From Salinibaculum litoreum (GTDB lineage: Archaea; Halobacteriota; Halobacteria; Halobacteriales; Haloarculaceae), in assembly GCA_009789175.1 (NCBI GenBank), contig CP046866.1, forward strand, positions 310,001-374,000: a stretch of 64,000 nt of DNA. The letters are read 5' to 3'. Below, piece after piece: positions 1 through 64,000 of this stretch. The position numbers and the translations under genes were made by a program. How positions within the stretch are numbered: position 1 is the stretch's first letter; each line of letters starts with the position of its first letter. The notes beneath the pieces were generated by a model. That model did not search any database. It worked only from the letters and a program-made list of their open reading frames with translations, and was not told where the DNA came from.

Positions 1-565
1 GCTTGTCGGCTGACTCCCAGGTGGTCTTGTCCAGATCCTCCGCGAAGGCGTGGGCGAATTCGAGGGTCGATTCGGTGGTCTTCTCGCCGTCGACGATTTC
101 GACACCGTCCATCAACTGGACGGGATTCATGAAGTGGATGCCGACAACGTCCTCGGGGCGGTCCGTCGCGGCGGCGATGCTCGTAATCGACAGCGTACTG
201 GTGTTCGTCGCGAGTACGACCCCTTCGTCGGTAATGCTGTCGAGGTCTGCAAACACCTCCTTTTTGATGTCCATGTCCTCGATGACGGCCTCGATGACCA
301 CGTCTGCCGGCGCAAGGTCTCCGAAGTCGGTCGTCCCCGTGATGCGCTCGCGGGCGGCGTCGGCCGCCTCCTGTCCGAGTCTGTCCTTTTCGACGAAGCG
401 GTTCAGGCTACGCTCGATTTCGTCGAGGCCGCCGTCGACGTACTCCCACTCGACATCCCGGAGGATGACATCGTAGCCGTGGGTCGCGGCGGCCTGTGCG
501 ATGCCGCTTCCCATCCGTCCTGCGCCGACGACCCCGACGGTCTCGATATCGTTCAATTCGACCAT
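1..565 (-). CDS. 3-hydroxyacyl-CoA dehydrogenase, NAD-binding part (3' end outside window)
   Basis: Oxidises L-3-hydroxyacyl-CoA to 3-ketoacyl-CoA with NAD in beta-oxidation (or the reverse in polyester synthesis). The reading frame runs off the left edge, so only the N-terminal ~188 residues are present. The protein begins with a Rossmann motif GVVGAGRMGSGIAQ, followed by the family's ATNTSTLSI and GIHFMNPVQLMDVVEIV motifs, the last containing the substrate/catalytic region. ATG at 563-565 is the obvious start because the dinucleotide fold begins ~10 residues later. It is divergent from the aldolase gene; the acyl-CoA dehydrogenase at 12.8 kb and the MaoC hydratase at 8.5 kb are other fatty-acid enzymes nearby. 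Family call is secure; chain-length specificity is not visible. Confidence 0.93.
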   Translation of the reverse strand, partial: MVELNDIETVGVVGAGRMGSGIAQAAATHGYDVILRDVEWEYVDGGLDEIERSLNRFVEKDRLGQEAADAARERITGTTDFGDLAPADVVIEAVIEDMDIKKEVFADLDSITDEGVVLATNTSTLSITSIAAATDRPEDVVGIHFMNPVQLMDGVEIVDGEKTTESTLEFAHAFAEDLDKTTWESADK

Positions 566-651
566 ACGTCCCCTACGACCGCCAGTGTTGAAAGCGTACT
601 GACGAGTATGTGTGTTTGACGGTGCCTACTCTGCAGGGGGTTCAAAAGAAC

Positions 652-657
652 TTTACT
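652..657 (+). promoter_or_regulatory. TATA-like element for the aldolase gene
   Basis: TTTACT lies 23-28 nt upstream of the ATG at 680, the spacing expected for a leaderless haloarchaeal transcript. There is no Shine-Dalgarno sequence before the ATG. Assigned by eye from spacing and composition only. Confidence 0.45.
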
Positions 658-679
658 GGCACCTGCCGCACCCACGCAC

Positions 680-1480
680 ATGCGACCCTTCGACGACACG
701 CCACTGGCGCGAGACGGAAAGGTACTCATCCTCGCGTACGACCACGGCCTGGAACACGGTCCCGTCGACTTCGAGGAGGTACCGGAGAGTGCAAACCCAG
801 AACACGTCTTCGAGGTTGCGACCCACCCGGCCGTGACGACGCTCGCGGTCCAGAAAGGCGTCGCAGAGGCCTACTATCCCTCCTACGAGGACGACGTGAA
901 CCTGCTGGCGAAGCTCAACGGCACTTCGAATCTCTGGATGGGCGAACCGGACTCCGCGGTCAACTGCTCCGTGGAGTACGCCGCCGAGGAACTGAACGCC
1001 GATGCCCTCGGCTTCACCCTCTATGGTGGCTCGAACAACGAAATCGAGATGGCAGAGGAGTTCCGTGATGCCCAGGAGAAAGCCCGCGAGTACGACCTCC
1101 CCCTCGTCATGTGGTCGTACCCGCGCGGCCAGGGCCTGAAAAACGACACGAAGCCCGGCACCATCGCCTACGCCGCCCGGCAGGCGCTGGAACTGGGCGC
1201 CGATGTCGCGAAGGTCAAAAACCCCGGCAGCAAGGAGGACATGGAGCAGGCCGTCCGGATGGCCGGCAAGACTCGCGTCGTGATGTCCGGCGGCTCGAAG
1301 ACCAGCGACCGCGAGTTCCTCGAGAACGTCAAAGCCTGCATCGACGCCGGCGGGGTCGGCCTCGCCGTCGGCCGGAACGTCTTCCAGCGGGAGAACCCGA
1401 CCCGCATCCTCGACGCCCTGGAGAAGGTCATCTTCGAGGAGACGACCGTCGACACTGCACTCGACGCCGCCGGGGAGTAG
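680..1480 (+). CDS. Class I (archaeal DhnA-type) fructose-bisphosphate aldolase
   Basis: 266 residues, the usual size of archaeal class I aldolases that cleave or form fructose-1,6-bisphosphate through a Schiff base. Seen: ILAYDHGLEHGP near residues 17-28 (phosphate/substrate region), LVMWSYPRG around 142-149, GADVAKVKNPG around 173-183 with the likely Schiff-base Lys178, and the phosphate-binding VMSGGSK at 201-207. The fructose-1,6-bisphosphatase gene starts 6 bp after its stop, so the pair performs consecutive gluconeogenic steps. The related family member 2-amino-3,7-dideoxyheptulosonate synthase (aromatic amino acid pathway) is the alternative; the FBPase neighbour makes aldolase more likely. 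Confidence 0.88.
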   Translation: MRPFDDTPLARDGKVLILAYDHGLEHGPVDFEEVPESANPEHVFEVATHPAVTTLAVQKGVAEAYYPSYEDDVNLLAKLNGTSNLWMGEPDSAVNCSVEYAAEELNADALGFTLYGGSNNEIEMAEEFRDAQEKAREYDLPLVMWSYPRGQGLKNDTKPGTIAYAARQALELGADVAKVKNPGSKEDMEQAVRMAGKTRVVMSGGSKTSDREFLENVKACIDAGGVGLAVGRNVFQRENPTRILDALEKVIFEETTVDTALDAAGE

Positions 1481-1486
1481 TCGGCG

Positions 1487-2332
1487 ATGTCTCCGATAGA
1501 GGCCATCTTCGAGACGGTCGCACGCACCGCTGGCGATGTCCGTGACGCACTCACGGAGCGTCGCGCCTACGAGGAAGCGGAGAACCCAAGCGGCGAACAG
1601 CAGCTCGCGGCGGATGTCTACGCCGACGAACTGCTCGAAGAGCGGTTGCTGGACATCGACGATGTCGGTTCCTATGCCTCCGAAGAACGGGAGGACGTTA
1701 TCGAGGCCGACGGCGGGCAGTACCACGTCGCCTGTGACCCGCTCGATGGCTCCTCGAACCTCAAATCGAACAACGGCATGGGAACCATCGTCGGCGTCTT
1801 CGAGGAGTCGCTCCCCGCTCCGGGTGATGCGATGGTCGCTGCCGGGTTCGTCCTCTATGGCCCTATCACGACCATGGTCGAGGCCCGCGACGGCACGGTC
1901 ACCGAGTATCTGCTCCGTGACGGCGACCGCGAGGTGCTGACCGAGGACCTCAGCGTCCCCACAGACCCCGTGGTCTATGGCTTCGGCGGGCGGATTCCCG
2001 ACTGGACCGAGGCGTTCCGAGCCTACGTCGATGACATCGAAGCCGACCGACTCAAACTGCGCTACGGCGGCGCGATGGTCGCCGACGTGAACCAGGTACT
2101 GACTTACGGCGGCATCTTCGGCTATCCCATGCTCGCCGACCGTCCGGAAGGGAAACTCCGCCTCCAGTTCGAGGGCCACCCCATCGGCTACGTCGTCGAG
2201 ACGGCGGGCGGTGCCTGTTCAGACGGTTCCGAATCGCTGCTCGGGAAGACGCCGGCGGAGTTGCACGAGCGCTCGCCGGTGTTCGTCGGCAACGAATCAC
2301 TCATCGACCGTCTGGAAGCGGCGCTGTCCTAG
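1487..2332 (+). CDS. fbp: Fructose-1,6-bisphosphatase, class I
   Basis: Hydrolyses fructose-1,6-bisphosphate to fructose-6-phosphate, the irreversible gluconeogenic step. The diagnostic metal and substrate motif DPLDGSSN is at residues 84-91, followed by GTIVGVFEES; the C-terminal half has YGGAMVADVNQVL and a KLRLQFEGHPIGYVVETAGG segment typical of type I enzymes. At 281 residues it is somewhat shorter than bacterial or eukaryotic forms (about 330), as in other haloarchaea. The ATG is 6 bp after the aldolase stop, so the two are almost certainly co-transcribed. Confidence 0.93.
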   Translation: MSPIEAIFETVARTAGDVRDALTERRAYEEAENPSGEQQLAADVYADELLEERLLDIDDVGSYASEEREDVIEADGGQYHVACDPLDGSSNLKSNNGMGTIVGVFEESLPAPGDAMVAAGFVLYGPITTMVEARDGTVTEYLLRDGDREVLTEDLSVPTDPVVYGFGGRIPDWTEAFRAYVDDIEADRLKLRYGGAMVADVNQVLTYGGIFGYPMLADRPEGKLRLQFEGHPIGYVVETAGGACSDGSESLLGKTPAELHERSPVFVGNESLIDRLEAALS

Positions 2333-2345
2333 AACAGCTTCCGGC

Positions 2346-4712
2346 TCAGTAGCCGAGGTAGTAGGCCAGTCCTTTCAGGATGCCGAAGATGACCGCAAGT
2401 GGAAGGAGCACAAACAGCACAAGCGGCTGGACGATGCCCATGGGAACCAATCCGAGCACGGACGCGAGCAGGCCGCCGCCGTCGGACTCCTCGCTTCCGT
2501 TGCCGACATCGCCGACCCGGAGCGTGCCGGCGTCGGTGCCGTTGATCGCGATGTGGTACTCGCCGGCGTCCTCGAAGAAGAACTGAACCTGTATCTGTCG
2601 CGTTTCACCCGGCGGTATCTGTTCGCTCGGCGGTTTGGTGTAGACGACGCTGCCGTTGGCTTCAATGCCGGCGGTAAAGCCCGCACTCTCCGTGCCGGTG
2701 TTCTCGACGGTCGCGTTGATGAGAAACGGGGTGCCGGGGTCGACCTGTTCGACACTCAGCGAGGCGTTGGTCACGACGAACTGCCCGTCGTCGCCGCCTG
2801 ACTCGTTACCGTCGGACATGTCGTCCGAGTCGTTGTTCCCGGTGTTCTCACTGGCCGCCGTAACCGTCACCTGTCCTGCGGCCGTGTCGTTGACCGACAG
2901 GTCGTACGTCCCTGTCTCATCGAGCGAGGTGTTGAGGCTGACCGTCCCCTGGCTCTCGGCGCCGATGGAGAGTTGCTCGGTCGTGACGACGCCCCCGTCG
3001 ACGGCCAGCCCCGCGGTGAAGGTGGCCGACTCGTTACGGGGGTTCTCGACGGTCGCCGTCACGGAGAACTCCTCGCCGGGTTCGACCGCCGGGGTCGTCA
3101 CCTCCGCGGCCGTCACACCGACCGCAGGTGTGCCTTCGGCCAGGACTGCGAAGCGCGAAAAGCCCGGAGAGTCGGCCTGGAACCGCTGTGTGCCGTTGGC
3201 AGCGCCGAGTGCTGTCGTCTCCAGACGCCGCCACTCGCCGTCGTGCTGGCGATACAGCGCTACGTCGCTGGCAGTCACGTTTAGCTCCGCCAATCGGCTC
3301 TGCTCGACGCTGAACTGCATCGTCGCGTTGGCCACGTCGCCGTCGGGGACCGCGTTGACGACGGTAAACCCGGCGAGTGACTGCATTCCGGTGGCACCGG
3401 CAGCGTCGGAGACAGTGTCCGCGCCGGCCATCGAGAGCCCGAGGTCGAACGACCGGTTCGTCGCGAGCGTCACCTCGATACCCGAAAGCGTCACGCCGCT
3501 GTGGGTGGCAAGTGCCGTGCCGGCCGTATCGACGCGGCCGATGGTGACGGGGGTACCAGCACGACCGTTCTCGACGGCGACGACGGCTTCAGCAGAGACT
3601 CCTTCCGTCGCCCGCTGTACGTCGACGCTCAGTCCGGTTCCCAGCCGGTCCCCGAGTTCCGATTCGTTGATATCGGTGACGTTCCCTGACCCCGTCGAGA
3701 GATTGAGCGTCAGGGTGTCCGTTCCCACGTTGCCGTAGGGGTCTGCTGCCGTCAGCGTCACCGTGTAGTTCCCCGGGACGAACTCGTGTGAGACCCGCTG
3801 CCCGGTCGTGGATGTCCCGTCCCCGAAGTCCCAGGTGTATGTCGTGATGCCGTTGGCGTCACTCGACTGGCCGCCGTCGAAGGTAATTGTCAGGTTCGCG
3901 GAGTTAGCGAGGTCCAGCGCCGCGTCGGCGTCGGGGCCTGTCAGGTCCACCAGAATCTCCGCGCTCGAATCGGTGTCGCGGGTGTTGTTCGACTCGTCGG
4001 TCACGTTCTCCAGCGTCACGACGACAGTCCCGTCCGTCTCCGGACGGTAGGTCCGCTCGTAGACCGTCCCGTTTTCCTCGAACCCGGTGATATCGAGATG
4101 GTCGCTCGCCGCCCCACTGACCGAGACGTTGAGGTCCCCGAGTCGCTCTGACGCTTCGAGACTGATCGTCGCGGGACTACCGGTGGCGTTCGTCACCGAA
4201 AAGTCCACGAGCGCCGGCGGGACGCCATCCATGTTGTCGACGATGACGATATCGTCGGTGTCGATTCTGTTCCCGTTCGTGTCGACGATGCCGGCGTCCG
4301 CCCGGAGCGCGACGGTCATGTCGTCGATGTCGACGCGCCGGCTCAGTTTGAGGACCGCAGTCGCGTTGGTCCCGTTTTCGGTCGTGCTGACGTTCTGAAC
4401 GCTTGCCCGCTCCAGCAGGAAGTCCTCGGGGGTGATGGTACTCTCGTTTACGTCGTGGTTGTCCGCGATAGTCACCGCGATTGCGGTGTCGTTGACCCGT
4501 TCGCCGCCGGTCATCTGTGGCCCCTGGTCGTCGGTTCCGTTGTGTTCGTACTGGCCGTCGGGCACCGTCGCGCCGGCAGTCCCGACCAGCGAGACGGCCA
4601 CCAGACAGCAGAGTCCGACCGCGAGTGCACCCAGAAGCACCACGGTCGGCGGGTGAGTGCGGGCAGAATGACTCCCCGACCGCAGGCTCGACAGGGACCG
4701 ACGAAGACTCAT
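2346..4712 (-). CDS. Secreted/surface protein with PKD domain, CARDB-like repeats and C-terminal membrane anchor
   Basis: 788 residues. The ATG at 4712 begins a basic N-terminus followed by a hydrophobic stretch ending near GTAGATVPDG (signal peptide). Then come beta-rich Asn-Xaa-Thr/Ser-dense regions (probable N-glycosylation), a PKD domain with the signature TYTWDFGDGTSTTG, a segment resembling the PGF-pre-PGF domain (SRLAELNVTASDVALYR ... SPGFSRFAVL), two CARDB-like beta domains, and a Ser/Gly/Asp-rich linker before a long hydrophobic C-terminal segment ending in LAYYLGY. Inferred topology: exported, C-terminal membrane-anchored. A longer in-frame start at 4802 exists but would run through the divergent gene's promoter and start. 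No enzymatic motif was seen; an adhesin or cell-envelope role is a guess. Confidence 0.82.
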   Translation of the reverse strand: MSLRRSLSSLRSGSHSARTHPPTVVLLGALAVGLCCLVAVSLVGTAGATVPDGQYEHNGTDDQGPQMTGGERVNDTAIAVTIADNHDVNESTITPEDFLLERASVQNVSTTENGTNATAVLKLSRRVDIDDMTVALRADAGIVDTNGNRIDTDDIVIVDNMDGVPPALVDFSVTNATGSPATISLEASERLGDLNVSVSGAASDHLDITGFEENGTVYERTYRPETDGTVVVTLENVTDESNNTRDTDSSAEILVDLTGPDADAALDLANSANLTITFDGGQSSDANGITTYTWDFGDGTSTTGQRVSHEFVPGNYTVTLTAADPYGNVGTDTLTLNLSTGSGNVTDINESELGDRLGTGLSVDVQRATEGVSAEAVVAVENGRAGTPVTIGRVDTAGTALATHSGVTLSGIEVTLATNRSFDLGLSMAGADTVSDAAGATGMQSLAGFTVVNAVPDGDVANATMQFSVEQSRLAELNVTASDVALYRQHDGEWRRLETTALGAANGTQRFQADSPGFSRFAVLAEGTPAVGVTAAEVTTPAVEPGEEFSVTATVENPRNESATFTAGLAVDGGVVTTEQLSIGAESQGTVSLNTSLDETGTYDLSVNDTAAGQVTVTAASENTGNNDSDDMSDGNESGGDDGQFVVTNASLSVEQVDPGTPFLINATVENTGTESAGFTAGIEANGSVVYTKPPSEQIPPGETRQIQVQFFFEDAGEYHIAINGTDAGTLRVGDVGNGSEESDGGGLLASVLGLVPMGIVQPLVLFVLLPLAVIFGILKGLAYYLGY

Positions 4713-4734
4713 CGTCGGCCGTACGTCGTCCGCC

Positions 4735-4742
4735 CTTATAAA
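4735..4742 (-). promoter_or_regulatory. TATA box for the PKD surface protein gene
   Basis: On the minus strand TTTATAAG is centred about 26 nt upstream of the ATG at 4712. This canonical haloarchaeal TATA spacing supports that start and a leaderless mRNA. The element lies in the divergent region shared with the carboxyltransferase gene. Confidence 0.65.
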
Positions 4743-4788
4743 CTTCTCAGGGTGAACCATTTTGACAGTTGCGGGCGTTGGAGGGGGT

Positions 4789-6576
4789 ATGAAACTCCGC
4801 ATCGCAGCGGAGGCGAGTCCCGAAGAGGCCAGTGCAATCGCCGCCGCCGTCGCCGACCACGTCGGTGAGACAGTCGATGTCTACGTCGGCGACGCAGACG
4901 AACCTGCCACGACACAGGACCCTCCAAGCGCGTCGTCGGGGGAGAAAAGCGCAGCCACGTCCGGCGGGACTGCCGCCGACGGCGACGAGCTCGGCCCGAC
5001 CGAGCGCGAGCAGCGACTCCGCGAGCAGATCGCCGACATCGAGGCCGGCGGTCCCGAGAAGTACCGGGAGCGTCTCGCCGACCAGGGCAAACTGTTCGTC
5101 CGCGACCGGCTGGACCTCTGGTTCGGCGAGGACGGTCTACACTTCGAGGACGGCAAGTTCGCGGCCTTCGACGAGTGGCACGAGGACGCAAAGACACAGG
5201 ACGGGGAGGGCCCAACCGAGGACCGCATGCCGGCTGACGGGTTGCTTACTGGCGCTGCCGCTTTCGAGGGGCGGGACGTGCATTTCATGGCCAACGACTT
5301 CACGGTCAAGGCCGGCAGCATGGCCGCCCGCGGCGTCGAGAAGTTCCTCCGGATGCAACAGCGCGCGATGAAGACCGGCCAGCCACTGCTGTACCTGATG
5401 GACTCATCGGGCGGGCGCATCGACCAGCAGACGGGCTTTTTCGCCAACCGCGAGGGCATCGGGAAATACTACTACAACCACTCGCTGCTCTCGGGGCTGG
5501 TCCCACAGATTTGCGTGCTCTACGGTCCCTGTATCGCCGGCGCGGCCTACACCCCCGTCTTCGCCGATTTCACGGTGATGGTCCGCGGGATGTCGGCGCT
5601 GGCAATCGCCAGTCCGCGGATGGTCGAGATGGTCACCGGCGAGCAAATCGAGCTGGCGGACCTCGGCGGGCCGGATGTCCACGCCAAACACTCCGGGAGT
5701 GCCGACCTCGTCGCCGACGACGAGGAACACGCCCGTGAGCTGGTCGCACAGTTGCTCTCCTATCTGCCGGACAGTGCCGACGACGACCCGCCCCGGACCG
5801 AAGGTTGCTCGCCCGCCCGCTCCCCGGAAGGCATCGACGGCGTCGTCCCACAGGAACCAAACCGGGGCTATGACATGACCGATGTCATCGAGCGAGTTGT
5901 CGACGCCGGGTCGTGGTTCGAACTCCAGCCCGAGTACGGTGCGGAGATTCTGACCGGTTTCGCTCGCATCGACGGTCGGCCGGTCGGCATCGTCGCGAAC
6001 CAGCCCGCACAGCGGGCCGGCGCTATCTTCCCCGATGCCGCCGAGAAGGCCGCCCAGTTCATCTGGAAATGCGACGCCTACAACATCCCGCTGCTCTATC
6101 TCGCGGACACGCCGGGGTTCATGGCCGGCTCGGGCGTCGAGAAAGAGGCCATCCTCGAACAGGGCAAGCGGATGATTTACGCCACCTCCTCGGCGACGGT
6201 GCCAAAGCAGTGTGTCGTCGTCCGGAAGGCCTACGGTGCCGGCATCTACGCGATGTCCGGCCCTGCCTACGACCCCGAATCCACCATCGCGTTACCCTCC
6301 GGAGAGATTGCCATCATGGGGCCGGAAGCAGCCATCAACGCCGTCTACGCGAACAAACTCGACGATATCGAGGACGAACAGGAGCGCAAGCAACGCGAGC
6401 AACAACTCCGCGAGGAGTACCGCGAGGATATCGACGCCCGTCGGATGGCGAGCGAGGTCGTCATCGACGAAATCGTCCCGCCAAGCGAGTTGCGCGAGGA
6501 GTTGCGTGCCCGCTTTGCCTTCTACGAGGACGTTCAGAAAGACCGCCCCGACAAGAAACACGGGACCGTCCTCTAG
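4789..6576 (+). CDS. Acyl-CoA (propionyl/acetyl-CoA) carboxylase carboxyltransferase subunit with fused epsilon-like N-terminus
   Basis: Transfers carboxylate from biotin to acyl-CoA (propionyl-CoA to methylmalonyl-CoA in the propionate route). 595 residues from the ATG at 4789, which is preceded by the purine run GGAGGGGG; an upstream start at 4762 is less likely. Residues 1-40 (MKLRIAAEASPEEASAIAAA, then a VDVYVGD strand) resemble the small ACC epsilon/PccX subunit. An acidic linker follows, then two crotonase-like halves: LMDSSGGRIDQQTGFF and GPCIAGAAYTPVFAD in the N-half; ADTPGFMAGSG, AYGAGIYAMSGPAYDP and the terminal region in the C-half. No biotin carboxylase or BCCP gene lies nearby, so partners are elsewhere. 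Methylmalonyl-CoA mutase and epimerase later in the window fit propionyl-CoA use. Confidence 0.88.
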   Translation: MKLRIAAEASPEEASAIAAAVADHVGETVDVYVGDADEPATTQDPPSASSGEKSAATSGGTAADGDELGPTEREQRLREQIADIEAGGPEKYRERLADQGKLFVRDRLDLWFGEDGLHFEDGKFAAFDEWHEDAKTQDGEGPTEDRMPADGLLTGAAAFEGRDVHFMANDFTVKAGSMAARGVEKFLRMQQRAMKTGQPLLYLMDSSGGRIDQQTGFFANREGIGKYYYNHSLLSGLVPQICVLYGPCIAGAAYTPVFADFTVMVRGMSALAIASPRMVEMVTGEQIELADLGGPDVHAKHSGSADLVADDEEHARELVAQLLSYLPDSADDDPPRTEGCSPARSPEGIDGVVPQEPNRGYDMTDVIERVVDAGSWFELQPEYGAEILTGFARIDGRPVGIVANQPAQRAGAIFPDAAEKAAQFIWKCDAYNIPLLYLADTPGFMAGSGVEKEAILEQGKRMIYATSSATVPKQCVVVRKAYGAGIYAMSGPAYDPESTIALPSGEIAIMGPEAAINAVYANKLDDIEDEQERKQREQQLREEYREDIDARRMASEVVIDEIVPPSELREELRARFAFYEDVQKDRPDKKHGTVL

Positions 6577-6625
6577 AGAATTCCGAAGCGGCAGGTTTAG
6601 GCGACCGCATTCCTCAGGGTGGTGT

Positions 6626-6868
6626 ATGCCCACCTACGAGGTTTCCCTGCCGGACCAGATGGAGAGCAAGATTACCCGCGTCGTCCAGGAGGGTGAGTTC
6701 CTGAACCGCGAGCAGGCCATCGAGGAACTGCTCTCGCGCGGCATCTCGGTCTACAACGAGACCCAGTCGACGACCGAAGAGGAGTTCGACGACGGCCTCG
6801 GTGGCGTCGACGACTACGGCGACCCGGCACTGCGGGACGACTCGGTCGACGACGGCCACACGTTCTGA
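6626..6868 (+). CDS. Small CopG/ribbon-helix-helix-like protein
   Basis: 80 residues starting MPTYEVSLPDQMESKITRVV. The short N-terminal strand followed by two helices (ITRVVQEGEFLNREQAIEELLSRGI) has the pattern of ribbon-helix-helix DNA-binding proteins, here with an extended acidic tail. It starts 50 bp after the carboxyltransferase stop on the same strand, so it may be co-transcribed. Haloarchaea carry many such small proteins; a regulatory or antitoxin-like role is possible but no toxin gene is adjacent. Confidence 0.72.
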   Translation: MPTYEVSLPDQMESKITRVVQEGEFLNREQAIEELLSRGISVYNETQSTTEEEFDDGLGGVDDYGDPALRDDSVDDGHTF

Positions 6869-6905
6869 GGCCACACCCTGTCTCGGCGTCGTTTCGACGA
6901 CCCCG

Positions 6906-7319
6906 TTAGTCGACGCTGTCGGACCCGAGCGCGTCGACGACGACAGCCCACGCCAGCGCCGCCAATCCGACATCCCTGACGAGGATATCGACGAAGAGTC
7001 CGTCGTCGAGCAACGCGACGAACACGAGATAGCCGGCGGTCGCTGACAGCGAGACGGCGGCGACACCGGCGGTGAAGACGGTCCAGCGGTCGGTTACGAT
7101 GGCCGTGCCGAAGCCGACTTCGAGGACGCCGTTTATGAGCATGAAAGTGACAGGCGAGACGACCAGCCACGGCGCGAGCCAGTCGGTCACGTAGGCCGCC
7201 CACGCGCCGGGGGCCAGTAGCTTGTGGACGCCGGCGAGAAAGACCATCGTCCCGAGTCCGACACGGGCGATGACGAGTGGGTCGGGCGCACTGGTGCGAA
7301 CCCGTGAGAGCGAGTCCAT
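6906..7319 (-). CDS. DoxX-like small integral membrane protein
   Basis: 137 residues from the ATG at 7319. It has about four hydrophobic helices: the first contains ARVGLGTMVFLAGVHKLL, a DoxX-like helix 1 pattern, followed by WLAPWLVVSPVTFMLINGVLE and two C-terminal helices. DoxX-family proteins are membrane proteins variously linked to quinone or redox chemistry. The gene is divergent from a redoxin-like gene, which could mean a shared redox context (inference). A longer in-frame ORF extends upstream but loses membrane-protein character. Confidence 0.72.
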   Translation of the reverse strand: MDSLSRVRTSAPDPLVIARVGLGTMVFLAGVHKLLAPGAWAAYVTDWLAPWLVVSPVTFMLINGVLEVGFGTAIVTDRWTVFTAGVAAVSLSATAGYLVFVALLDDGLFVDILVRDVGLAALAWAVVVDALGSDSVD

Positions 7320-7422
7320 GTCGCCTGGTTGGCCGCCACGACCAAAGGCCCGTCCCTCTGTCGCCGTCCCGGGATGTGTCGTCCGCCGCGATGCTTTTGG
7401 TCGGGCAGTGTGACGTAGGTGT

Positions 7423-7941
7423 ATGGTTACCACTGGCGAGACGGCCCCGGATTTCATCGCACCGGCGGCCGTCGGAGAGGCCGCCCAGGAACTCGAACTC
7501 TTCCGGCTCGTCGAGGAGAACGCGGCCGTCGTCCTCCTCTTTTACCCGGTCGATTTCGTCCCTGCCCCGACCGCGGACCTCGTCGCCGTGGCGGAGGCGG
7601 GCTGGCACGACCGCGATGACGTTGCCGTCGTCGGCATCAGCGCGGACTCGCTGTATGCACACACTGCCTACGCCGACCGGTTCGGTCTCACCTATCCGCT
7701 GGTCTCGGACTGGCGAGGGTCTGTCGCGGACTCATACGGCCTCCGCCGTGACGAGTTCGATACACACACTGACGTGCCCGCGCGTGCGGCCGTCGTGGTC
7801 GGCGGCGACTGGACAGTTCGCTGCGTCGAGGAAGTCGAGCCGCTGGCGACTCCGTCACAGACACCGGTCGAACGGGCAGCCGAGGAACTCGCGGACCTCG
7901 GCGCGGCAGTCACACGGCCGGAGATACCGTCTGAACTGTAG
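7423..7941 (+). CDS. Peroxiredoxin-like (AhpC/TSA fold) protein lacking the peroxidatic cysteine
   Basis: 172 residues with the full thioredoxin-like peroxiredoxin layout: GETAPDFIAPA at the N-terminus, LLFYPVDFVPAPTADL at ~38-53, VAVVGISADSLYAH at ~67-80 and FGLTYPLVSDWRGSVADSYG at ~87-106. In active enzymes the second motif reads FYPxDFTPVCxxEL; here the cysteine position is Pro49. The only cysteine is Cys134, outside the active-site position. It therefore cannot work by the usual peroxiredoxin mechanism and may be a non-catalytic homologue or use another partner. A TATA-like CTTTTGG lies ~26 nt upstream. Divergent from the DoxX-like gene. Confidence 0.85.
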   Translation: MVTTGETAPDFIAPAAVGEAAQELELFRLVEENAAVVLLFYPVDFVPAPTADLVAVAEAGWHDRDDVAVVGISADSLYAHTAYADRFGLTYPLVSDWRGSVADSYGLRRDEFDTHTDVPARAAVVVGGDWTVRCVEEVEPLATPSQTPVERAAEELADLGAAVTRPEIPSEL

Positions 7942-8127
7942 TCGAGTATCAAGTCTGTGTACCGGATAGTAGCGGCCTACCTCATGTTAGACTACATATT
8001 CACTCGACAGGCCGGGTGTAGGGGTCAATAACGAGCGAGTAACAATGGGGTGGCCGGGTCCAGAAGCCACTGCCGGGGCGTCAGACGCCTGTGGCCCTGA
8101 CAGACGCTCCGGTGTGTTCCCCAGTCA

Positions 8128-8526
8128 ATGCAGCTCCCAGACGCCCTTCGCGGGGTGGGCCGCCCTGACCCACCCTCTCAACGCGACGTGTCCGACTCAC
8201 GATTCGGTCGGTTCAGTCACTGGACCAGGTCCGCGGAGCGCGAACTCTGGTTCGCAGTCGTCGCCGCGATGCTGGTCGACGTGACCCTCACTGTTCACGG
8301 GCTGACCCTCGGTCTGAGGGAACTCAACCCCGTCGCGAACGCTGCCATCGACGCAGTTGGCGTGCTCGGCCTCTATGCGCTCAAATCGATGGCGCTGGGC
8401 GTCGGTCTCTGCTGTCGTCTCGTTGTCCCCGACCGCCACGGTGCGCTCGTTCCCATCGGGCTTGGACTCCCGTCCGCCCTCGCAGTGGCAATTAATGCCG
8501 CGGTCATCACGTATGTCGTGGTCTGA
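8128..8526 (+). CDS. Small membrane protein of the DUF5658-like type
   Basis: Up to 132 residues. After a polar N-terminus come helices containing WFAVVAAMLVDVTLTVHGLT, then the signature ELNPVANAAIDAVGVLGLYALKS and a C-terminal helix pair ending in VITYVVV. The pattern D-x-x-L-T-x-x-G ... E-x-N-P-V matches haloarchaeal DUF5658 proteins of unknown function. A second member with the same pattern is encoded at 61.0-61.4 kb. The start is uncertain: ATG at 8128 or GTG at 8188, the latter giving a shorter, more typical N-terminus. Confidence 0.68.
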   Translation: MQLPDALRGVGRPDPPSQRDVSDSRFGRFSHWTRSAERELWFAVVAAMLVDVTLTVHGLTLGLRELNPVANAAIDAVGVLGLYALKSMALGVGLCCRLVVPDRHGALVPIGLGLPSALAVAINAAVITYVVV

Positions 8527-8544
8527 GCGGCCCGCCGGCCACGA

Positions 8545-9021
8545 CTACTGCTCCTCTTTCAGTGCGAGTACTGTCCGCTCGAAGGAACAGACGAGCGTCT
8601 CGCCGTCGGCTCCACCCTCGCCGTCCCTGTCGACGACGAAGACCTCGACGCCCATCGTCACGACCCCGCGCGCGCCGTCGCTGGTCTCCCGTTTGTCGGT
8701 CACCGTCGACTGAACGCGGACGGTATCCCCGTGATAGACGGGGCTGGGGTGTTCCACGTTGTCATACGAGAGGTTGGCAACGATGGTTCCCTCGGTGGTG
8801 TCGGGAATCGTCAGGCCGACGGCAAGTGACATCGTGTACAGGCCGTTGACCACTCGCTCGCCGAAGTCGGTGTCCGACGCGAAGTCGGCATCGAGATGCA
8901 GTGGCTGCTGGTTCATCGTCATATCGCAGAACCGCTGGTTGTCGCTCTCGCTGATGGTGCGTCGCTTCCCGTGGGCGATAGTCTCGCCGACCTCGAAGTC
9001 CTCGTAGTACAGACCAGTCAT
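8545..9021 (-). CDS. MaoC-like (R)-enoyl-CoA hydratase; candidate mesaconyl-CoA hydratase
   Basis: 158 residues, hot-dog fold hydratase. It opens with GLYYEDFEVGETI, typical of MaoC dehydratases, and has the hydratase signature region RFCDMTMNQQPLHLDADFA with the catalytic Asp/His positions, followed by VVNGLYTMSLAVGL. It probably adds water to an enoyl-CoA or mesaconyl-CoA. A CitE-type lyase begins just across the divergent intergenic region, and glutamate dehydrogenase follows, a set consistent with the methylaspartate cycle (mesaconyl-CoA to beta-methylmalyl-CoA); this pathway role is inferred from context. ATG at 9021 gives the family-typical N-terminus. Confidence 0.86.
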   Translation of the reverse strand: MTGLYYEDFEVGETIAHGKRRTISESDNQRFCDMTMNQQPLHLDADFASDTDFGERVVNGLYTMSLAVGLTIPDTTEGTIVANLSYDNVEHPSPVYHGDTVRVQSTVTDKRETSDGARGVVTMGVEVFVVDRDGEGGADGETLVCSFERTVLALKEEQ

Positions 9022-9125
9022 ACCCCGCCCAACGGCTGGCTCCGGAAAAAGCTTCCTGCCAGTTGTCATGCAGGGCGGCTCCTCCCACCCCCACGACTAA
9101 ACCCTCAGCCCGGCGAACATCCTCC

Positions 9126-9962
9126 ATGGCCAGACGTAGCGTGCTCTTTGCGCCCGGCGACCAGCCGGACAAACTCCGAAAGGCACCCGATAGCGGCGCT
9201 GACGTGGTGGTCTTCGACCTCGAAGACGGCGTCGCCCCGGCCGAGAAGGACCGTGCCCGGCGGGCGGTCAACGAGGCGCTGTCCGACCTCGACCCGGCGT
9301 GTGAGGTCTGTGTCCGCATCAACCCGACCGGAATCACCGCGGATGACGACCTCGATACGGTCCTCTCGGGTGGCGTGACACCGGACAGCGTGATGCTCCC
9401 GAAGGTCGCTGACGCTGCGGATGTGACGACACTGGCCCAACTGCTCGAAGAACACGACACGGACGTGCCGGTGCTTGCGCTCATCGAATCCGCCGCCGGC
9501 GTCCTCCATGCGGAGGCAATCGCCCGCGCGGATGCGACCGACGCCCTGCTGTTCGGTGCCGAGGACTACGTTGCGGACGTGGGTGCGACCCGGACCCCGG
9601 AGGGAACGGAGGTACTCTATGCCCGCCAGCGGGTCGTTGCCGCGGCCAGCGCGGCCGGTGTCGACGCCATCGACACACTGTGGACTGACTTCGAGGACAC
9701 CGACGGCCTGCGTGCGGACACCCGCAGGGGCATCGAGATGGGCTATGACGGCAAGATGGCAATCCACCCGCGGCAGGTCACCGTCATCAACGAGGCGTTT
9801 ACGCCTACCGAGGAAGAGGTTGCCTGGGCCGAGCGTGTTCTCGATGCCCGCGAGGAGGCCGACGACGTGGGGGCTTTCGCCGTCGACGGCGAGATGATAG
9901 ACGCGCCGCTGCTTGCACAGGCTGAACGAATCCTCGAACGTGCTGCGGTGGCGAACCGCTAG
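9126..9962 (+). CDS. HpcH/HpaI aldolase (CitE) family lyase; candidate beta-methylmalyl-CoA lyase or malyl-CoA thioesterase
   Basis: 278 residues. Family features: RSVLFAPGDQPDKLRKA at the start, VVFDLEDGVAPAEKDRAR (Mg-binding region), the catalytic ALIESAAGV segment, LLFGAEDYVADVGATR, and GYDGKMAIHPRQV near the C-terminus. These match CitE-like malyl/methylmalyl-CoA lyases. ATG at 9126 is chosen because the conserved ARRSVLFAPGDQ follows directly; the upstream extension to 9063 is low quality. Divergent from a MaoC hydratase and 53 bp upstream of glutamate dehydrogenase. Haloarchaea with the methylaspartate cycle have two such paralogues, a lyase and a malyl-CoA thioesterase; sequence by eye does not say which this is. 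Confidence 0.86.
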   Translation: MARRSVLFAPGDQPDKLRKAPDSGADVVVFDLEDGVAPAEKDRARRAVNEALSDLDPACEVCVRINPTGITADDDLDTVLSGGVTPDSVMLPKVADAADVTTLAQLLEEHDTDVPVLALIESAAGVLHAEAIARADATDALLFGAEDYVADVGATRTPEGTEVLYARQRVVAAASAAGVDAIDTLWTDFEDTDGLRADTRRGIEMGYDGKMAIHPRQVTVINEAFTPTEEEVAWAERVLDAREEADDVGAFAVDGEMIDAPLLAQAERILERAAVANR

Positions 9963-9986
9963 CCGGGGAGACCGCTGGCGGTAGCC

Positions 9987-9993
9987 TTTTATT
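9987..9993 (+). promoter_or_regulatory. TATA-like element for glutamate dehydrogenase
   Basis: TTTTATT lies 23-29 nt before the ATG at 10016, the standard leaderless spacing. This suggests the dehydrogenase has its own promoter although it follows the lyase gene closely. Confidence 0.55.
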
Positions 9994-10015
9994 GCCGCTC
10001 ACAGACCGATAGGAT

Positions 10016-11275
10016 ATGGCAGAGGATGACGTGAACCCGTTCGAGAGTCTGCAGGAGCAGATCGACGACGCGGCGGCGTTTATCGATGTCGAGGATGGCG
10101 AACTGGAGCGACTGAAACACCCCGAACGCGTTCTGGAGACGAATCTGACCGTCGAGATGGACGACGGCTCGCTGGAAGTGTTCAAGGCGTTCCGGTCGCA
10201 GTTCAACGGTGACCGTGGTCCCTACAAGGGCGGTATCCGCTATCATCCCGGTGTCGACCGCGACGAAGTGAAGGCGCTGTCAGGGTGGATGGTCTACAAG
10301 TGTGCGGCCGTGGGCATTCCCTACGGCGGCGGGAAAGGTGGTATCCGGGTCAACCCGATAAACCTCTCTGCTGACGAACTCGAGCGTCTCACCCGGTCGT
10401 TCGCCGAAGAACTGCGCCCCATCATCGGCGAGGACCGGGACATTCCGGCACCGGATGTCAACACCGGCCAGCGGGAGATGAACTGGATAAAGGACACCTA
10501 CGAGACGCTTGAAAACACCACCGAACCCGGCGTCATCACCGGGAAAGCAATCGAGAGCGGTGGCAGCGCGGGCCGCGTGGAGGCCACGGGCCGGTCGGTG
10601 ATGCTCACCGCACGGGAGATGTTCGCCTATCTCGGGCGCGACATCGCCGACGCGACGGTCGCGGTGCAGGGCTACGGTAACGCCGGCTCCGTCGCCGCGT
10701 ACCTGCTCGATGACCTCGGTGCCGATATCGTTGCCGTCTCCGATTCTTCTGGGGCTATCTACAACCCCGACGGACTCAACGAGCGGGCGGCCAAACAGTT
10801 CAAACGCGAGACCGGCAGCGTCGTCGACTTCGAGGGTGCGACCGAGGAACTGACCAACGACGAACTGCTCACACTGGATGTCGACGTGCTCATTCCGGCG
10901 GCACTGGAAAACGCTATCGACGAGCGCCTCGCGAGAGAGGTGCAGGCCGATGTCATCGTCGAGGCGGCAAACGGTCCGCTGACGCCTAACGCCGACGAGG
11001 TACTGGTCGAGAAGGATGTCTATGTCGTTCCGGACATCCTCGCCAACGCCGGTGGCGTGACGGTTTCCTACTTCGAGTGGGTCCAGAACCGCCAGCGGTT
11101 CCACTGGACGGAAGAGCGCGTCAACGACGAACTCGAACGGGTCACCACGGAGGCCTTCGACGACCTGGTGGACGTCTACGAGAGTCACGAGGTGCCGAAC
11201 CTCCGGACGGCGATGTACGTGGTCGCTCTCCGCCGGGTCCTCCAGACGTTCCGCGAGGGCGGCGTCTGGCCGTAA
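10016..11275 (+). CDS. gdhA: Glutamate dehydrogenase
   Basis: 419 residues, the normal length for hexameric archaeal GDH, interconverting glutamate and 2-oxoglutarate plus ammonium with NAD(P). Seen: [22 protein letters not shown] (substrate region; quoted in part), [20 protein letters not shown] with the catalytic lysine region, [16 protein letters not shown], and the dinucleotide fold [17 protein letters not shown]. The NAD/NADP preference cannot be read confidently. It lies downstream of the CitE-type lyase; glutamate is the entry substrate of the methylaspartate cycle, so the position may be functional as well as for nitrogen assimilation. Confidence 0.95.
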
Positions 11276-11311
11276 TTTCTGGATTCGTCCGGACGCTGCG
11301 CGCTACGATGG

Positions 11312-11317
11312 TATTTT
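11312..11317 (+). promoter_or_regulatory. TATA-like element for the SRPBCC gene
   Basis: TATTTT is 19-24 nt upstream of the ATG at 11336 (25-30 nt before the alternative ATG at 11342, which would favour the second start). Confidence 0.4.
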
Positions 11318-11335
11318 CCCGGTCTCTGCCGTAGT

Positions 11336-11821
11336 ATGCGTATGCCCGTCTACGAGCGGTCGGTTCGTGTACGCGCCCCTTTCGAGGAGGTCTGGGAGTT
11401 TCACTCGACAGAACGGGGACTGGTTGCGTTGACGCCGAACTGGATGAACATCCGTATCGATGCCGCTCGCGGCCCCGACGGTGAACCGGACCCCGACGTG
11501 CTGGAAGCCGGGTCGGTCGTCGAGTCGTCGGTCCGGCCTTTCGGCGTCGGACCGCGGCAAGCGTGGATTTCCGACATCGTCGCCCGCGAGCGCACCGACG
11601 GGTCGGCGTATTTCCGTGATACGATGCAAGACGGCCCGTTCGCGGAGTGGGAACACACTCACCTGTTCTATGCCGACGGCACCGACACCATCGTCCGGGA
11701 CCACGTCGAGTACCAACTCCCGCTGGGCGAGGTCGGACGCGTCCTCGGCCCGCTCGCAGTGGTCGGTCTCGACCCCATGTTCCGGTATCGTCACCGCCGG
11801 ACGCGTGAACTGCTGGAATAA
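11336..11821 (+). CDS. SRPBCC (START-like) family protein
   Basis: 161 residues, or 159 from the second ATG at 11342 (MPVYERSVRVRAPFEEVWEF). The N-terminal strand and helix pattern SVRVRAPFEEVWEFH is typical of the SRPBCC/polyketide-cyclase helix-grip fold. Later segments RQAWISDIVARERTDGSAYF and VRDHVEYQLPLG fit the beta-sheet, ending with PMFRYRHRRTRELL, as in YfcH/ligand-binding-SRPBCC proteins. These bind hydrophobic ligands; no substrate can be assigned. Its stop lies 3 bp from the convergent kinase-like gene. Confidence 0.78.
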   Translation: MRMPVYERSVRVRAPFEEVWEFHSTERGLVALTPNWMNIRIDAARGPDGEPDPDVLEAGSVVESSVRPFGVGPRQAWISDIVARERTDGSAYFRDTMQDGPFAEWEHTHLFYADGTDTIVRDHVEYQLPLGEVGRVLGPLAVVGLDPMFRYRHRRTRELLE

Positions 11822-11822
11822 C

Positions 11823-12620
11823 TCACCCGACGACGTTTGAGATATACCCCTTGACGGCGACGGTATCGAAGTCGTGGTCGGGTCTGACGCTGACGAAGTC
11901 GAGATAGCTGTCGGCCTCGATGAGCGTTGCGTCGTCGTAGCTTCCGGCAGCGGCGTCGACGGTTGCGCGAGCGCCGACAAGCGGTTCCAGCGCTGCCAGC
12001 GCGCAGGCCACGTCGTAGGCCCGGGCTTCCTCGATGGCGTTTTCCCTGACCTTCGTCGCGTCGATGAAATAGAGGTCGCCGTCGACGACGAGGACGTTCT
12101 CCGCCCGCAAATCGCCGTGGGCGAGACCCGCCTCGTGCATGCGCGCGAGTGCCTCGAAGAGGTCTGGGGCGACGCCCTCGACTGTCTCCGTCGAGAGGTG
12201 ATCGAGCGTGGCAAAGTTCGGGACGTATTCGAGGACGACGACGCCGTAGCCGTCGTGTTCGAACGCCTCCAGGGGTTCCGGGGCGTTGACGCCTAACTCA
12301 CGCATCCGACGGGTGGCTTCCAGTTCGTGTTCGGCCATCCCTACTGGTGTCCCGAAGCGCTCGAAAAAGCCCTCCGTCCCGCTGGAGAAGACGCCGAGAT
12401 TTCGGCCCGTGGTCAACAGTCCGTGGACGAGCGTGTTCTGTGCAGTGATTATCTTCACAAACCACTGCTCGTTGACGACACACGGTGTCGAGAGCCAGTT
12501 GTCGGCGTCCAACAGTTCGACGGACGTTACTGACTCCCCGTAGCGTCCACTCACGTCGGCCGCGATGTCTTCGACTACGTCGTCGGGGACGTTACCGCGG
12601 AGGAGGCGGCGGATAGACAC
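11823..12620 (-). CDS. RIO/ABC1-like atypical protein kinase
   Basis: 265 residues from a GTG at 12620. Upstream in-frame codons exist up to 12938 but would overlap the divergent acyl-CoA dehydrogenase, and conserved sequence starts with VSIRRLLRGNVPDDVVEDIA. Kinase features: WFVKII (ATP-binding lysine), GVVVLEYVPN (hinge), LARMHEAGLAHGDLRAENVLV (catalytic loop, HGD replacing HRD) and LYFIDATKV (metal-binding Asp). This is the RIO1/Bud32-type minimal kinase architecture without a full C-lobe. Targets are unknown; haloarchaea encode several such proteins in addition to RIO1, RIO2 and Bud32. A TTTACT element ~25 nt upstream supports the GTG start. Confidence 0.8.
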   Translation of the reverse strand: MSIRRLLRGNVPDDVVEDIAADVSGRYGESVTSVELLDADNWLSTPCVVNEQWFVKIITAQNTLVHGLLTTGRNLGVFSSGTEGFFERFGTPVGMAEHELEATRRMRELGVNAPEPLEAFEHDGYGVVVLEYVPNFATLDHLSTETVEGVAPDLFEALARMHEAGLAHGDLRAENVLVVDGDLYFIDATKVRENAIEEARAYDVACALAALEPLVGARATVDAAAGSYDDATLIEADSYLDFVSVRPDHDFDTVAVKGYISNVVG

Positions 12621-12774
12621 AACCCAGCAAACGACGGCGGGCGAGTAAACCGTTACGGCGGGGCTTCCCTGGAACTGCCCGACTCTCACGACCTGGCCAA
12701 TCGCTCCTGTCGCCCCGAGCGACGGTCCCGTGTCGCCCCTGTGGTATATGTGGACAGACACCGTAGACAACCGC

Positions 12775-13917
12775 ATGGACTTCACGCTCCCGGACGAACA
12801 CCGGATGACACGCGAGTCCATCCGAGACTTCTGCGAGGCGGAAATCGCGCCCATCGCACAGGACATCGAGGACGACCACCGTTTTCCGGCCGAGATTTTC
12901 GACCAGTTGGCGGAACTGGACGTGATGGGCGTCCCCATCGACGAGGCGTGGGGCGGACTCGGCGGCGACCAGTTGCTCTACGCGCTGGTGACAGAGGAAC
13001 TGGGACGTGTCTCCGGGTCTATCGGTCTCTCGTATGCCGCCCACGTCTCGCTGGGCGCGAAACCAATCGAACTGTTTGGCACCGACGAGCAACGGGAGCG
13101 GTGGCTGCGCCCGCTTGCGGAAGGCGACTGTCTGGGTTCGTGGGCGCTGACCGAACCGGAAAGCGGCAGCGACGCCAGCGACATGAACACCAGGGCGCTC
13201 CGGGAGAACGGGGAGTACATCCTGAACGGTACCAAGCAGTTCATCACGAACGCCAACGTCGCTGGCTCCATCGTCGTCAAGGCCGTCACTGACCCCGACG
13301 CGGGCTATGACGGCATCTCCACGTTCATCGTCGACCCCGAGGCCGACGGCGTCGAGGTGACGACCGTCTGGGACAAGATGGGGCTAAACGCCTCCCCGAC
13401 GTGTGAGCTACAGTTCGACGACGTCCGAATCCCCGCCGACCGCCTGCTCGGCGAGGAGGGAGAAGGCTGGGAGCAGACCAAGAAGACGCTTGATGGCGGT
13501 CGTATCTCGATTGCGGCGCTGTCGGTGGGGCTTGCTCAGGGTGCATACGAGGCGGCCCACGAGTACGCCACCGAGCGCGAGCAGTTCGACCAGCCTATCG
13601 GCAAGTTCGACGCTGTCCGTGACATGATAGTCGAGATGGACCGCAAGATAGAGCGGGCACGCCTGTTGACCCACAAGGCCGCCTGGGCCTACGAGCAGGG
13701 TGACGACGACCTGCGCCGACTGGCCTCGCTGGCGAAACTCGACGCCAGCGAAGTCGCCCGCGAAGTCGCCGAGGACGCCGTCCAGGTGCTGGGCGGGTAC
13801 GGCTACACGACTGATTTCGCACCCCAGCGGTTCTACCGCGACGCCAAACTGATGGAAATCGGCGAGGGCACGAGCGAGATACAGCGACTCGTTCTCGGGC
13901 GGGAAATCGGCCTCTGA
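12775..13917 (+). CDS. Acyl-CoA dehydrogenase
   Basis: 380 residues, the standard length. FAD enzyme making the 2,3-enoyl-CoA in beta-oxidation. Seen: MDFTLPDEHRMTRESIRDFC at the start; LGSWALTEPESGSDASDMNT (flavin-binding signature), YILNGTKQFITNANVA, QFDQPIGKFDAVRDMIVEM, QVLGGYGYTTDFAPQRFYRD with the second family signature, and the terminal GTSEIQRLVLGREI. The catalytic Glu lies in the C-terminal region (ALHE-type or EGTSE position, not resolved by eye). ATG at 12775 was chosen over 12730 because the longer form adds atypical residues. Electrons would pass to ETF, not encoded here. Confidence 0.94.
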   Translation: MDFTLPDEHRMTRESIRDFCEAEIAPIAQDIEDDHRFPAEIFDQLAELDVMGVPIDEAWGGLGGDQLLYALVTEELGRVSGSIGLSYAAHVSLGAKPIELFGTDEQRERWLRPLAEGDCLGSWALTEPESGSDASDMNTRALRENGEYILNGTKQFITNANVAGSIVVKAVTDPDAGYDGISTFIVDPEADGVEVTTVWDKMGLNASPTCELQFDDVRIPADRLLGEEGEGWEQTKKTLDGGRISIAALSVGLAQGAYEAAHEYATEREQFDQPIGKFDAVRDMIVEMDRKIERARLLTHKAAWAYEQGDDDLRRLASLAKLDASEVAREVAEDAVQVLGGYGYTTDFAPQRFYRDAKLMEIGEGTSEIQRLVLGREIGL

Positions 13918-14032
13918 GTCCTCCGTCTGTCTGTTTCTGACATCGCTAGGTCTGACAGACACGCTCCGCCAATCTTAACTATCGTCTGACCAACCACACT
14001 ACCAAGGCTGTTAGTATGTCCCTACAAACAGT

Positions 14033-17000
14033 GTGGTGGTCCCCGTGAGTCTCGCGGATAGGTTAGCCGGCATGGTCAGTGAGTACACGCGCATCGCAAT
14101 CGTGGTGATGCTCGTGTTGACTGCCATCGTCGGCGTCGGCGCACCGATGGTCGAGAGCAGTTCCTCCCTGGACCAGTTCCAGTCCGATTCCAAAGAGGGT
14201 GAGAAGCTGGACCACATCGAGGAGAACTTTACTGTCGATGAGAACACGACGCGGGCACAGGTCACCGTCCGCGGCGATAACGTCCTCTCACGGGAGTCAC
14301 TGCTGGCAACGCTTCGTTTCCAGCAGCGACTGCTCGACAACGAGACGGTCAATGCGACGCTGGCCGAAAACGACTCGACGGGCAGTGTCGCAACTGCGGT
14401 TGCCCGAACCGCTATCTCCAGAGAACAGGCTGCGCCCCTCCAGCAGCGACAGGCCACACTCGACAGGACGGCCGGGCAACTCGAAGGCGCGCTGACCCGG
14501 GTGGACCAGGACCCGGCGGTCGACGCACGCGATGCCTTCGATGACGTGAACGCGAACACGTCGGTCGACCTCGACGACGAGGACTTCGCGACCTTCCAGC
14601 AGGCCACTCAGCAACTCGCCGGGGCCGACAACGAGAGCCAGCGGACGGCTGCTTACGAACTCGGTACCCGTGGCGTTCTCAGCGAGGAGTACGAGACGCT
14701 CGCTGCGGACTGGAAGGCCTTCGAGAATCGGGAGACGCCGACCATCCAGGAACAGGTAGAGAAGGTGGAGTCGATGAACGACAGCGAGGTCGAGGAGACG
14801 GTCACTGCGGTGCTCGATGATAACGGTGGCGCAAACAGCCCGCTGTCGCTGATGCCAAACACCTACGAGCCGGGGTCGACCCAGGCCAATGCGACGATGG
14901 TGCTGGTCACACAGACCAGCGAACTCGGCAACAGTGCGCCCGGCGCGGCCAGTGAGACCAACATCGACGCACAACTGGCAATGCAGGACCTCGCGGGGCA
15001 GGAGACCAACGGTGTGAACTTCACCGTCTTCGGTGCCGGTATCATCTCGGACGAAATCGACTCGTCGATGGCCGACAGCCTGACCATCGTCGGGCCGCTG
15101 GCGATGCTGTTCGTGCTCATCGCCCTGACTGTCGCCTACCGTGACCCGCTCGATATCCTGCTCGGGGCACTCGGCATCATCTTCGTGCTGGTGTGGACCT
15201 TCGGCTTGATGGGCTGGACCGATATCGCCTTCAATCAGATATTCATCGCCATCCCCGTCTTGCTCATCGGGCTGTCTATCGACTACGCTATCCACGTGTT
15301 CATGCGACACCGCGAAGAGCGGAACACGCTGGCAGCAGACGAGGCCGGTGACAGCGTGGCCGGGCCACGCGGCTCGATGCGGGTCGCCCTCGGCGGCGTC
15401 GGCATCGCTTTGCTGTGGGTGACGGCGACGACGGTCATCGGGTTCCTCTCGAATCTCACCAGCCCCGTGCCGCCCATCCGGGAGTTCGGTATCGTCGCGT
15501 CGGCTGGGATTCTCGCGGCGTTGCTCATCTTCGGCGTCCTCATCCCGGCGCTGAAAATCGAACTCGACGAACTTCTCGAATCGTACGGCTTCGACCGTCA
15601 CAAGCGCGCCTTCGGGACCGGCGGCGGCCGGTTCAGCGCCGTCCTCTCCGTTGGCTCTTCGGCCGCCCGCCGTGCGCCGTACATCGTCGTGTTGCTGGTC
15701 CTGTTGCTCAGCGTCGCCGGGGCAGCAGGCGGGACACAGGTCTCGACGGCCTTCGAACAGGAAGATTTCCTCGCCGATGACCCGGCCGACTGGATGAAAG
15801 ACCTGCCCGAGCCGTTCGAACCCGACGATTACACGGCTAAATCCACGCTTTCGTTTGTCAACGACCGGTTCGTCCGCGAGGACGCACAGGCTGAGATACT
15901 CGTCGAGGGCAACGTCACAGACCCCGATACGTTACAGCGGATGGACACAGCAGAGTCCACGGCTGGTGAGAAAAACGTCACCCAGACGCTCTCGAACGGC
16001 GACCCCTCCATCCAGAGCCCGCTGTCGGTCATGGAGTCCGTCGCCACACAGAACGAATCGTTCAACCAGACGTTCCGTGCGGCCGACACCAACGGCGATG
16101 GCGTCCCCGACCGGAACCTCACAGCCGTCTACGACACGCTGTTCGAGGTCGCACCCGACCGGGCTGGCCGGTACATCTACCAGGCCGACGGCGAGTACCG
16201 TGCGCTCCGGATGACCGTTTCGACGGTCGGCGGGGCCGGCGGTGAGGAAGTCACCACGCAGATGCGTGACGTGGCTGATGAAGTGGACGGCAACGGCCTG
16301 ACGGCGACTGCGACCGGACGGTCGGTCCTGAACAAAATCGTCCAGGACCAGTTGCTGGTGACCGTCGTCGAGAGTCTGGTCATCTCCCTGGTGTCGGTGT
16401 TCCTGTTCCTGATGGTCACCTACCGCATCAGCGACGGCAGCGCGTCGCTTGGCGCGGTGACTCTGTTGCCCGTTGCCTTCTCGGTGACGTGGATTCTGGG
16501 GACGATGTTCCTGCTCGACATCCCTTTCAACGTTGTCACCGGGATGATTACCAGCCTGACCATCGGGCTCGGGGTGGCCTATAGTATCCACCTGAGCGAG
16601 CGATACACCCAGGAACTGGAGCGCAGCGACACCGTCTGGGAAGCCATGCATACGGCCGTGACCGGCACCGGTGGCGCATTGCTTGGCAGCGCTGCGACCA
16701 CCGTCGGCGGCTTCGGCGTGCTCGTCTTCGCCATCCTGCCGCCGCTCCAGCAGTTCGGCATCATCACCGGGCTGACGATTATCTACGCGTTCCTCGGCAG
16801 TGTCTTCATCCTGCCGAGCCTGCTGATAATCTGGACGCGGTACGTGGGTCCCGAGTGGGCACGCGAGCAAATCGCGACCGACGGCGGCGAGCCTGTCGAC
16901 GCCGACCACGAGAACGACTCGACGATGATGACCAACGGCCACGGTCCAGAGACGCTTGCCCACCGCCGCGTCGAACACGAACACGTCCGTCCGGCGCAGG

Positions 17001-17242
17001 AAGTCGAGGTGACTGTCACCATCGACGACTACGATGGCCGTATCGGCATCCGCGAGACGTTCGACGGCACAACGGTTCGTGTCACGGATGTCCAACCGGC
17101 CCCAGTCAGCGTCGCCGACCACGACAACACGCTGTATGCTGTCTGGGAACTCGATGACGAGCCGGCGACCCTGACCTACTCAGCGACCGTTCCCGGAGAC
17201 GCGCCGACGGCGTTGCGTACCGGTTCTCCGGCGACGTGCTGA
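14033..17242 (+). CDS. RND superfamily (MMPL-type) exporter, probably truncated by a frameshift near 17,200
   Basis: 1069 residues as read. Two RND repeats, each a hydrophobic N-terminal helix, a large polar extracellular loop rich in Asn-Xaa-Ser/Thr, and a five-to-six-helix bundle (helices such as IVGPLAMLFVLIALTVAYRD and the second-half LVISLVSVFLFLMVTY). The RND/SSD-type motif GLSIDYAIHVFMRHREE and its second-half counterpart GLGVAYSIHLSERY are clear. It ends in a cytoplasmic linker and a beta-rich C-terminal domain that breaks off at an early stop; the same domain appears to continue in another frame (next entry). Start uncertain: GTG at 14033, 14036 or 14045, or ATG at 14072. Probably exports lipids or hydrophobic compounds; coupled to the TrmB-like regulator. 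Confidence 0.85.
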   Translation: MVVPVSLADRLAGMVSEYTRIAIVVMLVLTAIVGVGAPMVESSSSLDQFQSDSKEGEKLDHIEENFTVDENTTRAQVTVRGDNVLSRESLLATLRFQQRLLDNETVNATLAENDSTGSVATAVARTAISREQAAPLQQRQATLDRTAGQLEGALTRVDQDPAVDARDAFDDVNANTSVDLDDEDFATFQQATQQLAGADNESQRTAAYELGTRGVLSEEYETLAADWKAFENRETPTIQEQVEKVESMNDSEVEETVTAVLDDNGGANSPLSLMPNTYEPGSTQANATMVLVTQTSELGNSAPGAASETNIDAQLAMQDLAGQETNGVNFTVFGAGIISDEIDSSMADSLTIVGPLAMLFVLIALTVAYRDPLDILLGALGIIFVLVWTFGLMGWTDIAFNQIFIAIPVLLIGLSIDYAIHVFMRHREERNTLAADEAGDSVAGPRGSMRVALGGVGIALLWVTATTVIGFLSNLTSPVPPIREFGIVASAGILAALLIFGVLIPALKIELDELLESYGFDRHKRAFGTGGGRFSAVLSVGSSAARRAPYIVVLLVLLLSVAGAAGGTQVSTAFEQEDFLADDPADWMKDLPEPFEPDDYTAKSTLSFVNDRFVREDAQAEILVEGNVTDPDTLQRMDTAESTAGEKNVTQTLSNGDPSIQSPLSVMESVATQNESFNQTFRAADTNGDGVPDRNLTAVYDTLFEVAPDRAGRYIYQADGEYRALRMTVSTVGGAGGEEVTTQMRDVADEVDGNGLTATATGRSVLNKIVQDQLLVTVVESLVISLVSVFLFLMVTYRISDGSASLGAVTLLPVAFSVTWILGTMFLLDIPFNVVTGMITSLTIGLGVAYSIHLSERYTQELERSDTVWEAMHTAVTGTGGALLGSAATTVGGFGVLVFAILPPLQQFGIITGLTIIYAFLGSVFILPSLLIIWTRYVGPEWAREQIATDGGEPVDADHENDSTMMTNGHGPETLAHRRVEHEHVRPAQEVEVTVTIDDYDGRIGIRETFDGTTVRVTDVQPAPVSVADHDNTLYAVWELDDEPATLTYSATVPGDAPTALRTGSPATC

Positions 17243-17466
17243 CCGGCGCGGGGGACGTCGACGTGGCTGGCACCGGAGAGGTGGCTGTCGTCACCGACCT
17301 CTTCGAGCGAGTCGTCGCCCGCGGAACGGTCACCGACGACGACCTGGCCGCCGCCGAAGAGCGACTGCGGGCCGGTGAACTCACCGAGCGCAAGTTCGAG
17401 CGCATCTACCGCGCATGGCTCGGCGACGACGCGGCGCTCGCGGCCGAGCAGCGAGAGGTGGAATAA
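17206..17466 (+). pseudogene. Frame-shifted 3' end of the RND exporter gene
   Basis: In the frame one base away from the exporter, sequence from about 17206 reads DGVAYRFSGDVLTGAGDVDV and continues for ~85 residues to a TAA at 17464-17466, with no plausible independent start except CTG/GTG-type codons near 17236. The beta-strand pattern follows naturally from the exporter's TLTYSATVPGDA. A missing base in the GCGCCGAC stretch at ~17201-17208 (ancestral reading AADGVAYRF) would fuse the two. The TAA overlaps the ATG of the next gene by one base, as expected for the true end of the upstream gene. It could be a real mutation, programmed frameshifting or a sequencing error. Confidence 0.6.
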
Positions 17467-18245
17467 TGGACGACGAGGGCGCTATCGCCGGCCTCAAACG
17501 CCTCGGGTTGACCGCCTACGAGGCCCGGGTCTTCCTCGCCCTCCAGAAGCTGGGTACCGGGACGGCAAACGAAATCAGCGACGTGGTCGACGTTCCCCGC
17601 TCGCAGGTCTACGGCGCTGCGGAGAACTTGGAGGAGCGGGGATTGCTGGAGATACAGCAGTCGACGCCGACGGTCTACCGGCCCGTGTCCCTGGAGCGTG
17701 CGCGGACGCGACTGCTCGACCAGTTGGCCGAGACCGGCGCGGAGACGTTCGACTATCTCGATACCGTCCAGGAGACCGAAGCACCCGAGGAACCACAGAG
17801 CGAGTCACTGTGGCTTGTCCGCGGTGCCGATGCCGTCTCCTCGCGTGCGGTCGAACTCACCGACGACGCCGACGAACACGTCTTCTATGCGGCGTCGGAG
17901 GTAGCGATGCTCGATGACTCACTCGTCGAGACGTTCGCGCGGGCGGCCGAGCGCGGCGTCTCTGTCGTGGTTGCCAGCGCTAACCCGGCCGTCCGGCAGG
18001 CCGTCGACGAGCGCTTCCAGACCGGCGCCATTGCGACCTGTCCCATCCCGCCGGACCGGGACCCCGACGTTGCCGGGGCGCGCGTCCTGCTGGCCGACGA
18101 CGAGACCATGCTGTTGAGTGTCCATTCGCCGACCGGCGGGGAGGACACCGAAGAGGTCGCCTTCTGGAGTTCCGGCAGTACGTTCGCGACTGTCCTGGGC
18201 GGGTTCCTCCAGGAGTGGTTCACCATCGGTCCGGGTGAGGTCTAA
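17466..18245 (+). CDS. TrmB-like transcriptional regulator
   Basis: 259 residues. The N-terminal winged helix is characteristic of TrmB proteins: LKRLGLTAYEARVFLALQKL, then NEISDVVDVPRSQVYGAAEN as the recognition region and LEERGLLEIQQSTPTVYRPV as the wing. The C-terminal half (VFYAASEVAMLDDSLVETFA, GVSVVVASANP) resembles the phospholipase-D-like sensor domain found in many family members; the sugar-binding TrmB C-domain is not evident. The ATG overlaps the upstream TAA by one base (TAATG), so it is translationally coupled to the exporter gene and probably controls that operon. Confidence 0.85.
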   Translation: MDDEGAIAGLKRLGLTAYEARVFLALQKLGTGTANEISDVVDVPRSQVYGAAENLEERGLLEIQQSTPTVYRPVSLERARTRLLDQLAETGAETFDYLDTVQETEAPEEPQSESLWLVRGADAVSSRAVELTDDADEHVFYAASEVAMLDDSLVETFARAAERGVSVVVASANPAVRQAVDERFQTGAIATCPIPPDRDPDVAGARVLLADDETMLLSVHSPTGGEDTEEVAFWSSGSTFATVLGGFLQEWFTIGPGEV

Positions 18246-18295
18246 CACCTCACCGGAGTCGAACCGCTGAAAGCCCTCGATACCGACACAGTGGT

Positions 18296-18982
18296 ATGGG
18301 AACGCCGCTGTCGTCGCTCGCAGACCAGACCGAAGAAGTCATCGACCGCCTCCACGACGAATACCCCGACACCACCATCTCACTGCGCTTCTCGAACCGG
18401 TTGGAACTGCTCGTCGCGGTCATCCTCTCCGCACAGTGTACCGACGAGCGGGTCAACACGGTCACGGCTGACCTCTTCGAGAAATACGAGACGCCCGAGG
18501 ACTACGCCGAAGTCGACCAGGAGGAACTGGCCGAGGACCTCAACTCGGTCACTTACTACAACAACAAGGCCAGTTACATCCGGTCGGCCTCTCAGACAAT
18601 CGTCGAGGAACACGACGGCGAGGTGCCGGATACGATGAGTGAGTTGACCGACCTCTCCGGCGTCGGCCGGAAGACAGCGAACGTCGTCCTCCAGCACGGC
18701 CACGACGTGGTCGAGGGTGTCGTCGTGGACACCCACGTCCAGCGTCTGACCCGCCGACTGGGTATCACCGAGGCGAAACGACCGGAAGCCATCGAGGAGG
18801 AACTGATGGAACTGGTCCCCGAAACGGAGTGGCAGGACTTTACGCATCTTCTCATCAGCCACGGCCGGGCGGTGTGTTCAGCGCGCAACCCCGACTGTGA
18901 GGACTGCGTGCTCGCGGATATCTGTCCCTCGGAGAAAGGGGACAGCGACGTTGACCTCGCCAGCGGCGACGCCTGGGAGTGA
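18296..18982 (+). CDS. nth: Endonuclease III
   Basis: 228 residues. Bifunctional DNA glycosylase/AP lyase removing oxidised pyrimidines. The helix-hairpin-helix LTDLSGVGRKTANVVLQH contains the catalytic Lys126, and VDTHVQRLTRRLG contains the catalytic Asp145. The C-terminal 4Fe-4S cluster motif C-x6-C-x2-C-x5-C is complete (Cys194, 201, 204, 210). Followed by a convergent membrane-protein gene 2 bp away. Confidence 0.96.
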   Translation: MGTPLSSLADQTEEVIDRLHDEYPDTTISLRFSNRLELLVAVILSAQCTDERVNTVTADLFEKYETPEDYAEVDQEELAEDLNSVTYYNNKASYIRSASQTIVEEHDGEVPDTMSELTDLSGVGRKTANVVLQHGHDVVEGVVVDTHVQRLTRRLGITEAKRPEAIEEELMELVPETEWQDFTHLLISHGRAVCSARNPDCEDCVLADICPSEKGDSDVDLASGDAWE

Positions 18983-18983
18983 G

Positions 18984-19475
18984 TCAGGCGAGAACGTACA
19001 TCGACACGTACCGGACCACGCCGACGAGGTAGGCAGCCAGCCAGAAGAAGACGTAGCCAAACACGCCAAGCCGGAGTCGTTTTCGCCAGTGCTGGAAGTT
19101 TTCGGAGCCGATTTCGTCGAGCACTACGTCCTCGTCGTAGTCGTGATAGAGGTCGTGTTTGCGCTTGGCTTTGAAGATGCGGACGATACCCGTCCCCGCG
19201 AAGGCGAGCATCGCGTAGGCCTGCAACCCGAGGAACGCGTGGACGAGCGCAGCGCCGCCGAACTGGTCGAACAGTCGCGGAATCATCCAGGTCACCATCG
19301 GGATAGTCGTCAGCGCCAGCCCAGTCACGATGAACTTCAGGTGATGCATCAGCACGTCCCACGTGACCGGGTCTTGCTCGATGATGTAGTAAGCCCCGTA
19401 CAGAAAGCAGGGGAAACTGGCAGTAACGGCCACGAGAACGACTGTCGCTACCAGGACCGTCGTCGACCACTCCAT
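18984..19475 (-). CDS. Four-helix integral membrane protein, unknown function
   Basis: 163 residues from the ATG at 19475. Predicted helices: TTVLVATVVLVAVTASFPCF, LKFIVTGLALTTIPMVTWMI, HAFLGLQAYAMLAFAGTGIV and LGVFGYVFFWLAAYLVGVV, with a charged loop (KAKRKHDLYHDYDEDVVLDE) between helices 3 and 4. Several His residues near membrane edges recall DUF420-like or cytochrome-b-like heme proteins, but this is only suggestive. Its stop is 2 bp from the nth stop (convergent). Confidence 0.75.
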   Translation of the reverse strand: MEWSTTVLVATVVLVAVTASFPCFLYGAYYIIEQDPVTWDVLMHHLKFIVTGLALTTIPMVTWMIPRLFDQFGGAALVHAFLGLQAYAMLAFAGTGIVRIFKAKRKHDLYHDYDEDVVLDEIGSENFQHWRKRLRLGVFGYVFFWLAAYLVGVVRYVSMYVLA

Positions 19476-19596
19476 CACCCGACGGTTAGGAATCGATTGG
19501 CTAAAGGCTGCCGAACGGCCCACAGACTGCTGGCAGTGCGCACCGAACGGACCAGCAGGTCACACCGGCCGGCGATACGTCGGCAGGGCTGGGCTG

Positions 19597-20046
19597 TCAG
19601 TCCTCCGCCAGTTTCTCGTCGAGGAACTCGTCTGCCTGTTTCAGTATCTCGCGGGGACCATCCTGTGTGACGGTGTTGACCGCCTGGTCGTAGTCGCGCC
19701 ACTGCATGTCTCGGTGTTCCTCCGAGAGTTCCGCCGACGCCTCGAAGGACTTGGCGATGAACAGATGGACGGTCTTGTGGATGGTCTTCCCGTTGGCTTC
19801 GAACACGTAGTCGTAGTCTTCGCGGAACCCATCGAGCAGCCGGAAATCGTGGATTCCGGCCTCCTCTTTCACTTCACGGATTGCGGTCTGCTGGAGCTCC
19901 TCCTCGCCCTCGACCCCGCCTTTGGGGAATTCCCAGTCGCCGGGGCGGCTCTTGAGGAGGAGGTACTCCCGCCGACCACGAGTATCCCGAAAGAGGATGG
20001 CTCCCGCGCTCGTGGCCTCTATCATTACCAACGTGTATTCGGCCAT
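19597..20046 (-). CDS. Nudix hydrolase, diadenosine tetraphosphatase (AP4A) type
   Basis: 149 residues. The Nudix box G-x5-E-x7-R-E-U-x-E-E-x-G-U is perfect at GGVEGEEELQQTAIREVKEE followed by AGI. Flanking features KSRPGDWEFPKGG and the later VHLFIAKSFEASAELSEEHR match bis(5'-nucleosyl)-tetraphosphatases (asymmetrical), which degrade Ap4A. Start ATG 20046; the N-terminus EATSAGAILFRDTRG is family-typical. Divergent from the uS10-like gene. Confidence 0.88.
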   Translation of the reverse strand: MAEYTLVMIEATSAGAILFRDTRGRREYLLLKSRPGDWEFPKGGVEGEEELQQTAIREVKEEAGIHDFRLLDGFREDYDYVFEANGKTIHKTVHLFIAKSFEASAELSEEHRDMQWRDYDQAVNTVTQDGPREILKQADEFLDEKLAED

Positions 20047-20146
20047 CCGTTAAGTGCATGTCGGAGACGTGGTATGCTGTGACTGTTCGGTTCCTCGCTC
20101 GGCCGGAAGCGAATAGGTTTTGAGCGCGGCCGGTTCACGTGGGTGT

Positions 20147-20473
20147 ATGCCCTTCGTCACGAAACTGCGGCTCCAGAGTGGGGACGTCGACGCTCTCGAT
20201 GGCGTCGTTACCGACATCAAAGAGACCGCAGAACGCAAGGGCGCGGAGCTAAAGGGGCCACACCCGAAACCCCCGGAGCGACTTCGCATCCCGCTTTATA
20301 AACGCGTCGGCGGTGATGGGACCTTCGAGGACTGGGAGTACACCGTCTACACTCGCACCATCGAAATCGTCGGCCACGACGAGTTCGCCCGCGAGGTGAC
20401 TGAACGTGACTATCCCGAGAGCATCCACATCTCCGCCGAAATCGAACAGCTTCGACAGTCAGGCGACAGCTAA
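20147..20473 (+). CDS. uS10-like ribosomal protein paralogue
   Basis: 108 residues. MPFVTKLRLQSGDVDALDGV with a later KGPHPKPPERLRIP segment and the ending YTRTIEIVGHDEFAREVTER resembles ribosomal protein uS10: the conserved G-P-x-P-L-P-x-x loop corresponds to GPHPKPPERLRIPLYKR, and the first strand and helix fit. The true haloarchaeal rps10 normally sits beside elongation factor EF-1A, which is absent here, so this is a paralogue. Role unknown. The gene is monocistronic or leads into the amidohydrolase gene 39 bp downstream. Confidence 0.72.
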   Translation: MPFVTKLRLQSGDVDALDGVVTDIKETAERKGAELKGPHPKPPERLRIPLYKRVGGDGTFEDWEYTVYTRTIEIVGHDEFAREVTERDYPESIHISAEIEQLRQSGDS

Positions 20474-20512
20474 CCGCACATCTTCTTGTCCGCTCGCCGT
20501 CTCTCTTTGCCC

Positions 20513-21799
20513 ATGAGTGTTGGAACCGAGTACTACGACTGGCTGGTCGCGTTGCGACGGGACCTGCATCGCCGACCGGAGCCCGCATGGCGGGAGTTCT
20601 ACACCACCGCACGCATCGTCGAGGAACTCGAAGACATCGGCGTCGACGAGTTGTACGTCGGCCCTGACGCACTCGATAGCGACGCGCGCCTCTCCGTCCC
20701 GGGTGAGAAGACGTTGCAGCGATGGGCCGACCGTGCTATCGAGGCCGGGGCCGACCCCGACCTCATCGACCGGATGGCCGGCGGCCACACCGGTGCCGTT
20801 GCTGTCCTCTCCCGCGGCGAGGGGCCGACTGTCGCGCTCCGGGTCGACATCGACGGCTTGCCCCGCGAGGAGAGTGCAAGCGCCGACCACCTGCCTGCTG
20901 CCGAGGGCTTTCGCTCGGAGAACCCCGAGGCGATGCACGCTTGCGGACACGACGCCCACGCCACTATCGGACTGGGTGTCCTTCGGGCAGTCGCCGACAG
21001 TGGGTTCGAGGGAACGTTCAAAGTCCTTTTCCAGCCCGCAGAAGAGCAGGTCGGCGGCGGGAAAGCCATGGCCGAAAGCGGCCATCTCGACGACGTTGAC
21101 ACGCTGCTTGCGGCCCACGTCGGCCTGGACCACCCCACAGGCGAAGTCGTCGCCGGTATCGACGGCTTTCTGGCAGTCCGTCATCTCAACGTCCGGTTTA
21201 GCGGTGACGGTGCCCACGCAGGCGGGCACCCGAACCGTGGTCGCAACGCTGTCCAGGCGATGGCGACGGCCGTCCAGAACCTCTACGGTATCCCGCGCCA
21301 CCAGGATGGCGCGACGCGAGTCAACGCCGGGCGCGTCGGCGGCGGCACCGCCTCGAACATCATCCCCGAGGACGCGTTCATCGAAGGGGAGGTCCGCGGT
21401 GAGACGACCGAACTGATGGAGTACATGTGGGACGAGGCGACTCGCGTGGTCGAGGGAGCAGCGAAGACCCACGACTGTACGGTGACCATCGAGCGCGACG
21501 GCGAGGCTCCGAGCGCCAAAAGCGACGCGGCCGCTGTCGACCTCGTGGCAGACGCTGCGGCGACCGTCGATGGCGTCGAGACCATCCGCCGCCGCGATGA
21601 CCTTGGCGGCAGCGAGGACGCGACCGTCCTGATGCGTCGTGTCCAACAGCAAGGTGGCACAGCGGGCTATCTCTGCATCGGGACCGACCATCCCGGCGGC
21701 CACCACACGGCCTCCTTCGACGTAGACGAGCGGTCGCTCCAGATTGGCGTGGATGTCGTTACTGGCGCTGTCCACTCGGCACTGCGCGGACCGGAGTAG
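20513..21799 (+). CDS. M20-family amidohydrolase (AbgB/HipO-like)
   Basis: 428 residues. Zinc-dependent deacylase of the M20D type: GPTVALRVDIDGLPREES (Asp in the metal site), MHACGHDAHATIGLGV (two ligands and catalytic region), VLFQPAEEQVGGGKAMAESG (Glu base and ligand), and GTDHPGGHHTASFDVDE near the C-terminus (last ligand). Family members remove acyl groups from amino acids or split p-aminobenzoyl-glutamate. A ~50-residue insertion at residues 50-100 (DARLSVPGEKTLQRWADRAI) is larger than in most relatives. ATG at 20513 fits the family N-terminus YYDWLVALRRDLHRRPEPAW. Confidence 0.9.
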   Translation: MSVGTEYYDWLVALRRDLHRRPEPAWREFYTTARIVEELEDIGVDELYVGPDALDSDARLSVPGEKTLQRWADRAIEAGADPDLIDRMAGGHTGAVAVLSRGEGPTVALRVDIDGLPREESASADHLPAAEGFRSENPEAMHACGHDAHATIGLGVLRAVADSGFEGTFKVLFQPAEEQVGGGKAMAESGHLDDVDTLLAAHVGLDHPTGEVVAGIDGFLAVRHLNVRFSGDGAHAGGHPNRGRNAVQAMATAVQNLYGIPRHQDGATRVNAGRVGGGTASNIIPEDAFIEGEVRGETTELMEYMWDEATRVVEGAAKTHDCTVTIERDGEAPSAKSDAAAVDLVADAAATVDGVETIRRRDDLGGSEDATVLMRRVQQQGGTAGYLCIGTDHPGGHHTASFDVDERSLQIGVDVVTGAVHSALRGPE

Positions 21800-21803
21800 G
21801 CAC

Positions 21804-22043
21804 TCACTCGGGCTTCCAGTCGAGTTCTATCCGGACCGTCTCGCGACTCCCACGGAACCGCGCCCGCTTCTCGATGACGTCGACCCGGTAATCGATGGGT
21901 TCGGAGGGATGGAGATTGATGTCCTTGTTGCCGACCCGGACCGTAAACTCCTCGCCCTCCCTGAGTTCGGCGGCGACGCGTTCGAGTCTGTCTGCGGCAG
22001 CCTCTCTGTCGAGTGATTCCGCGTTTGTTGTCTGTTCTGCCAT
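21804..22043 (-). CDS. amphi-Trp domain protein
   Basis: 79 residues: a helix (DREAAADRLERVAAELREGE) followed by strands FTVRVGNKDINLHPSEPIDY, VDVIEKRARF and VRIELDWKPE. The terminal x-E-x-x-W pattern is the amphi-Trp signature, a small haloarchaeal and bacterial domain of unknown function. Starts with ATG at 22043, five bases from a long inverted repeat (22048-22114) that lies in its promoter region. Confidence 0.75.
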   Translation of the reverse strand: MAEQTTNAESLDREAAADRLERVAAELREGEEFTVRVGNKDINLHPSEPIDYRVDVIEKRARFRGSRETVRIELDWKPE

Positions 22044-22047
22044 AGAC

Positions 22048-22114
22048 TCTCTCGGGACGCACTCCGTTTCAGAATACAGGGCTTACCGGTTGCGATACGG
22101 CCCGTCCCGAGAGA
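22048..22114. repeat. 12-bp perfect inverted repeat upstream of the amphi-Trp gene
   Basis: TCTCTCGGGACG at 22048-22059 is the exact reverse complement of CGTCCCGAGAGA at 22103-22114, with a 43-nt spacer. The left arm is 4 nt upstream of the amphi-Trp start, so it lies between TATA position and start, or in the 5' UTR. It could be a split operator or a long RNA stem. A second, shorter inverted repeat (ACACAGGT/ACCTGTGT, 22137-22144 and 22166-22173) follows. The 228-bp gap 22044-22271 holds no ORF I trust. Confidence 0.6.
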
Positions 22115-22271
22115 CCGTCTCGGCCACTCGGGTGACACACAGGTTTCCCGTCCCCGGTAGGCTCTACCTGTGTACCCGACTTGCACCCGGACTGCGGGAC
22201 TGGCTGTGTCCCACACACCGGGCGTCCGTCGTCTAGGGCACACTGTGACCTGTCAAGAATGACGGCGTCAC

Positions 22272-23642
22272 TCAGTACTTGGGGTCTGCGCCGGTAATCT
22301 CGTAGACGCGGTCCATCAGGGTATCACGCTCGTTGCGCCACTGCTCGAAGGCGGCGGGGTCTGAGGGGTACGATTCGTAGTGGGCCATCAGTTCGTCGGC
22401 GATGGATTTGGTCTGATAGAGGTCGTAGATGGTGTCCCAGTGGCCGACGCTTTTGACAGCGGTTTTCAGCTTGAGCCACAGCCCAACGTCCGTTGACCCT
22501 TCGTAGAGAGCTTCGGAGAGCTTTCGCACTGGCAGCACGGCCAGTAGTCCCATCAGGTCGTCCACGTCGGCCGCAGTGGCAAAGATGTTGTAGACATCGA
22601 GTGCGGCGTATCGAGCCCCGAAGTGGTCCATCACCCGCTCGTTGTACTCCCACAGGCGGGCCTCGCTCATGTCGTCGTTCTCGAGTGCGTCGATGATTGC
22701 TTCGCCGGCGTACTTCCCGGCGTAGGCCGCCCCGGCGATGCCGCCGCCGGTGGTGGGGTTGACGTGTCCTGCAGCGTCGCCGACAGCGACGTAGCCCGGC
22801 GCGACTGCCGAGTCGTAGGGCCGCCGCGTCGGCAACGCAGCGCCGAGTTTGTCCTCGACATCTGCGCCCTGGAACTCCGGCCGGTCTTGTAAGTCTTCGC
22901 GGAGGTCCTCGACCAGTTGCATCGGCTCCTCGGTCATCTGGAACCCGAGGCCGACGTTGATTTCGGTCTCGGTGCGCGGGAAATACCAGAGGTAGCCGGC
23001 CGCGCGCTCGGTCGGCTTGAAGACCAGCGCGTCGGACCAGTCGACGGGTTCTTCGACCTCGACGACCTCGCGGTACGCCGAGCAAAACTGCGAGTAAGTG
23101 ACGTTCGTGTCGAAAGTCGACTCTTCGAGGTCGACCTTGTCCTGGAGAATCGACAGCGCACCCGCGGCGTCGATGACCATCTCGGCGTCGTATTCGACAG
23201 GGTCACCCTTTCGGATGGCTTCCAGCCCCACGACACGGTCGCTCTCGTCCTGTTTTACGTCCTTGACGACGGTGTCGTAGTGGAGTTCGGCACCGGCATC
23301 GACCGCCCCTTCGATGAGTAGGCGACCGTACTCCCAGCGGTCGATGACCGCGAGTTCCCCGGGGACGGGGATGTCGACAGTGGTATCGAGTTGTGGAATC
23401 TCGAAGCGGCCGTGGTCGACCTCGGTGTTCGTAAAGGCGGGCTCGATGTGCTCTTTGGGGATGGCATCGGGGAAGCTGCTCGCCCCTTTCAGTGCGTCAC
23501 CGCAGGCGATGTGGCCCGCTTCTTCCTCGTCTTTCCGTTCGGCGATGACCACGTCGTAGCCGGCGTCGGCAAGCGTCGCGGCGGCATAACAGCCGGAGGT
23601 GCCGGCCCCGACGATGGCGACGTCGACTTCGTGGGTTGTCAT
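22272..23642 (-). CDS. Geranylgeranyl reductase family flavoprotein (digeranylgeranylglycerophospholipid reductase-like)
   Basis: 456 residues. FAD Rossmann motif DVAIVGAGTSGCYAAATLAD and the second FAD motif GYVAVGDAAGHVNPTTGGGI are both present; between them lie KPTERAAGYLWYFPRTETE and surrounding segments typical of archaeal reductases that hydrogenate prenyl chains of ether lipids, or menaquinone/carotenoid side chains. The family cysteine motif region near GHIACGDALKGAS at ~43-55 is as in archaeal homologues. Start ATG 23642. A paralogue at 59.8 kb has a different middle section. Substrate uncertain. Confidence 0.88.
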   Translation of the reverse strand: MTTHEVDVAIVGAGTSGCYAAATLADAGYDVVIAERKDEEEAGHIACGDALKGASSFPDAIPKEHIEPAFTNTEVDHGRFEIPQLDTTVDIPVPGELAVIDRWEYGRLLIEGAVDAGAELHYDTVVKDVKQDESDRVVGLEAIRKGDPVEYDAEMVIDAAGALSILQDKVDLEESTFDTNVTYSQFCSAYREVVEVEEPVDWSDALVFKPTERAAGYLWYFPRTETEINVGLGFQMTEEPMQLVEDLREDLQDRPEFQGADVEDKLGAALPTRRPYDSAVAPGYVAVGDAAGHVNPTTGGGIAGAAYAGKYAGEAIIDALENDDMSEARLWEYNERVMDHFGARYAALDVYNIFATAADVDDLMGLLAVLPVRKLSEALYEGSTDVGLWLKLKTAVKSVGHWDTIYDLYQTKSIADELMAHYESYPSDPAAFEQWRNERDTLMDRVYEITGADPKY

Positions 23643-23753
23643 GCACGCCCGTCCACACCGGAGGGAGAAAACTCTTTTTGACCGGCCTGTTGGACTCGTA
23701 GGGCCGACGAAGACACCGGCCCACAGCTTTGAATTCTCGACACGGCCCGGCGG

Positions 23754-24365
23754 TCAGGGTGAGAGAACAACAGTCTGTGACGTGATCACATCGGGCACTG
23801 CGAGTCGAATCTCGGTTTCGCCACCCGAATCCGTCCGCAACATCACCGTCGCCGACTCGCCTGTCCCAAGCGCGTCCAGGTCCGGGATGGCCGTGAGATC
23901 GATGCGGATGCTCGCGGTGTCAGTTTCGCCGTTTAACACCTTGCGCGTGCTGATACTCGTGTCGTCGTCGTTCACCGCGGAGACGGTAAACTGCTTTTCG
24001 GTAAGCGTTTTGTACCCCTCGGGGCCGACGTACTCGATCGTCGTTTCGCCGAGATCGATATCACCCGCTCCCGACTCTGGTTTCACGATGAGACCAATTC
24101 GCTCGATGTCTTCGTTACTGTCGGTGTCTTCGCCGGTGACACTCCCCGCGACCTGGAGGCGGTTGACTGTCCGTACGCGCTCTTCTGTCCCGGTCCCTGC
24201 GGGTTCCTCCCCGCTGGCTGGCGTGTCTCCGTCGTCATCTTCGGATTCCGTGTCGTCTTCGGCAGGGTTCGTTTCGTCGTCGGCGCCTTGGGAGTCCTCG
24301 CCGGAACAACCGGCTATCCCCGCGGCGAGTGCCGTCGCAGCCAACAGGTACTCTCTCCGTTCCAT
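23754..24365 (-). CDS. Tat-exported lipoprotein with archaellin-like domain
   Basis: 203 residues. N-terminus MERREYLLAATALAAGIAGC has a twin-arginine motif and a lipobox cysteine (Cys20), so it should be lipid-anchored outside the cell. An Asp/Glu-rich spacer of ~45 residues follows. The C-terminal ~140 residues (RVRTVNRLQVAGSVTGED, IERIGLIVKPESGAGDIDLG, TTIEYVGPEGYKTL, KVLNGETDTASIRIDL) match the order of strands and phrases in the beta-domain of haloarchaeal archaellins and pilin-like FlaF/FlaG. The archaellin N-terminal helix is absent. Shares a divergent promoter region with the ferredoxin gene. Function unknown. Confidence 0.78.
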   Translation of the reverse strand: MERREYLLAATALAAGIAGCSGEDSQGADDETNPAEDDTESEDDDGDTPASGEEPAGTGTEERVRTVNRLQVAGSVTGEDTDSNEDIERIGLIVKPESGAGDIDLGETTIEYVGPEGYKTLTEKQFTVSAVNDDDTSISTRKVLNGETDTASIRIDLTAIPDLDALGTGESATVMLRTDSGGETEIRLAVPDVITSQTVVLSP

Positions 24366-24395
24366 GCCAATCTATCACATCGGTTGCCCGTCATG

Positions 24396-24411
24396 TAAAT
24401 AAAGAGTTTTG
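24396..24411. promoter_or_regulatory. Overlapping divergent promoter elements
   Basis: Minus-strand CTTTATTTA (24396-24404) is ~35 nt before the lipoprotein ATG at 24365; plus-strand TTTTG (24407-24411) is ~27 nt before the ferredoxin ATG at 24436. Only 70 bp separate the two starts, so the transcription units share a compact control region. Confidence 0.5.
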
Positions 24412-24435
24412 CATCCCATGGGCGTACCGCGTCGC

Positions 24436-24768
24436 ATGACCGACTACACCGTCGAGTTCGTGGGGACAGGCGAAGAGATTACTGTCTCCGAAAAAGAGAC
24501 CATCCTCTCCCGTTGTATCGAGGAGGGTATCGCTCAGGAATACTCCTGCCGGGTGGGGATGTGTCTGGCCTGCTCAGCCAAAATCGAAGCCGGCGAGGTG
24601 ACCCAGCCCGCCGCTCGTGGTCTCACCGACGAGGAACGGGAGGCGTACGCGCTGACCTGTATGGCCCGCCCCACATCCGACCTGAAACTCGACCGCGGCA
24701 AGTACCCACCGAGTATCGAAGAAGATGCGACGGTGGGAACCTCCGGCGAGGCTGCTGCTGACGACTGA
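24436..24768 (+). CDS. [2Fe-2S] ferredoxin
   Basis: 110 residues. Plant-type cluster ligands C-x4-C-x2-C-x28-C at Cys38, 43, 46 and 75 (SCRVGMCLACSAKIEAG and LTCMARP). The beta-grasp N-terminus DYTVEFVGTGEEITVSEKET is typical. It lacks the long acidic insertion of the main haloarchaeal ferredoxin and has a short variable tail. It converges on a thioredoxin-reductase-like flavoprotein that appears to lack NADPH-binding residues, so it may be that enzyme's electron donor (inference). Confidence 0.92.
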   Translation: MTDYTVEFVGTGEEITVSEKETILSRCIEEGIAQEYSCRVGMCLACSAKIEAGEVTQPAARGLTDEEREAYALTCMARPTSDLKLDRGKYPPSIEEDATVGTSGEAAADD

Positions 24769-24802
24769 TTACAGAACACGTCACCTTCCCAGCCGCCCGC
24801 TC

Positions 24803-25888
24803 TCAGTCGTCGGCGGCTTCGGGCTGTTCTTTGCTGACGTTTGACTCGTGGGCGCGGGCACGCTCCCGGAGCGTTCCCGAGATGGCCGGAGCGTCCTCGC
24901 GGGAGACATCGCCTTCCGCTTCGATTTCCTCCAGCGATTTCGGGAACTCACGCAGGCCGTAGTGGATGTCGATGCCGGCTTTCGCGCCCTGGCCCATGGC
25001 GACGGGAACCTGATTGTGGCCGGGTCGGATGTCACCGACGGCGTAGACGCCATCGACGCTCGTTGCGCCGTGGTCGCCGACGGCGATAGTGCCGTCGTCG
25101 GTGAGTTCACAGCCCAGTTGCTCGGCAAGGTCAGTGTTGTAGTTCGACCCGTACATGGCGAAGCCACCGCGGTACTCCCGTCGGGTCTCATCGCCGGACT
25201 CCGTCCGGCTGCTCGTGGGACGTGGTCCCACGCTGTCTTCGAACTCCATGGCTTCGAGCCAGCCGTCCTCGTCGTTCTCGACGACGGTGACCTCCTCTTC
25301 GATGATGTCGATGGGGTGGGCGCGGACCTGCTTGTCGGTCTCCTCGCTCCAGGTTGGGTCGTCACCGTTGAGCAGCAGGTCAACCTCGTCGGTGAAGTTG
25401 AGCATAATCATCGCGACGTGGGCCGCGCTGTCGCCGTGGCCCATCACGTAGACCGGTGCGTCGACGAACATGTAGGCATCACAGTGCAGACAGTAGTGCA
25501 GGCCAGCGGCCGTCCGGGGTGCCGGTGGGTCCGGGCGACCGTCCGAAAAGCCCGTCGCCAGCACCACGCGGTCGGTGATGAAGGTCTCATCGCCTGCCTC
25601 CAGCCGGAAGCGGCCGTCGTCGGTCCGCTCGGCCTCGGTGACGAAATCGCGGTAGTGGTCCGCACCGTACTCTTTGACCTGTTGTAGGCCCGTCTGGAGG
25701 AACTCCTTGCCGTGGATGTCCTCGGTGACGCCGATGACGTTGTGCGTGTCGGCCATCATGGCGGCGCGGCCGCCGCCTCGGTCGACCAGCGCCGTGTCGT
25801 GTCCCAGCCGCGTCGTATACAGGGCTGTCGTCAGGCCCGCCGGTCCGCCACCGACGACGACTACCTCGTACGTCTGACCCTCACTCAT
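24803..25888 (-). CDS. Thioredoxin-reductase-like flavoprotein with CxxC, NADPH motif degenerate
   Basis: 361 residues from the ATG at 25888. FAD motif VVVVGGGPAGLTTALYT at residues 9-25, redox CxxC at Cys133/Cys136 (HYCLHCDAYMF), and second FAD motif VDGVYAVGDIRPGHNQVPVA. In NADPH enzymes the insert domain has GGGDSAxxEA and HRRxxxR; here it reads VMGHGDSAAHVAMIML followed by LLLNGDDP, with no HRR motif. That suggests an electron donor other than NADPH, plausibly the adjacent ferredoxin. A C-terminal extension of ~45 acidic residues is unusual. Could alternatively reduce a small thiol protein with NADH. Confidence 0.85.
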   Translation of the reverse strand: MSEGQTYEVVVVGGGPAGLTTALYTTRLGHDTALVDRGGGRAAMMADTHNVIGVTEDIHGKEFLQTGLQQVKEYGADHYRDFVTEAERTDDGRFRLEAGDETFITDRVVLATGFSDGRPDPPAPRTAAGLHYCLHCDAYMFVDAPVYVMGHGDSAAHVAMIMLNFTDEVDLLLNGDDPTWSEETDKQVRAHPIDIIEEEVTVVENDEDGWLEAMEFEDSVGPRPTSSRTESGDETRREYRGGFAMYGSNYNTDLAEQLGCELTDDGTIAVGDHGATSVDGVYAVGDIRPGHNQVPVAMGQGAKAGIDIHYGLREFPKSLEEIEAEGDVSREDAPAISGTLRERARAHESNVSKEQPEAADD

Positions 25889-26002
25889 ACTGATAGGGAC
25901 TTTGGTCCCAGCGCACTTCAATGACCGGTACTGGCTGTCTCATGCGGTTACGAGGACGTTACCGCCAGGCTGGCAAACGGCTGGCGGGTCCATGCAGGTG
26001 TG

Positions 26003-26038
26003 TCACCGTCTGTCACGGTGAAGGGTAGGCCATATATG
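26003..26038 (+). promoter_or_regulatory. Inverted repeat next to a TATA element
   Basis: TCACCGT (26003-26009) and ACGGTGA (26015-26021) form a perfect inverted repeat with a 5-nt spacer, nine bases before the TATA-like CATATATGG (26031-26039). The repeat occupies the BRE/upstream position of the promoter for the gene starting at 26100. It looks like an operator; the cognate regulator is unknown. Confidence 0.5.
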
Positions 26039-26099
26039 GATGGGTCCCCTACTCTCACTCGACACTGGCGTCAGCGGACGGCCGGAAACTCCACCAAAC

Positions 26100-26702
26100 A
26101 TGAGCCGCGTATACAGACTTCATTCGACACTGGAACTGCCGCTCGAAGATGTCTACGAGTACTTCGAGGACCCGGAACTGCCAGCAAAGATAGAGGACGT
26201 CGACATCACACGCCGGAACAATACGCTGATTATCAGCGCTGTGCCGGCCGACGAATCGATTAGCAAGTACACGCCGACCGCGCAACTGAAAGCGAGCGTC
26301 ACGGAAAATCGCGTCTACGAGGAAGACCCCGAGGAACAGGAACCCGGGGGACCGCCGTCTGGTCGACCCAGCGGGGGCGGGTCGCCACAGTGGGGTGCCT
26401 TCGAGGACGAGGAAGAGGAAATCGAGTCCGAACTCGTCGAATACGCCTGTTTCAAGGGAGACCGTGAGACTGTCCTGCAGAACACGGCACTACAGTACCC
26501 GATGTTCGAGGTGCTCTGTAACGTGGCCCGCGAGGCCGAGAAAGGGACGTTGACCGCAATCGCGACGGTCGAGGAGAAGCTCAGAGCGGTCCGCATCGTC
26601 GACGGTGAGGACAAGCCCGCCTCTATCACCGTCACCGAAGACCCCGCCGAAGACGGCGCAGCCGACAGCGTCGACTGGCGGGACAACAAGTTCATCAGCT
26701 AA
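26100..26702 (+). CDS. Haloarchaeal conserved hypothetical protein
   Basis: 200 residues, not recognised. The N-terminus MSRVYRLHSTLELPLEDVYE followed by EYFEDPELPAKIEDVDITRR suggests a folded alpha/beta start. A Gly/Pro/Ser-rich linker (PGGPPSGRPSGGGSP) and an acidic run follow, then a helical C-terminal half (CFKGDRETVLQNTALQYPMF). No catalytic motif or membrane segment. ATG at 26100 is preferred over 26040, which would translate the promoter region. Stop is 17 bp from the convergent small gene. Confidence 0.7.
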   Translation: MSRVYRLHSTLELPLEDVYEYFEDPELPAKIEDVDITRRNNTLIISAVPADESISKYTPTAQLKASVTENRVYEEDPEEQEPGGPPSGRPSGGGSPQWGAFEDEEEEIESELVEYACFKGDRETVLQNTALQYPMFEVLCNVAREAEKGTLTAIATVEEKLRAVRIVDGEDKPASITVTEDPAEDGAADSVDWRDNKFIS

Positions 26703-26719
26703 TTCTCGCCGAACTCCTG

Positions 26720-26968
26720 TCAGGACCGGTCCCGGAAGGAGATGACAGTCTGGACTGTCCCGCCACCGTCGACGCTCTCCGAACTTACATCCAGCCCGAA
26801 CACGTTCTCCGCCCCGACAGCCTCGTGGACGGCATCGCGGAGCAGGTCTGCCTCCGCGTCGTCTTCTCTGAGTGCGACCCGGATTTTGTCACGGTTGGTC
26901 GTCACGTCATCGACTGTATAGCCCGCGTGTTCTAGTGCCGCCCGAAGCGCCTCGTGTAGTTCGCTCAT
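26720..26968 (-). CDS. Small conserved hypothetical protein (82 aa)
   Basis: 82 residues beginning MSELHEALRAALEHAGYTVD. It has an alternating helix-strand-helix-strand pattern: DKIRVALREDDAEADLLRDA, VHEAVGAENVFGLDVSSESV, GGTVQTVISFRDRS, suggesting a compact alpha/beta fold. No cysteines or signal peptide. The upstream in-frame extension to 27019 lacks coding character. Function unknown. Confidence 0.65.
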   Translation of the reverse strand: MSELHEALRAALEHAGYTVDDVTTNRDKIRVALREDDAEADLLRDAVHEAVGAENVFGLDVSSESVDGGGTVQTVISFRDRS

Positions 26969-27046
26969 GCCCACTCCCACACCCGCCGTCCCCGTAAAAC
27001 CATCCCCCGCACAGCCCACCTGTCGATGGCAGGATGTCGAAACGCA

Positions 27047-27067
27047 TTTTAGCCGCGGTAATTATAT
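27047..27067 (+). promoter_or_regulatory. AT-rich promoter region of the CysD-like gene
   Basis: TTTTAG (27047-27052) lies 27-32 nt and TTATAT (27062-27067) 12-17 nt before the ATG at 27079. The first has the right spacing for a leaderless transcript; the second is the better TATA sequence but too close to the ATG, which would imply a start of transcription inside the gene. Confidence 0.35.
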
Positions 27068-27078
27068 CTCATTACACT

Positions 27079-28053
27079 ATGTCAGAGACCGAATTTCCGG
27101 ACTACCTCGACGTGGATTACACCGCGGGCGAGGGTGAGGGCCCGGAAGAGTACGCGAGTATCAACGACAAGATAGAGAAAGCCATCGAGGTTACCCGGAA
27201 GGGCCTCGAAGAGTACGAGAACCCGGTCGTGATGTGGACCGGCGGCAAGGACTCGACGCTGACGCTGTATTTCATCAAGGAGGTCGCCGAGAAGTTCGAC
27301 CTCGAAGTCCCGCCGACGGTCTTCATCGACCACTTCCAGCACTTCGACGAACTCCACGACTTCGTCGACCACTGGGCCGACGAGTGGGACCTCGATGTCG
27401 TCTACGCCCGCAACGAGGATGTCGGCGACTACGTCGAGGAGAACGGCCTCGACCCCGGTGACGACATTCCTATCGAGGAACTCTCCGAGCACAACCAGCA
27501 CCACGTCCGGAACATCCTCGAATACGAGGAGGACACCTTCCCGTTCCTGCTCGACACCTACGTGGGCAACCACCTCCTCAAGACGGTCGCGCTCAACGAC
27601 GCCATCGAGGAACTGGAGGCCGACGGCATCCTCTCGGGCGTCCGCTGGGACGAGCAGGAAGCCCGTGCCGACGAGACCTTCTTCTCGCCGCGTCACGACC
27701 CCGACATCTACCCACCCCACGACCGCATCCAGCCGATTCTCCAGTTCGACGAGCCTGCCGTCTGGGACGCCTTCTGGCACTTCGTCGTCCCGGAGACCGT
27801 CGAGTCCTACCCCGACGACGGCTACGTCCCCGAGACCGACGACGACCTCCCCGAGGGCGTCGAGCAAGAGGACATCCCCGTCTCGCCGAAGTACTTCGCC
27901 GGCTTCCGCTCGCTGGGGAGCGAAATCAGTACGGACAAATCCGCCGACAAGCCTGCCTGGCAACAGGACATGGCAAACACGACCGAGCGCGCAGGCCGCG
28001 CCCAGGACAAAGAGGACCTGATGGAGCGCCTGCGCGACCTCGGCTACATGTAA
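27079..28053 (+). CDS. PP-loop protein of the PAPS reductase/CysD family, CysD-like
   Basis: 324 residues. PP-loop ATP pyrophosphatase motif WTGGKDST at 53-60. The remainder follows sulfate adenylyltransferase subunit CysD: GVRWDEQEARADETFFSPRH (CysD: GxRRDEExARAKExxFS), IQPILQFDEPAVWDAFW, IPVSPKYFAGFRSLG and the terminal TTERAGRAQDKEDLMERLRD. There is no cysteine in the whole protein, so it lacks the ECGLH motif of APS/PAPS reductases and cannot be a sulfonucleotide reductase. No CysN GTPase is adjacent. It probably adenylates an oxyanion or other substrate; sulfate is one candidate. Confidence 0.85.
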   Translation: MSETEFPDYLDVDYTAGEGEGPEEYASINDKIEKAIEVTRKGLEEYENPVVMWTGGKDSTLTLYFIKEVAEKFDLEVPPTVFIDHFQHFDELHDFVDHWADEWDLDVVYARNEDVGDYVEENGLDPGDDIPIEELSEHNQHHVRNILEYEEDTFPFLLDTYVGNHLLKTVALNDAIEELEADGILSGVRWDEQEARADETFFSPRHDPDIYPPHDRIQPILQFDEPAVWDAFWHFVVPETVESYPDDGYVPETDDDLPEGVEQEDIPVSPKYFAGFRSLGSEISTDKSADKPAWQQDMANTTERAGRAQDKEDLMERLRDLGYM

Positions 28054-28162
28054 ATCCGGTCTCTTTCTCTCGTCCGCCCGGACGCTTTCTGCAGCGCGCG
28101 AACCAGCGCCACTTCGCGGCGACCACCCGCGCTGTCTGTCTCCTATCCGATTTGCGGGACAC

Positions 28163-29200
28163 TCAGTCGTCGCTCTCGATGCTGCCGATCTCGAAGTGTG
28201 CTCCACCACTGGACTGTTCAGTGAGACGAATATCCCAGCCGTGGCCATCAGCAATCTGTTCGACAATCGTCAGCCCGAAGCCCGTTCCGTTGTACGCCGT
28301 TGAGTACCCGGGTTCGAACACGCTTGTCCGGTCGTCCTCCGCGATTCCGGAGCCGTCGTCCTCGACGAAGATGTAGCCATCCTCCCGTCCGACCCTGACT
28401 GTCACCTCCGGTCCACCGTGTTCGACAGCGTTGCGAAACAGGTTCTCGAAGAGTTGCTGGAGCCGTTCGGCATCGGCCTCGATACTCCTGAGACCGCCAC
28501 CTGTCTCCTCGATAACCAGGGATGCCCCTTCGTACTCCTCGCCGGTGAGTGACCATGCCGCCTCGACGACGACATCGAGCAGGACTCGGTCAGTTATCCC
28601 GATGTCCTGTCCCTCGCTGGCAAGCCAGAGTACGTCGTCGATGATATCGTTCATCCGGTCGAGGGCAGTTCCGAGTTTCTCGTGGTGCTCGCTATCGCAG
28701 GCGTCGCTGGCTAGTTCGAGTCGGTTCTCGGCGACGGTGAGGGGGTTCCGGAGGTCGTGTGCGACCACTTCGGCGAACTGTTCCAGCCGGGCTTCCTGAC
28801 GCTTTTGCTCGGTGATATCTGTCGACAACCCGATGAGCGTTAGCCCGTCATCAGGGGCCCCTTCGATGTGTGCCTGGATGCGAAGCCATCGGACGGGGCC
28901 GTTGTCGGGGTGTGTTTTGTAATCAATCTCGACTATGTCCTGTTCGCCTGCCAGAAGTGACTCGAAGGCGTCATCCAACTTCGATTGGTCTTCGGGATGC
29001 ACAATCCGTTCCGATACAGTAAACGGGTCACCGAGTTCTGATTCCTGAACTCCGGTGACCGCTTCGATTGGCCCGAAATACTCGACCTCTTCATTTGCTA
29101 GATCGACCTCAACAATGACCGTATTCGTTACCCTGAATACATCCTCTATGTGGCCGAGAGCAATAGACGGAGAACCCAGGTCTGACTGCCGCTCTACCAT
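28163..29200 (-). CDS. PAS-domain sensor histidine kinase
   Basis: 345 residues, no membrane segment. PAS-like N-terminus (residues ~15-130, ending GLSTDITEQKRQEARLEQF, the usual PAC linker), then the HisKA H-box VVAHDLRNPLTVAENRLELA with the phosphorylated His, and an HATPase domain: N-box ENLFRNAVEHGG, G1 VEDDGSGIA, F FEPGYS and G2 GTGFGLTIVEQIADGHGW. A complete soluble kinase; no response regulator is next to it, as is common for haloarchaea. Ligand of the PAS domain unknown. Confidence 0.93.
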   Translation of the reverse strand: MVERQSDLGSPSIALGHIEDVFRVTNTVIVEVDLANEEVEYFGPIEAVTGVQESELGDPFTVSERIVHPEDQSKLDDAFESLLAGEQDIVEIDYKTHPDNGPVRWLRIQAHIEGAPDDGLTLIGLSTDITEQKRQEARLEQFAEVVAHDLRNPLTVAENRLELASDACDSEHHEKLGTALDRMNDIIDDVLWLASEGQDIGITDRVLLDVVVEAAWSLTGEEYEGASLVIEETGGGLRSIEADAERLQQLFENLFRNAVEHGGPEVTVRVGREDGYIFVEDDGSGIAEDDRTSVFEPGYSTAYNGTGFGLTIVEQIADGHGWDIRLTEQSSGGAHFEIGSIESDD

Positions 29201-29499
29201 ACAATCACCTGATTCAATATCCCGTAAACGACTCCCTGATACTTATATCTATGTTATATACTAACATTCATAGCTTCTATTTCGTAGCATGTCTTGATGG
29301 TTTTAGAGATTTGTGTGAAGATATTGTGCTCTACTTGCGTGGAACTGTCAAATTGTCCCGGAGTGCCAACGGCTACGTTACGTGGTCATCGACTGCAGCA
29401 AGTCGCATACGGCGAGTGGGTGCCTGCTTGGAGTACTCTGTGCGATGCACCCGTTCATAGTGGCTCAACACTCTTCTCCGCCGCGCGCGAAGGCAGTAC
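29201..29499. other. AT-rich intergenic region without a convincing gene
   Basis: The stretch around 29225-29350 is markedly AT-rich (for example TTATATCTATGTTATATACT) compared with the rest of the window. Short ORFs at 29251-29460 and 29294-29578 contain unusual Cys/Ser-rich sequence without acidic bias and look non-coding. It includes the promoter of the histidine kinase and the leader of the gene at 29500. It may be a relic of inserted DNA. Confidence 0.5.
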
Positions 29500-29844
29500 A
29501 TGGTCCAGATTGCAGTGTTCAAACAGCGAATTGCGGAGGGGAAAGGAGACCTGTTGCGTGAGTGGGGTTCGGAAGTAAGCGAGCGGAAAGACGAAGCGCT
29601 CGCGTCGATGGCTGCGGACGGCATCTACACGCAGGCGGCGTTCATCGAACACGACGACGACGCGCGCTATCTCGTCTCCTTCATCGAAGCCGAGGATGCC
29701 GAGACAGCGAAGGCAGCCTTCGAACCCTCCGGTCGCGATATCGACGCGGCGTTTCATCAGGTGCTTGCGGATGCAGTGGTGAGTCCGGAACCGACAAGCG
29801 AGTTCGAATCAGTGTACGCGCTCGCACATCCCGACCGCCCCTGA
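29500..29844 (+). CDS. DUF6176-like small protein
   Basis: 114 residues: MVQIAVFKQRIAEGKGDLLREW, then DEALASMAADGIYTQAAFIE, RYLVSFIEAEDAETAKAAFE, IDAAFHQVLADAV. The layout (a dimeric alpha-beta barrel-like ferredoxin-fold with an E-x-x-F and W motif) matches what I recall of DUF6176, monooxygenase-like small proteins of unknown function. No catalytic residues can be named. Its stop is 13 bp before the convergent membrane protein gene. Confidence 0.65.
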   Translation: MVQIAVFKQRIAEGKGDLLREWGSEVSERKDEALASMAADGIYTQAAFIEHDDDARYLVSFIEAEDAETAKAAFEPSGRDIDAAFHQVLADAVVSPEPTSEFESVYALAHPDRP

Positions 29845-29857
29845 GGAAAACCAACCC

Positions 29858-30295
29858 CTAAAGGGGGGTGTGTCGCTGTTCGATGCCGTTGTCCCGCCTC
29901 AGACTGACCAGCAGGAGTGCTGGCAGGCCGACACAGACCAGCGTCACGCCGGCGGTAACCGTCCAGAAGACGAGCCCGAGCGACAGCGGTGAGGCTGGAT
30001 TCAGGGCCAACACGAGCATCCCGACTGCCAGCAATGCTGCCGTTGTCACGGTGGTGTCCCCCTTCCTGCTGAGCAGTCCGACCGTACTCAGCGCAACACC
30101 CAGCAGCATCTGCAAGCCCGGCAGCAGATAGCCGAACTGGACCCCAGCGAGCATCCCCGGTCGATACCACCCGAGATACATCGCATGTGCAGCGAGCACC
30201 ACGCCGGCACACACTGCCAGGACGGCCAATGGCAATCGCAGACGAGCGTCCACCCATCTTAGTAAACTCTGAAACTGTGTCTGTGTGGTTGTCAT
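29858..30295 (-). CDS. Small membrane protein, four predicted helices
   Basis: 145 residues from ATG at 30295. Helices: LPLAVLAVCAGVVLAAHAMY, MLAGVQFGYLLPGLQMLLG, ALLAVGMLVLALNPASPL and LGLVFWTVTAGVTLVCVGLP. Soluble N-terminus is Gln/Thr-rich. No known domain recognised. TATAAA sits 25-31 nt upstream, supporting this start rather than the longer form to 30379. Confidence 0.7.
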   Translation of the reverse strand: MTTTQTQFQSLLRWVDARLRLPLAVLAVCAGVVLAAHAMYLGWYRPGMLAGVQFGYLLPGLQMLLGVALSTVGLLSRKGDTTVTTAALLAVGMLVLALNPASPLSLGLVFWTVTAGVTLVCVGLPALLLVSLRRDNGIEQRHTPL

Positions 30296-30319
30296 TCCAT
30301 TAAGTAGGCGCTCGAATGG

Positions 30320-30326
30320 TTTATAC
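30320..30326 (-). promoter_or_regulatory. TATA box for the small membrane protein gene
   Basis: Minus-strand GTATAAA is 25-31 nt upstream of the ATG at 30295. The divergent gene has its own element, ATTTTT at 30371-30376, 25-30 nt before the ATG at 30401. Confidence 0.6.
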
Positions 30327-30400
30327 TGCGCGTGACATGTGCTACCGTCCTGTAGTTTTCTGGCCGGCGAATTTTTCACGCCGTGTACTCTGTCACAGGT

Positions 30401-30760
30401 ATGCCCCTCTCAGAGACCCAACACCGGACGCTGATGCACGTCGCACAGAGCGAGAAGTACAGCGGCCCGGGGTCGACATCGAACCGTGGTGCAGTCTGGA
30501 TGGCGAATCAGAGCGGGCGAAGTGTCCCACGCGTCGAGCGAACACTCGACAGTCTCGAAGCTGTGGGGCTGGTCGAACGGGACGATGCGGGACCACAGCT
30601 GACCGAGCGGGGCCGGACCGTTCTCGCCGAGAGCCCCGATGCCGTCGACTTCGAGTCCGACCCGGCGGCAATCGAGCAGGAACTTCTGGCGGAACTGGAA
30701 TCGGGCGACGACGAGCCAGCCGGCGGCATCCTGGAAGCGATTGCCAGCCTGTTCCGGTGA
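30401..30760 (+). CDS. Winged-helix DNA-binding-like protein
   Basis: 119 residues. Sequence GAVWMANQSGRSVPRVERTL followed by DSLEAVGLVERDDAGPQLTE and RGRTVLAE has the helix-turn-helix and wing arrangement of archaeal MarR/PadR-type regulators. The rest is acidic, ending in GGILEAIASLFR. It is convergent with the histidine kinase gene (8 bp apart) and divergent from a membrane protein. Targets unknown. Confidence 0.7.
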   Translation: MPLSETQHRTLMHVAQSEKYSGPGSTSNRGAVWMANQSGRSVPRVERTLDSLEAVGLVERDDAGPQLTERGRTVLAESPDAVDFESDPAAIEQELLAELESGDDEPAGGILEAIASLFR

Positions 30761-30768
30761 TATAGCGA

Positions 30769-32523
30769 CTACCCGCGTCGCGGACGACCGTCACCGTCTG
30801 TTGCTGCGGGGACTGACTCCCGGGTGTGGTGGTCGGTCGGAAGCGGCGTGTGTGGGAGTTCGATACGGACAGTCGAGCCGTCGTCGTGGCGCTCGAAGGA
30901 GAGCGTCCCACGGAGCTGTCGCGTCCCCCAGGAGAGTACCCACAGCCCCAGTCCGCTGCCGTGTTCGAGGTCGGTCTCACGGCCGGACCTGATGACGTCG
31001 AGTTCGTGTTCCGGGATGCCCGGCCCGTTGTCAGTGATAGCGACACGAACGGAGTGGTCAGTGTCCTCGTGTGTCGTCACCGTCACCTCGACGCGTGGGT
31101 CCTCGCTGTCGTTGTGCTTGACACCGTTCTGGACGGCGTTATCGAGGACGTGATAGAGCAATCCCTCGTTGATGTCGAGGACGAGTGATTCCGGCACGTC
31201 GGCGGTGACAGTCACGTCGGGGTGTAACTCGCGGGCGTTGTCGAGGACCTCTGTCACCGTCTCGTAGACGTTGACTTCGGTCTGCATCGTCTCGCCGTCG
31301 TCCACGTACTTCTCGATGGCTTTGGCTCGCTCGCTGATGCCGATGAGGTCGTCCGTGGCGGTGAGAATGCGCTCCGTGTGGGCGGCTGTCCCCTCGGCTT
31401 GCTCTTCGATCGCTTTCGTGCTTCCCTTGACAACGGTGAGTTTGTTCCGGAGGTTGTGCCGGAGAACGCGGTTGAGGACTTCGAGGCGCTGCTGGCGAAT
31501 CTGCCGGTCGGTCACGTCACGCAGGCTGACGAGATAGCCAAGCCAGCGGTCGTGCTGGTCGGTCAACTTCGACACTTTCGCGTCGAAGGTCCGGTGGCCG
31601 TCGGTCGTGTGGAGTTCCACAGCCTCGCGTCTCTGCAGCGTCTCGATATCGACGCCGAGGAGGGACTCGACTGGCTCACCCAGCATGGCGGCCGTCTCGA
31701 CGCCGAGTGTCTCCCCGACGGCCTCGTTCGCTTCGATGGTGCGCTGTCGGTGGTCGGTGACGACGACGAGGTCGTCTATCTCACGGCTGACAGCCTCTCG
31801 ACCGATGCTGCCGACGGCAGGAGTCGCCTCGAAGGTGTCGTAGTAGCGCACTGCAGCGACAAAACAGAGTGCGGAGAGACCGATGCCGCCGGCGAAGGCC
31901 CCGACCAGCCCTGGCGTGCCGGCCAGCCCACCCAGCGACGGCCCGACGACGCCAGTGAGAGCCGGTGCAACTGCGGCGAGTGACAGCACCCCTCCTTGCA
32001 GGATGGAGAGATGGCCGTAGACGTATGTCGTCCGGAGCAACAGGAAGGCCCCGACCACAATCAGCGCGGTCACCCAGAGGTAGCCGACGCCGTACCCGAT
32101 GTTCAGGAGTGCCGTCGGGACGCCCAGTGTCGCAGGGTTCATTCCCCAGACCTGGGTGACGTATCCGGTCGTGTAGGCACCGAGGCCGAGGAGCGCGGGC
32201 ACCGTCAGCCCGGTGACTGCCGCGGGTGAGGGTTTCGCCCACTGACCGGTGTACTGGAACGCAAAGAGCGCCCAGCTGACACTCGCGAGGAAGAACGCGG
32301 CAAGTAACGGGAGTTGCCATTGGAGCGTCCTCCCGCCAGCGACGGCCACGAACCCGACAAGTCCGCTGAGGAGCGCACCGACTCCCAGTGTCAGCACCGT
32401 CAGGACGAACGTCCGGAGACCGGGTTCGTCCCACGAGCGGTACGCGTCGACGCCCAGCCAGCAGAGGACGACCCCGGACAGGACGATGCTGGCAAAGAGA
32501 GCGTCGAGCAACGTGAGACTCAT
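30769..32523 (-). CDS. Membrane histidine kinase with N-terminal 7TM sensor and PAS domain
   Basis: 584 residues. Seven hydrophobic helices in the first ~220 residues (starting LLDALFASIVLSGVVLCWLG, including GYGVGYLWVTALIVVGAFLL) form a 7TM histidine-kinase sensor. A PAS-like domain (VSREIDDLVVVTDHRQRTIE ... SLRDVTDRQIRQQRLEVL) follows, then HisKA LNRVLRHNLRNKLTVVKGST (H-box His) and HATPase boxes: N-box HVLDNAVQNGVKH, G1 ITDNGPGIPEHEL, G2 GSGLGLWVLSWG. A common haloarchaeal signal-transduction type without a linked response regulator. Divergent from the phospho-signalling cluster that starts at 32684. Confidence 0.94.
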   Translation of the reverse strand: MSLTLLDALFASIVLSGVVLCWLGVDAYRSWDEPGLRTFVLTVLTLGVGALLSGLVGFVAVAGGRTLQWQLPLLAAFFLASVSWALFAFQYTGQWAKPSPAAVTGLTVPALLGLGAYTTGYVTQVWGMNPATLGVPTALLNIGYGVGYLWVTALIVVGAFLLLRTTYVYGHLSILQGGVLSLAAVAPALTGVVGPSLGGLAGTPGLVGAFAGGIGLSALCFVAAVRYYDTFEATPAVGSIGREAVSREIDDLVVVTDHRQRTIEANEAVGETLGVETAAMLGEPVESLLGVDIETLQRREAVELHTTDGHRTFDAKVSKLTDQHDRWLGYLVSLRDVTDRQIRQQRLEVLNRVLRHNLRNKLTVVKGSTKAIEEQAEGTAAHTERILTATDDLIGISERAKAIEKYVDDGETMQTEVNVYETVTEVLDNARELHPDVTVTADVPESLVLDINEGLLYHVLDNAVQNGVKHNDSEDPRVEVTVTTHEDTDHSVRVAITDNGPGIPEHELDVIRSGRETDLEHGSGLGLWVLSWGTRQLRGTLSFERHDDGSTVRIELPHTPLPTDHHTRESVPAATDGDGRPRRG

Positions 32524-32550
32524 CTAGTGCTCATTACGCGTGGACCCGTT

Positions 32551-32559
32551 GATAAAACC
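32551..32559 (-). promoter_or_regulatory. TATA-like element for the 7TM kinase gene
   Basis: Minus-strand GGTTTTATC is 28-36 nt before the ATG at 32523. It sits in the 160-bp divergent region also driving the vWA-led cluster; for the plus strand, AAAAATTC at 32649-32656 is ~30 nt before the ATG at 32684. Confidence 0.45.
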
Positions 32560-32683
32560 GCCACCGGTGTTGCACTGGCTGTAACGGAACGGATACCGAC
32601 TTCATGGACGGCGGTGTGTCGGTTCGGCCGACAGCAGGCCACCCGTGCAAAAATTCATGAGTGTGGCCGGTAAGGTGAGGGGT

Positions 32684-33886
32684 ATGGCAGAGATTCGGAC
32701 CGACGTGAACCGTCCGGCAGTACCGATGGACGGGACCACGATTACGGCCGAGGTGGACGTGGAACCGGGGACGCAGTCGGTGGCTGTCCAGCGGCACATC
32801 GCGCTGTGTATCGACGCCAGCGGCTCGATGGCGGGGTCGAAAATCGAGCGGGCTCGTGACGGTGCCTCCTGGGTGTTCGGCCTGCTCGAAGACGACGATT
32901 ACGTCAGCATCGTCGCCTTCGACTCCGATGCTGAACTCGTCATGCAGCCCACTCGCTGGGGGGATATCGACCGCGAGGAGGCAAGCCAGGCCGTCGACGA
33001 CCTCTCCGCCGGCGGCAGCACGGACATGTTCGATGGCCTCCACACTGCCCAGCGCGCGCTTGAGACGCTGGATGTTCGCGAGGACGCCAGTGAGGGGACC
33101 CCCGTCAGACGCATTCTGTTGCTCTCCGATGGCAAGGACAAACACCACGACCCCGAGGAGTTTTGCGACCTCGCTATCGACATCGACGAGTCCGGCATCC
33201 GGGTCGAGGCCGCGGGCATCGGCGAGGAGTACAACGAGGACACCATCCGGACCCTGGGAACGACCGCCCGCGGCGAGTGGACTCATCTCGACGGGCCGGG
33301 GGACATCGAGGATTTCTTCGGCGAGGCCGTCGAGCAGGCCAGTTCCGTCGTCGCGCCCGACGCCGACCTCCATCTGGACGTACTGGAGGGGGTCGAAATC
33401 AGCGAGGTCTACCGCGCGCTCCCGCAGGCACAGGATGTCGAGGTCTACTGGGAGAACACCGAGGCCACCATCAAGCTACCTGACCTCATCGAGCGGGAAC
33501 ACCAGCGCGTCGTGATGAAGATTCACGTGCCTGCCAGCAGCGGCGAGGCGGGACGCGTCGACCTCGTGGACGTGACACTCTCGGCAGACGGCGAGACGGC
33601 GACGGACACTATCAGCGTCGAGTACACCGAGGACAACGGGAAACTCGCCGAGCACAACGAGGAGGTCCAACTCGACCACCAGCAGACGGTCGTCCAGACC
33701 GAACTCGGGAAAGGCAACGTCGAGGCCGCCGAAACCACCGTCGAAAAGATGACCACTATCCACGGCGAGGACACCGAAATCGTCCAGGAGGCCGAGCGAC
33801 AGACCGAACTGGTCAAGGAGGGCGGCCGAGCCGAGCGCAACCAGGCGACCAAAATCGTCAGCGACGACGAGGGCGTCCGGAAGTAA
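32684..33886 (+). CDS. von Willebrand factor A domain protein (cluster gene 1)
   Basis: 400 residues. vWA domain with an intact MIDAS: LCIDASGSMAG (Asp44, Ser46, Ser48), GGSTDMFDGLHTAQ (Thr) and ILLLSDGKDK (Asp). No signal peptide or membrane segment, so cytoplasmic. The C-terminal half is a beta-rich region (VDLHLDVLEGVEISEVYRAL style strands) then a helical tail with KTVEKMTT-like heptads and many Glu/Gln residues. The ATG at 32684 follows the purine-rich GGTGAGGGGT; a start at 32645 is possible. It is the first gene of a six-gene same-strand set (kinase starts 26 bp downstream). vWA proteins with PP2C and kinase genes are known as signalling triads in tellurite-type clusters; here it may be an adaptor or substrate. 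Confidence 0.9.
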   Translation: MAEIRTDVNRPAVPMDGTTITAEVDVEPGTQSVAVQRHIALCIDASGSMAGSKIERARDGASWVFGLLEDDDYVSIVAFDSDAELVMQPTRWGDIDREEASQAVDDLSAGGSTDMFDGLHTAQRALETLDVREDASEGTPVRRILLLSDGKDKHHDPEEFCDLAIDIDESGIRVEAAGIGEEYNEDTIRTLGTTARGEWTHLDGPGDIEDFFGEAVEQASSVVAPDADLHLDVLEGVEISEVYRALPQAQDVEVYWENTEATIKLPDLIEREHQRVVMKIHVPASSGEAGRVDLVDVTLSADGETATDTISVEYTEDNGKLAEHNEEVQLDHQQTVVQTELGKGNVEAAETTVEKMTTIHGEDTEIVQEAERQTELVKEGGRAERNQATKIVSDDEGVRK

Positions 33887-33912
33887 CTGACCCCGAACCC
33901 TCCCCGCTACTC

Positions 33913-35181
33913 ATGACACAGACACCCGATGCTGGCGACCTCGTTGCCGGCCGGTACGAGATACAACGCGAGGCCGGCCAGGGTGGTTTCGCGAAGGCCT
34001 TCGAGGCTGTCGACACTACGACCGGCGACACTGTCGCGCTGAAAGTCCCCAACTACGACGGCTCCTCGAACGACCCCGCGGTCATCGACGAGTACTTCCA
34101 GAAGGAAGCGACCACGCTTGGCCAGATACACGAGGCCGGCGGCCACCCCAACGTTATGACGCTGTACGACCAGGGGGAGGCCGACGGCGTCGACTACCTC
34201 GTCGTCGAGTACGTCGATGGCTACGAACTCGATGAGGCTGCTGACCGGATTCAGGACACTGATGGGGTGAACACGGAGAACGTCCGGAACACCGGTATCG
34301 CCCTCTGTGATGCGATGAAGTTCCTCCACGAGAACGAAATCGTCTACCGGGACCTGAAACCCGACAACATCATGACCACCCGCCGGGACGGCGAGTGGGT
34401 TCCGGTCCTCATCGATTTCAACACCGCGACCGGGTTCGACGAGAGCGGGCGGGCCGGTGACTCGGGAACGACGATTCTCGGGCCGTACAAGCCGCCGGAA
34501 GTCGCCGACGCCTCGGGGGCAGACAGCAGACAGGGGCCGTGGTCTGATGTCTACTCCATCGGCAAGATTCTGCTGTTCCTGCTTCGCCGGTCGGTCCCGA
34601 AAAAGGACGGTATCAACCCCCGAGATTTCGGTATCGACTGTGACCCCTACCTCGCGGGGATAATCGAGAAGGCAACCCAACCCGACTACGAGGACCGCTA
34701 TGCCAACGCGACGTCGATGAAACACGTCCTCCTGGCCAGAGACCCCAGTCCCCCGCCCAAAGCTCACGTGACGTACCTGCAGGCTGGGGACCGATATACG
34801 GTCTTCCCCGGCGATACCCTCGGTCGGCGATACGCGAAAGGGCCGACCCCCGCTATCGCTATCGAGGACGAAGAGGAGTACATCTCGACGGTACAGGTCC
34901 AGTTCGACATCGAGAGCGGGACCGGGTCCGCGTCGAATCGCTCCGGAGGCGACGAGCAGTGGGTGTTGCGCGACCGGAGTCTGAACGGGACCTACGTCCA
35001 GGCCGGCGATGGCTGGCAGCGCGTCCTCGGCGAGAGCGGGCGCAAGCGCCTGCGCGAGAAAGGCGAGGACCCGACCGACCGCCACGGGAAAGTTCCGCCG
35101 GAGACGTACCCCCTCTCTTCGGGCGACCTCGTCGCGCTGGTCCACCCGAGTTACGGCGTCACCTTCCAGTTCGAGGGATAA
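33913..35181 (+). CDS. Hanks-type Ser/Thr protein kinase with C-terminal FHA-like domain (cluster gene 2)
   Basis: 422 residues. Kinase domain ~10-280: Gly loop REAGQGGFAKAFEAV, VAIK-type VALKVPN (catalytic Lys), DYLVVEYVDGYEL (hinge), IVYRDLKPDNIM (catalytic loop with intact Asp and Asn), LIDFNTATG (DFG replaced by DFN), GPYKPPEVADASG (APE-like PPE) and SDVYSIGKILLFLL. C-terminal ~130 residues look like an FHA domain: VFPGDTLGRRYAKG (GR motif), WVLRDRSLNGTYVQAGDGW (S-x-N-G-T) and LSSGDLVALVHPSYGVTFQF. It should phosphorylate Ser/Thr and bind phosphothreonine. The PP2C gene begins just after its stop codon. Confidence 0.92.
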   Translation: MTQTPDAGDLVAGRYEIQREAGQGGFAKAFEAVDTTTGDTVALKVPNYDGSSNDPAVIDEYFQKEATTLGQIHEAGGHPNVMTLYDQGEADGVDYLVVEYVDGYELDEAADRIQDTDGVNTENVRNTGIALCDAMKFLHENEIVYRDLKPDNIMTTRRDGEWVPVLIDFNTATGFDESGRAGDSGTTILGPYKPPEVADASGADSRQGPWSDVYSIGKILLFLLRRSVPKKDGINPRDFGIDCDPYLAGIIEKATQPDYEDRYANATSMKHVLLARDPSPPPKAHVTYLQAGDRYTVFPGDTLGRRYAKGPTPAIAIEDEEEYISTVQVQFDIESGTGSASNRSGGDEQWVLRDRSLNGTYVQAGDGWQRVLGESGRKRLREKGEDPTDRHGKVPPETYPLSSGDLVALVHPSYGVTFQFEG

Positions 35182-35182
35182 C

Positions 35183-36277
35183 ATGCACTATGCTACTAAC
35201 TACGGCATCGGCGAGCGGAAACGACCGACCGGCATCAACGAGGACAGCATCGCACTCTCCGCCTTCGAGCAGGGCCACCGCGCGGGGTTTCGCGGTCAGT
35301 CCCGGACCGTCGAGGCGGGGGCAGACGACCCCGGAGACGGCAGCGACACCGTCGAGTTACCCGCCAACCGCTCGGCTGCCGCGTTCGTCCTCGCAGACGG
35401 TGCCGGAGGGCACGAGGCCGGCGACGTGGCCTCGTACGTCGCGACGACCATCATCTGCGAGGAACTCGCACCCGTCGCCATCCGGGCCGCACGCGCGGAC
35501 CCGGCAGCCTTCGGCGTGGACCTCGACCGGACGCCACACCGGCCGACACCCGCGGAACTGCGCCGCGGCGTCGAGGATGCCGTCGTCACCGCCCACCGCG
35601 CCATCCTCGCCAACGCCAACGAGAGCGGGACCGGCGCGTACACGACTGTCGTCGCTGGCGTCGTCGTCGACGGACAGGTCCACTACGGGTGGGTCGGCGA
35701 CAGTCGCGCCTACGTCGTCAACAGCGCCCGGGAGACAATCGAGCGCCTGACCAAAGACCACGCCGTTGTCGAGGACTTACAGGAAGAGGGCCGAATCGAC
35801 GACGTGGAGGCACACGTCCACCCCCGGGGGAACGAGATTACGCGCGCACTCGGTGGCCCACCCGGCGAGGACCCCGAAACCGCGACTGTCGCCGTCGACA
35901 CCGATACCGTGGACCTCTATGCCGAGGACACGCTCCTCGTCACGAGTGACGGCCTCGTCGACGCCCAGACCGATGCGCCCGACCTGTACGAGGAGTACGT
36001 CGAGAGCGACCGCAGTGACGAGGTCGCCGAGACGGTACGCGAGCGCGCGGTCACCGACGATGAGATTCGTGACGCGGTTCTCGATGGCGCGTCGCTCGTG
36101 GACGCGGCTGCGACGCTCGGCGAGATGACCAACGACCGCGGCGGGAAGGACAACTTCTCGGTACTCCTCCTTGCCGAAGGGTCCTTTCCCGAGACGCCAG
36201 CGGACCCGCCACCGCGGGATGTCGAGGTCGAGCGCGCCCTGGAGGACCGGCAGACGAAGATAATCCCTCGGGAGTAA
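35183..36277 (+). CDS. PP2C-family Ser/Thr phosphatase (cluster gene 3)
   Basis: 364 residues from the ATG at 35183, 2 bases after the kinase stop region, so translationally coupled. PP2C motifs: GERKRPTGINEDSIALS (first metal-binding Asp region), AAFVLADGAGGHEAGDVASY (DGxGG-type), VHYGWVGDSRAYVVN (GDSR), EDTLLVTSDGLVD (SDGL) and MTNDRGGKDNFSVLLLA (D-N motif). All residues expected for two-metal catalysis are present. It is a soluble phosphatase that would reverse the adjacent kinase. An insertion of ~40 residues after residue 30 (QGHRAGFRGQSRTVEAGADD) is atypical. Ends with a basic C-terminal RQTKIIPRE. Confidence 0.94.
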   Translation: MHYATNYGIGERKRPTGINEDSIALSAFEQGHRAGFRGQSRTVEAGADDPGDGSDTVELPANRSAAAFVLADGAGGHEAGDVASYVATTIICEELAPVAIRAARADPAAFGVDLDRTPHRPTPAELRRGVEDAVVTAHRAILANANESGTGAYTTVVAGVVVDGQVHYGWVGDSRAYVVNSARETIERLTKDHAVVEDLQEEGRIDDVEAHVHPRGNEITRALGGPPGEDPETATVAVDTDTVDLYAEDTLLVTSDGLVDAQTDAPDLYEEYVESDRSDEVAETVRERAVTDDEIRDAVLDGASLVDAAATLGEMTNDRGGKDNFSVLLLAEGSFPETPADPPPRDVEVERALEDRQTKIIPRE

Positions 36278-36437
36278 CTTCTCCGGGACTCCCTTTCCGA
36301 AGCAGACTTCTGTGTCGATAGCCCCCTGACCCATTCTCAGCTGGCTACCGACAGAACACGTGATGGCGACCCACACGCGGGAGACAGGACACTACCCGGG
36401 ATACGGACGAGAGTGGCATGCACGAACGGGACAACAG

Positions 36438-36446
36438 TTTTTTACA
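36438..36446 (+). promoter_or_regulatory. TATA-like element inside the cluster, before the zinc-ribbon/FHA gene
   Basis: TTTTTTACA is 24-32 nt upstream of the ATG at 36470, in the 192-bp gap after the phosphatase gene. This suggests that cluster genes 4 and 5 can be transcribed from their own promoter. Confidence 0.55.
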
Positions 36447-36469
36447 TCGGTCACGACTCCACCGATAGT

Positions 36470-37477
36470 ATGTCAGAGAGTACCAGTACGCTGGTCGAGT
36501 GCCCCGTCTGTGGGGAGGCGTTCGACCCGACTGCCGCGGGGGGATGGTGTACGAACTCGGACTGTGGGGAATGGCAACACGAGGAGGCCAATCTGCCGAC
36601 GGGCGAAGGTGAGGCTGCCGCGGGGACAGACGCTGACGCGGCCGATGACGACACCGCCGACAGGACTCCCACTGCTGACGCTGAGGAGACTGCCGACGAA
36701 GCTGCTGAGGACTCCGCAAGCGACCGGGCGGAGCCGGCTGACGACCCGACACCGGCCATCCGGCGAGTCCCCGACGCTGAGGTGGAACCGGCGGCCGACG
36801 ACAAGTCGGCATCCGACTCCGATGAACAGGCCGAGATAACCTGTCCGGGCTGTGCGGAGACGCTGGCGGCGGACGTGAACTTCTGTCCGTCCTGTGGTGA
36901 GGACGTGTCGGCAGTCGACCCGGGAGAGGCGACCGAGGAACTGACAGCCTGCCCGGCCTGTGACGAAGCTGTCGGCCCCGAGGCCAGCTTTTGCCCCTCC
37001 TGCGGTGAGGACCTCGATGCCCATCGGGAGTCAACGGCGCTGACAGCCTGTCCATCTTGTGAAGGGGATATCGAGCCCGAGGATAGCTTCTGTCCGTCCT
37101 GCGGTGAGAACCTCGACGCTCACCGCGAAGACGTAACTGGGACCGCCGACACCGCGGCAGAGACAGAGGAGACACCGGACTCACTGGTCCTCCGGACTCG
37201 CGGGGAGGAACTCACTGTCGAGGACAGCGACACAATCGGGCGGGAGCTACGCCGTATCGTCACCGACACCGGCGGCGAGGAGAGCGAGGCCGTCCGTATT
37301 CACCGCGAACACGTCCGGTTCGTCCGCGACGATGACACCTTCCAGGTGGTTGACCTCGGGCGCAACCCCACGCGACTCAACGACGACCGACTGGAGGAGG
37401 GCGACCAGGAACCTGTCGAACCCGGTGACGAACTCACGCTTTCCAACGTCATCACCCTCGCAATCGACGAACCCTGA
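36470..37477 (+). CDS. Zinc-ribbon and FHA-like domain protein (cluster gene 4)
   Basis: 335 residues. Zinc-finger N-terminus (Cys11, Cys14, Cys27, Cys32), a long acidic Ala/Asp/Glu/Thr-rich low-complexity linker (residues ~45-140), then three near-identical double-CxxC zinc ribbons, each of form CPxC-x7-13-FCPSCGE (spanning roughly residues 142-230). A C-terminal FHA-like domain has IGRELRRIVTDTG (GR), IHREHVRFVRDDDTFQ and DLGRNPTRLNDDRL (N-x-T-x-L-N). It should bind phosphothreonine and perhaps RNA or protein through the ribbons, serving as an adaptor. It lies 6 bp before the next gene. Confidence 0.88.
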   Translation: MSESTSTLVECPVCGEAFDPTAAGGWCTNSDCGEWQHEEANLPTGEGEAAAGTDADAADDDTADRTPTADAEETADEAAEDSASDRAEPADDPTPAIRRVPDAEVEPAADDKSASDSDEQAEITCPGCAETLAADVNFCPSCGEDVSAVDPGEATEELTACPACDEAVGPEASFCPSCGEDLDAHRESTALTACPSCEGDIEPEDSFCPSCGENLDAHREDVTGTADTAAETEETPDSLVLRTRGEELTVEDSDTIGRELRRIVTDTGGEESEAVRIHREHVRFVRDDDTFQVVDLGRNPTRLNDDRLEEGDQEPVEPGDELTLSNVITLAIDEP

Positions 37478-37483
37478 CAACGC

Positions 37484-38821
37484 ATGGATTTCCCCCGCAT
37501 CCGTCGTGAGTTGGCCGGGTCGCTCCGCCTGCTGTGGACGGCGGAGCTGTGGCTCTACGGCGGCGCTGTGACGGTACTTGCCGGCTTCATCCTCTGGGTC
37601 GGTGCGACCGGTGGGGCACTCGCCTACGGGGCCGACTTTGCCGGTATCGAACTGTCGGTCATCGAATGGTCCTCCGCCACGACCGTTGTCTTCGGCGTCG
37701 TGGCGGTTCTCTGGTTGCTCGCACCAGCGGCGCTGGTCTCCTATCTCCTCAGCCGGCGACTGACGAACGTCAGCGGGAACGTCCACACCCACTACCGGGT
37801 CCAGCACCCCTCGCTGCTTGTTGCGCCCTTCGTCGTCCTCTATGCCCTCGGCATCGCTGTCGCGGTTGGACTCGACGAGGTGACACCTGCGCTTGCTGGC
37901 GCGCTGACAGTCGTGGGTCTGCTCGTGTTGATTCGGACGATAGCCTATAGCTACCGGGTGTTCAGCCTCTCGGTGCCGCTTTTGCTGTATGCTGGCCTGT
38001 TCCTCTCGCTGATTCTGGTCGCGGTCACGATTCTCGTCGGTGCGGGGCTTGTCGCGGGCCGGCGGCCTTTCGTCGAGGCAGCCGCGGCCGGTGTCGGCGA
38101 CCTGCTCGGCACTGGTGTCATCGAGGATATCGTCCTCGGGTCGAGGACGGTCGGTCCGGTGACAGTGCCGACGCTTCCGGCGCTGACTGCGGGGCTCCCT
38201 GTCGGTATCGCGGTGCTGTATATTCTCGTCCAGTCGGCGTCCGGGCTGGTCGCCCGCCTGCGCAAGCCCGATGTCCCGCGGTCGAAGCTTCGGACGGGAC
38301 AGCGGTACCCTGCCTTCGCCCACCCCATCTCGGGGCAGTCAGCGGGCGATACCACCACCGCAGGCGACACGACGGTCAGTGACGGCGCTGGAACAGCCGA
38401 CAGCGGTGTCGACGAGTCGGCAGTGGCCGGAGCCGTCGGTAACGCCGGGGCCGGTGGCGAGGCAGTCGAGGCCAGCGATAGCGACGCGTCAGGTGACGAT
38501 GCTGGTCACGAGACCGAGGCTGACGACGCGGTGAGTCATACGCGAGTCTACACTGCGCCGGATGACGCCGACTTCGACGGGACCGTGCCCGGTGTCGAGG
38601 ACGTGCCGGATGCGACGCCCGCCGACGAATCCGGCGGGATGGGTCCCGATACAGAACTCACAGACGAGTATGGCGAGACGGCAGTCGCAGACGAATCCGA
38701 CGAGACGACTTCTGCTGACGACGCTGACGGCTACCGCTGTCCGACGTGTGACACACAGTTCGACCCGGACACGAACTTCGCGTACTGTCCGACCTGCGGG
38801 ACGGAACTCCAGCCCGAGTAG
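37484..38821 (+). CDS. Multispanning membrane protein with acidic linker and C-terminal zinc ribbon (cluster gene 5)
   Basis: 445 residues. The N-terminal ~260 residues contain about six to seven hydrophobic helices (WLYGGAVTVLAGFILWVGAT, VVFGVVAVLWLLAPAALVSY, LLVAPFVVLYALGIAVAVGL and others). A long Ala/Gly/Asp/Glu-rich cytoplasmic tail follows, and the end has a zinc ribbon RCPTCDTQFDPDTNFAYCPT-CGTE with CxxC pairs. Start ATG 37484, 6 bp after gene 4. The same ribbon type in gene 4 suggests the two proteins work together. It would anchor the phospho-signalling set at the membrane (inference). Confidence 0.85.
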   Translation: MDFPRIRRELAGSLRLLWTAELWLYGGAVTVLAGFILWVGATGGALAYGADFAGIELSVIEWSSATTVVFGVVAVLWLLAPAALVSYLLSRRLTNVSGNVHTHYRVQHPSLLVAPFVVLYALGIAVAVGLDEVTPALAGALTVVGLLVLIRTIAYSYRVFSLSVPLLLYAGLFLSLILVAVTILVGAGLVAGRRPFVEAAAAGVGDLLGTGVIEDIVLGSRTVGPVTVPTLPALTAGLPVGIAVLYILVQSASGLVARLRKPDVPRSKLRTGQRYPAFAHPISGQSAGDTTTAGDTTVSDGAGTADSGVDESAVAGAVGNAGAGGEAVEASDSDASGDDAGHETEADDAVSHTRVYTAPDDADFDGTVPGVEDVPDATPADESGGMGPDTELTDEYGETAVADESDETTSADDADGYRCPTCDTQFDPDTNFAYCPTCGTELQPE

Positions 38822-38884
38822 TGAGCGTGTCTCCCCCGCCAGCATACCGGCCAGGTGGTCACACGTTGCAGGAAACACAACACC

Positions 38885-38890
38885 ATTAAT
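38885..38890 (+). promoter_or_regulatory. TATA-like element for the pseudokinase gene
   Basis: ATTAAT is 23-28 nt upstream of the GTG at 38913, consistent with a leaderless transcript and supporting the GTG start. Confidence 0.45.
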
Positions 38891-38912
38891 GACAGTCGTA
38901 TAACTTGGAGAT

Positions 38913-40340
38913 GTGAATCCGCGCGACTCCGATACGGACAGTTCGTCTGCCATCGACGCGCTGCCCGGTTCTGAGAGTGCGCCCCCTGCCGTTCCCCGAC
39001 AGCCCCCGCTGAACATCATCGAGCAGGGACGAATCTGGCTCATCGAGGCCTACCAGCGGGGTGACCGGGACGGGGATACGTTTTCGACTCACGACAGTCA
39101 GATTGACGCCGTCAGGGCTGCCAAACGGAAGATGGACGACGACGACCACCCGTGTACCCTCCGCTGGGACGGCCCGGATAGCGTCGGGAACATCTACTGG
39201 AACCCTCTCTTCGAGTGTGTCGAAGTCCACTACGACGACCTGGTCGACGCCTGGACGGTCGTCCCCGCGGAGGGGACGTGTGCGATGGCGGCGTCTGACA
39301 CTTTTGAGGATATCTGTGAGCAGGCAAAACACATCCAGCGCGAATACGATTTCAAGACTCTCCACGTCTACGATGGAAATACACGACGCGTCGACGAACG
39401 CGACCATCGGTTTATCAGATACGACATCACGGATGCCGGCGTCCGGTTCGACCCCTCTCAGCTCGACCCCCGAACCACGGTCGCTGAGCAACCGTCTGAG
39501 GACGAGAGAACTGAGGACGAAGACACCGACGAGCCCTACGTCGGTCCGGCCAGCCCCAGCCGTCTCGGGGCGTCCATTCCCGACGTGACACGCGTCGAAT
39601 TTATCGACACTGACGGCATCCTGCACCGATACGCGACGCCGTGGGGTGACGGGACCGACGCCGAGATTCTCGCTATCTCCCGCAAACACAGCGACGACAC
39701 GCGCGTGCGAGAGGTCTTCGAGACGTGGCTCTCCCGGTGGGAGTACGCGGACGACCACCCCAACGTCGCGACGGTGTACGAATCCGGCACCGACCCGGCA
39801 CAGTGGGTCACACACCAGGCCGGCGAGTCGACGCTTGACTCCACGGGGCTCTCACTCCCCGTCTCGGAACGCCTCTCCATTCTCGACCACGTTGCTGACG
39901 CGGTCGACACGCTCGAAACGACGGGTGCTGGGCCAGTCTGTGGTCTCCACCCGAAGCGGATTCACCTCCACAACACCGGTCGCGGGTGGCGTGCGGCAGT
40001 CGCCGTCTGGGGTATCGAATGGGCAGTCCGGCGGGCGCTTGCCGCTGCCGAGCCGACTCCATTTACCGCGCCCGAACAGCTCGATGGGGTGCTCGAACCG
40101 ACGACATCAGTCTACCAACTCGGCGCCCTCGCGTACTGGCTGCTCTGTGAGTCGCCACCGTTCGGGACCGACGGAGACCTCACGGCAGCGATACGCGCTG
40201 GCCGTCACCGCCAGGTGAACCTTGTCGATGGTGTCGCGGCCGGTGCGAGCGATGTCATCACCCGCGCGCTCGCGACCGCCCCGAGCGACCGCTACAGGTC
40301 CGTTACGGTGTTCAATCGAAAACTCAGTAACAGCGTGTGA
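38913..40340 (+). CDS. Protein-kinase-like protein with degenerate catalytic residues (cluster gene 6, pseudokinase)
   Basis: 475 residues from a GTG. Residues ~30-170 form an alpha/beta domain with two repeated-looking halves (IWLIEAYQRGDRDGDTFSTH and YDDLVDAWTVVPAEGTCAMA). The C-terminal ~250 residues follow the kinase fold: EVFETWLSRWEYADDHPNVA, DHVADAVDTLETTGAGPVCG, then the catalytic loop position GLHPKRIHLHNTG (no HRD Asp) and the DFG position AVWGIEW (no metal Asp), but intact TPFTAPEQLDG, TSVYQLGALAYWLLCESPPF and RALATAPSDRYRSV. It therefore keeps the C-lobe without catalytic residues. It ends the cluster, 39 bp from the convergent acyl-CoA synthetase gene. Confidence 0.84.
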   Translation: MNPRDSDTDSSSAIDALPGSESAPPAVPRQPPLNIIEQGRIWLIEAYQRGDRDGDTFSTHDSQIDAVRAAKRKMDDDDHPCTLRWDGPDSVGNIYWNPLFECVEVHYDDLVDAWTVVPAEGTCAMAASDTFEDICEQAKHIQREYDFKTLHVYDGNTRRVDERDHRFIRYDITDAGVRFDPSQLDPRTTVAEQPSEDERTEDEDTDEPYVGPASPSRLGASIPDVTRVEFIDTDGILHRYATPWGDGTDAEILAISRKHSDDTRVREVFETWLSRWEYADDHPNVATVYESGTDPAQWVTHQAGESTLDSTGLSLPVSERLSILDHVADAVDTLETTGAGPVCGLHPKRIHLHNTGRGWRAAVAVWGIEWAVRRALAAAEPTPFTAPEQLDGVLEPTTSVYQLGALAYWLLCESPPFGTDGDLTAAIRAGRHRQVNLVDGVAAGASDVITRALATAPSDRYRSVTVFNRKLSNSV

Positions 40341-40378
40341 GATGCATTCCGGTCCGTAGCGAGTCGACCGGTCGCTCG

Positions 40379-42379
40379 TTACCGAGCGTCGTCGATGTCG
40401 TCGATAGCGTCGGGATTCTCGATACTGGAGAGGTCGCCCAGTTCTTCGTCGGTGTAGACGCCCTGGATGATGCGGCGGACGATTTTCCCGGACTGAGTCT
40501 TGGGGAACTCGTCGACGAACAGCACCTCGCGCGGGCGGAAGGGTTTGCCGAGTTCCGCGCCGACCTGCGTTCGCAACTCACCGCGCAGGTCGTCGGTCTC
40601 TTCGTAGCCGTCGTTGAGGATGACGTAGGTGACGACGGCCGTCCCTTTCGTGTCGTCCGGAGCGCCGATGGCGACGGCGGCGTTGACTGCCTCGTGGTCG
40701 ATGAGTGCGCTCTCGACTTCCGCGGGGCCGACCTTCCGGCCGGCGACGTTGAGCACGTCATCAGAGCGACCGTGCAGGAACCAGAAGCCGTCCTCGTCCT
40801 TCTGCGCCCAGTCGCCGTGGTCCCACATGTCGTCGAAGCGCGACCAGTACTCTTCGAGGTAGCGCTCGTCGCCGCTCCACAGCGACTTCGTCATCGAGGG
40901 AGCTGAGGACTTACAGACCAGATACCCCTTCTCGTTGTCGTCGACGACCGACTCGCCGGAAGCGTCGACGATGTCGATGTCCATCCCGAGTGCGGGGCCG
41001 CCGAGGGTCCCGGGTTTCAGGGAGTGCAGCGGCGTCGGCTGGAGGAAACAGCCGAAGATTTCGGTGCCCCCGCTGATGTTCATGATGGGTGCCTCGCCGC
41101 GGCCGACGTTGTCGAGGAACCACTGCCAGGAGTCGGGGTCCCACGGCTCGCCGGTCGAGCCGAGCAGGCGAAGCGTCGAGAGGTCGTGGCCGTCGAGCCA
41201 CTCGTCGCCGTGTTTCTGCAGGGCGCGAATCGCCGTCGGTGAGATACCGAAGGAGGTGATGCCGTGGCGGTCAATCATCTCCCAGAAGCGGTCGGGTTCC
41301 GGCTCGTCGGGTGCGCCCTCGTAGATGAAGATGGTGCCGCCGTGGGCGTGGTTGCCAATCAGCGTCCAGGGACCCATCATCCAGCCGATGTCGGACACCC
41401 AGAAAAAGCGGTCCGATGGCTTGTGGTCGAAAGAGAAGTGAATCTCCTTTGCGGGCTGGACGAGGCCGCCCGCATGCGTGTGGACGATGCCCTTTGGCTT
41501 GCCCGTGGTGCCCGAGGAGTACAGCAGCATCGACTCCTGGTCGGAGGGGAGCGATTTGGTTTCGTACTCGTCGGACTGGGTTTCGACGGCGTCGTCCCAC
41601 CACTCGTCGCGCTCGTCGTCCCAGGGGACGTCTTCGGTCGTGGAGTCGAGTCGGTTGAAGACGATGGTGTGCTCGACGTGGCCGGCCTCCTCGATGGCCT
41701 CGTCGGCGGACCCCTTCAGTCCGACCTCGCTGCCGCGGCGGTAGAAGCCATCGCCGGTGAACAGCACCGAACACTCGGCGTCCGCGATGCGTGTGGCGGT
41801 GGCGTCGACACCGAAGCCGGAGAAGATGGGGACGGCGATGGCACCGACCTTGAAACAGCCATAGAGCAGGGAGACGATTTCGGGGACCATCGGCATGTAG
41901 AGGCCAACGGTGTCTCCGGTTCCGATGCCCCGTTCTTCGAGGGCGTTTGCGACTTTGTTCGCGCGGCGGTGGAGTTCGTGGTAGGTTATCTCACGGACCT
42001 CGCCGTCCTCGCCCTCCCAGATGGTGGCGACGCTGTTGCGGTTCGAGGAGTCGGGGGCGGCGTGGCGGTCGACGGTGTTGTGAGCGATGTTGAGTTCGCC
42101 GCCGACGTACCAGTCGGTGAACTGTGGCCCCTCGGAGGCGTCCCGGACCTGGTCGTAGTCCTCGTAGAAGTCCAGGCCGAGATGGTCGACGACCTCGTCC
42201 CAGAACCAGTCGAGTCCGGAGGCATCGACACCGTCGACATCGCTGACGGTCCGCTCGTGGAGTTCTTCGAAGTCATCGATACCGTGTTCCTGCATAAACT
42301 CGTAGACGTTGCTCTGCTCGACGAACTCGTCGCTCGGTTCGTACTGTATCTCGTCGAGTTCCTCCAGTGAATCAGCCAT
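40379..42379 (-). CDS. AMP-forming acyl-CoA synthetase (acetyl/propionyl-CoA synthetase-like)
   Basis: 666 residues. Activates a carboxylic acid with ATP and CoA. A10-type P-loop LYSSGTTGKPKGIVHTHAGG, then HFSFDHKPSDRFFWVSDIGW, NISGGTEIFGCF (substrate/ATP site), GRSDDVLNVAGRKVGPAEVE (hinge) and KTQSGKIVRRI with the catalytic lysine. The N-terminus DWFWDEVVDHLGLDFYEDYD and the overall length match haloarchaeal acetate-CoA-ligase-type proteins, though short-chain specificity (propionate or another acid) cannot be read. ATG at 42379; a 6-bp inverted repeat lies 8-22 nt upstream. Convergent with the pseudokinase gene. Confidence 0.93.
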   Translation of the reverse strand: MADSLEELDEIQYEPSDEFVEQSNVYEFMQEHGIDDFEELHERTVSDVDGVDASGLDWFWDEVVDHLGLDFYEDYDQVRDASEGPQFTDWYVGGELNIAHNTVDRHAAPDSSNRNSVATIWEGEDGEVREITYHELHRRANKVANALEERGIGTGDTVGLYMPMVPEIVSLLYGCFKVGAIAVPIFSGFGVDATATRIADAECSVLFTGDGFYRRGSEVGLKGSADEAIEEAGHVEHTIVFNRLDSTTEDVPWDDERDEWWDDAVETQSDEYETKSLPSDQESMLLYSSGTTGKPKGIVHTHAGGLVQPAKEIHFSFDHKPSDRFFWVSDIGWMMGPWTLIGNHAHGGTIFIYEGAPDEPEPDRFWEMIDRHGITSFGISPTAIRALQKHGDEWLDGHDLSTLRLLGSTGEPWDPDSWQWFLDNVGRGEAPIMNISGGTEIFGCFLQPTPLHSLKPGTLGGPALGMDIDIVDASGESVVDDNEKGYLVCKSSAPSMTKSLWSGDERYLEEYWSRFDDMWDHGDWAQKDEDGFWFLHGRSDDVLNVAGRKVGPAEVESALIDHEAVNAAVAIGAPDDTKGTAVVTYVILNDGYEETDDLRGELRTQVGAELGKPFRPREVLFVDEFPKTQSGKIVRRIIQGVYTDEELGDLSSIENPDAIDDIDDAR

Positions 42380-42386
42380 GGTGTCT

Positions 42387-42401
42387 CATTTGTATCAAAT
42401 G
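42387..42401 (-). promoter_or_regulatory. Palindrome CATTTG-N3-CAAATG upstream of the acyl-CoA synthetase gene
   Basis: Exact 6-bp arms with a 3-nt spacer lie 8-22 nt upstream of the ATG, where RNA polymerase would bind in a leaderless promoter. Position and symmetry suggest an operator for a dimeric repressor. It sits in the 125-bp divergent region shared with the GNAT gene. Confidence 0.5.
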
Positions 42402-42504
42402 ACGACCCCCACCAAAGAACTTGCGTGCTTTCTTCGACCTGTGGGTGTGTCTCAGCCCTCGGGACAGCAGTATCCTTTAGTCCGGGGCTCGCTTACGGGC
42501 TGAT

Positions 42505-43086
42505 ATGTACGTCCGGGATGCACGAAACCGAGACGAGGCCTGGCTGCTTGAGTATATCGAGGAGATGGGACTCGACGAGACGGCGTTTCGCTCCCGGGAT
42601 TACGTCATCGCAGTCGACGAGCGGGAAAACGACCGGGCCGGCTTCGGCCGGGTCCGCATCCACAAGACCGATGATGACGACATCTGTGAACTGACGAGCA
42701 TCGGCGTCCTGCCGGAGTGGCGCGGCCAGGGCGTGGGCGCACACGTCGTCGAACGCCTCGTCCAGACCGCAAGCGACGACGACTTCGACGTGGTCTACTC
42801 GCTGACCAGCGAGTCGGCGTATCTCTCGCAGTTCGGGTTCGAGCGCATCGAAGTCCCACAGCTCCCGGCGAAACTCCAGGAGCGCCTCGCAGAGAAACAG
42901 GAGTCGCTGGACCCCGATGCCGTCCCGATGCGGGTCGACCCCGAGCGCTTCCGGATGCCCTCTCACCTCCGTGAGGCCTTCAAGGGGGCTCACGCCGCGG
43001 AGGAAGACACTGAACCCGAGGAAGGCCCCGAGGATTTCGGTATCGACCCCGACGAGGCCACCTACAAGTACGATACCGGCGACTGA
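42505..43086 (+). CDS. GNAT-family N-acetyltransferase
   Basis: 193 residues. Acetyl-CoA-binding motif A: ICELTSIGVLPEWRGQGVGA (Q/RxxGxG/A) and motif B region VYSLTSESAYLSQFGFERIE. The N-terminus MYVRDARNRDEAWLLEYIEE is typical. The C-terminal ~60 residues are an acidic tail. Substrate unknown. Divergent from the acyl-CoA synthetase gene. Confidence 0.85.
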   Translation: MYVRDARNRDEAWLLEYIEEMGLDETAFRSRDYVIAVDERENDRAGFGRVRIHKTDDDDICELTSIGVLPEWRGQGVGAHVVERLVQTASDDDFDVVYSLTSESAYLSQFGFERIEVPQLPAKLQERLAEKQESLDPDAVPMRVDPERFRMPSHLREAFKGAHAAEEDTEPEEGPEDFGIDPDEATYKYDTGD

Positions 43087-43222
43087 CGCCCCGTCCGAGC
43101 CGTGGCAGTTCGACGACTGTCGACTCCGAGCGCTATAGTTTCCAGGTTCTGGCCGCTCTGCTCCGGGTTTCTCACTGATATTCTCATGAAGCGTTAAGGT
43201 CGGCGCGGTCCCAGTAGCGGAT

Positions 43223-44899
43223 ATGTTCGACCAGGAGGACCTCGAGGAAATCCGGTCCGCGAAGGAATCGTGGGCGGAGGACTCGTATGCGCCCACTGTC
43301 GACCGCTTTGGCGAACGCAAAGCGGAGTTTACGACAGACACCGAAGGACAGACCGTCGCACCGCTTTATACACCGGCGGACATCGAGGAGTTCGATTACG
43401 AGGAAGACCTCGGGTACCCCGGCGAGGACCCGTACACGCGCGGCGTCTATCCGACGATGTACCGCGGTCGCCTGTGGACGATGCGCCAGTACGCGGGGAT
43501 GGGGACCGCCAGCGAGACAAACGAGCGGTTCAACTACCTGCTCGACGAGGGACAGACCGGCCTCTCGATGGCGTTTGACCTCCCGACGCAGATGGGCCAT
43601 GACTCCGACGACCCGATGTCGGCCGGGGAAGTCGGCAAGACCGGCGTCGCTATCGACTCTCTCCGTGACATGGAGACGGTCTTCGATGGCATCCCACTGG
43701 ATGAAGTCTCTACCTCCATGACCATCAACGCGCCCGCGAGCGTCCTGCTCGCGATGTACATCGCCGTCGGCGACCAGCAGGGCGTCGACCGCGAACAGTT
43801 GCGGGGCACCATCCAGAACGACGTGCTCAAAGAGTACATCGCCCGCAACACCTACATCTACCCGCCCGAGCCGTCGATGCGCATCATCACGGACATCTTC
43901 GAGTTCTGTGCCGACGAGACGCCAAACTTCAACACCATCTCAATCTCGGGCTATCACATCCGCGAGGCGGGCTCTACGGCCGCACAGGAAATCGCCTTCA
44001 CCCTTGCCGATGGCATCGAATACGTCGAAGCCGCACTCGAGGCCGGGCAGGATGTCGATGAGTTCGCCCCTCAGCTCTCCTTTTTCTTTGCCTCCTACAA
44101 CAACATCTTAGAAGAGGTCGCCAAGTTCCGCGCCGCCCGGCGGATGTGGGCCAAAATTATGGAAGAGCGCTTCGACGCCGAGAACCCCAAATCGAAGCAA
44201 CTCAAGTTCCACACCCAGACCGCGGGGTCGACCCTGACAGCCCAGCAAATCGAGAACAACGTCGTCCGCGTCGCATATCAGGCCCTGGCTGCGGTGCTGG
44301 GTGGGACCCAGAGCCTGCACACCAACGGCAAGGACGAGGCGCTATCGATTCCCACCGAGGAATCGGTCCGCACTGCATTACGGACCCAGCAGATTCTCGC
44401 CCACGAGTCCGGTGCCGCCGACACTATCGACCCGCTGGGCGGGAGTTACTACGTCGAGAGCCTGACTGACGACTTGGAAGACGAGGCCTTCGAGATTCTC
44501 GACGAGATCGAGAATCGCGGCGGGATGCTTGATGCCATCCAGGACCAGTGGGTCCAGCGACAGATTCAGGACGTGGCCTTCGAACGCCAGCGCGAACAGG
44601 AGGACGGCGAGCGTATCATCGTCGGCGTCAACGAGTTCACCACCGAGGAGGAAGAGGAAGTCGACATCGAGGAAGTCAGCGAAGAAGAGGAACGCAAACA
44701 AAAGGAGAACCTCGCAGCCATCCGCAAGGAACGGGACGACGAGGCCGTCGACGCCAAACTGCAGGCCCTTCGGGAGGCCGCCCGTGGCGAGGAGAACCTG
44801 ATGCCCTACATCATCGATGCGGTGAAAGTGTACGCCACGACCGGCGAAATCTGTGACGCGATGCGGGATGTCTTCGGCGAACACCAGCCAGGCCTGTGA
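43223..44899 (+). CDS. Methylmalonyl-CoA mutase, catalytic (large) subunit
   Basis: 558 residues: TIM-barrel substrate domain of the coenzyme B12 mutase ([99 protein letters not shown]). It lacks the C-terminal cobalamin-binding domain (no DxHxxG), so a separate small subunit must exist elsewhere. It isomerises (R)-methylmalonyl-CoA to succinyl-CoA. The epimerase gene starts 10 bp downstream, and a carboxylase subunit lies at 4.8 kb; together these make the propionyl-CoA to succinyl-CoA route. Confidence 0.95.
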
Positions 44900-44909
44900 G
44901 GTGACCAGT

Positions 44910-45302
44910 ATGGAGACACACATCGACCACGCGGGTATCGCCACCGACGACGCCACGGGCCTCGCCGAGCAGTACGTCGACCTCTTCGGGGCCGACATCG
45001 CACACGAGGAGACGCTCGACGGGATGGCCGTCGTCTTCCTGGATTTCGGCAACGGCTACTTCGAGTTGCTCGAACCAGTCGACACCGGCGGGGCTATCGC
45101 CTCGTATCTCGACAGTAACGGCCCCGGTATCCATCATCTCGCGGTGGCCACCGACGATATCGAAGCGGCCCTCGCGCGGGCACGCGAGATGGGTATCGAC
45201 TGCATCGACGAGGAGCCACGCGGGGGCGCGTGGGGACACGACGTGGCTTTCCTCCACCCCAAATCGACGGGCGGCATCCTACTCGAGTTCGTCGAGCACT
45301 GA
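44910..45302 (+). CDS. mce: Methylmalonyl-CoA epimerase
   Basis: 130 residues. Vicinal-oxygen-chelate fold: METHIDHAGIATDDATGLAE (metal His), VVFLDFGNGYFELLEPVDTG (Glu ligand), GPGIHHLAVATDDIEAALAR (His) and FLHPKSTGGILLEFVEH (Glu). These are the epimerase/glyoxalase-type signatures, and the gene directly follows the mutase (10 bp gap), making the epimerase assignment strong. It converts the (S) to (R) form of methylmalonyl-CoA. Confidence 0.93.
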   Translation: METHIDHAGIATDDATGLAEQYVDLFGADIAHEETLDGMAVVFLDFGNGYFELLEPVDTGGAIASYLDSNGPGIHHLAVATDDIEAALARAREMGIDCIDEEPRGGAWGHDVAFLHPKSTGGILLEFVEH

Positions 45303-45363
45303 CCACGTCCCGTGGGTGTCGACCGCTGACCCTTCCGGGGGAATTATATGCGATACTGTTCGA

Positions 45364-45369
45364 TTTATA
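45364..45369 (+). promoter_or_regulatory. TATA element for the large surface protein gene
   Basis: TTTATA lies 19-24 nt upstream of the ATG at 45388. A second AT-rich stretch, AATTATATG (45341-45349), is further upstream. The region between the epimerase stop and the ATG is notably AT-rich. Confidence 0.5.
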
Positions 45370-45387
45370 CGGAAGCTAACCGTTAGT

Positions 45388-48207
45388 ATGTACGAACTAC
45401 ACCGCACGTTCTTGCAGCAGTCCCCAGCGTCGGATGACCAGTCTGTCGGACCGGCGACGCGGTGGTCACGCGGTCGGTCTCTCCTGGCCGCAGTCATTGC
45501 TGTGGCTCTCGTCGTGAGCCTGCTTCCGGCAGGCATCGCCATCGGCACCGCACAGGCAGAGACCGGAGCCGGGACGGTTGCGGCAGCGAATGGGACTGCC
45601 CACTCCAGCGTCGACGGCCCAGTCGCTGCCGGGTCGACGGATGCGGCCCCGGCGGGGTCGGCATCGGTGTCCATCGAGACGCCGGTTTCACCGGGGCAGT
45701 CGAGTGTCGATATCCGGTACGATGCTGGCTCCGGCGAGAAAGTGCTCCTCGCTGCGACCGCCGACACCCAGTCGGCATACGACACGACGGTGACTGGGTC
45801 CGGGACGAAACGTGTCTCCGCCAGTGCTATCGGTGGCATCAGTGACGGCACGCCCATTATCGCTGCGATAATCGACCCCAACCAGTCGTCACCGTCCGAC
45901 ACGGACTTCGTCTACGTCGGCACTGACGACGGTGAGATTCCGGTCGAACTGTCGGCTGAGGCCGGCTCTGACATTGTCGAGGTGACCTACGACCTGAGTA
46001 ATCTGCCCAGCGACGCCAACTACGGCCTCACCGTCGAGAACCGGCGCACTGGCGAGCGGTACACGGAATCGGTCAGCGGTTCGAACACGGCAACGACCGA
46101 TGCGTCGACGCTTGGTGGTATCGAGGCCGGCGATACACTGTCGGCCGCTATCACTATCGAGGGGTCCGGGCCGTCGCTCACGCTCGGCAGCGCCTCACTG
46201 ACCGTCGAGGAAAACGTCACCGAGGGGCCGGATTTCGTCTTCACCCCATCGACGATTGCGTTCAACGCCACGACACCGGGCGCCTCGACGACGGCTACAC
46301 TGCGCATCGAACACAACGACGTAGACCCGGTGACCTTCGAGCGCGTGTCAATCGAGGGGCCGGGCGCGGACGCGTTCAGCGTCGAGCGCGAGCAGCTATC
46401 GCTCGATGCGGTCGACGAGACGACCCTGACTGTCACGTTCGCGCCGGACTCGGCCGGCGAGTACAACGGAACGATGCTGTTCGAGACGGCGGATTTCGAG
46501 ATTCAGCCGGTGACGGTGACCGGGACAGCAAGGGACGAGACCATACAGCTATCGACCCAACGACTGTCTTTCGGTGACCTCGTTGCCGGTGAGTCTACCT
46601 CGCAGGACCTCGTGTTGACGACGCCGACAGACTCCCCTATCGAGGTGTCGGACGTGCGTCTCGTCTCGGGGGATACCGACGCCTTCAGTCTCGGAGTGAC
46701 CAACGGCACCGTGCCGGCCGAGGGTAGGCTGTCGGTTCCCGTCACGTTCGCGCCGGACAGACACGGGCCGGCCCGGGCGACGCTGGCCGTCGTCGGGCCG
46801 TCCGGTGACCGTGTCGGGACTGTTCGGCTTACAGGCAACGCGAGCACTCCCGAACTGGCAGTCGACAGGACGAGCATCCAGTTCCCGAACGTGGCCGTTG
46901 GCGAGCAGGTGAGCGAGACGGTAACCGTCAGCAACGAGGGTAACGCGACGCTGACAGTCGAGCGCGCCGAACTCGCCGAGACGCGTGGTGTCTTCGGACT
47001 GCAGGGCGGTGGCTCCTTCGCGCTCGAACCCGGCGAGCAGCGTGAACTGACGGTCACGTTCGCCCCCGAACGCGAGCGGGAACCGTCCACCTCGCTGTAC
47101 GTGCGGAGTAACGACCCGACAAATCCGACGCGTGTCGTCACGATCTCTAGCGGGCGCGTCGAAGTCGTGGCCGATGTCGACGAGCGCAACCGGACGACCC
47201 AGGTCCAGGCGACTGCCGAGCAGGTGAGTCCCGACGACCCGGCCACAATCGAGGTGCCCGACGCCACAGAGGATAGTGACTTCGATGTCGACAACGTCTC
47301 CGTTGCGACCACCGAGGAGAGTTCGGTGGGCGTCAACATCACGACCAGCGACCGACAACTCGATACGACGCCCGATACGGACGCCGGGTTCCCGAACGCG
47401 ACGCGGCAACTGGGCAACATCAGCGTCGACGCGACGGTGTCGAACGACCGGATTCAGGAGGTCTCGTTCACCCACCGCGTGAGTACGGAGCGGCTCGCGG
47501 ACCTCAACACTACCGCGGAGGACGTGGTTCTCTACCGGTACAACGAGACCCTCGGCGAGTGGGTCGAGCAGGACACGCGTGTCGTCGCCCAGCGAAACGG
47601 CGTGGCCCTCCTCCGGACGACCGGTGACGGCTTTTCGGAGTGGACAGCCGCGGCCAAGCGACCGGATATCCGCGTTGCTGACGCCGAGGCAAGCGTCACA
47701 GCGGCGACCGTCGGCGAGGATGTCGTCATCCAGGTGGAGTTGACCAACGACGGTGGCGCGGATGGTGTCTTCGAGACGCGCCTGCTGTTGAACGGCGAGA
47801 TCGTCGACCAGGAGGACGTGACTGTGCCGGAGAGCAGCACTGTCCCGGTGAGCTTCCAGCGCTCGCTGGATGAGAAAGGTGACTATCAGGTGACCGTCAA
47901 CGACGTGCCGGTCGGGACCATCAAGGTCGACGAAGAGACCGGCGAGACCAACGTGAGCCAGTCCACTGGCACGCAAACAGGCGGTGACGGGACCGAAACA
48001 AACGACTCCGACAGTGAGGGCGACGACGGCGGCTTCTCGTCGCTGTTGCCCCTGATTGCCGCAGTCGGTATCCTCGTGGCCGCGGGCATCGGCGGCAGCC
48101 TCTATCTCCGCTCCGGTGACGACGGCGACGCTGTCGACACCGATGCGACCACGGAGGAAACGGATACCACCCTGGAAGTCGAAGGCTTCGGGGACGACGA
48201 GGAGTGA
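45388..48207 (+). CDS. Large cell-surface protein with repeated choice-of-anchor-D domains
   Basis: 939 residues. Signal peptide: basic N-terminus, then SLLAAVIAVALVVSLLPAGI, cut near GTAQAETG. N-terminal beta domains are followed by at least three repeats of the choice-of-anchor-D/ASPM-SPD-2-Hydin type, recognisable by repeated LTVTFAPDSAGEY, VPVTFAPDRHGPARATL and LTVTFAPEREREPS endings. A segment akin to that in the PKD surface protein (RVSTERLADLNTTAEDVVLY) and a CARDB-like domain come next. C-terminal transmembrane helix SLLPLIAAVGILVAAGIGGS is followed by a short acidic cytoplasmic tail. A long-range envelope or adhesion role is plausible; no enzymatic motif. Confidence 0.87.
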   Translation: MYELHRTFLQQSPASDDQSVGPATRWSRGRSLLAAVIAVALVVSLLPAGIAIGTAQAETGAGTVAAANGTAHSSVDGPVAAGSTDAAPAGSASVSIETPVSPGQSSVDIRYDAGSGEKVLLAATADTQSAYDTTVTGSGTKRVSASAIGGISDGTPIIAAIIDPNQSSPSDTDFVYVGTDDGEIPVELSAEAGSDIVEVTYDLSNLPSDANYGLTVENRRTGERYTESVSGSNTATTDASTLGGIEAGDTLSAAITIEGSGPSLTLGSASLTVEENVTEGPDFVFTPSTIAFNATTPGASTTATLRIEHNDVDPVTFERVSIEGPGADAFSVEREQLSLDAVDETTLTVTFAPDSAGEYNGTMLFETADFEIQPVTVTGTARDETIQLSTQRLSFGDLVAGESTSQDLVLTTPTDSPIEVSDVRLVSGDTDAFSLGVTNGTVPAEGRLSVPVTFAPDRHGPARATLAVVGPSGDRVGTVRLTGNASTPELAVDRTSIQFPNVAVGEQVSETVTVSNEGNATLTVERAELAETRGVFGLQGGGSFALEPGEQRELTVTFAPEREREPSTSLYVRSNDPTNPTRVVTISSGRVEVVADVDERNRTTQVQATAEQVSPDDPATIEVPDATEDSDFDVDNVSVATTEESSVGVNITTSDRQLDTTPDTDAGFPNATRQLGNISVDATVSNDRIQEVSFTHRVSTERLADLNTTAEDVVLYRYNETLGEWVEQDTRVVAQRNGVALLRTTGDGFSEWTAAAKRPDIRVADAEASVTAATVGEDVVIQVELTNDGGADGVFETRLLLNGEIVDQEDVTVPESSTVPVSFQRSLDEKGDYQVTVNDVPVGTIKVDEETGETNVSQSTGTQTGGDGTETNDSDSEGDDGGFSSLLPLIAAVGILVAAGIGGSLYLRSGDDGDAVDTDATTEETDTTLEVEGFGDDEE

Positions 48208-48346
48208 CTGGCTAGCCGACCGTCTGTGTCAGTTGCCACGCTTTTCACACCACTTTCCTGTTGCCAGTGAGCACTTACACCTGAACTCTCGACTCCCGAT
48301 GGTGTCGTCTGCGTGTGCGGCGGTCACAGCGCGGACTCCTCGTGGC

Positions 48347-48532
48347 TCACTGCGACGGGCCAAACCGCCGGTACAGCACCAACACGACTGCGACAGCGGT
48401 GACGCCGAGTCCGATACTCTCCGGGACCGTCCCGCCCGTATCGCCAAAGCGCCAGCCGAGGAAGACGAAGCCGATGACACCGACGATGGCCGCGAACACT
48501 CCCAGTAGCTGTCCCACGTTCGAATTCGACAT
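48347..48532 (-). CDS. Small two-helix membrane protein
   Basis: 61 residues from ATG at 48532: MSNSNVGQLLGVFAAIVGVI, then FVFLGWRFGDTGGTVPESIG and VTAVAVVLVLYRRFGPSQ. Two hydrophobic helices joined by a Gly-rich loop. No known family. Upstream extension to 48547 adds MPGPG only. Confidence 0.62.
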   Translation of the reverse strand: MSNSNVGQLLGVFAAIVGVIGFVFLGWRFGDTGGTVPESIGLGVTAVAVVLVLYRRFGPSQ

Positions 48533-48668
48533 TCCTGGTCCGGGCATATGTGCATCTACTCATGCCGTTATCTTAACTCCCTCAGCGGGACCGCCTGCCC
48601 GGCAACTCGTCAGAAGATTTATCAGTGTTGTTCCTCGCCAGGAGCCACGTTAGGCGAACGAGTGGGTC

Positions 48669-49142
48669 TCAGCCATCTGGTACCGGAACGTTACCATCAC
48701 CGTCCACAGCACTGTACGCAAGCATCGCCAGGCAGGCCACCCACAACAACAGCGTGACGGTTGGCGCGTGTCCGGCGATGCCGGGGTCGTGGTGGAGTCG
48801 TTCGGGGACGAGCGGGTACAGATAGGGGATGCCCTTGGGTGTGGTCACGTCGATGAGGAGGTGCGAGGCGTAGCCCGCGGCGACAGCACCGGCAGTCCTG
48901 CGGTCGGCGACGACAGCGACGGTCGCGATGGCTGCGCCACAGAGCAGGAGCGTGTGGGTGAGTCCCCGGTGGACCAGCGGCCACTCAAGCGCGGCTGGAA
49001 GCAGGAAATCGGCGTCGGGAAACAGCCCTGCCACCAGACCGGCGACCGGCCGGTCGACGAGGACGGCACCGAGTGCCAGCCCGAGCAGCCCGTGGGTCGC
49101 AATCGCTATCGGGATGAACGTTCCGGACGGGTACGACAGCAC
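48669..49142 (-). CDS. YdjM-like membrane-bound metal-dependent hydrolase
   Basis: 157 residues from a GTG at 49142. Helices: VLSYPSGTFIPIAIATHGLL and GLALGAVLVDRPVAGLVAGL; the family motif LVHRGLTHTLLL plus HLLIDVTTPKG with His/Asp residues fits YdjM/inner-membrane LexA-binding-type putative hydrolases (metal-binding HxxxxH and HxxxD). Substrate unknown. Minus-strand CTTATTTC is 25-32 nt upstream, which supports the GTG. Confidence 0.85.
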   Translation of the reverse strand: MLSYPSGTFIPIAIATHGLLGLALGAVLVDRPVAGLVAGLFPDADFLLPAALEWPLVHRGLTHTLLLCGAAIATVAVVADRRTAGAVAAGYASHLLIDVTTPKGIPYLYPLVPERLHHDPGIAGHAPTVTLLLWVACLAMLAYSAVDGDGNVPVPDG

Positions 49143-49166
49143 ACCACAGCGTAGCGCATGCAGTGT

Positions 49167-49204
49167 GAAATAAGTGGATGTCGCCGTAAACCAGCGTGTT
49201 TATT
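49167..49204. promoter_or_regulatory. Divergent TATA elements between hydrolase and thioesterase genes
   Basis: Minus-strand CTTATTTC (49167-49174) serves the YdjM-like gene (25-32 nt to GTG 49142). Plus-strand TTTATT (49199-49204) serves the thioesterase (26-31 nt to ATG 49230). The two starts are 87 bp apart. Confidence 0.6.
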
Positions 49205-49229
49205 CCCGCCGGTGGGTAACCATCTGTCG

Positions 49230-49676
49230 ATGAGTCCCACGTCTTCTCTCTCGCAGATGCCCTTTTCCGAGCATCTCGGTATCGAAGTGGAACACGCCGA
49301 GGACGGCGAAGCAATCGGTCGCCTCCCGCTGGAGTCGTTTCACTCCTCGAATCGCGACGCAGATGTGGCCCACGGTGGGGTCATCTTCTCGCTTGCCGAC
49401 ACCGTCGGTGCCGCCGCGGTGATGTCCGAGTCCGGGACCGTCGCCCCGACGGTGGATATGCGAATCGACTATCTCGCACCCGTGACCGACGACATCCGGG
49501 CCGAGGCCGAACTCATTCGCATCGGCGAGAATCTCGGTGTTTCTCGTGTCGAACTCTACATCGAAGACGGAGAGGATACACACGTCGCCACCGCCCACGG
49601 CACCTACAAGACCGACACTGCCGAGGCCGGCGACTCGCCCTGGACCGAAGGCGACGGCGTGTATTCCGACGACTGA
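49230..49676 (+). CDS. PaaI-type hot-dog acyl-CoA thioesterase
   Basis: 148 residues. FSEHLGIEVEHAEDGEAIGR at the start, then the hot-dog signature DVAHGGVIFSLADTVGAAAV (H-GG-x-x-F-x-LAD), then the strands MRIDYLAPVTDDIRAEAEL and RVELYIEDGEDTHVATAHGT. It should hydrolyse acyl-CoA; substrate unknown. ATG at 49230 fits the TATA position. Stop is ~220 bp before the korB stop, a gap with no gene I can support. Confidence 0.88.
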   Translation: MSPTSSLSQMPFSEHLGIEVEHAEDGEAIGRLPLESFHSSNRDADVAHGGVIFSLADTVGAAAVMSESGTVAPTVDMRIDYLAPVTDDIRAEAELIRIGENLGVSRVELYIEDGEDTHVATAHGTYKTDTAEAGDSPWTEGDGVYSDD

Positions 49677-49897
49677 ACCCGGTTCCTGCCGGCTATCCTG
49701 ACTCAAAGCTGAGCCGTTTCGAATCGACAGCACACATCGCTTCCGAGGCGCATATCCTACGAGAGCGTACTCTGGGTGTGTTTTCGCCAGATTGTCGACC
49801 GAGCGATGCCGCCGGGAGCAGAAACCGGTGAGCCGCGAGTCAGCAGGCTCGTGTGTGGGCCCTGCAGTCAAAAACAGGGTGTAAAAAACGGACTCTC

Positions 49898-50761
49898 TCA
49901 GTAGAATTCGCGAACGAGGTCCATCGCGTCCTCGGGAGCGCCGTCGGGAATCTCGGACATGTTCTGGTCGATGCCTTCACGCTCCCCGAAGGGGACGGAG
50001 TCTTCGTCCTGGTAGATGACGCCCATGTACTCCTTGTCGCCTTCGAGAATCTTCTCTTTGGCCTGGTCCTCGTCGTGGGGGTCGTGGTCGGTCTCCGAGA
50101 GGTCAACGATGGTGTCCCGGAAGTAGTCGTAGGTGTCCACGTCGTTGAAGGTCACACACGGCGAGTAGGTGTTGACGAAGCCGAAGCCGTCGTGTTCGAT
50201 TGCCTTCTGGATGATCTCGGTGTGGCGCTGGCTGTCCGAAGAGAACGACTGTGCGATGAAGGTCGCACCCGCGGCATGCGCCAGCGCGAGGGGGTTGACC
50301 GGCGGCATGTTCGTGCCGTCGGGACTCGTCGAAGTCTCGAAGTCCTCGCGCGAGGTCGGCGAGGCCTGCCCCTTGGTCAGCCCGTAGATGCGGTTGTCCA
50401 TGACGACGTAGGACATGTCCACGTTCCGGCGGACGGCGTGGACGAAGTGGCCGGCACCGATGGAGTAGCCGTCACCGTCACCGCCGGCGACCATCACTTC
50501 GAGGTCGGGGTTGGCCAGTTTGACGCCGGTGCCGACCGGCAGGGCGCGGCCGTGGACGCCGTGCAGCGCGTAGCTGTGCATGTACGTCCCGATTTTCCCG
50601 GAACAGCCGATTCCGGCGACCACGAACGTGTTGTCGGGGTCGTTGCCCGTCTGGGCCAGTGCTTTCATCATACCGTTCATCGTCCCGAAGTCACCGCAGC
50701 CGGGACACCAGGTCGGTTGCTTGTCGGACTTGAAGTCGACGAAGCGGACGTCTGAGCTCAT
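49898..50761 (-). CDS. korB: 2-oxoacid:ferredoxin oxidoreductase beta subunit
   Basis: 287 residues. Thiamine-diphosphate subunit: TWCPGCGDFGTMNG near residue 18, GDG-x-YSIGAG region at AGGDGDGYSIGAGHFVHAV, and VVMDNRIYGLTKGQ (TPP/Mg N-x-x-Y). Decarboxylates 2-oxoacids to acyl-CoA with ferredoxin as acceptor. The korA stop is 3 bp upstream of its ATG, so one operon. Length and gene order fit haloarchaeal KorAB (2-oxoglutarate) better than the longer PorAB (pyruvate). The gap 49677-49897 is non-coding by eye. Confidence 0.93.
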   Translation of the reverse strand: MSSDVRFVDFKSDKQPTWCPGCGDFGTMNGMMKALAQTGNDPDNTFVVAGIGCSGKIGTYMHSYALHGVHGRALPVGTGVKLANPDLEVMVAGGDGDGYSIGAGHFVHAVRRNVDMSYVVMDNRIYGLTKGQASPTSREDFETSTSPDGTNMPPVNPLALAHAAGATFIAQSFSSDSQRHTEIIQKAIEHDGFGFVNTYSPCVTFNDVDTYDYFRDTIVDLSETDHDPHDEDQAKEKILEGDKEYMGVIYQDEDSVPFGEREGIDQNMSEIPDGAPEDAMDLVREFY

Positions 50762-50764
50762 TGG

Positions 50765-52528
50765 TTAGTCTGCCTCCTGTGGTTCCGCCATCTTTTGCTT
50801 GATACGTTCTGCGAGTTCGTCGGCCTTGAACCGCACGCCTGTGTACTTGTTGATACGTTCGACGCGTTCGAGGACATCGTGCTCGATGAGGTCCGCGAAC
50901 TGGCCGGTGGCGTTACACTCGACGACGATGGTGGTTTCTGCCTCCTCGATGGCATCTGACAGGTCCGGCCGGGGGAACAGGTACGGAACCGACAGCAGTC
51001 GGATGTCGATACCGTCCTCTTCGAGGATGTCCATCCCCTCGCGGATGGCTCCCTCGTTGGAGCCCCACGAGATGACGAGCGTGTCCGCGTCGGGATTCCC
51101 GAACTCACGCGGACTCCAGTCTTCCTCTTCGCGAGCCGTCTGGACCTTTCGCTGGCGTTTGTCGACCTGCTCGACGCGAATGTCTTCCTCCTCGGTCCGG
51201 CGACCGAGTGCGTCGTGTTCCAATCCAGTGGTCATGTGCGCCCCGTCTTCGGTGCCGGGGAACGCGCGAGGACTGACGCCATCGGCGGTCGGGAAGTGCG
51301 GCTGGAACCGGCCCTGCTCGTCGAGCCAGGAATCGATGTCCTCCTCGTCGACGACTTTGCCGCGCTCGATTTCGACCTCGTCCATGTCGAACGTCTCCGG
51401 TGCAAACGTCTGCTCGGTGACCGACATCGCGAGGTCGGAGACGAGGAACACCGGCGTGGAGTACTTCTCGGCGAGGTTGAACGCCTCGATGGCCTTCCAG
51501 AAACACTCCGAGACGCTGGTCGGCGCGACGACGAACCGCGGAACCTCGCCGTGGCCGCCGTACAGGGCCATGTTCAGGTCGCCCTGTTCCTGCTTGGTCG
51601 GCATCCCGGTCGAGGGGCCGGAGCGCTGTACGTCGGTGATGACCAGCGGCGTCTCGGACTGGGCGACCAGCCCGAACGTCTCGGTCATGAGGTCGATTCC
51701 TGCGCCGGAGGTCGCGGTCATCGACCGTGCGCCCGCGCGTGCGGCACCGAGGGCCATGTTGATAGCCGAGAGTTCGTCCTCGGCCTGGACGACCTTGCCA
51801 CCGTACTCGTCGATGCGCCCGATGAGATACTCCATGATAGAGGTCGCGGGCGTAATCGGGTAGCCGGCGTAGAACCGACAGCCGGCAGCGAGGGCACCCA
51901 TCCCGAGTGCCTCGTTGCCGTTCAACAGGACATAGTCGTTGTCCGTCGTCTCCATGTCGTAGTCGAAGTCGGTGTCGGCGTACTCCTCGGCGACGTACTC
52001 CTGGCCGACCCGGGCTGCCTTCTTGTTGTTCTCGACGATGGCCTGCCCCTTGTCGGCAAAGCGTTTCTTCAGGGACTCGTCGAGGTTCTCGATGGGGAAG
52101 TTCGTCACCTCACAGGCTGCCCCGAGTGCGACGATGTTGGCCATGATGGCACCGCCAGCGTCCTCGGCGAGACTCTTCAGGGGGACATCGAGCCCGATCA
52201 TCCCCTCGGGAATCTCGAGGTCCTGCATGGTGGTGCGCTCGCCATCGTAGATGATGACGCTGCCCTCGTGTAGTTCGTCCAGGTTCTCCTCAACAGTGCG
52301 CTCGGTCAGCGCGATGAGGATATCCAGCCGGTCGACGACGCTCTCGACGCGCTCGGTGGACGTCCGTACCTTGTAGGCGGTGTAACCGCCCCGGATTCGC
52401 GATGCGAAATCCTTCGATGTGAGTACGTGTCGTCCCGCCCGTGAGAGCGCCTGAGCGAATATCTTTCCTGTAGATGCAATCCCATCGCCGGCTTCGCCGC
52501 CGATGGCCCAGTTCAGGTCGTCGGGCAT
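50765..52528 (-). CDS. korA: 2-oxoacid:ferredoxin oxidoreductase alpha subunit (gamma-alpha fusion)
   Basis: 587 residues. N-terminal gamma domain LNWAIGGEAGDGIASTGKIF through ~190, then alpha domain with YPITPATSIMEYLIGRIDEY, QAEDELSAINMALGAARAGA, TATSGAGIDLMTETFGLVAQ and GPSTGMPTKQEQGDLNMALY. ATG at 52528 precedes the conserved DDLNWAIGGEAGDG; the longer form to 52633 overlaps the divergent gene's promoter. 587 residues matches known haloarchaeal KorA. In haloarchaea this replaces an NAD-linked 2-oxoglutarate dehydrogenase in the TCA cycle. Divergent from the FNR-like gene. Confidence 0.93.
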   Translation of the reverse strand: MPDDLNWAIGGEAGDGIASTGKIFAQALSRAGRHVLTSKDFASRIRGGYTAYKVRTSTERVESVVDRLDILIALTERTVEENLDELHEGSVIIYDGERTTMQDLEIPEGMIGLDVPLKSLAEDAGGAIMANIVALGAACEVTNFPIENLDESLKKRFADKGQAIVENNKKAARVGQEYVAEEYADTDFDYDMETTDNDYVLLNGNEALGMGALAAGCRFYAGYPITPATSIMEYLIGRIDEYGGKVVQAEDELSAINMALGAARAGARSMTATSGAGIDLMTETFGLVAQSETPLVITDVQRSGPSTGMPTKQEQGDLNMALYGGHGEVPRFVVAPTSVSECFWKAIEAFNLAEKYSTPVFLVSDLAMSVTEQTFAPETFDMDEVEIERGKVVDEEDIDSWLDEQGRFQPHFPTADGVSPRAFPGTEDGAHMTTGLEHDALGRRTEEEDIRVEQVDKRQRKVQTAREEEDWSPREFGNPDADTLVISWGSNEGAIREGMDILEEDGIDIRLLSVPYLFPRPDLSDAIEEAETTIVVECNATGQFADLIEHDVLERVERINKYTGVRFKADELAERIKQKMAEPQEAD

Positions 52529-52694
52529 ACTACATCCTGCTTCCCTGGGCTTGAGGAAAAACATTGTGCATGCGGCTCCCCGGGGAGATTTCGCCGGGCT
52601 GACGCCGTCCGAAATCGGCCCTGCCCCTGTCACTAGTTACCTCAATGCTAGCCAGGAGCGAAAGGGGTTTGCCACCGCTGGGCGAGTGTGGTGT

Positions 52695-53330
52695 ATGGAC
52701 CAGACTGCCGTCACCGTCGCGGCCGTCAGCGATGTCGGTACCGACGCTATCGCCGTCGAGTTCGAAACCCCAGCGGACTTTTCGGCACAACCCGGCCAGT
52801 TCGTCAAACTCATTGCCACCGTCGACGGCGAGGAGTACCCGCGTTTTTACACCATCTCATCGCCCGATGTCGAGGGTACGTTCGAGATGACTATCGAAAT
52901 CGACCCCGAGGGAGAGGTCACACCGCGCCTGCAGACGCTTGCCCCCGGCGACGAACTCACCCTTTCGGGTCCCTACGGTGATGCCTACTACGAGGGCGAA
53001 CAGCGCGTGCTCGTCCTCGCTGGCGGGCCCGGTATCGGCCCCGCTGTCGGTATCGCAGAGCGTGCCATCGCCGAGGGTGGCGAAGCCGCAATCGTCTACC
53101 GTGACGACGACCCTATCCACGAAGCCCGCCTCGCGGAACTGGGTTCCCGCGGCGTCGACGTGGAACTGCTCACCCCGGCTGATACACTTGATGACGCCGT
53201 CGCCGACGCCTTCTCACGGGACACGCAGGTGTTCGTCTACGGCTTCGCTGACTTTCTCGACGACGCCACCGACGCGCTGGAAGCCGCCGACGCAGACCCC
53301 GAAGCGGCGAAAGTCGAGAACTTCGGGTAA
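52695..53330 (+). CDS. FNR-like FAD oxidoreductase (flavin reductase/dihydroorotate dehydrogenase electron-transfer type)
   Basis: 211 residues. FAD domain with VAVEFETPADFSAQPGQFVK-like strand and RFYTISSPDVEG (R-x-Y-S/T motif for FAD), LTLSGPYGDAYY and the NAD(P) domain LVLAGGPGIGPAVGIAERAI with VYRDDD and QVFVYGFADF. It is a compact ferredoxin-NAD(P) reductase-like enzyme; no cluster-binding cysteines. It is divergent from korAB, an arrangement I recall in other haloarchaea, so it may pass electrons between KorAB-reduced ferredoxin and NAD(P). ATG at 52695 follows GTGTGGTGT. Confidence 0.85.
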   Translation: MDQTAVTVAAVSDVGTDAIAVEFETPADFSAQPGQFVKLIATVDGEEYPRFYTISSPDVEGTFEMTIEIDPEGEVTPRLQTLAPGDELTLSGPYGDAYYEGEQRVLVLAGGPGIGPAVGIAERAIAEGGEAAIVYRDDDPIHEARLAELGSRGVDVELLTPADTLDDAVADAFSRDTQVFVYGFADFLDDATDALEAADADPEAAKVENFG

Positions 53331-53401
53331 CCCCGTTTTCAGCGACGTGTCTCGCACGCGAGTCTCGTGAAGCGTGTAACAACTCACACGACAAGCGACG
53401 G

Positions 53402-54043
53402 CTAGTCGTCCGCCACAGCCTTGAACGGACCCGGGGGCAAGCGCAGTTCCTCCAGTTCCGGCAGGTGCTTGACGTTGTAGACGACCTGCAGTTCGTCACT
53501 GAGCGGTTCGCCGACACAGGACAGATAGATGTCGCGTTCGACCATCTCCTCGGGGAGGATGTGGTTGGCTGGTATCGAAATCTCGCCGGATTTGACCAGA
53601 ATGGCACAGTTTGCACACGCCCCACCGCGACAGGAGAAGGGCCAGGTGAGCCCGCAACTCTCCGTACTGCCGAGCAGGAACTGGTCGGACTCGACTAACA
53701 CCTCGCCGTAGTCTGGTGGATGGAGGTCCGCCTCGGCGGCGCGTTCGAACAGGTCGTCGTCCTCCAAATCCCAGCCGTAGTCGTCCAGCACCTCGTAATT
53801 GAGATACTCGACGCGGGTGCCGTCCTCGTCCGGGTCCTCCTCGACGTGTTCCAGGTCCTCGAAGTCACCCTCTTCGAGGTCCATCTCCATCAGTTCCTCG
53901 TAGGCCTCCTTGACCGCCCGGAACTGCTTGACGGACCCACCCTGGTCGGGATGGACTTCCTTGACCCGTTCGCGGTACGCCTCCACCACCTCGGCTTCGG
54001 TTACACCGGGTTCGATGGCGAGCACCTCGAACGGGGATGTCAT
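53402..54043 (-). CDS. J-domain and [2Fe-2S] ferredoxin fusion
   Basis: 213 residues. Residues 1-55 form a DnaJ J-domain (PFEVLAIEPGVTEAEVVEAY, then HPD at 31-33). Residues ~75-213 are a haloarchaeal 2Fe-2S ferredoxin: the family's YLNYEVLDDYGWDLEDDD insertion (first ~30 residues), then WPFSCRGGACANCAILVKSG (Cys138, 143, 146) and SCVGEP (Cys176), then VVYNVKHL. The catalytic HPD is intact so it could recruit Hsp70. The normal ferredoxin lacks the J-domain. Converges with the FNR-like gene. Start at 54043 supported by TATA at 54068-54075. Confidence 0.9.
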   Translation of the reverse strand: MTSPFEVLAIEPGVTEAEVVEAYRERVKEVHPDQGGSVKQFRAVKEAYEELMEMDLEEGDFEDLEHVEEDPDEDGTRVEYLNYEVLDDYGWDLEDDDLFERAAEADLHPPDYGEVLVESDQFLLGSTESCGLTWPFSCRGGACANCAILVKSGEISIPANHILPEEMVERDIYLSCVGEPLSDELQVVYNVKHLPELEELRLPPGPFKAVADD

Positions 54044-54067
54044 TGCCCGTGCTAGGGAAAATTCGAT

Positions 54068-54075
54068 GATAAAGC
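54068..54075 (-). promoter_or_regulatory. TATA element for the J-domain ferredoxin
   Basis: Minus-strand GCTTTATC is 25-32 nt before the ATG at 54043, the expected leaderless spacing, and excludes the longer reading frame that begins at 54139. Confidence 0.55.
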
Positions 54076-54284
54076 TTCCCTTCGTGGCACCGTCTATCAC
54101 GGCCGAACTATACTCAAACAGACACTCTCGCCTCCACACCTCACAGGCCGAAGTCTGCTGGCAGGACTGTTTGTAGTAACCACCGGTATCGCGTACGTGG
54201 ACCAGTCTCTTGGCGAGTGGCTTCTCTGAGTCGCACTCTCTCCCATGAGACGCTGACAGGGGTAATTGATTGCCCTGGGCACTC

Positions 54285-54290
54285 TTTATG
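54285..54290 (+). promoter_or_regulatory. TATA element for the photolyase
   Basis: TTTATG is 21-26 nt upstream of the ATG at 54311, supporting this start over the in-frame ATT/ATG-like codon at 54266. Confidence 0.55.
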
Positions 54291-54310
54291 GCTCACTCCA
54301 AGCATTCGGT

Positions 54311-55681
54311 ATGCACATCTTCTGGCACCAGCGGGACCTGCGGATACCTGACAACCGCGGGCTCGCCATGGCCGCCACGGAGGCCGATGTCCTTCCGGTC
54401 TACGTCGTCGACACCGACATGCTCACGAACCTCGGCAAGCGCCAGCGGGCGTTTTTCATGAACGGGGTCGACGAGCTAAAGCGCCGGTACCGGTCCCTCG
54501 GCGGGGACCTGCTGGTGCGGGCCGGCGACCCGGCTGACGTGCTTGCGGACATCCACGAGGAGTACGGCGCTGCCCGCGTCTTCTACAACCGTCAGTACCG
54601 ACCTGCCCGCACGGAGCGCCAGAGCCGCGTCGACGAGGCTGTTCCGACCGAGGCGGTCACCGACCTCGTGCTCGTCGACCCAGGCAACCTTGCCGCTCGC
54701 TACGAGAATCACGGACGGTTCTACGATGACTGGCAGGACGCACGGAAGCCCCAGCCAGCCGAGACGCCCGACGGCGATGCCCTCGTGGACGCAGCAGACG
54801 ACACGGGCGGTCTGGACATCGCTACCGATATCGACCTGCCGGATGCGGGCTACCGGGCGGCACGGGACCGCTACGACCAGTTCCTGGATGCCGGCATCGA
54901 GACGTACAACGATACCAGAGACGATATGCAGGCGGCTATCGACCGCCCGGTCGGTGCCGTCTCCCGGCTCTCGCCGTACCTTGCTGCCGGGATGCTCGGT
55001 ATCCGCGAAATCTGGGCCGATGCGACCGAACGACATCGCGTTGCGAGCGGTGACGCCCAGCGCAACATCCAGAAGTTCCGATACGAACTCTCCTGGCGCG
55101 AGCAGAACTTCCACCTGCTGTCTCACAATCCCGACCTGCTGGTCGAGAACTACAAGTCGATGCCCAACGACATCGCCTGGGAGAACGACGACGAGCACTT
55201 CGAGGCCTGGAAGCGCGGCGAGACGGGGTATCCCCTCGTGGATGCCGGGATGCGCCAGCTGAATCAGGAGGGGTATATCCACAACCGGCCCCGGCAAAAC
55301 GTCGCCTCCTTCCTGACGAAACACCTCCTCGTCGACTGGCGTTGGGGGGCCCGGTACTTCGCGAAGCAACTCCTCGACCACGACCCGGCGAACAACTACG
55401 CAAACTGGCAGTGGATTGCCAGCACGGGGACCGACTCCGTCGACGTTCGTATCTTCGACCCCGTAGCACAGATGAGCAAGTACGACGACGGGGCAACCTA
55501 CGTCAAAGAATACGTCCCCGAACTCCGTGACGTGGATGCCGGGACGATTGTCGACTGGCCGACCCTCTCGGAGGCAGGCCGCAAGCGACTGGCCCCGGAG
55601 TATCACCACCCGATTGTCGACAGGAACGACGCCTACGAACGTGCACAGCGGGTCTTCGAGGCGGCACTCGGCAAGCGGTGA
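54311..55681 (+). CDS. Cryptochrome/photolyase family protein (probable CPD photolyase)
   Basis: 456 residues. N-terminal antenna domain: MHIFWHQRDLRIPDNRGLAM, then VLPVYVVDTDML. FAD-binding alpha-helical domain: SRLSPYLAAGMLGIREIW, FRYELSWREQNFHLLSHNPD, then DAGMRQLNQEGYIHNRPRQN, VASFLTKHLLVDWRWGARYF, and LDHDPANNYANWQWIASTGT. These match light-dependent repair enzymes of the class I photolyase/cryptochrome type. The NRxRQNVASFL motif and W-rich region fit FAD binding and electron transfer. It repairs UV dimers, consistent with a sun-exposed habitat. CPD versus (6-4) specificity is not certain. Confidence 0.94.
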   Translation: MHIFWHQRDLRIPDNRGLAMAATEADVLPVYVVDTDMLTNLGKRQRAFFMNGVDELKRRYRSLGGDLLVRAGDPADVLADIHEEYGAARVFYNRQYRPARTERQSRVDEAVPTEAVTDLVLVDPGNLAARYENHGRFYDDWQDARKPQPAETPDGDALVDAADDTGGLDIATDIDLPDAGYRAARDRYDQFLDAGIETYNDTRDDMQAAIDRPVGAVSRLSPYLAAGMLGIREIWADATERHRVASGDAQRNIQKFRYELSWREQNFHLLSHNPDLLVENYKSMPNDIAWENDDEHFEAWKRGETGYPLVDAGMRQLNQEGYIHNRPRQNVASFLTKHLLVDWRWGARYFAKQLLDHDPANNYANWQWIASTGTDSVDVRIFDPVAQMSKYDDGATYVKEYVPELRDVDAGTIVDWPTLSEAGRKRLAPEYHHPIVDRNDAYERAQRVFEAALGKR

Positions 55682-55687
55682 CCGCGA

Positions 55688-56428
55688 TTACTGCTTGGCA
55701 ACCCTAACTGAACAGTGTAGACAGACCGTCTCCCCGGCGACCCAGTTGATGTCGGTCTCACCACATTCCGGGCACCGATAGCTCTCGTTGTTGTACTCAG
55801 TCGTCCCGCGTGGCGTGTGCAGTCGTCCGGCATCGAGAACTGCATCGACGATGCGGGGTAGCTGTCGACGCTTGAACGCCGCCCGGTGTGCGAGATATTC
55901 GCCGCTCTGTGGGTCCTCACCGTGGAGGTCGTCCCAGCGGACATCGAGGCCGGTATTCCGGGAGGCGTGCAGTATCAGGCGGTTCGCGGCCGTAAACACC
56001 GGCTGGCTGGCCGCTGTGACCGGGTCCTCCGGCGTGTGGCTCCGGTAGAGTTGCTGTGCGCGCTCGTATTCCGTCGCTGCACGCTCCGTGTCCCCGAGGA
56101 CGGCCCGGGCGTCAGCGACGAACTCCTGATAGACCGCTCGCGTGACGCCCTCCCTGGTGTGATCACGTCCGTCGATAGCGACCGGCTGTGCGGTGAGCGA
56201 GCGGAGACGCGCCCGGTCTTCGTGCCCGGCGAGGCGATAACAGAGTGCTGCCTGACAGAGCGAGGCCAGCCCGAACGCCGGTCGCTCGCGTGACCCCGGC
56301 GAGAGCGTGGACCACTCCTCGCCGTTACCGAAGTCCCGGTGGGCGGCCAGCGTGAACGCGTCCGCTGCTGCCTGCCAATCCTTCTCGACCAGCGCACGCA
56401 CCGCTGTCTCTCGGTGTGGGTTGCCCAT
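55688..56428 (-). CDS. TPR-like protein with C-terminal zinc ribbon
   Basis: 246 residues, function not recognised. The first ~170 residues are helical and TPR-like (ALVEKDWQAAADAFTLAAHR, LGDTERAATEYERAQQLYRS). The last ~40 residues contain a zinc ribbon: YRCPECGETDINWVAGETVC then LHCSVRVAKQ, with CxxC pairs. No membrane segment. Convergent with the photolyase gene (6 bp between stops). Confidence 0.7.
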   Translation of the reverse strand: MGNPHRETAVRALVEKDWQAAADAFTLAAHRDFGNGEEWSTLSPGSRERPAFGLASLCQAALCYRLAGHEDRARLRSLTAQPVAIDGRDHTREGVTRAVYQEFVADARAVLGDTERAATEYERAQQLYRSHTPEDPVTAASQPVFTAANRLILHASRNTGLDVRWDDLHGEDPQSGEYLAHRAAFKRRQLPRIVDAVLDAGRLHTPRGTTEYNNESYRCPECGETDINWVAGETVCLHCSVRVAKQ

Positions 56429-56526
56429 AGCGGCCAGCAGGACTGCACTCGGAAATGGCCGCCGCTTGCGGACACTCTGTCTCCGTGTTGCTCAGACTGT
56501 CAGCACGAAAGAAACAGCAGACAGTA

Positions 56527-57801
56527 TCAGGCCGACGTGGCGATGTGGTGTGCCGGGAGGCTGTCGTCGATAGCAACGTCGAACCGCTCCGCGAGCATCG
56601 AGACGGCTACCTCCTCGGCAAGGTCCTGTGCTGTCTCGTCGTCCAGCACGTCGGCAAAGGCCGTCTCGCCGGGGACGGCGTGTTCTGTGACGGCCGTCCG
56701 GATGTCGCTTGCCGTCGGCTCGTCGAGTTCCTCACCCAGGGCACGCAGTTCCAGCGCGGCCTCGATGCCGACTGCGAGATAGCGTGCGGCACGCTGTTCG
56801 GGTGCAGGGACGTCGACAATCGTCGAGAGATAGCGGGCGGCGGCAGTGTCTTCGAGGTCACGGGTCTCCTCCAGCCACTCCTGAATCGCCGTCCGGTCAG
56901 GCGTGCCCTCGAAGGTATCGGCGGCCTCGGCGACGAGGTCGGCTTCCTCCTCGGCAACGTCGTGGAAGCTATCGCCGACGATGACAGCATCCGCACCGGC
57001 ATCGAGGATGGCCTGTGCGTTCTCGCGGTTGTCCAGCCCGCCGCCGTACCAGACCCGGGACCACGAGACGCTCCCGTGAATCTCCTCCAGGATGTCGATG
57101 GCTTCCTCGCCGCCGAAGGTACCGGAGTATTCGAGATAGATAACCTCGCTTTCGAGGTGGTGTTCGGCGGCCAGCGCGTGCTGTTTTGCCTCGCGCGGTG
57201 AGAGGAGGTCCTCGGCAGTGACGTTTGCTTCGCGTGCCGCCGCGCTGTCGACGTTCATGATGATGTAGGCCTCGAAAACGGACTCGTGGAGCAGCCAGGA
57301 GGCGGCAAAGTTGGAGACCCTGTCTTCGAGCGAACTCCCCAGCGGAATCGGTATCTTCTCGGCGATGAGCTGGGGAGCCATCTCCTCTTTGACGTACTCG
57401 ACGCCCTTGCCGAGTGTCCCCACGAGCGACTCGTTGTCGCCGTTGAGCACTTCGGGGACGGCCATGAACTCGGCCTGGTCCCGGATTGCCTTGGTGACGT
57501 GGGTGGCCTCGCTGGGTTCGTGAAACGCCGGTACTGACGCGGCGTTGATCAACTCGAAGGTCTCTAGGGTGTTCCCCTCAGTCACGTCCTGTGAGCCACC
57601 GACGGAGACGGCCCCAGTGTGTGAGAGATACAGCGGGTAGGCAAGCGGCAGGCGTTTCTCGTCCTCGGGGTCGACTTTTGTGATGTGGTCCCACTCGGCC
57701 GGCACCGGGTTCGTGTCGGCAGACAGAACAGTCCGGCCACCGATGGAAATCACCGACCCGAGGGTATCGAGCGTCCGAACGACGCGTGTGAGCCCCGACA
57801 T
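56527..57801 (-). CDS. Geranylgeranylglyceryl-phosphate-synthase family protein with C-terminal extension
   Basis: 424 residues; typical GGGP synthase is ~230-260. The N-terminal ~270 residues show family motifs in order: DHITKVDPEDEK (substrate), GAVSVGGSQDVTEGN, FMAVPEVLNGDNESL, YIIMNVDSAAAREANV, VIYLEYSGTFGG and VWYGGGLDNRENAQAIL with GADAVIVGDSFHDV (phosphate-binding barrel). Such enzymes make the first ether bond of archaeal lipids. The last ~130 residues (LEETRDLEDTAAARYLSTIV...) are an added helical region of unknown function. A CTTTTTAAAAC promoter element 23-31 nt upstream supports the ATG at 57801. It may be a specialised paralogue rather than the main GGGPS. Confidence 0.82.
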   Translation of the reverse strand: MSGLTRVVRTLDTLGSVISIGGRTVLSADTNPVPAEWDHITKVDPEDEKRLPLAYPLYLSHTGAVSVGGSQDVTEGNTLETFELINAASVPAFHEPSEATHVTKAIRDQAEFMAVPEVLNGDNESLVGTLGKGVEYVKEEMAPQLIAEKIPIPLGSSLEDRVSNFAASWLLHESVFEAYIIMNVDSAAAREANVTAEDLLSPREAKQHALAAEHHLESEVIYLEYSGTFGGEEAIDILEEIHGSVSWSRVWYGGGLDNRENAQAILDAGADAVIVGDSFHDVAEEEADLVAEAADTFEGTPDRTAIQEWLEETRDLEDTAAARYLSTIVDVPAPEQRAARYLAVGIEAALELRALGEELDEPTASDIRTAVTEHAVPGETAFADVLDDETAQDLAEEVAVSMLAERFDVAIDDSLPAHHIATSA

Positions 57802-57821
57802 GCTCGAACAGTCATCCCGCG

Positions 57822-57832
57822 GTTTTAAAAAG
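57822..57832 (-). promoter_or_regulatory. TATA element for the GGGPS-like gene
   Basis: Minus-strand CTTTTTAAAAC lies 22-31 nt upstream of the ATG at 57801. Confidence 0.55.
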
Positions 57833-57904
57833 CGTATCCACTCGGCGTGCCGTATGTCAGGCTGACACATGGGGTTTTGTGGCTGGCGACCCTGTTGCAG
57901 CACA

Positions 57905-58297
57905 ATGTCGGAGCGCTCTACTCAGGAGGACGCACTGATTCGGGAGTTCACCGGCCTGGTCGTCGAGAGTCTGGCGGTCAAACAGGACTTCGGAACGGCG
58001 ACCATCGGCTGTCGGACGTGTACGGACGACGCCACGCTTTCTGCCGGCGCTGACGTGACGGTCGCACTCTCCTGTTACGAGGACCACTCCTGGGAGATGG
58101 AAGGAGTCTACTGCTCGGACCACGCCGTGGATTCGGTCGAAGCGACGATGGGTATCCGACCGGAGCGACAGGCCGTCGTCTCGGCGGTGCTTGAGTCGAC
58201 GGGGTATCACCCGCCGAAAGGGGACTTCCAGCCCGACGCGCTCACGCTTGGCGCGGTCGATATCCTCGATTTCAGCCCCACGAGCGATGGCTACTGA
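57905..58297 (+). CDS. Conserved hypothetical protein with cysteine pairs
   Basis: 130 residues from ATG 57905. Contains ATIGCRTCTDDATLSAGADV and ALSCYEDHSWEMEGVYCSDH, giving two Cys pairs plus His that could bind a metal. The rest is acidic and soluble. Not recognised. It is divergent from the GGGPS-like gene and convergent with the small membrane protein gene. Confidence 0.65.
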   Translation: MSERSTQEDALIREFTGLVVESLAVKQDFGTATIGCRTCTDDATLSAGADVTVALSCYEDHSWEMEGVYCSDHAVDSVEATMGIRPERQAVVSAVLESTGYHPPKGDFQPDALTLGAVDILDFSPTSDGY

Positions 58298-58314
58298 TGT
58301 CGGTTCTCGCTTCG

Positions 58315-58503
58315 TTATTGCCCGCCCGCCTCTCCGTCCGCCGTTTCGTCGTCGCCCCATTCGTCGAACCACCAGGCGATACCGAACAGCATCATCGCGA
58401 TGCCAAGCGCTGACGTGGCCGGCTCCGGGAAGATAAACAGCACGAACCCGACGGTGATGACGAGCGACGGTTCGGCTTCGTCGACGTGGTCCAGCAAGCT
58501 CAT
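58315..58503 (-). CDS. Small membrane protein (62 aa)
   Basis: 62 residues: MSLLDHVDEAEPSLVITVGF, then VLFIFPEPATSALGIAMMLF and GIAWWFDEWGDDETADGEAG. Two short hydrophobic helices joined by a Pro-containing loop and an acidic tail. No known family; small proteins of this pattern are common in haloarchaea. Confidence 0.62.
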   Translation of the reverse strand: MSLLDHVDEAEPSLVITVGFVLFIFPEPATSALGIAMMLFGIAWWFDEWGDDETADGEAGGQ

Positions 58504-58544
58504 ATCTGACCCTTCGACGGCGGGCCTAATGGGTTTACTGTTGC

Positions 58545-59642
58545 TTATCGGGGTAGCACGCCAGGGTCGCCCGACCGGTAGATGTATTCGGTCGCGATGC
58601 CGGTCAGCGGCGAATCGACGGCGTCGGCGTGTGCTTTCGCGAGGTCGAGATACCGCTTCGAGAGCGTGACGACGGCGTCGGCTGCCGCCGGGTCGTCGTC
58701 GGTCAGGACGTATTCCGCGGTGACCGGCGTAAGCTGTCCCTCGCGGACATCGGCCTCGAAGTCGTCGATATCGTCGAGCCAGACCTGCGCGCCGATGATG
58801 GCCAGGACGATGGAGCGCTCGAAACCCTCCTCGATGGGCAGGCCCGCCTCCCGGTACATCTCGACCATGCCGGAGTAGATGACGCCCACACGGTCGTACT
58901 GTGTTTTGAAGTAGGGCAGGTCGCGCTCCTCGTCGGTGAACACCTCGGGCGGGTCCGCGAAGTCGGCGTACTTGTAGTCCTCGCGGATGCGCTCGCGTGC
59001 CTGCTCGCGGGTGAGGTCACCGTCGAGTGTCGGCACGTCAGCCGCCTCGCCGTCTCGGGCAGCGGCCATCAAGTCTCGGAAATAGGAGTCTTCATCCTGA
59101 TGTGTCTCGGAGACAGCGACCGCCCAGTCGTAGGCCTCCCGGACCGCGTCGGGGTAGTCGGCGAAGGCGGCGTCGACCCGTTCTTGCAGGGTTTCCTGGG
59201 CGACTTCGGCGACCCGGCGGCGGTCGCCGTCCCCGAGGTCGAACCCCACCTCGAAGTCCTCGAACTCGTCGTCGTTGATGGCATCGCGCATGTCGCCGTC
59301 GATGAGTGCTTCGATGACCAGCCGCGTGACTGCCTCGGCCTCGTCGTGGTCGGTCTCGTCAAGCTGGCGGTAAAGATACCCCAGCGTCAGCTCCGCCGGC
59401 ATGACGAGCTTGGTGTCGTACGAGAAGTCGACGAAATCGCGGTCGAACTCCTCGGCGATGGCCTCTTCGACGGCCCCGAACGCGTCGGCAATCAGTTCGT
59501 CGATGACCCCGTCGATCCGACTGCGGAGTTGTAGACTCCGGTAGTCGAAGACGCCGCTGTCGGCATAGTAACCACACACCGCACGGACGGCGGTTGGCAG
59601 CGCGTCGCGGTCGGCCAGCCAGCCCGCACTCTGCTGCAACAT
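58545..59642 (-). CDS. Helical protein with an isoprenoid-synthase-like Asp-rich motif, function unknown
   Basis: 365 residues, mostly helical and acidic, no signal or transmembrane segment. Not recognised as a named family. Residues ~300-335 read VWLDDIDDFEADVREGQLTP followed by VTAEYVL, close to the second Asp-rich region of polyprenyl synthases (DDxxD-x-x-D-x-x-x-x-G/E-K-L-T-L-P). An earlier LYRQLDETDHDEAEAVTRLV could be a first Asp-rich motif. Surrounding genes are prenyl-lipid enzymes (GGGPS-like at 56.5 kb, geranylgeranyl reductase at 59.8 kb), which makes a divergent class I isoprenoid-synthase-fold protein plausible but unproven. GGTATAAA at 59671-59678 supports the start. Confidence 0.7.
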   Translation of the reverse strand: MLQQSAGWLADRDALPTAVRAVCGYYADSGVFDYRSLQLRSRIDGVIDELIADAFGAVEEAIAEEFDRDFVDFSYDTKLVMPAELTLGYLYRQLDETDHDEAEAVTRLVIEALIDGDMRDAINDDEFEDFEVGFDLGDGDRRRVAEVAQETLQERVDAAFADYPDAVREAYDWAVAVSETHQDEDSYFRDLMAAARDGEAADVPTLDGDLTREQARERIREDYKYADFADPPEVFTDEERDLPYFKTQYDRVGVIYSGMVEMYREAGLPIEEGFERSIVLAIIGAQVWLDDIDDFEADVREGQLTPVTAEYVLTDDDPAAADAVVTLSKRYLDLAKAHADAVDSPLTGIATEYIYRSGDPGVLPR

Positions 59643-59670
59643 CTATCGGATGGCTGGGAGTGTCGCCGCC

Positions 59671-59678
59671 TTTATACC
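59671..59678 (-). promoter_or_regulatory. TATA element for the 365-aa helical protein gene
   Basis: Minus-strand GGTATAAA is 29-36 nt upstream of the ATG at 59642, a strong TATA sequence. Confidence 0.55.
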
Positions 59679-59762
59679 ATCGGTTGTGGCTCCTCGCCTG
59701 CTGGATACGTGCCGGGAACTCGATTCAGCAAGACTGATTAGCACGACGGTGTACCACCACGT

Positions 59763-61037
59763 ATGACTGACCGCTACGACGTGGTCATCGCTGGGGCGGG
59801 GCCCGCGGGTGCGCAGTGCGCTCGTGACCTCGCCAGTCGGAACTACGACGTACTCGTCCTCGAAACGGAATCCGAGGACGACTTCCCCCGCCAGAGCAAC
59901 AAATCGACGGCCGGCACGTTCCCGTCGATGATGGCCTCCTTCGCGATTCCCGACGACGTGGTGATGAACTACACTGACACGGTCGTGCTCGAGTCCCCCA
60001 ACAACTCCTATGCGCATGGGCAGCCCGGTGCAGTGCTTGAATTCGCCGACTTCAAGCGCTTCCTGGTCCGCGACAGTCGCGAGAAGGGTGCAACATATCG
60101 TTTCGACGCCCGCGTCTCCAAACCCATCACCGAGGGCGGCGACGTAGTCGGCGTCAAATATGACGGTGACGAGGAAGTGTACGCGGACATCGTGGTCGAC
60201 GCCACAGGTCCCTCCGCACCGCTTGCGAAGGAACTTGGCATCTCGGATTTGAAGCGCAACCACCAGGCTATCGGCGTCGAGTGGGAGTTCGAGGGCATCG
60301 AGGTGAACCACCCGGACTACCCGGACCTCCGCGACGCCATGATGCTCCGGTTGGACCACGACCTCGCACCCGGTGGCTACTCCTGGATTTTCCACACCGG
60401 TGGCGACACCGCCAAGGTCGGCCTCTGTTACATCCAAAACGAGTACCACGACCAGTACGCCCGCGACGGGATGGGTATCGACGACTATCTCGATTACTGG
60501 CTGGAAAACGACGCCCGTTTCGAGAACGCACAGCGGCTGGAGGGCAAACAGCACCGTGGCTCCGCACACATCCAGCAGCCGGGACGGCTGAGTACGGACT
60601 CGTTCATGGCTATCGGCGACACCGTTCCGACTATCGATCCGCTGTGGGGCGAGGGTATCCACAAGGGAATGAAATCGGCCCGCGCGGCGGCGATTACTGC
60701 TGATCGGTCACTGACTCCCGAACCGTCCGATACATCGGCGGAGATGATGGAGACCTACGACGACCTCTGGCACAGCGAGGTCGCACCCAAAGCACGGACG
60801 CGGCTGCTGATGACGGAACTGCTCTATCTCGCTCCGAACGAGCGCTACGACCGGTTGATGTCCGACCTCCACGAGGTCGACGGCGACTCGCTGTCGGAGA
60901 TAAACGGCGGGAACCCGCTTGCCTTCCGGAAACTGATGCATCTCGACGACCTCCCGATGCTCGCCGAGTTTGCCAGGAACAAACTCGAAGAACAGTCGAT
61001 TCCTTCGGTTGCCGCCTCGGCGCTGCTCAAACGGTGA
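59763..61037 (+). CDS. Geranylgeranyl reductase family flavoprotein
   Basis: 424 residues. FAD Rossmann motif YDVVIAGAGPAGAQCARDLA, VDATGPSAPLAKELG, and GDTVPTIDPLWGEGIHKGMK as the second FAD motif. The middle has YSWIFHTGGDTAKVGLCYIQ. It belongs to the FAD-dependent family that saturates geranylgeranyl chains in lipids, quinones or carotenoids. Differs clearly from the 22.3-kb paralogue (different FAD second motif, no CGDALKG segment), so the two probably use different prenyl substrates. Its stop overlaps the convergent DUF5658-like gene by 11 bp. Confidence 0.88.
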   Translation: MTDRYDVVIAGAGPAGAQCARDLASRNYDVLVLETESEDDFPRQSNKSTAGTFPSMMASFAIPDDVVMNYTDTVVLESPNNSYAHGQPGAVLEFADFKRFLVRDSREKGATYRFDARVSKPITEGGDVVGVKYDGDEEVYADIVVDATGPSAPLAKELGISDLKRNHQAIGVEWEFEGIEVNHPDYPDLRDAMMLRLDHDLAPGGYSWIFHTGGDTAKVGLCYIQNEYHDQYARDGMGIDDYLDYWLENDARFENAQRLEGKQHRGSAHIQQPGRLSTDSFMAIGDTVPTIDPLWGEGIHKGMKSARAAAITADRSLTPEPSDTSAEMMETYDDLWHSEVAPKARTRLLMTELLYLAPNERYDRLMSDLHEVDGDSLSEINGGNPLAFRKLMHLDDLPMLAEFARNKLEEQSIPSVAASALLKR

Positions 61038-61395
61038 GGACGCCAGTCTGTATCAGCAAGGCGGCGTTGTAGACGGTGACGACGGTGGTGACCGCCGCGA
61101 AAAGCCCGAGGAAGATGGCGGCATTGCGGTCCGAGAGGACGGCCCACCCGCCGACGAGCCACACCATCGCGCCGAGTTTGACCAGCCAGAGGCCGGCAGG
61201 GCCAAAAGCGCCCAGCATCGCGCCCACGACGGCGTTGCCTTCCTGTAGACCGCTCTGTGTGCCGGCTAGCGTCAGGACGGTGTCCGCTGCTGTCGTGGCG
61301 AGGATGAGCGCCCAGAGGGCGGCATGTGCCCGGGTCATCCGCCGCCGACTGCGAACGACGAACAGACGCTCCTGCTGGTCGCCCTGTGGTGGCAT
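61027..61395 (-). CDS. Small membrane protein of the DUF5658-like type (second copy)
   Basis: 122 residues from ATG 61395. ALWALILATTAADTVLTLAG, LQEGNAVVGAMLGAFGPAGL, WLVKLGAMVWLVGGWAVLS and IFLGLFAAVTTVVTVYNAAL give about four helices and the D-x-x-L-T-x-x-G ... E-x-N motif seen in the protein at 8.1-8.5 kb. The shared pattern supports one family of unknown function. The convergent overlap with the reductase gene is 11 bp. Confidence 0.68.
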   Translation of the reverse strand: MPPQGDQQERLFVVRSRRRMTRAHAALWALILATTAADTVLTLAGTQSGLQEGNAVVGAMLGAFGPAGLWLVKLGAMVWLVGGWAVLSDRNAAIFLGLFAAVTTVVTVYNAALLIQTGVLTV

Positions 61396-61477
61396 CGTTC
61401 GTGCCCAAGGCCTGCAACATACTGAACGTTCCCACGCTAGTTTCTTGGGGACCAACCACATAGCCTGGCGTATTCCG

Positions 61478-62236
61478 ATGGGCGAGACGTTTTACAGTGT
61501 GCTCGGGGTGAAAGCCGACGCGGACACGGAGACGATACGCCGTGCCTACCGCGAGCAGGTCAAGGAACACCATCCCGATGTCAGCGACGACCCCGCTGCT
61601 TCGGAAACGTTCAAACGGCTGACCACAGCCAAGGCGGTCCTCGTGGACGATACCGAACGCCGCCGCTACGACAGACTCGGCCACGCCACTTACGTCCGGG
61701 ACCACGTGGATGCGAGCGTCTGGACCGCTGCCGGCGATACTTCCACCCGTGGCCCTGACACGGCCTCGACGCGAGAGAGGAGCGGACGGACCAGGACTCC
61801 TGGGTCCGGCCGGAACGAGTCACACCGCACACACGCGACTGGTTCCAGGCGAACTGCACGGGCGGACGACGACGGGGCCACGACGGGGCACACCCACAGG
61901 CGCTCACACGAGCGCCGTCGGGCGGGTGCTGCTGCGACGGCGACTGCCGGGGACTGGCAACACGCCTCTGAGACCTATCGGCGCGCGGAGACGGATGTCG
62001 CCACCAGCGGCCGTTCGACGCTCCGCAGTGTTCTCGCCGGCCTCCTCTCCGTCGGGCCGTGGCTTTTCCTCCATCTCGTCTTCATCGGCAGCGCCGCTGC
62101 GACGGCCTATCTCGCCGTGGTCACCGCCGACGCACACGTGACCCTCTCCTGGCCGACGCTGTTCGGTGGCATCGTCTTGCTCGGGGCTGTCGTCTTTGCG
62201 TCAGTCCTCCACGTCGTCTCACAGTTGTATTCGTGA
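61478..62236 (+). CDS. DnaJ-domain membrane protein
   Basis: 252 residues from ATG 61478. J-domain residues 1-65: METFYSVLGVKADADTETIR-like start, REQVKEHHPDVSDDPAASET (HPD intact), VLVDDTERRRYDRLGHATYV. A ~90-residue Arg/Ser/Thr-rich linker follows, then two C-terminal transmembrane helices (LAGLLSVGPWLFLHLVFIGS, FGGIVLLGAVVFASVLHVVS). No cysteine-rich zinc domain, so not a canonical DnaJ; it would recruit Hsp70 to the membrane. Downstream hisD starts 40 bp later. Confidence 0.87.
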   Translation: MGETFYSVLGVKADADTETIRRAYREQVKEHHPDVSDDPAASETFKRLTTAKAVLVDDTERRRYDRLGHATYVRDHVDASVWTAAGDTSTRGPDTASTRERSGRTRTPGSGRNESHRTHATGSRRTARADDDGATTGHTHRRSHERRRAGAAATATAGDWQHASETYRRAETDVATSGRSTLRSVLAGLLSVGPWLFLHLVFIGSAAATAYLAVVTADAHVTLSWPTLFGGIVLLGAVVFASVLHVVSQLYS

Positions 62237-62276
62237 GATGGCAAACCGTTTGTACGCGCCAGAGATACGTACTAGC

Positions 62277-63554
62277 ATGAATGTTCGCGAGGTAGCCGAC
62301 CTCGGACCCGCCGAGCGCCGGGCGCTGTTCGAGCGCGAGGCTGGCGTCGAGGCCGTCCGCGAGGACGTCCGCGAGATTATCGAGCGGGTCCGCTCGGACG
62401 GTGACGTGGCGCTCCGGGAGTTCAGTGCCGAGTTCGACGATGTCGAGGTGGGAAACGTCGAGATAACCGACCAGGCCGAGCGGGCACGTGACCGCGTCGA
62501 CGACGAGTTGCTGGCCGCTATCGAGACGGCCGCCGAGAACATCCGCGCGTTCCACGAGCGCCAGCACCCCGAGGACTGGCGCGAGGACTTCGATGGCCGG
62601 GAACTCGGCAGGCGCTACCGCCCCGTCGAGAGTGCCGGCGTCTACGCACCCGGGGGGACCGCGGCCTACCCCTCCAGTGCGCTGATGGGCATCATCCCCG
62701 CCAAGGTGGCCGGCGTCGAACACGTCGCCGTCGCGACGCCGCCGGCGGAATCCATCAATCCCGCCACGCTTGCAGCCATCGACGTTGCCGGTGCAGATGC
62801 CGTCTATCAGGTCGGCGGCGCACAGGCAATCGCCGCACTGGCCTACGGGACGGAGACGGTCACGTCCGTCGACACCGTCGTCGGCCCCGGGAACCGGTGG
62901 GTCACGGCAGCGAAAGCCGAGGTCCAGGGTGAGGTGGAAATCGACTTCCTCGCAGGCCCCAGCGAGTTGCTGGTCGTCGCCGACGAGACGGCCGACCCCG
63001 AACTGGTCGCCGCGGACCTCGTGGCACAGGCCGAACACGACACCGACGCCTCGGTCGTCGCTGTCACCGACGATGCCGACCTCGCGGACGCAGTCGTCGC
63101 TGCCATCGACAGACAGGTCGGCGAGCGCGACCGCGAGGCGGTCATCCGTGGCGCACTCGACAACGACGCAAGCGGCGTGTTCCTCGCTCGCTCGATGAGC
63201 GAGGCGACGCTCTTCGCCGAGGAGTACGCCGCAGAACACCTCTCGATTCAGGCGGCTGACGACGAAGCCTTGCTGGACCGCATCGACAGCGCCGGGTCGG
63301 TCTTCCTCGGGTCGTACACCCCTGTCGCGGCAGGCGATTACGCCAGCGGCACCAACCACGTCCTCCCGACTGGCGGGAAAGCCCGCTTCGTCGGTGGGCT
63401 CTCGGTCGACACGTTCCTGCGCTCGACGACAGTGCAGCGTCTCCCCGAGGGTGCACTCGCGGACCTCCGCGAGACCATCACCACGATGGCCACTGCAGAA
63501 GGACTCGAAGCACACGCCGAAAGCGTTGAGAAACGGTTCGACTCCGATACCTGA
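62277..63554 (+). CDS. hisD: Histidinol dehydrogenase
   Basis: 425 residues, standard length. Zn enzyme oxidising histidinol to histidine, last step of histidine biosynthesis. Seen: SAGVYAPGGTAAYPSSALMG, YQVGGAQAIAALAYGTETV, VGPGNRWVTAAKAEVQGEVE, IDFLAGPSELLVVADETADP (zinc/NAD region), and ASGTNHVLPTGGKARFVGGL (C-terminal signature). ATG at 62277 fits the family start NVREVADLGPAERRALFERE. No other his genes are in the window. Confidence 0.95.
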   Translation: MNVREVADLGPAERRALFEREAGVEAVREDVREIIERVRSDGDVALREFSAEFDDVEVGNVEITDQAERARDRVDDELLAAIETAAENIRAFHERQHPEDWREDFDGRELGRRYRPVESAGVYAPGGTAAYPSSALMGIIPAKVAGVEHVAVATPPAESINPATLAAIDVAGADAVYQVGGAQAIAALAYGTETVTSVDTVVGPGNRWVTAAKAEVQGEVEIDFLAGPSELLVVADETADPELVAADLVAQAEHDTDASVVAVTDDADLADAVVAAIDRQVGERDREAVIRGALDNDASGVFLARSMSEATLFAEEYAAEHLSIQAADDEALLDRIDSAGSVFLGSYTPVAAGDYASGTNHVLPTGGKARFVGGLSVDTFLRSTTVQRLPEGALADLRETITTMATAEGLEAHAESVEKRFDSDT

Positions 63555-63630
63555 CGTTCACCGGGTATCAGCCAGTGATTCCATAGTTCCACCACAGGAG
63601 TTTTTGCTCTGGGATACAATCAATACAATT

Positions 63631-64000
63631 ATGGGTTCCCGCGAATACGAACGTCGAGACGTACTGAAGACGGGTGCCGGTCTCGCCACTGTCGGCCTCG
63701 TCGGTGGGCTGAGTGGGTGTTCGGCGCTCGAGGATGGCAACGCAGAAGCGGCCGAGGACGACGGTGAGGGCGACAAAACCGCCGCGAGCGTCACAGCGGA
63801 CGTACCCGCTCGCGCGAACGTCGTCGTCGAGACGGACTTTCAGGCACTGCTTGAGGACGACGCCCTCCGGAGCGCCGTCAACGATGGCCTCTCCGAGGGG
63901 ATGCAACGGAGCGACGGGATGCCGACCTCGGTCGACGCTATCTTCAACAGTGTCGAGGAAGAAACCGAGGTCGACCCTCGTCAACTCCAGCAAACTGTCC
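63631..64000 (+). CDS. Tat-type lipoprotein, N-terminal part (continues beyond the window)
   Basis: 123 residues visible. N-terminus MGSREYERRDVLKTGAGLAT has a twin-arginine motif and the lipobox ends at LSGCSALEDG (Cys at residue 31-34 region), so the mature protein is lipid-anchored to the outer face of the membrane. The following spacer is acidic (EAAEDDGEGDKTAAS). The part seen, VPARANVVVETDFQALLEDD and QRSDGMPTSVDAIFNSVEEE, gives no family. Read on the plus strand to the right edge without a stop. Start ATG at 63631. Confidence 0.8.
   Translation, partial: MGSREYERRDVLKTGAGLATVGLVGGLSGCSALEDGNAEAAEDDGEGDKTAASVTADVPARANVVVETDFQALLEDDALRSAVNDGLSEGMQRSDGMPTSVDAIFNSVEEETEVDPRQLQQTV

Follow-up and report, generated by a model that had tools for sequence, protein, structure and literature searches.

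A candidate phosphothreonine assembly switch in a haloarchaeal gene cluster resembling the Sulfolobus ArnA-ArnB module

Six open reading frames lie on one strand at positions 32684-40340 of the window, the whole 64,000-nucleotide stretch of DNA analysed here, which belongs to a haloarchaeal genome of 3.73 Mb. The question raised by this locus is whether these genes form one phosphorylation system, and which known system it would resemble. A first-pass annotation had proposed six same-strand genes of six types, and all six are found with the types it gave. We refer to them as A (vWA), B (kinase-FHA), C (PP2C), D (zinc-ribbon/FHA), E (membrane/zinc ribbon) and F (pseudokinase). Pfam matches back A, B and C and, in D, the ribbons; the C-terminal FHA domain of B falls just under the cut-off (E-value 0.0014) and that of D is missed. 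The features are as follows.

32684..33886, plus strand: A, vWA protein of 400 aa with ArnB architecture, the vWA within a beta-sandwich and a C-terminal helical bundle (Pfam VWA; ArnB 8s05_A; AF2; Foldseek)
33845..33862, plus strand: C-terminal tail motif ATKIVS of A with Thr389, a candidate pThr/FHA docking site (conservation in homologues)
33913..35181, plus strand: B, active-looking Hanks-type Ser/Thr kinase with a C-terminal FHA domain, 422 aa (Pfam Pkinase; invariant residues)
35183..36277, plus strand: C, PP2C-family Ser/Thr phosphatase, 364 aa (Pfam PP2C_2/PP2C; NCBIfam Stp1-like below the curated cut-off; invariant metal-binding Asp)
36248..36268, plus strand: C-terminal tail motif RQTKIIP of C with Thr358 (family consensus [DE]RETVI), a candidate pThr docking site (conservation of T358)
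36470..37477, plus strand: D, N-terminal zinc-binding module, three more zinc ribbons and a C-terminal FHA in an ArnA-like layout, 335 aa (Pfam DZR; profile matches; FHA R/N/T conserved)
37484..38821, plus strand: E, six-helix membrane protein with a long disordered acidic linker and a C-terminal zinc ribbon, 445 aa (AF2 model; Cys pairs; co-occurrence with B)
38534..38557, plus strand: linker motif SHTRVYTA of E with Thr353, a candidate pThr docking site (linker column identity)
38913..40340, plus strand: F, pseudokinase with a GTG start, 475 aa, judged to be outside the system (separate distribution; no catalytic Asp)

Five genes inherited as a unit

Our survey covered 392 Halobacteria genomes, 53 of which contain B. 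Of 25 further genomes inspected in the window's own family, 21 have A-B-C-D-E contiguous and in this order; in the remaining four, E has moved elsewhere in the chromosome (three genomes) or D has moved together with E (one genome). A separate search with an E profile detected E in 39 of the 392 genomes, and B is present in all 39, including the four with E elsewhere, so that no E-positive genome in this set lacks B. The hypergeometric log10 p for the co-occurrence of B and E is -41.6, a value that ignores shared ancestry and derives from an E profile built from cluster members. A second family of genomes has the set rearranged as D-A-B-C with a second FHA kinase, and with a diverged E-like gene on the opposite strand. 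A-E form a real unit with co-occurrence beyond chance, and the strongest evidence that the unit is functional is that the set is kept through rearrangement and dispersal. Beyond the class, seven matches were obtained in 295 genomes of the phylum, all of them in the taxonomic order to which the window belongs. The genes flanking A-E differ between genera; those sampled are metabolic or unknown, and among the 20 families checked no output gene is common to the flanks across genera.

F does not belong to this unit. Near full-length F occurs in 16 genomes, eight of them without B, and in the other seven B-positive carriers it is on a different contig or a long way from the cluster. In the window F separates E from an acyl-CoA synthetase gene; since E directly adjoins that gene in several related genomes, F looks inserted. 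Being separately distributed and never linked to the cluster elsewhere, it was rejected as sixth member, and the cluster therefore comprises five genes. The first-pass annotation had read all six as one system and had named a gene-neighbourhood comparison across Halobacteria as the check. This comparison bears out A-E, and with them the proposed set of writer, eraser, reader and membrane protein, and leaves F unlinked. What had been said about F itself (a kinase fold without catalytic Asp) does hold: the HRD and DFG aspartates are missing in all eight aligned homologues, which makes F a true pseudokinase family. The family also shares an N-terminal region, conserved over about 180 residues and without Pfam match (38913-40340; loci L175-L181), and its kinase-like half resembles portions of many long haloarchaeal proteins.

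Bacterial relatives of kinase B (Gemmatimonadota and others; loci L022-L080) often have FHA-type and PP2C genes adjoining them. As no ArnB-like vWA is found near the kinase in the loci scanned, a bacterial counterpart of A-E was rejected. Separately, a kinase-PP2C pair of haloarchaeal type, about 41% identical, is found on a short contig labelled Phycisphaerae (L005), where a binning error or a transfer may have placed it.

Architecture of the five proteins

A matches the Pfam VWA domain (1.2e-14), and its MIDAS residues (DxSGSM, T113, D149), earlier described as intact, are invariant or nearly so in 28 homologues. The best sequence match in the PDB is ArnB (8s05_A; 9.5e-9 with the single sequence, 3.2e-22 with a profile), and the ArnB paralogue ArnE (5a8j) and a vWA protein of C. 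acidiphila (4fx5) are also near the top. The AF2 model (pLDDT 91.6) runs from two strands through the vWA domain and the remainder of a beta-sandwich to a C-terminal helical bundle, so that the ArnB feature of a vWA inserted in a beta-sandwich and followed by a helical bundle is present in A. Foldseek with this model returns 4fx5, ArnB and ArnE at the top ranks, the latter two at ranks 2-3 (ArnB at 5.5e-25). No ArnB_C match is found in Pfam at E<=1, and the Thr sites phosphorylated inside the helical bundle of ArnB (SIETT region, ArnB_C domain) have no counterpart in A. Its conserved Thr389 is a tail residue located where the bundle ends or beyond, unlike the ArnB sites; the mechanism is for this reason called Arn-like rather than proven Arn.

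D, with a likely start at ATG 36470, has four CxxC zinc-binding regions and a C-terminal FHA domain, in agreement with its earlier description as an FHA-like and zinc-ribbon protein. The FHA domain emerges from the family profile, which matches the GarA FHA (2e-5) and also Rad53 FHA domains, and the same profile matches the ArnA zinc finger (5.4e-5; 8s05_C, 5a8i). An N-terminal zinc finger with a C-terminal FHA is the layout of ArnA. The phosphate-binding residues (R/N/T) are largely conserved, the usual Arg being absent in four of 30 homologues and His replacing Ser in 21. There is also a weak match to TagH (6e-4).

In Sulfolobus, ArnC phosphorylates the C-terminal bundle of ArnB, after which the ArnA FHA domain binds tightly; the ArnA zinc finger loosely holds the unphosphorylated complex [PMC12852372]. 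The first-pass annotation knew of no described archaeal system made up of exactly these genes. This has to be revised, as ArnA/ArnB/ArnC are a close precedent by sequence and fold (PMC12852372), which renders TerY and type VI secretion the weaker comparators. ArnB-like structures have been noted in Halorubrum, where no gene set is described (PMC12852372), and we found no description of the A-E gene set in the literature searched.

Given these likenesses, A-E might be taken for the haloarchaeal orthologue of Arn, regulating the expression of archaellum (motility) genes and anchored to the membrane by E. The pairs A/ArnB and D/ArnA agree in sequence, fold and layout, and Arn also employs a kinase and a phosphatase (PMC12852372). 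Nevertheless we regard orthology as improbable: B has an FHA domain where ArnC has OB and TPR-like domains, and the ArnB architecture is widespread outside Arn (both PMC12852372). Moreover, the phosphatase is a PP2C instead of a PP2A, the sampled neighbours of the cluster include no recognisable archaellum gene, and only 53 of the 392 Halobacteria genomes contain B.

B was expected to be an active-looking Hanks kinase with an FHA-like domain. Its kinase domain is clear (Pfam 1.2e-29), the catalytic residues K44, E65, D147, K149, N152 and D168 are invariant in 21 homologues, and so are the FHA residues R305, S325, N358 and T360, despite the sub-cut-off Pfam score. C, which begins one base past the B stop codon, is the PP2C proposed for this place, with metal-binding aspartates that are invariant among homologues. 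In the second cluster type (L004, L006, L121) the PP2C has a C-terminal FHA-like domain of its own and is followed by the second FHA-kinase, which implies layered regulation.

E is modelled by AF2, at moderate confidence, as about six membrane helices, a disordered linker and a CxxC/CxxC ribbon. The Cys pairs are invariant in 22 homologues, consistent with the multispan zinc-ribbon protein described before, and the model has no match among PDB folds. E might be the effector of the system, a channel or transporter gated by FHA-pThr binding with A and D as regulatory subunits, rather than a mere anchor or sensor. It is the sole membrane part, is strictly co-inherited and has a six-helix domain without known fold. 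Against this, none of the other four proteins varies as much as E (23-39% identity to the window protein inside its cluster type), and neither a transport motif nor a fold match turned up, the model being of that confidence; we consider an effector role doubtful.

A shared threonine motif and the proposed switch

The tail of A, the tail of C and the disordered linker of E have a conserved T-x-[IVL]-hydrophobic motif in common. In A, T389 is conserved at a level of at least 90% (28 homologues), and the strict motif occurs within the last 25 residues of 39 of the 44 distinct proteins (ATKIV or TTVVFD) against 3.1% of background genes; the other five tails lack it. T358 of C is kept in 24 of 26 aligned homologues, the family ending in [DE]RETVI. 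Because position +1 is often hydrophobic and +3 varies, the C tail fits the motif loosely and rarely strictly. In the E linker, with a mean identity of 29%, the only columns above 70% are T353, R354, V355, Y/F356, P358 and P359 (91, 91, 91, 77, 91 and 77%). The island T353-R-V-F/Y-x-P is kept in all 24 distinct E proteins, the motif recurs in all 11 distinct diverged E-like proteins of the second cluster type (TRIF/TRIY/TQIF), unlinked E copies retain it, and relatives often have it duplicated as DDTAVFSP. None of the 39 distinct D proteins has the strict motif.

FHA domains are often selective at the position three residues past the phosphothreonine, frequently for a hydrophobic residue. The motif in A, C and E resembles ETTSVF, the conserved phosphosite of OdhI/GarA. 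These proteins are phosphorylated within it, and their FHA domain serves in docking and self-binding (PMC8546545, PMC2784874). The motif common to A, C and E is the new element here. On the simplest reading, B would phosphorylate these three, and its FHA domain and that of D would bind them. Other zinc-ribbon proteins of this genome were rejected as further targets, as none of those examined has the motif. In another genome (G229), three further zinc-ribbon proteins near a second kinase (L182:7357-11518) carry T-x-V-Y/F motifs (for example NNDTEVYTDD, DETSVYDPGG, DGTSVFTTDD), repeated in two of the three, which suggests more substrates of the same code.

Our preferred reading, with a probability of roughly 60%, is that A-E constitute an assembly switch which works through phosphothreonine in association with the membrane and is a haloarchaeal variant of the ArnA-ArnB module. 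It starts from what is observed, namely the architecture, the co-inheritance, the intact active and phosphate-binding sites and the conserved motifs. The phosphorylation events, the binding partners and the direction of the output we infer. B, a writer with its own FHA reader, would phosphorylate the motif in the A tail, the E linker and the C tail, and the FHA domains of the ArnA-like D and of B would bind the resulting phosphothreonines. The zinc ribbons of D and E may dock on the beta-sandwich/helical domain of A, as the ArnA zinc finger does on ArnB, and A and D would thereby be gathered at the membrane on E. C, whose own tail would draw it into this complex as well, would strip the phosphates and reset the switch. 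The most likely output, which we suggest tentatively, would be release or capture of A/D upon a membrane signal sensed through E. The candidate docking site differs from that of ArnB, as the ArnB sites (SIETT and nearby) are helical and do not match T-x-[IVL]-hydrophobic. The earlier term phospho-relay is thus right about the parts, a writer, an eraser, readers and a membrane protein, and less apt in the word relay, as the evidence points to an assembly switch.

We see about an even chance that this is a previously undescribed archaeal signalling system in which an FHA-kinase writes, and two FHA proteins read, one short phosphothreonine code common to a phosphatase, a vWA scaffold and a membrane protein without known fold, yielding a membrane assembly with its own off-switch. 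Most of what is known of Ser/Thr phosphorylation logic in archaea comes from Sulfolobus. If the reading is true, the ArnA-ArnB-type switch extends to Halobacteria and gains a membrane partner, there are three specific threonines to mutate, and the ArnB/Sec23-like core would seem to be an old phospho-assembly scaffold and not a motility part.

Comparison with known systems

That A-B-C belong to a stress or conflict system, as a vWA-kinase-PP2C triad which is TerY-P-like or linked to GAP1-N2, is very unlikely: triads of a vWA protein, a kinase with zinc ribbon and a PP2C are described in actinobacterial conflict systems (PMC7159879), but the genome has no TerD, A has the ArnB architecture and is no stand-alone vWA, PADLOC has no match for A, C, D and E and only generic kinase-domain models for B and F, and the sampled neighbours include no effector or GTPase. 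A defence system was rejected on the PADLOC result, and a link to Ter or tellurite because TerD is absent genome-wide and the sampled flanking families hold no Ter gene. The earlier statement that Ter and secretion genes are missing was correct, as the sampled neighbours include no secretion genes either.

The threonine-phosphorylation pathway of type VI secretion, PpkA/PppA/Fha1 (TagE/TagG/TagH), also combines a kinase, a PP2C and an FHA protein. It differs in its linked secretion apparatus: no secretion genes are recognised near A-E, where the sampled flanking families are metabolic or unknown. Neither an ArnB-like vWA nor a membrane zinc-ribbon protein is known to us from that pathway.

Haloarchaeal ESCRT Halo_FHA loci contain an FHA protein with a Ser/Thr kinase and a phosphatase (PMC10936438), whereas no Vps4-like gene occurs among the sampled flanking families here. 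An ESCRT link was rejected, since no linked ESCRT-III/Vps4 gene was found and Snf7/ESCRT-III has no match above the cut-off in this genome (a single sub-threshold Snf7 match lies about 53 kb past the window end).

The actinobacterial GarA/OdhI switch (PknG/PknB, Ppp) shares the kinase, the PP2C, an FHA reader and a phosphosite, ETTSVF, similar to the motif described here. There, the phosphosite lies in cis on the FHA protein, whereas here it lies in partner proteins (0 of 39 D proteins have the strict motif); the vWA and membrane zinc-ribbon proteins are absent from that switch.

Sulfolobus ArnA-ArnB, with the kinases ArnC/ArnD and the phosphatase PP2A, comes closest, as it parallels the ArnB-like A, the zinc finger and FHA of D, the Hanks kinase and the Ser/Thr phosphatase. 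In contrast to Arn, the haloarchaeal set has its five genes clustered, a kinase with its own FHA domain, a PP2C in place of PP2A, a shared T-x-[IVL]-hydrophobic motif in tails instead of helical SIETT sites, and, in E, an extra membrane protein that bears a zinc ribbon.
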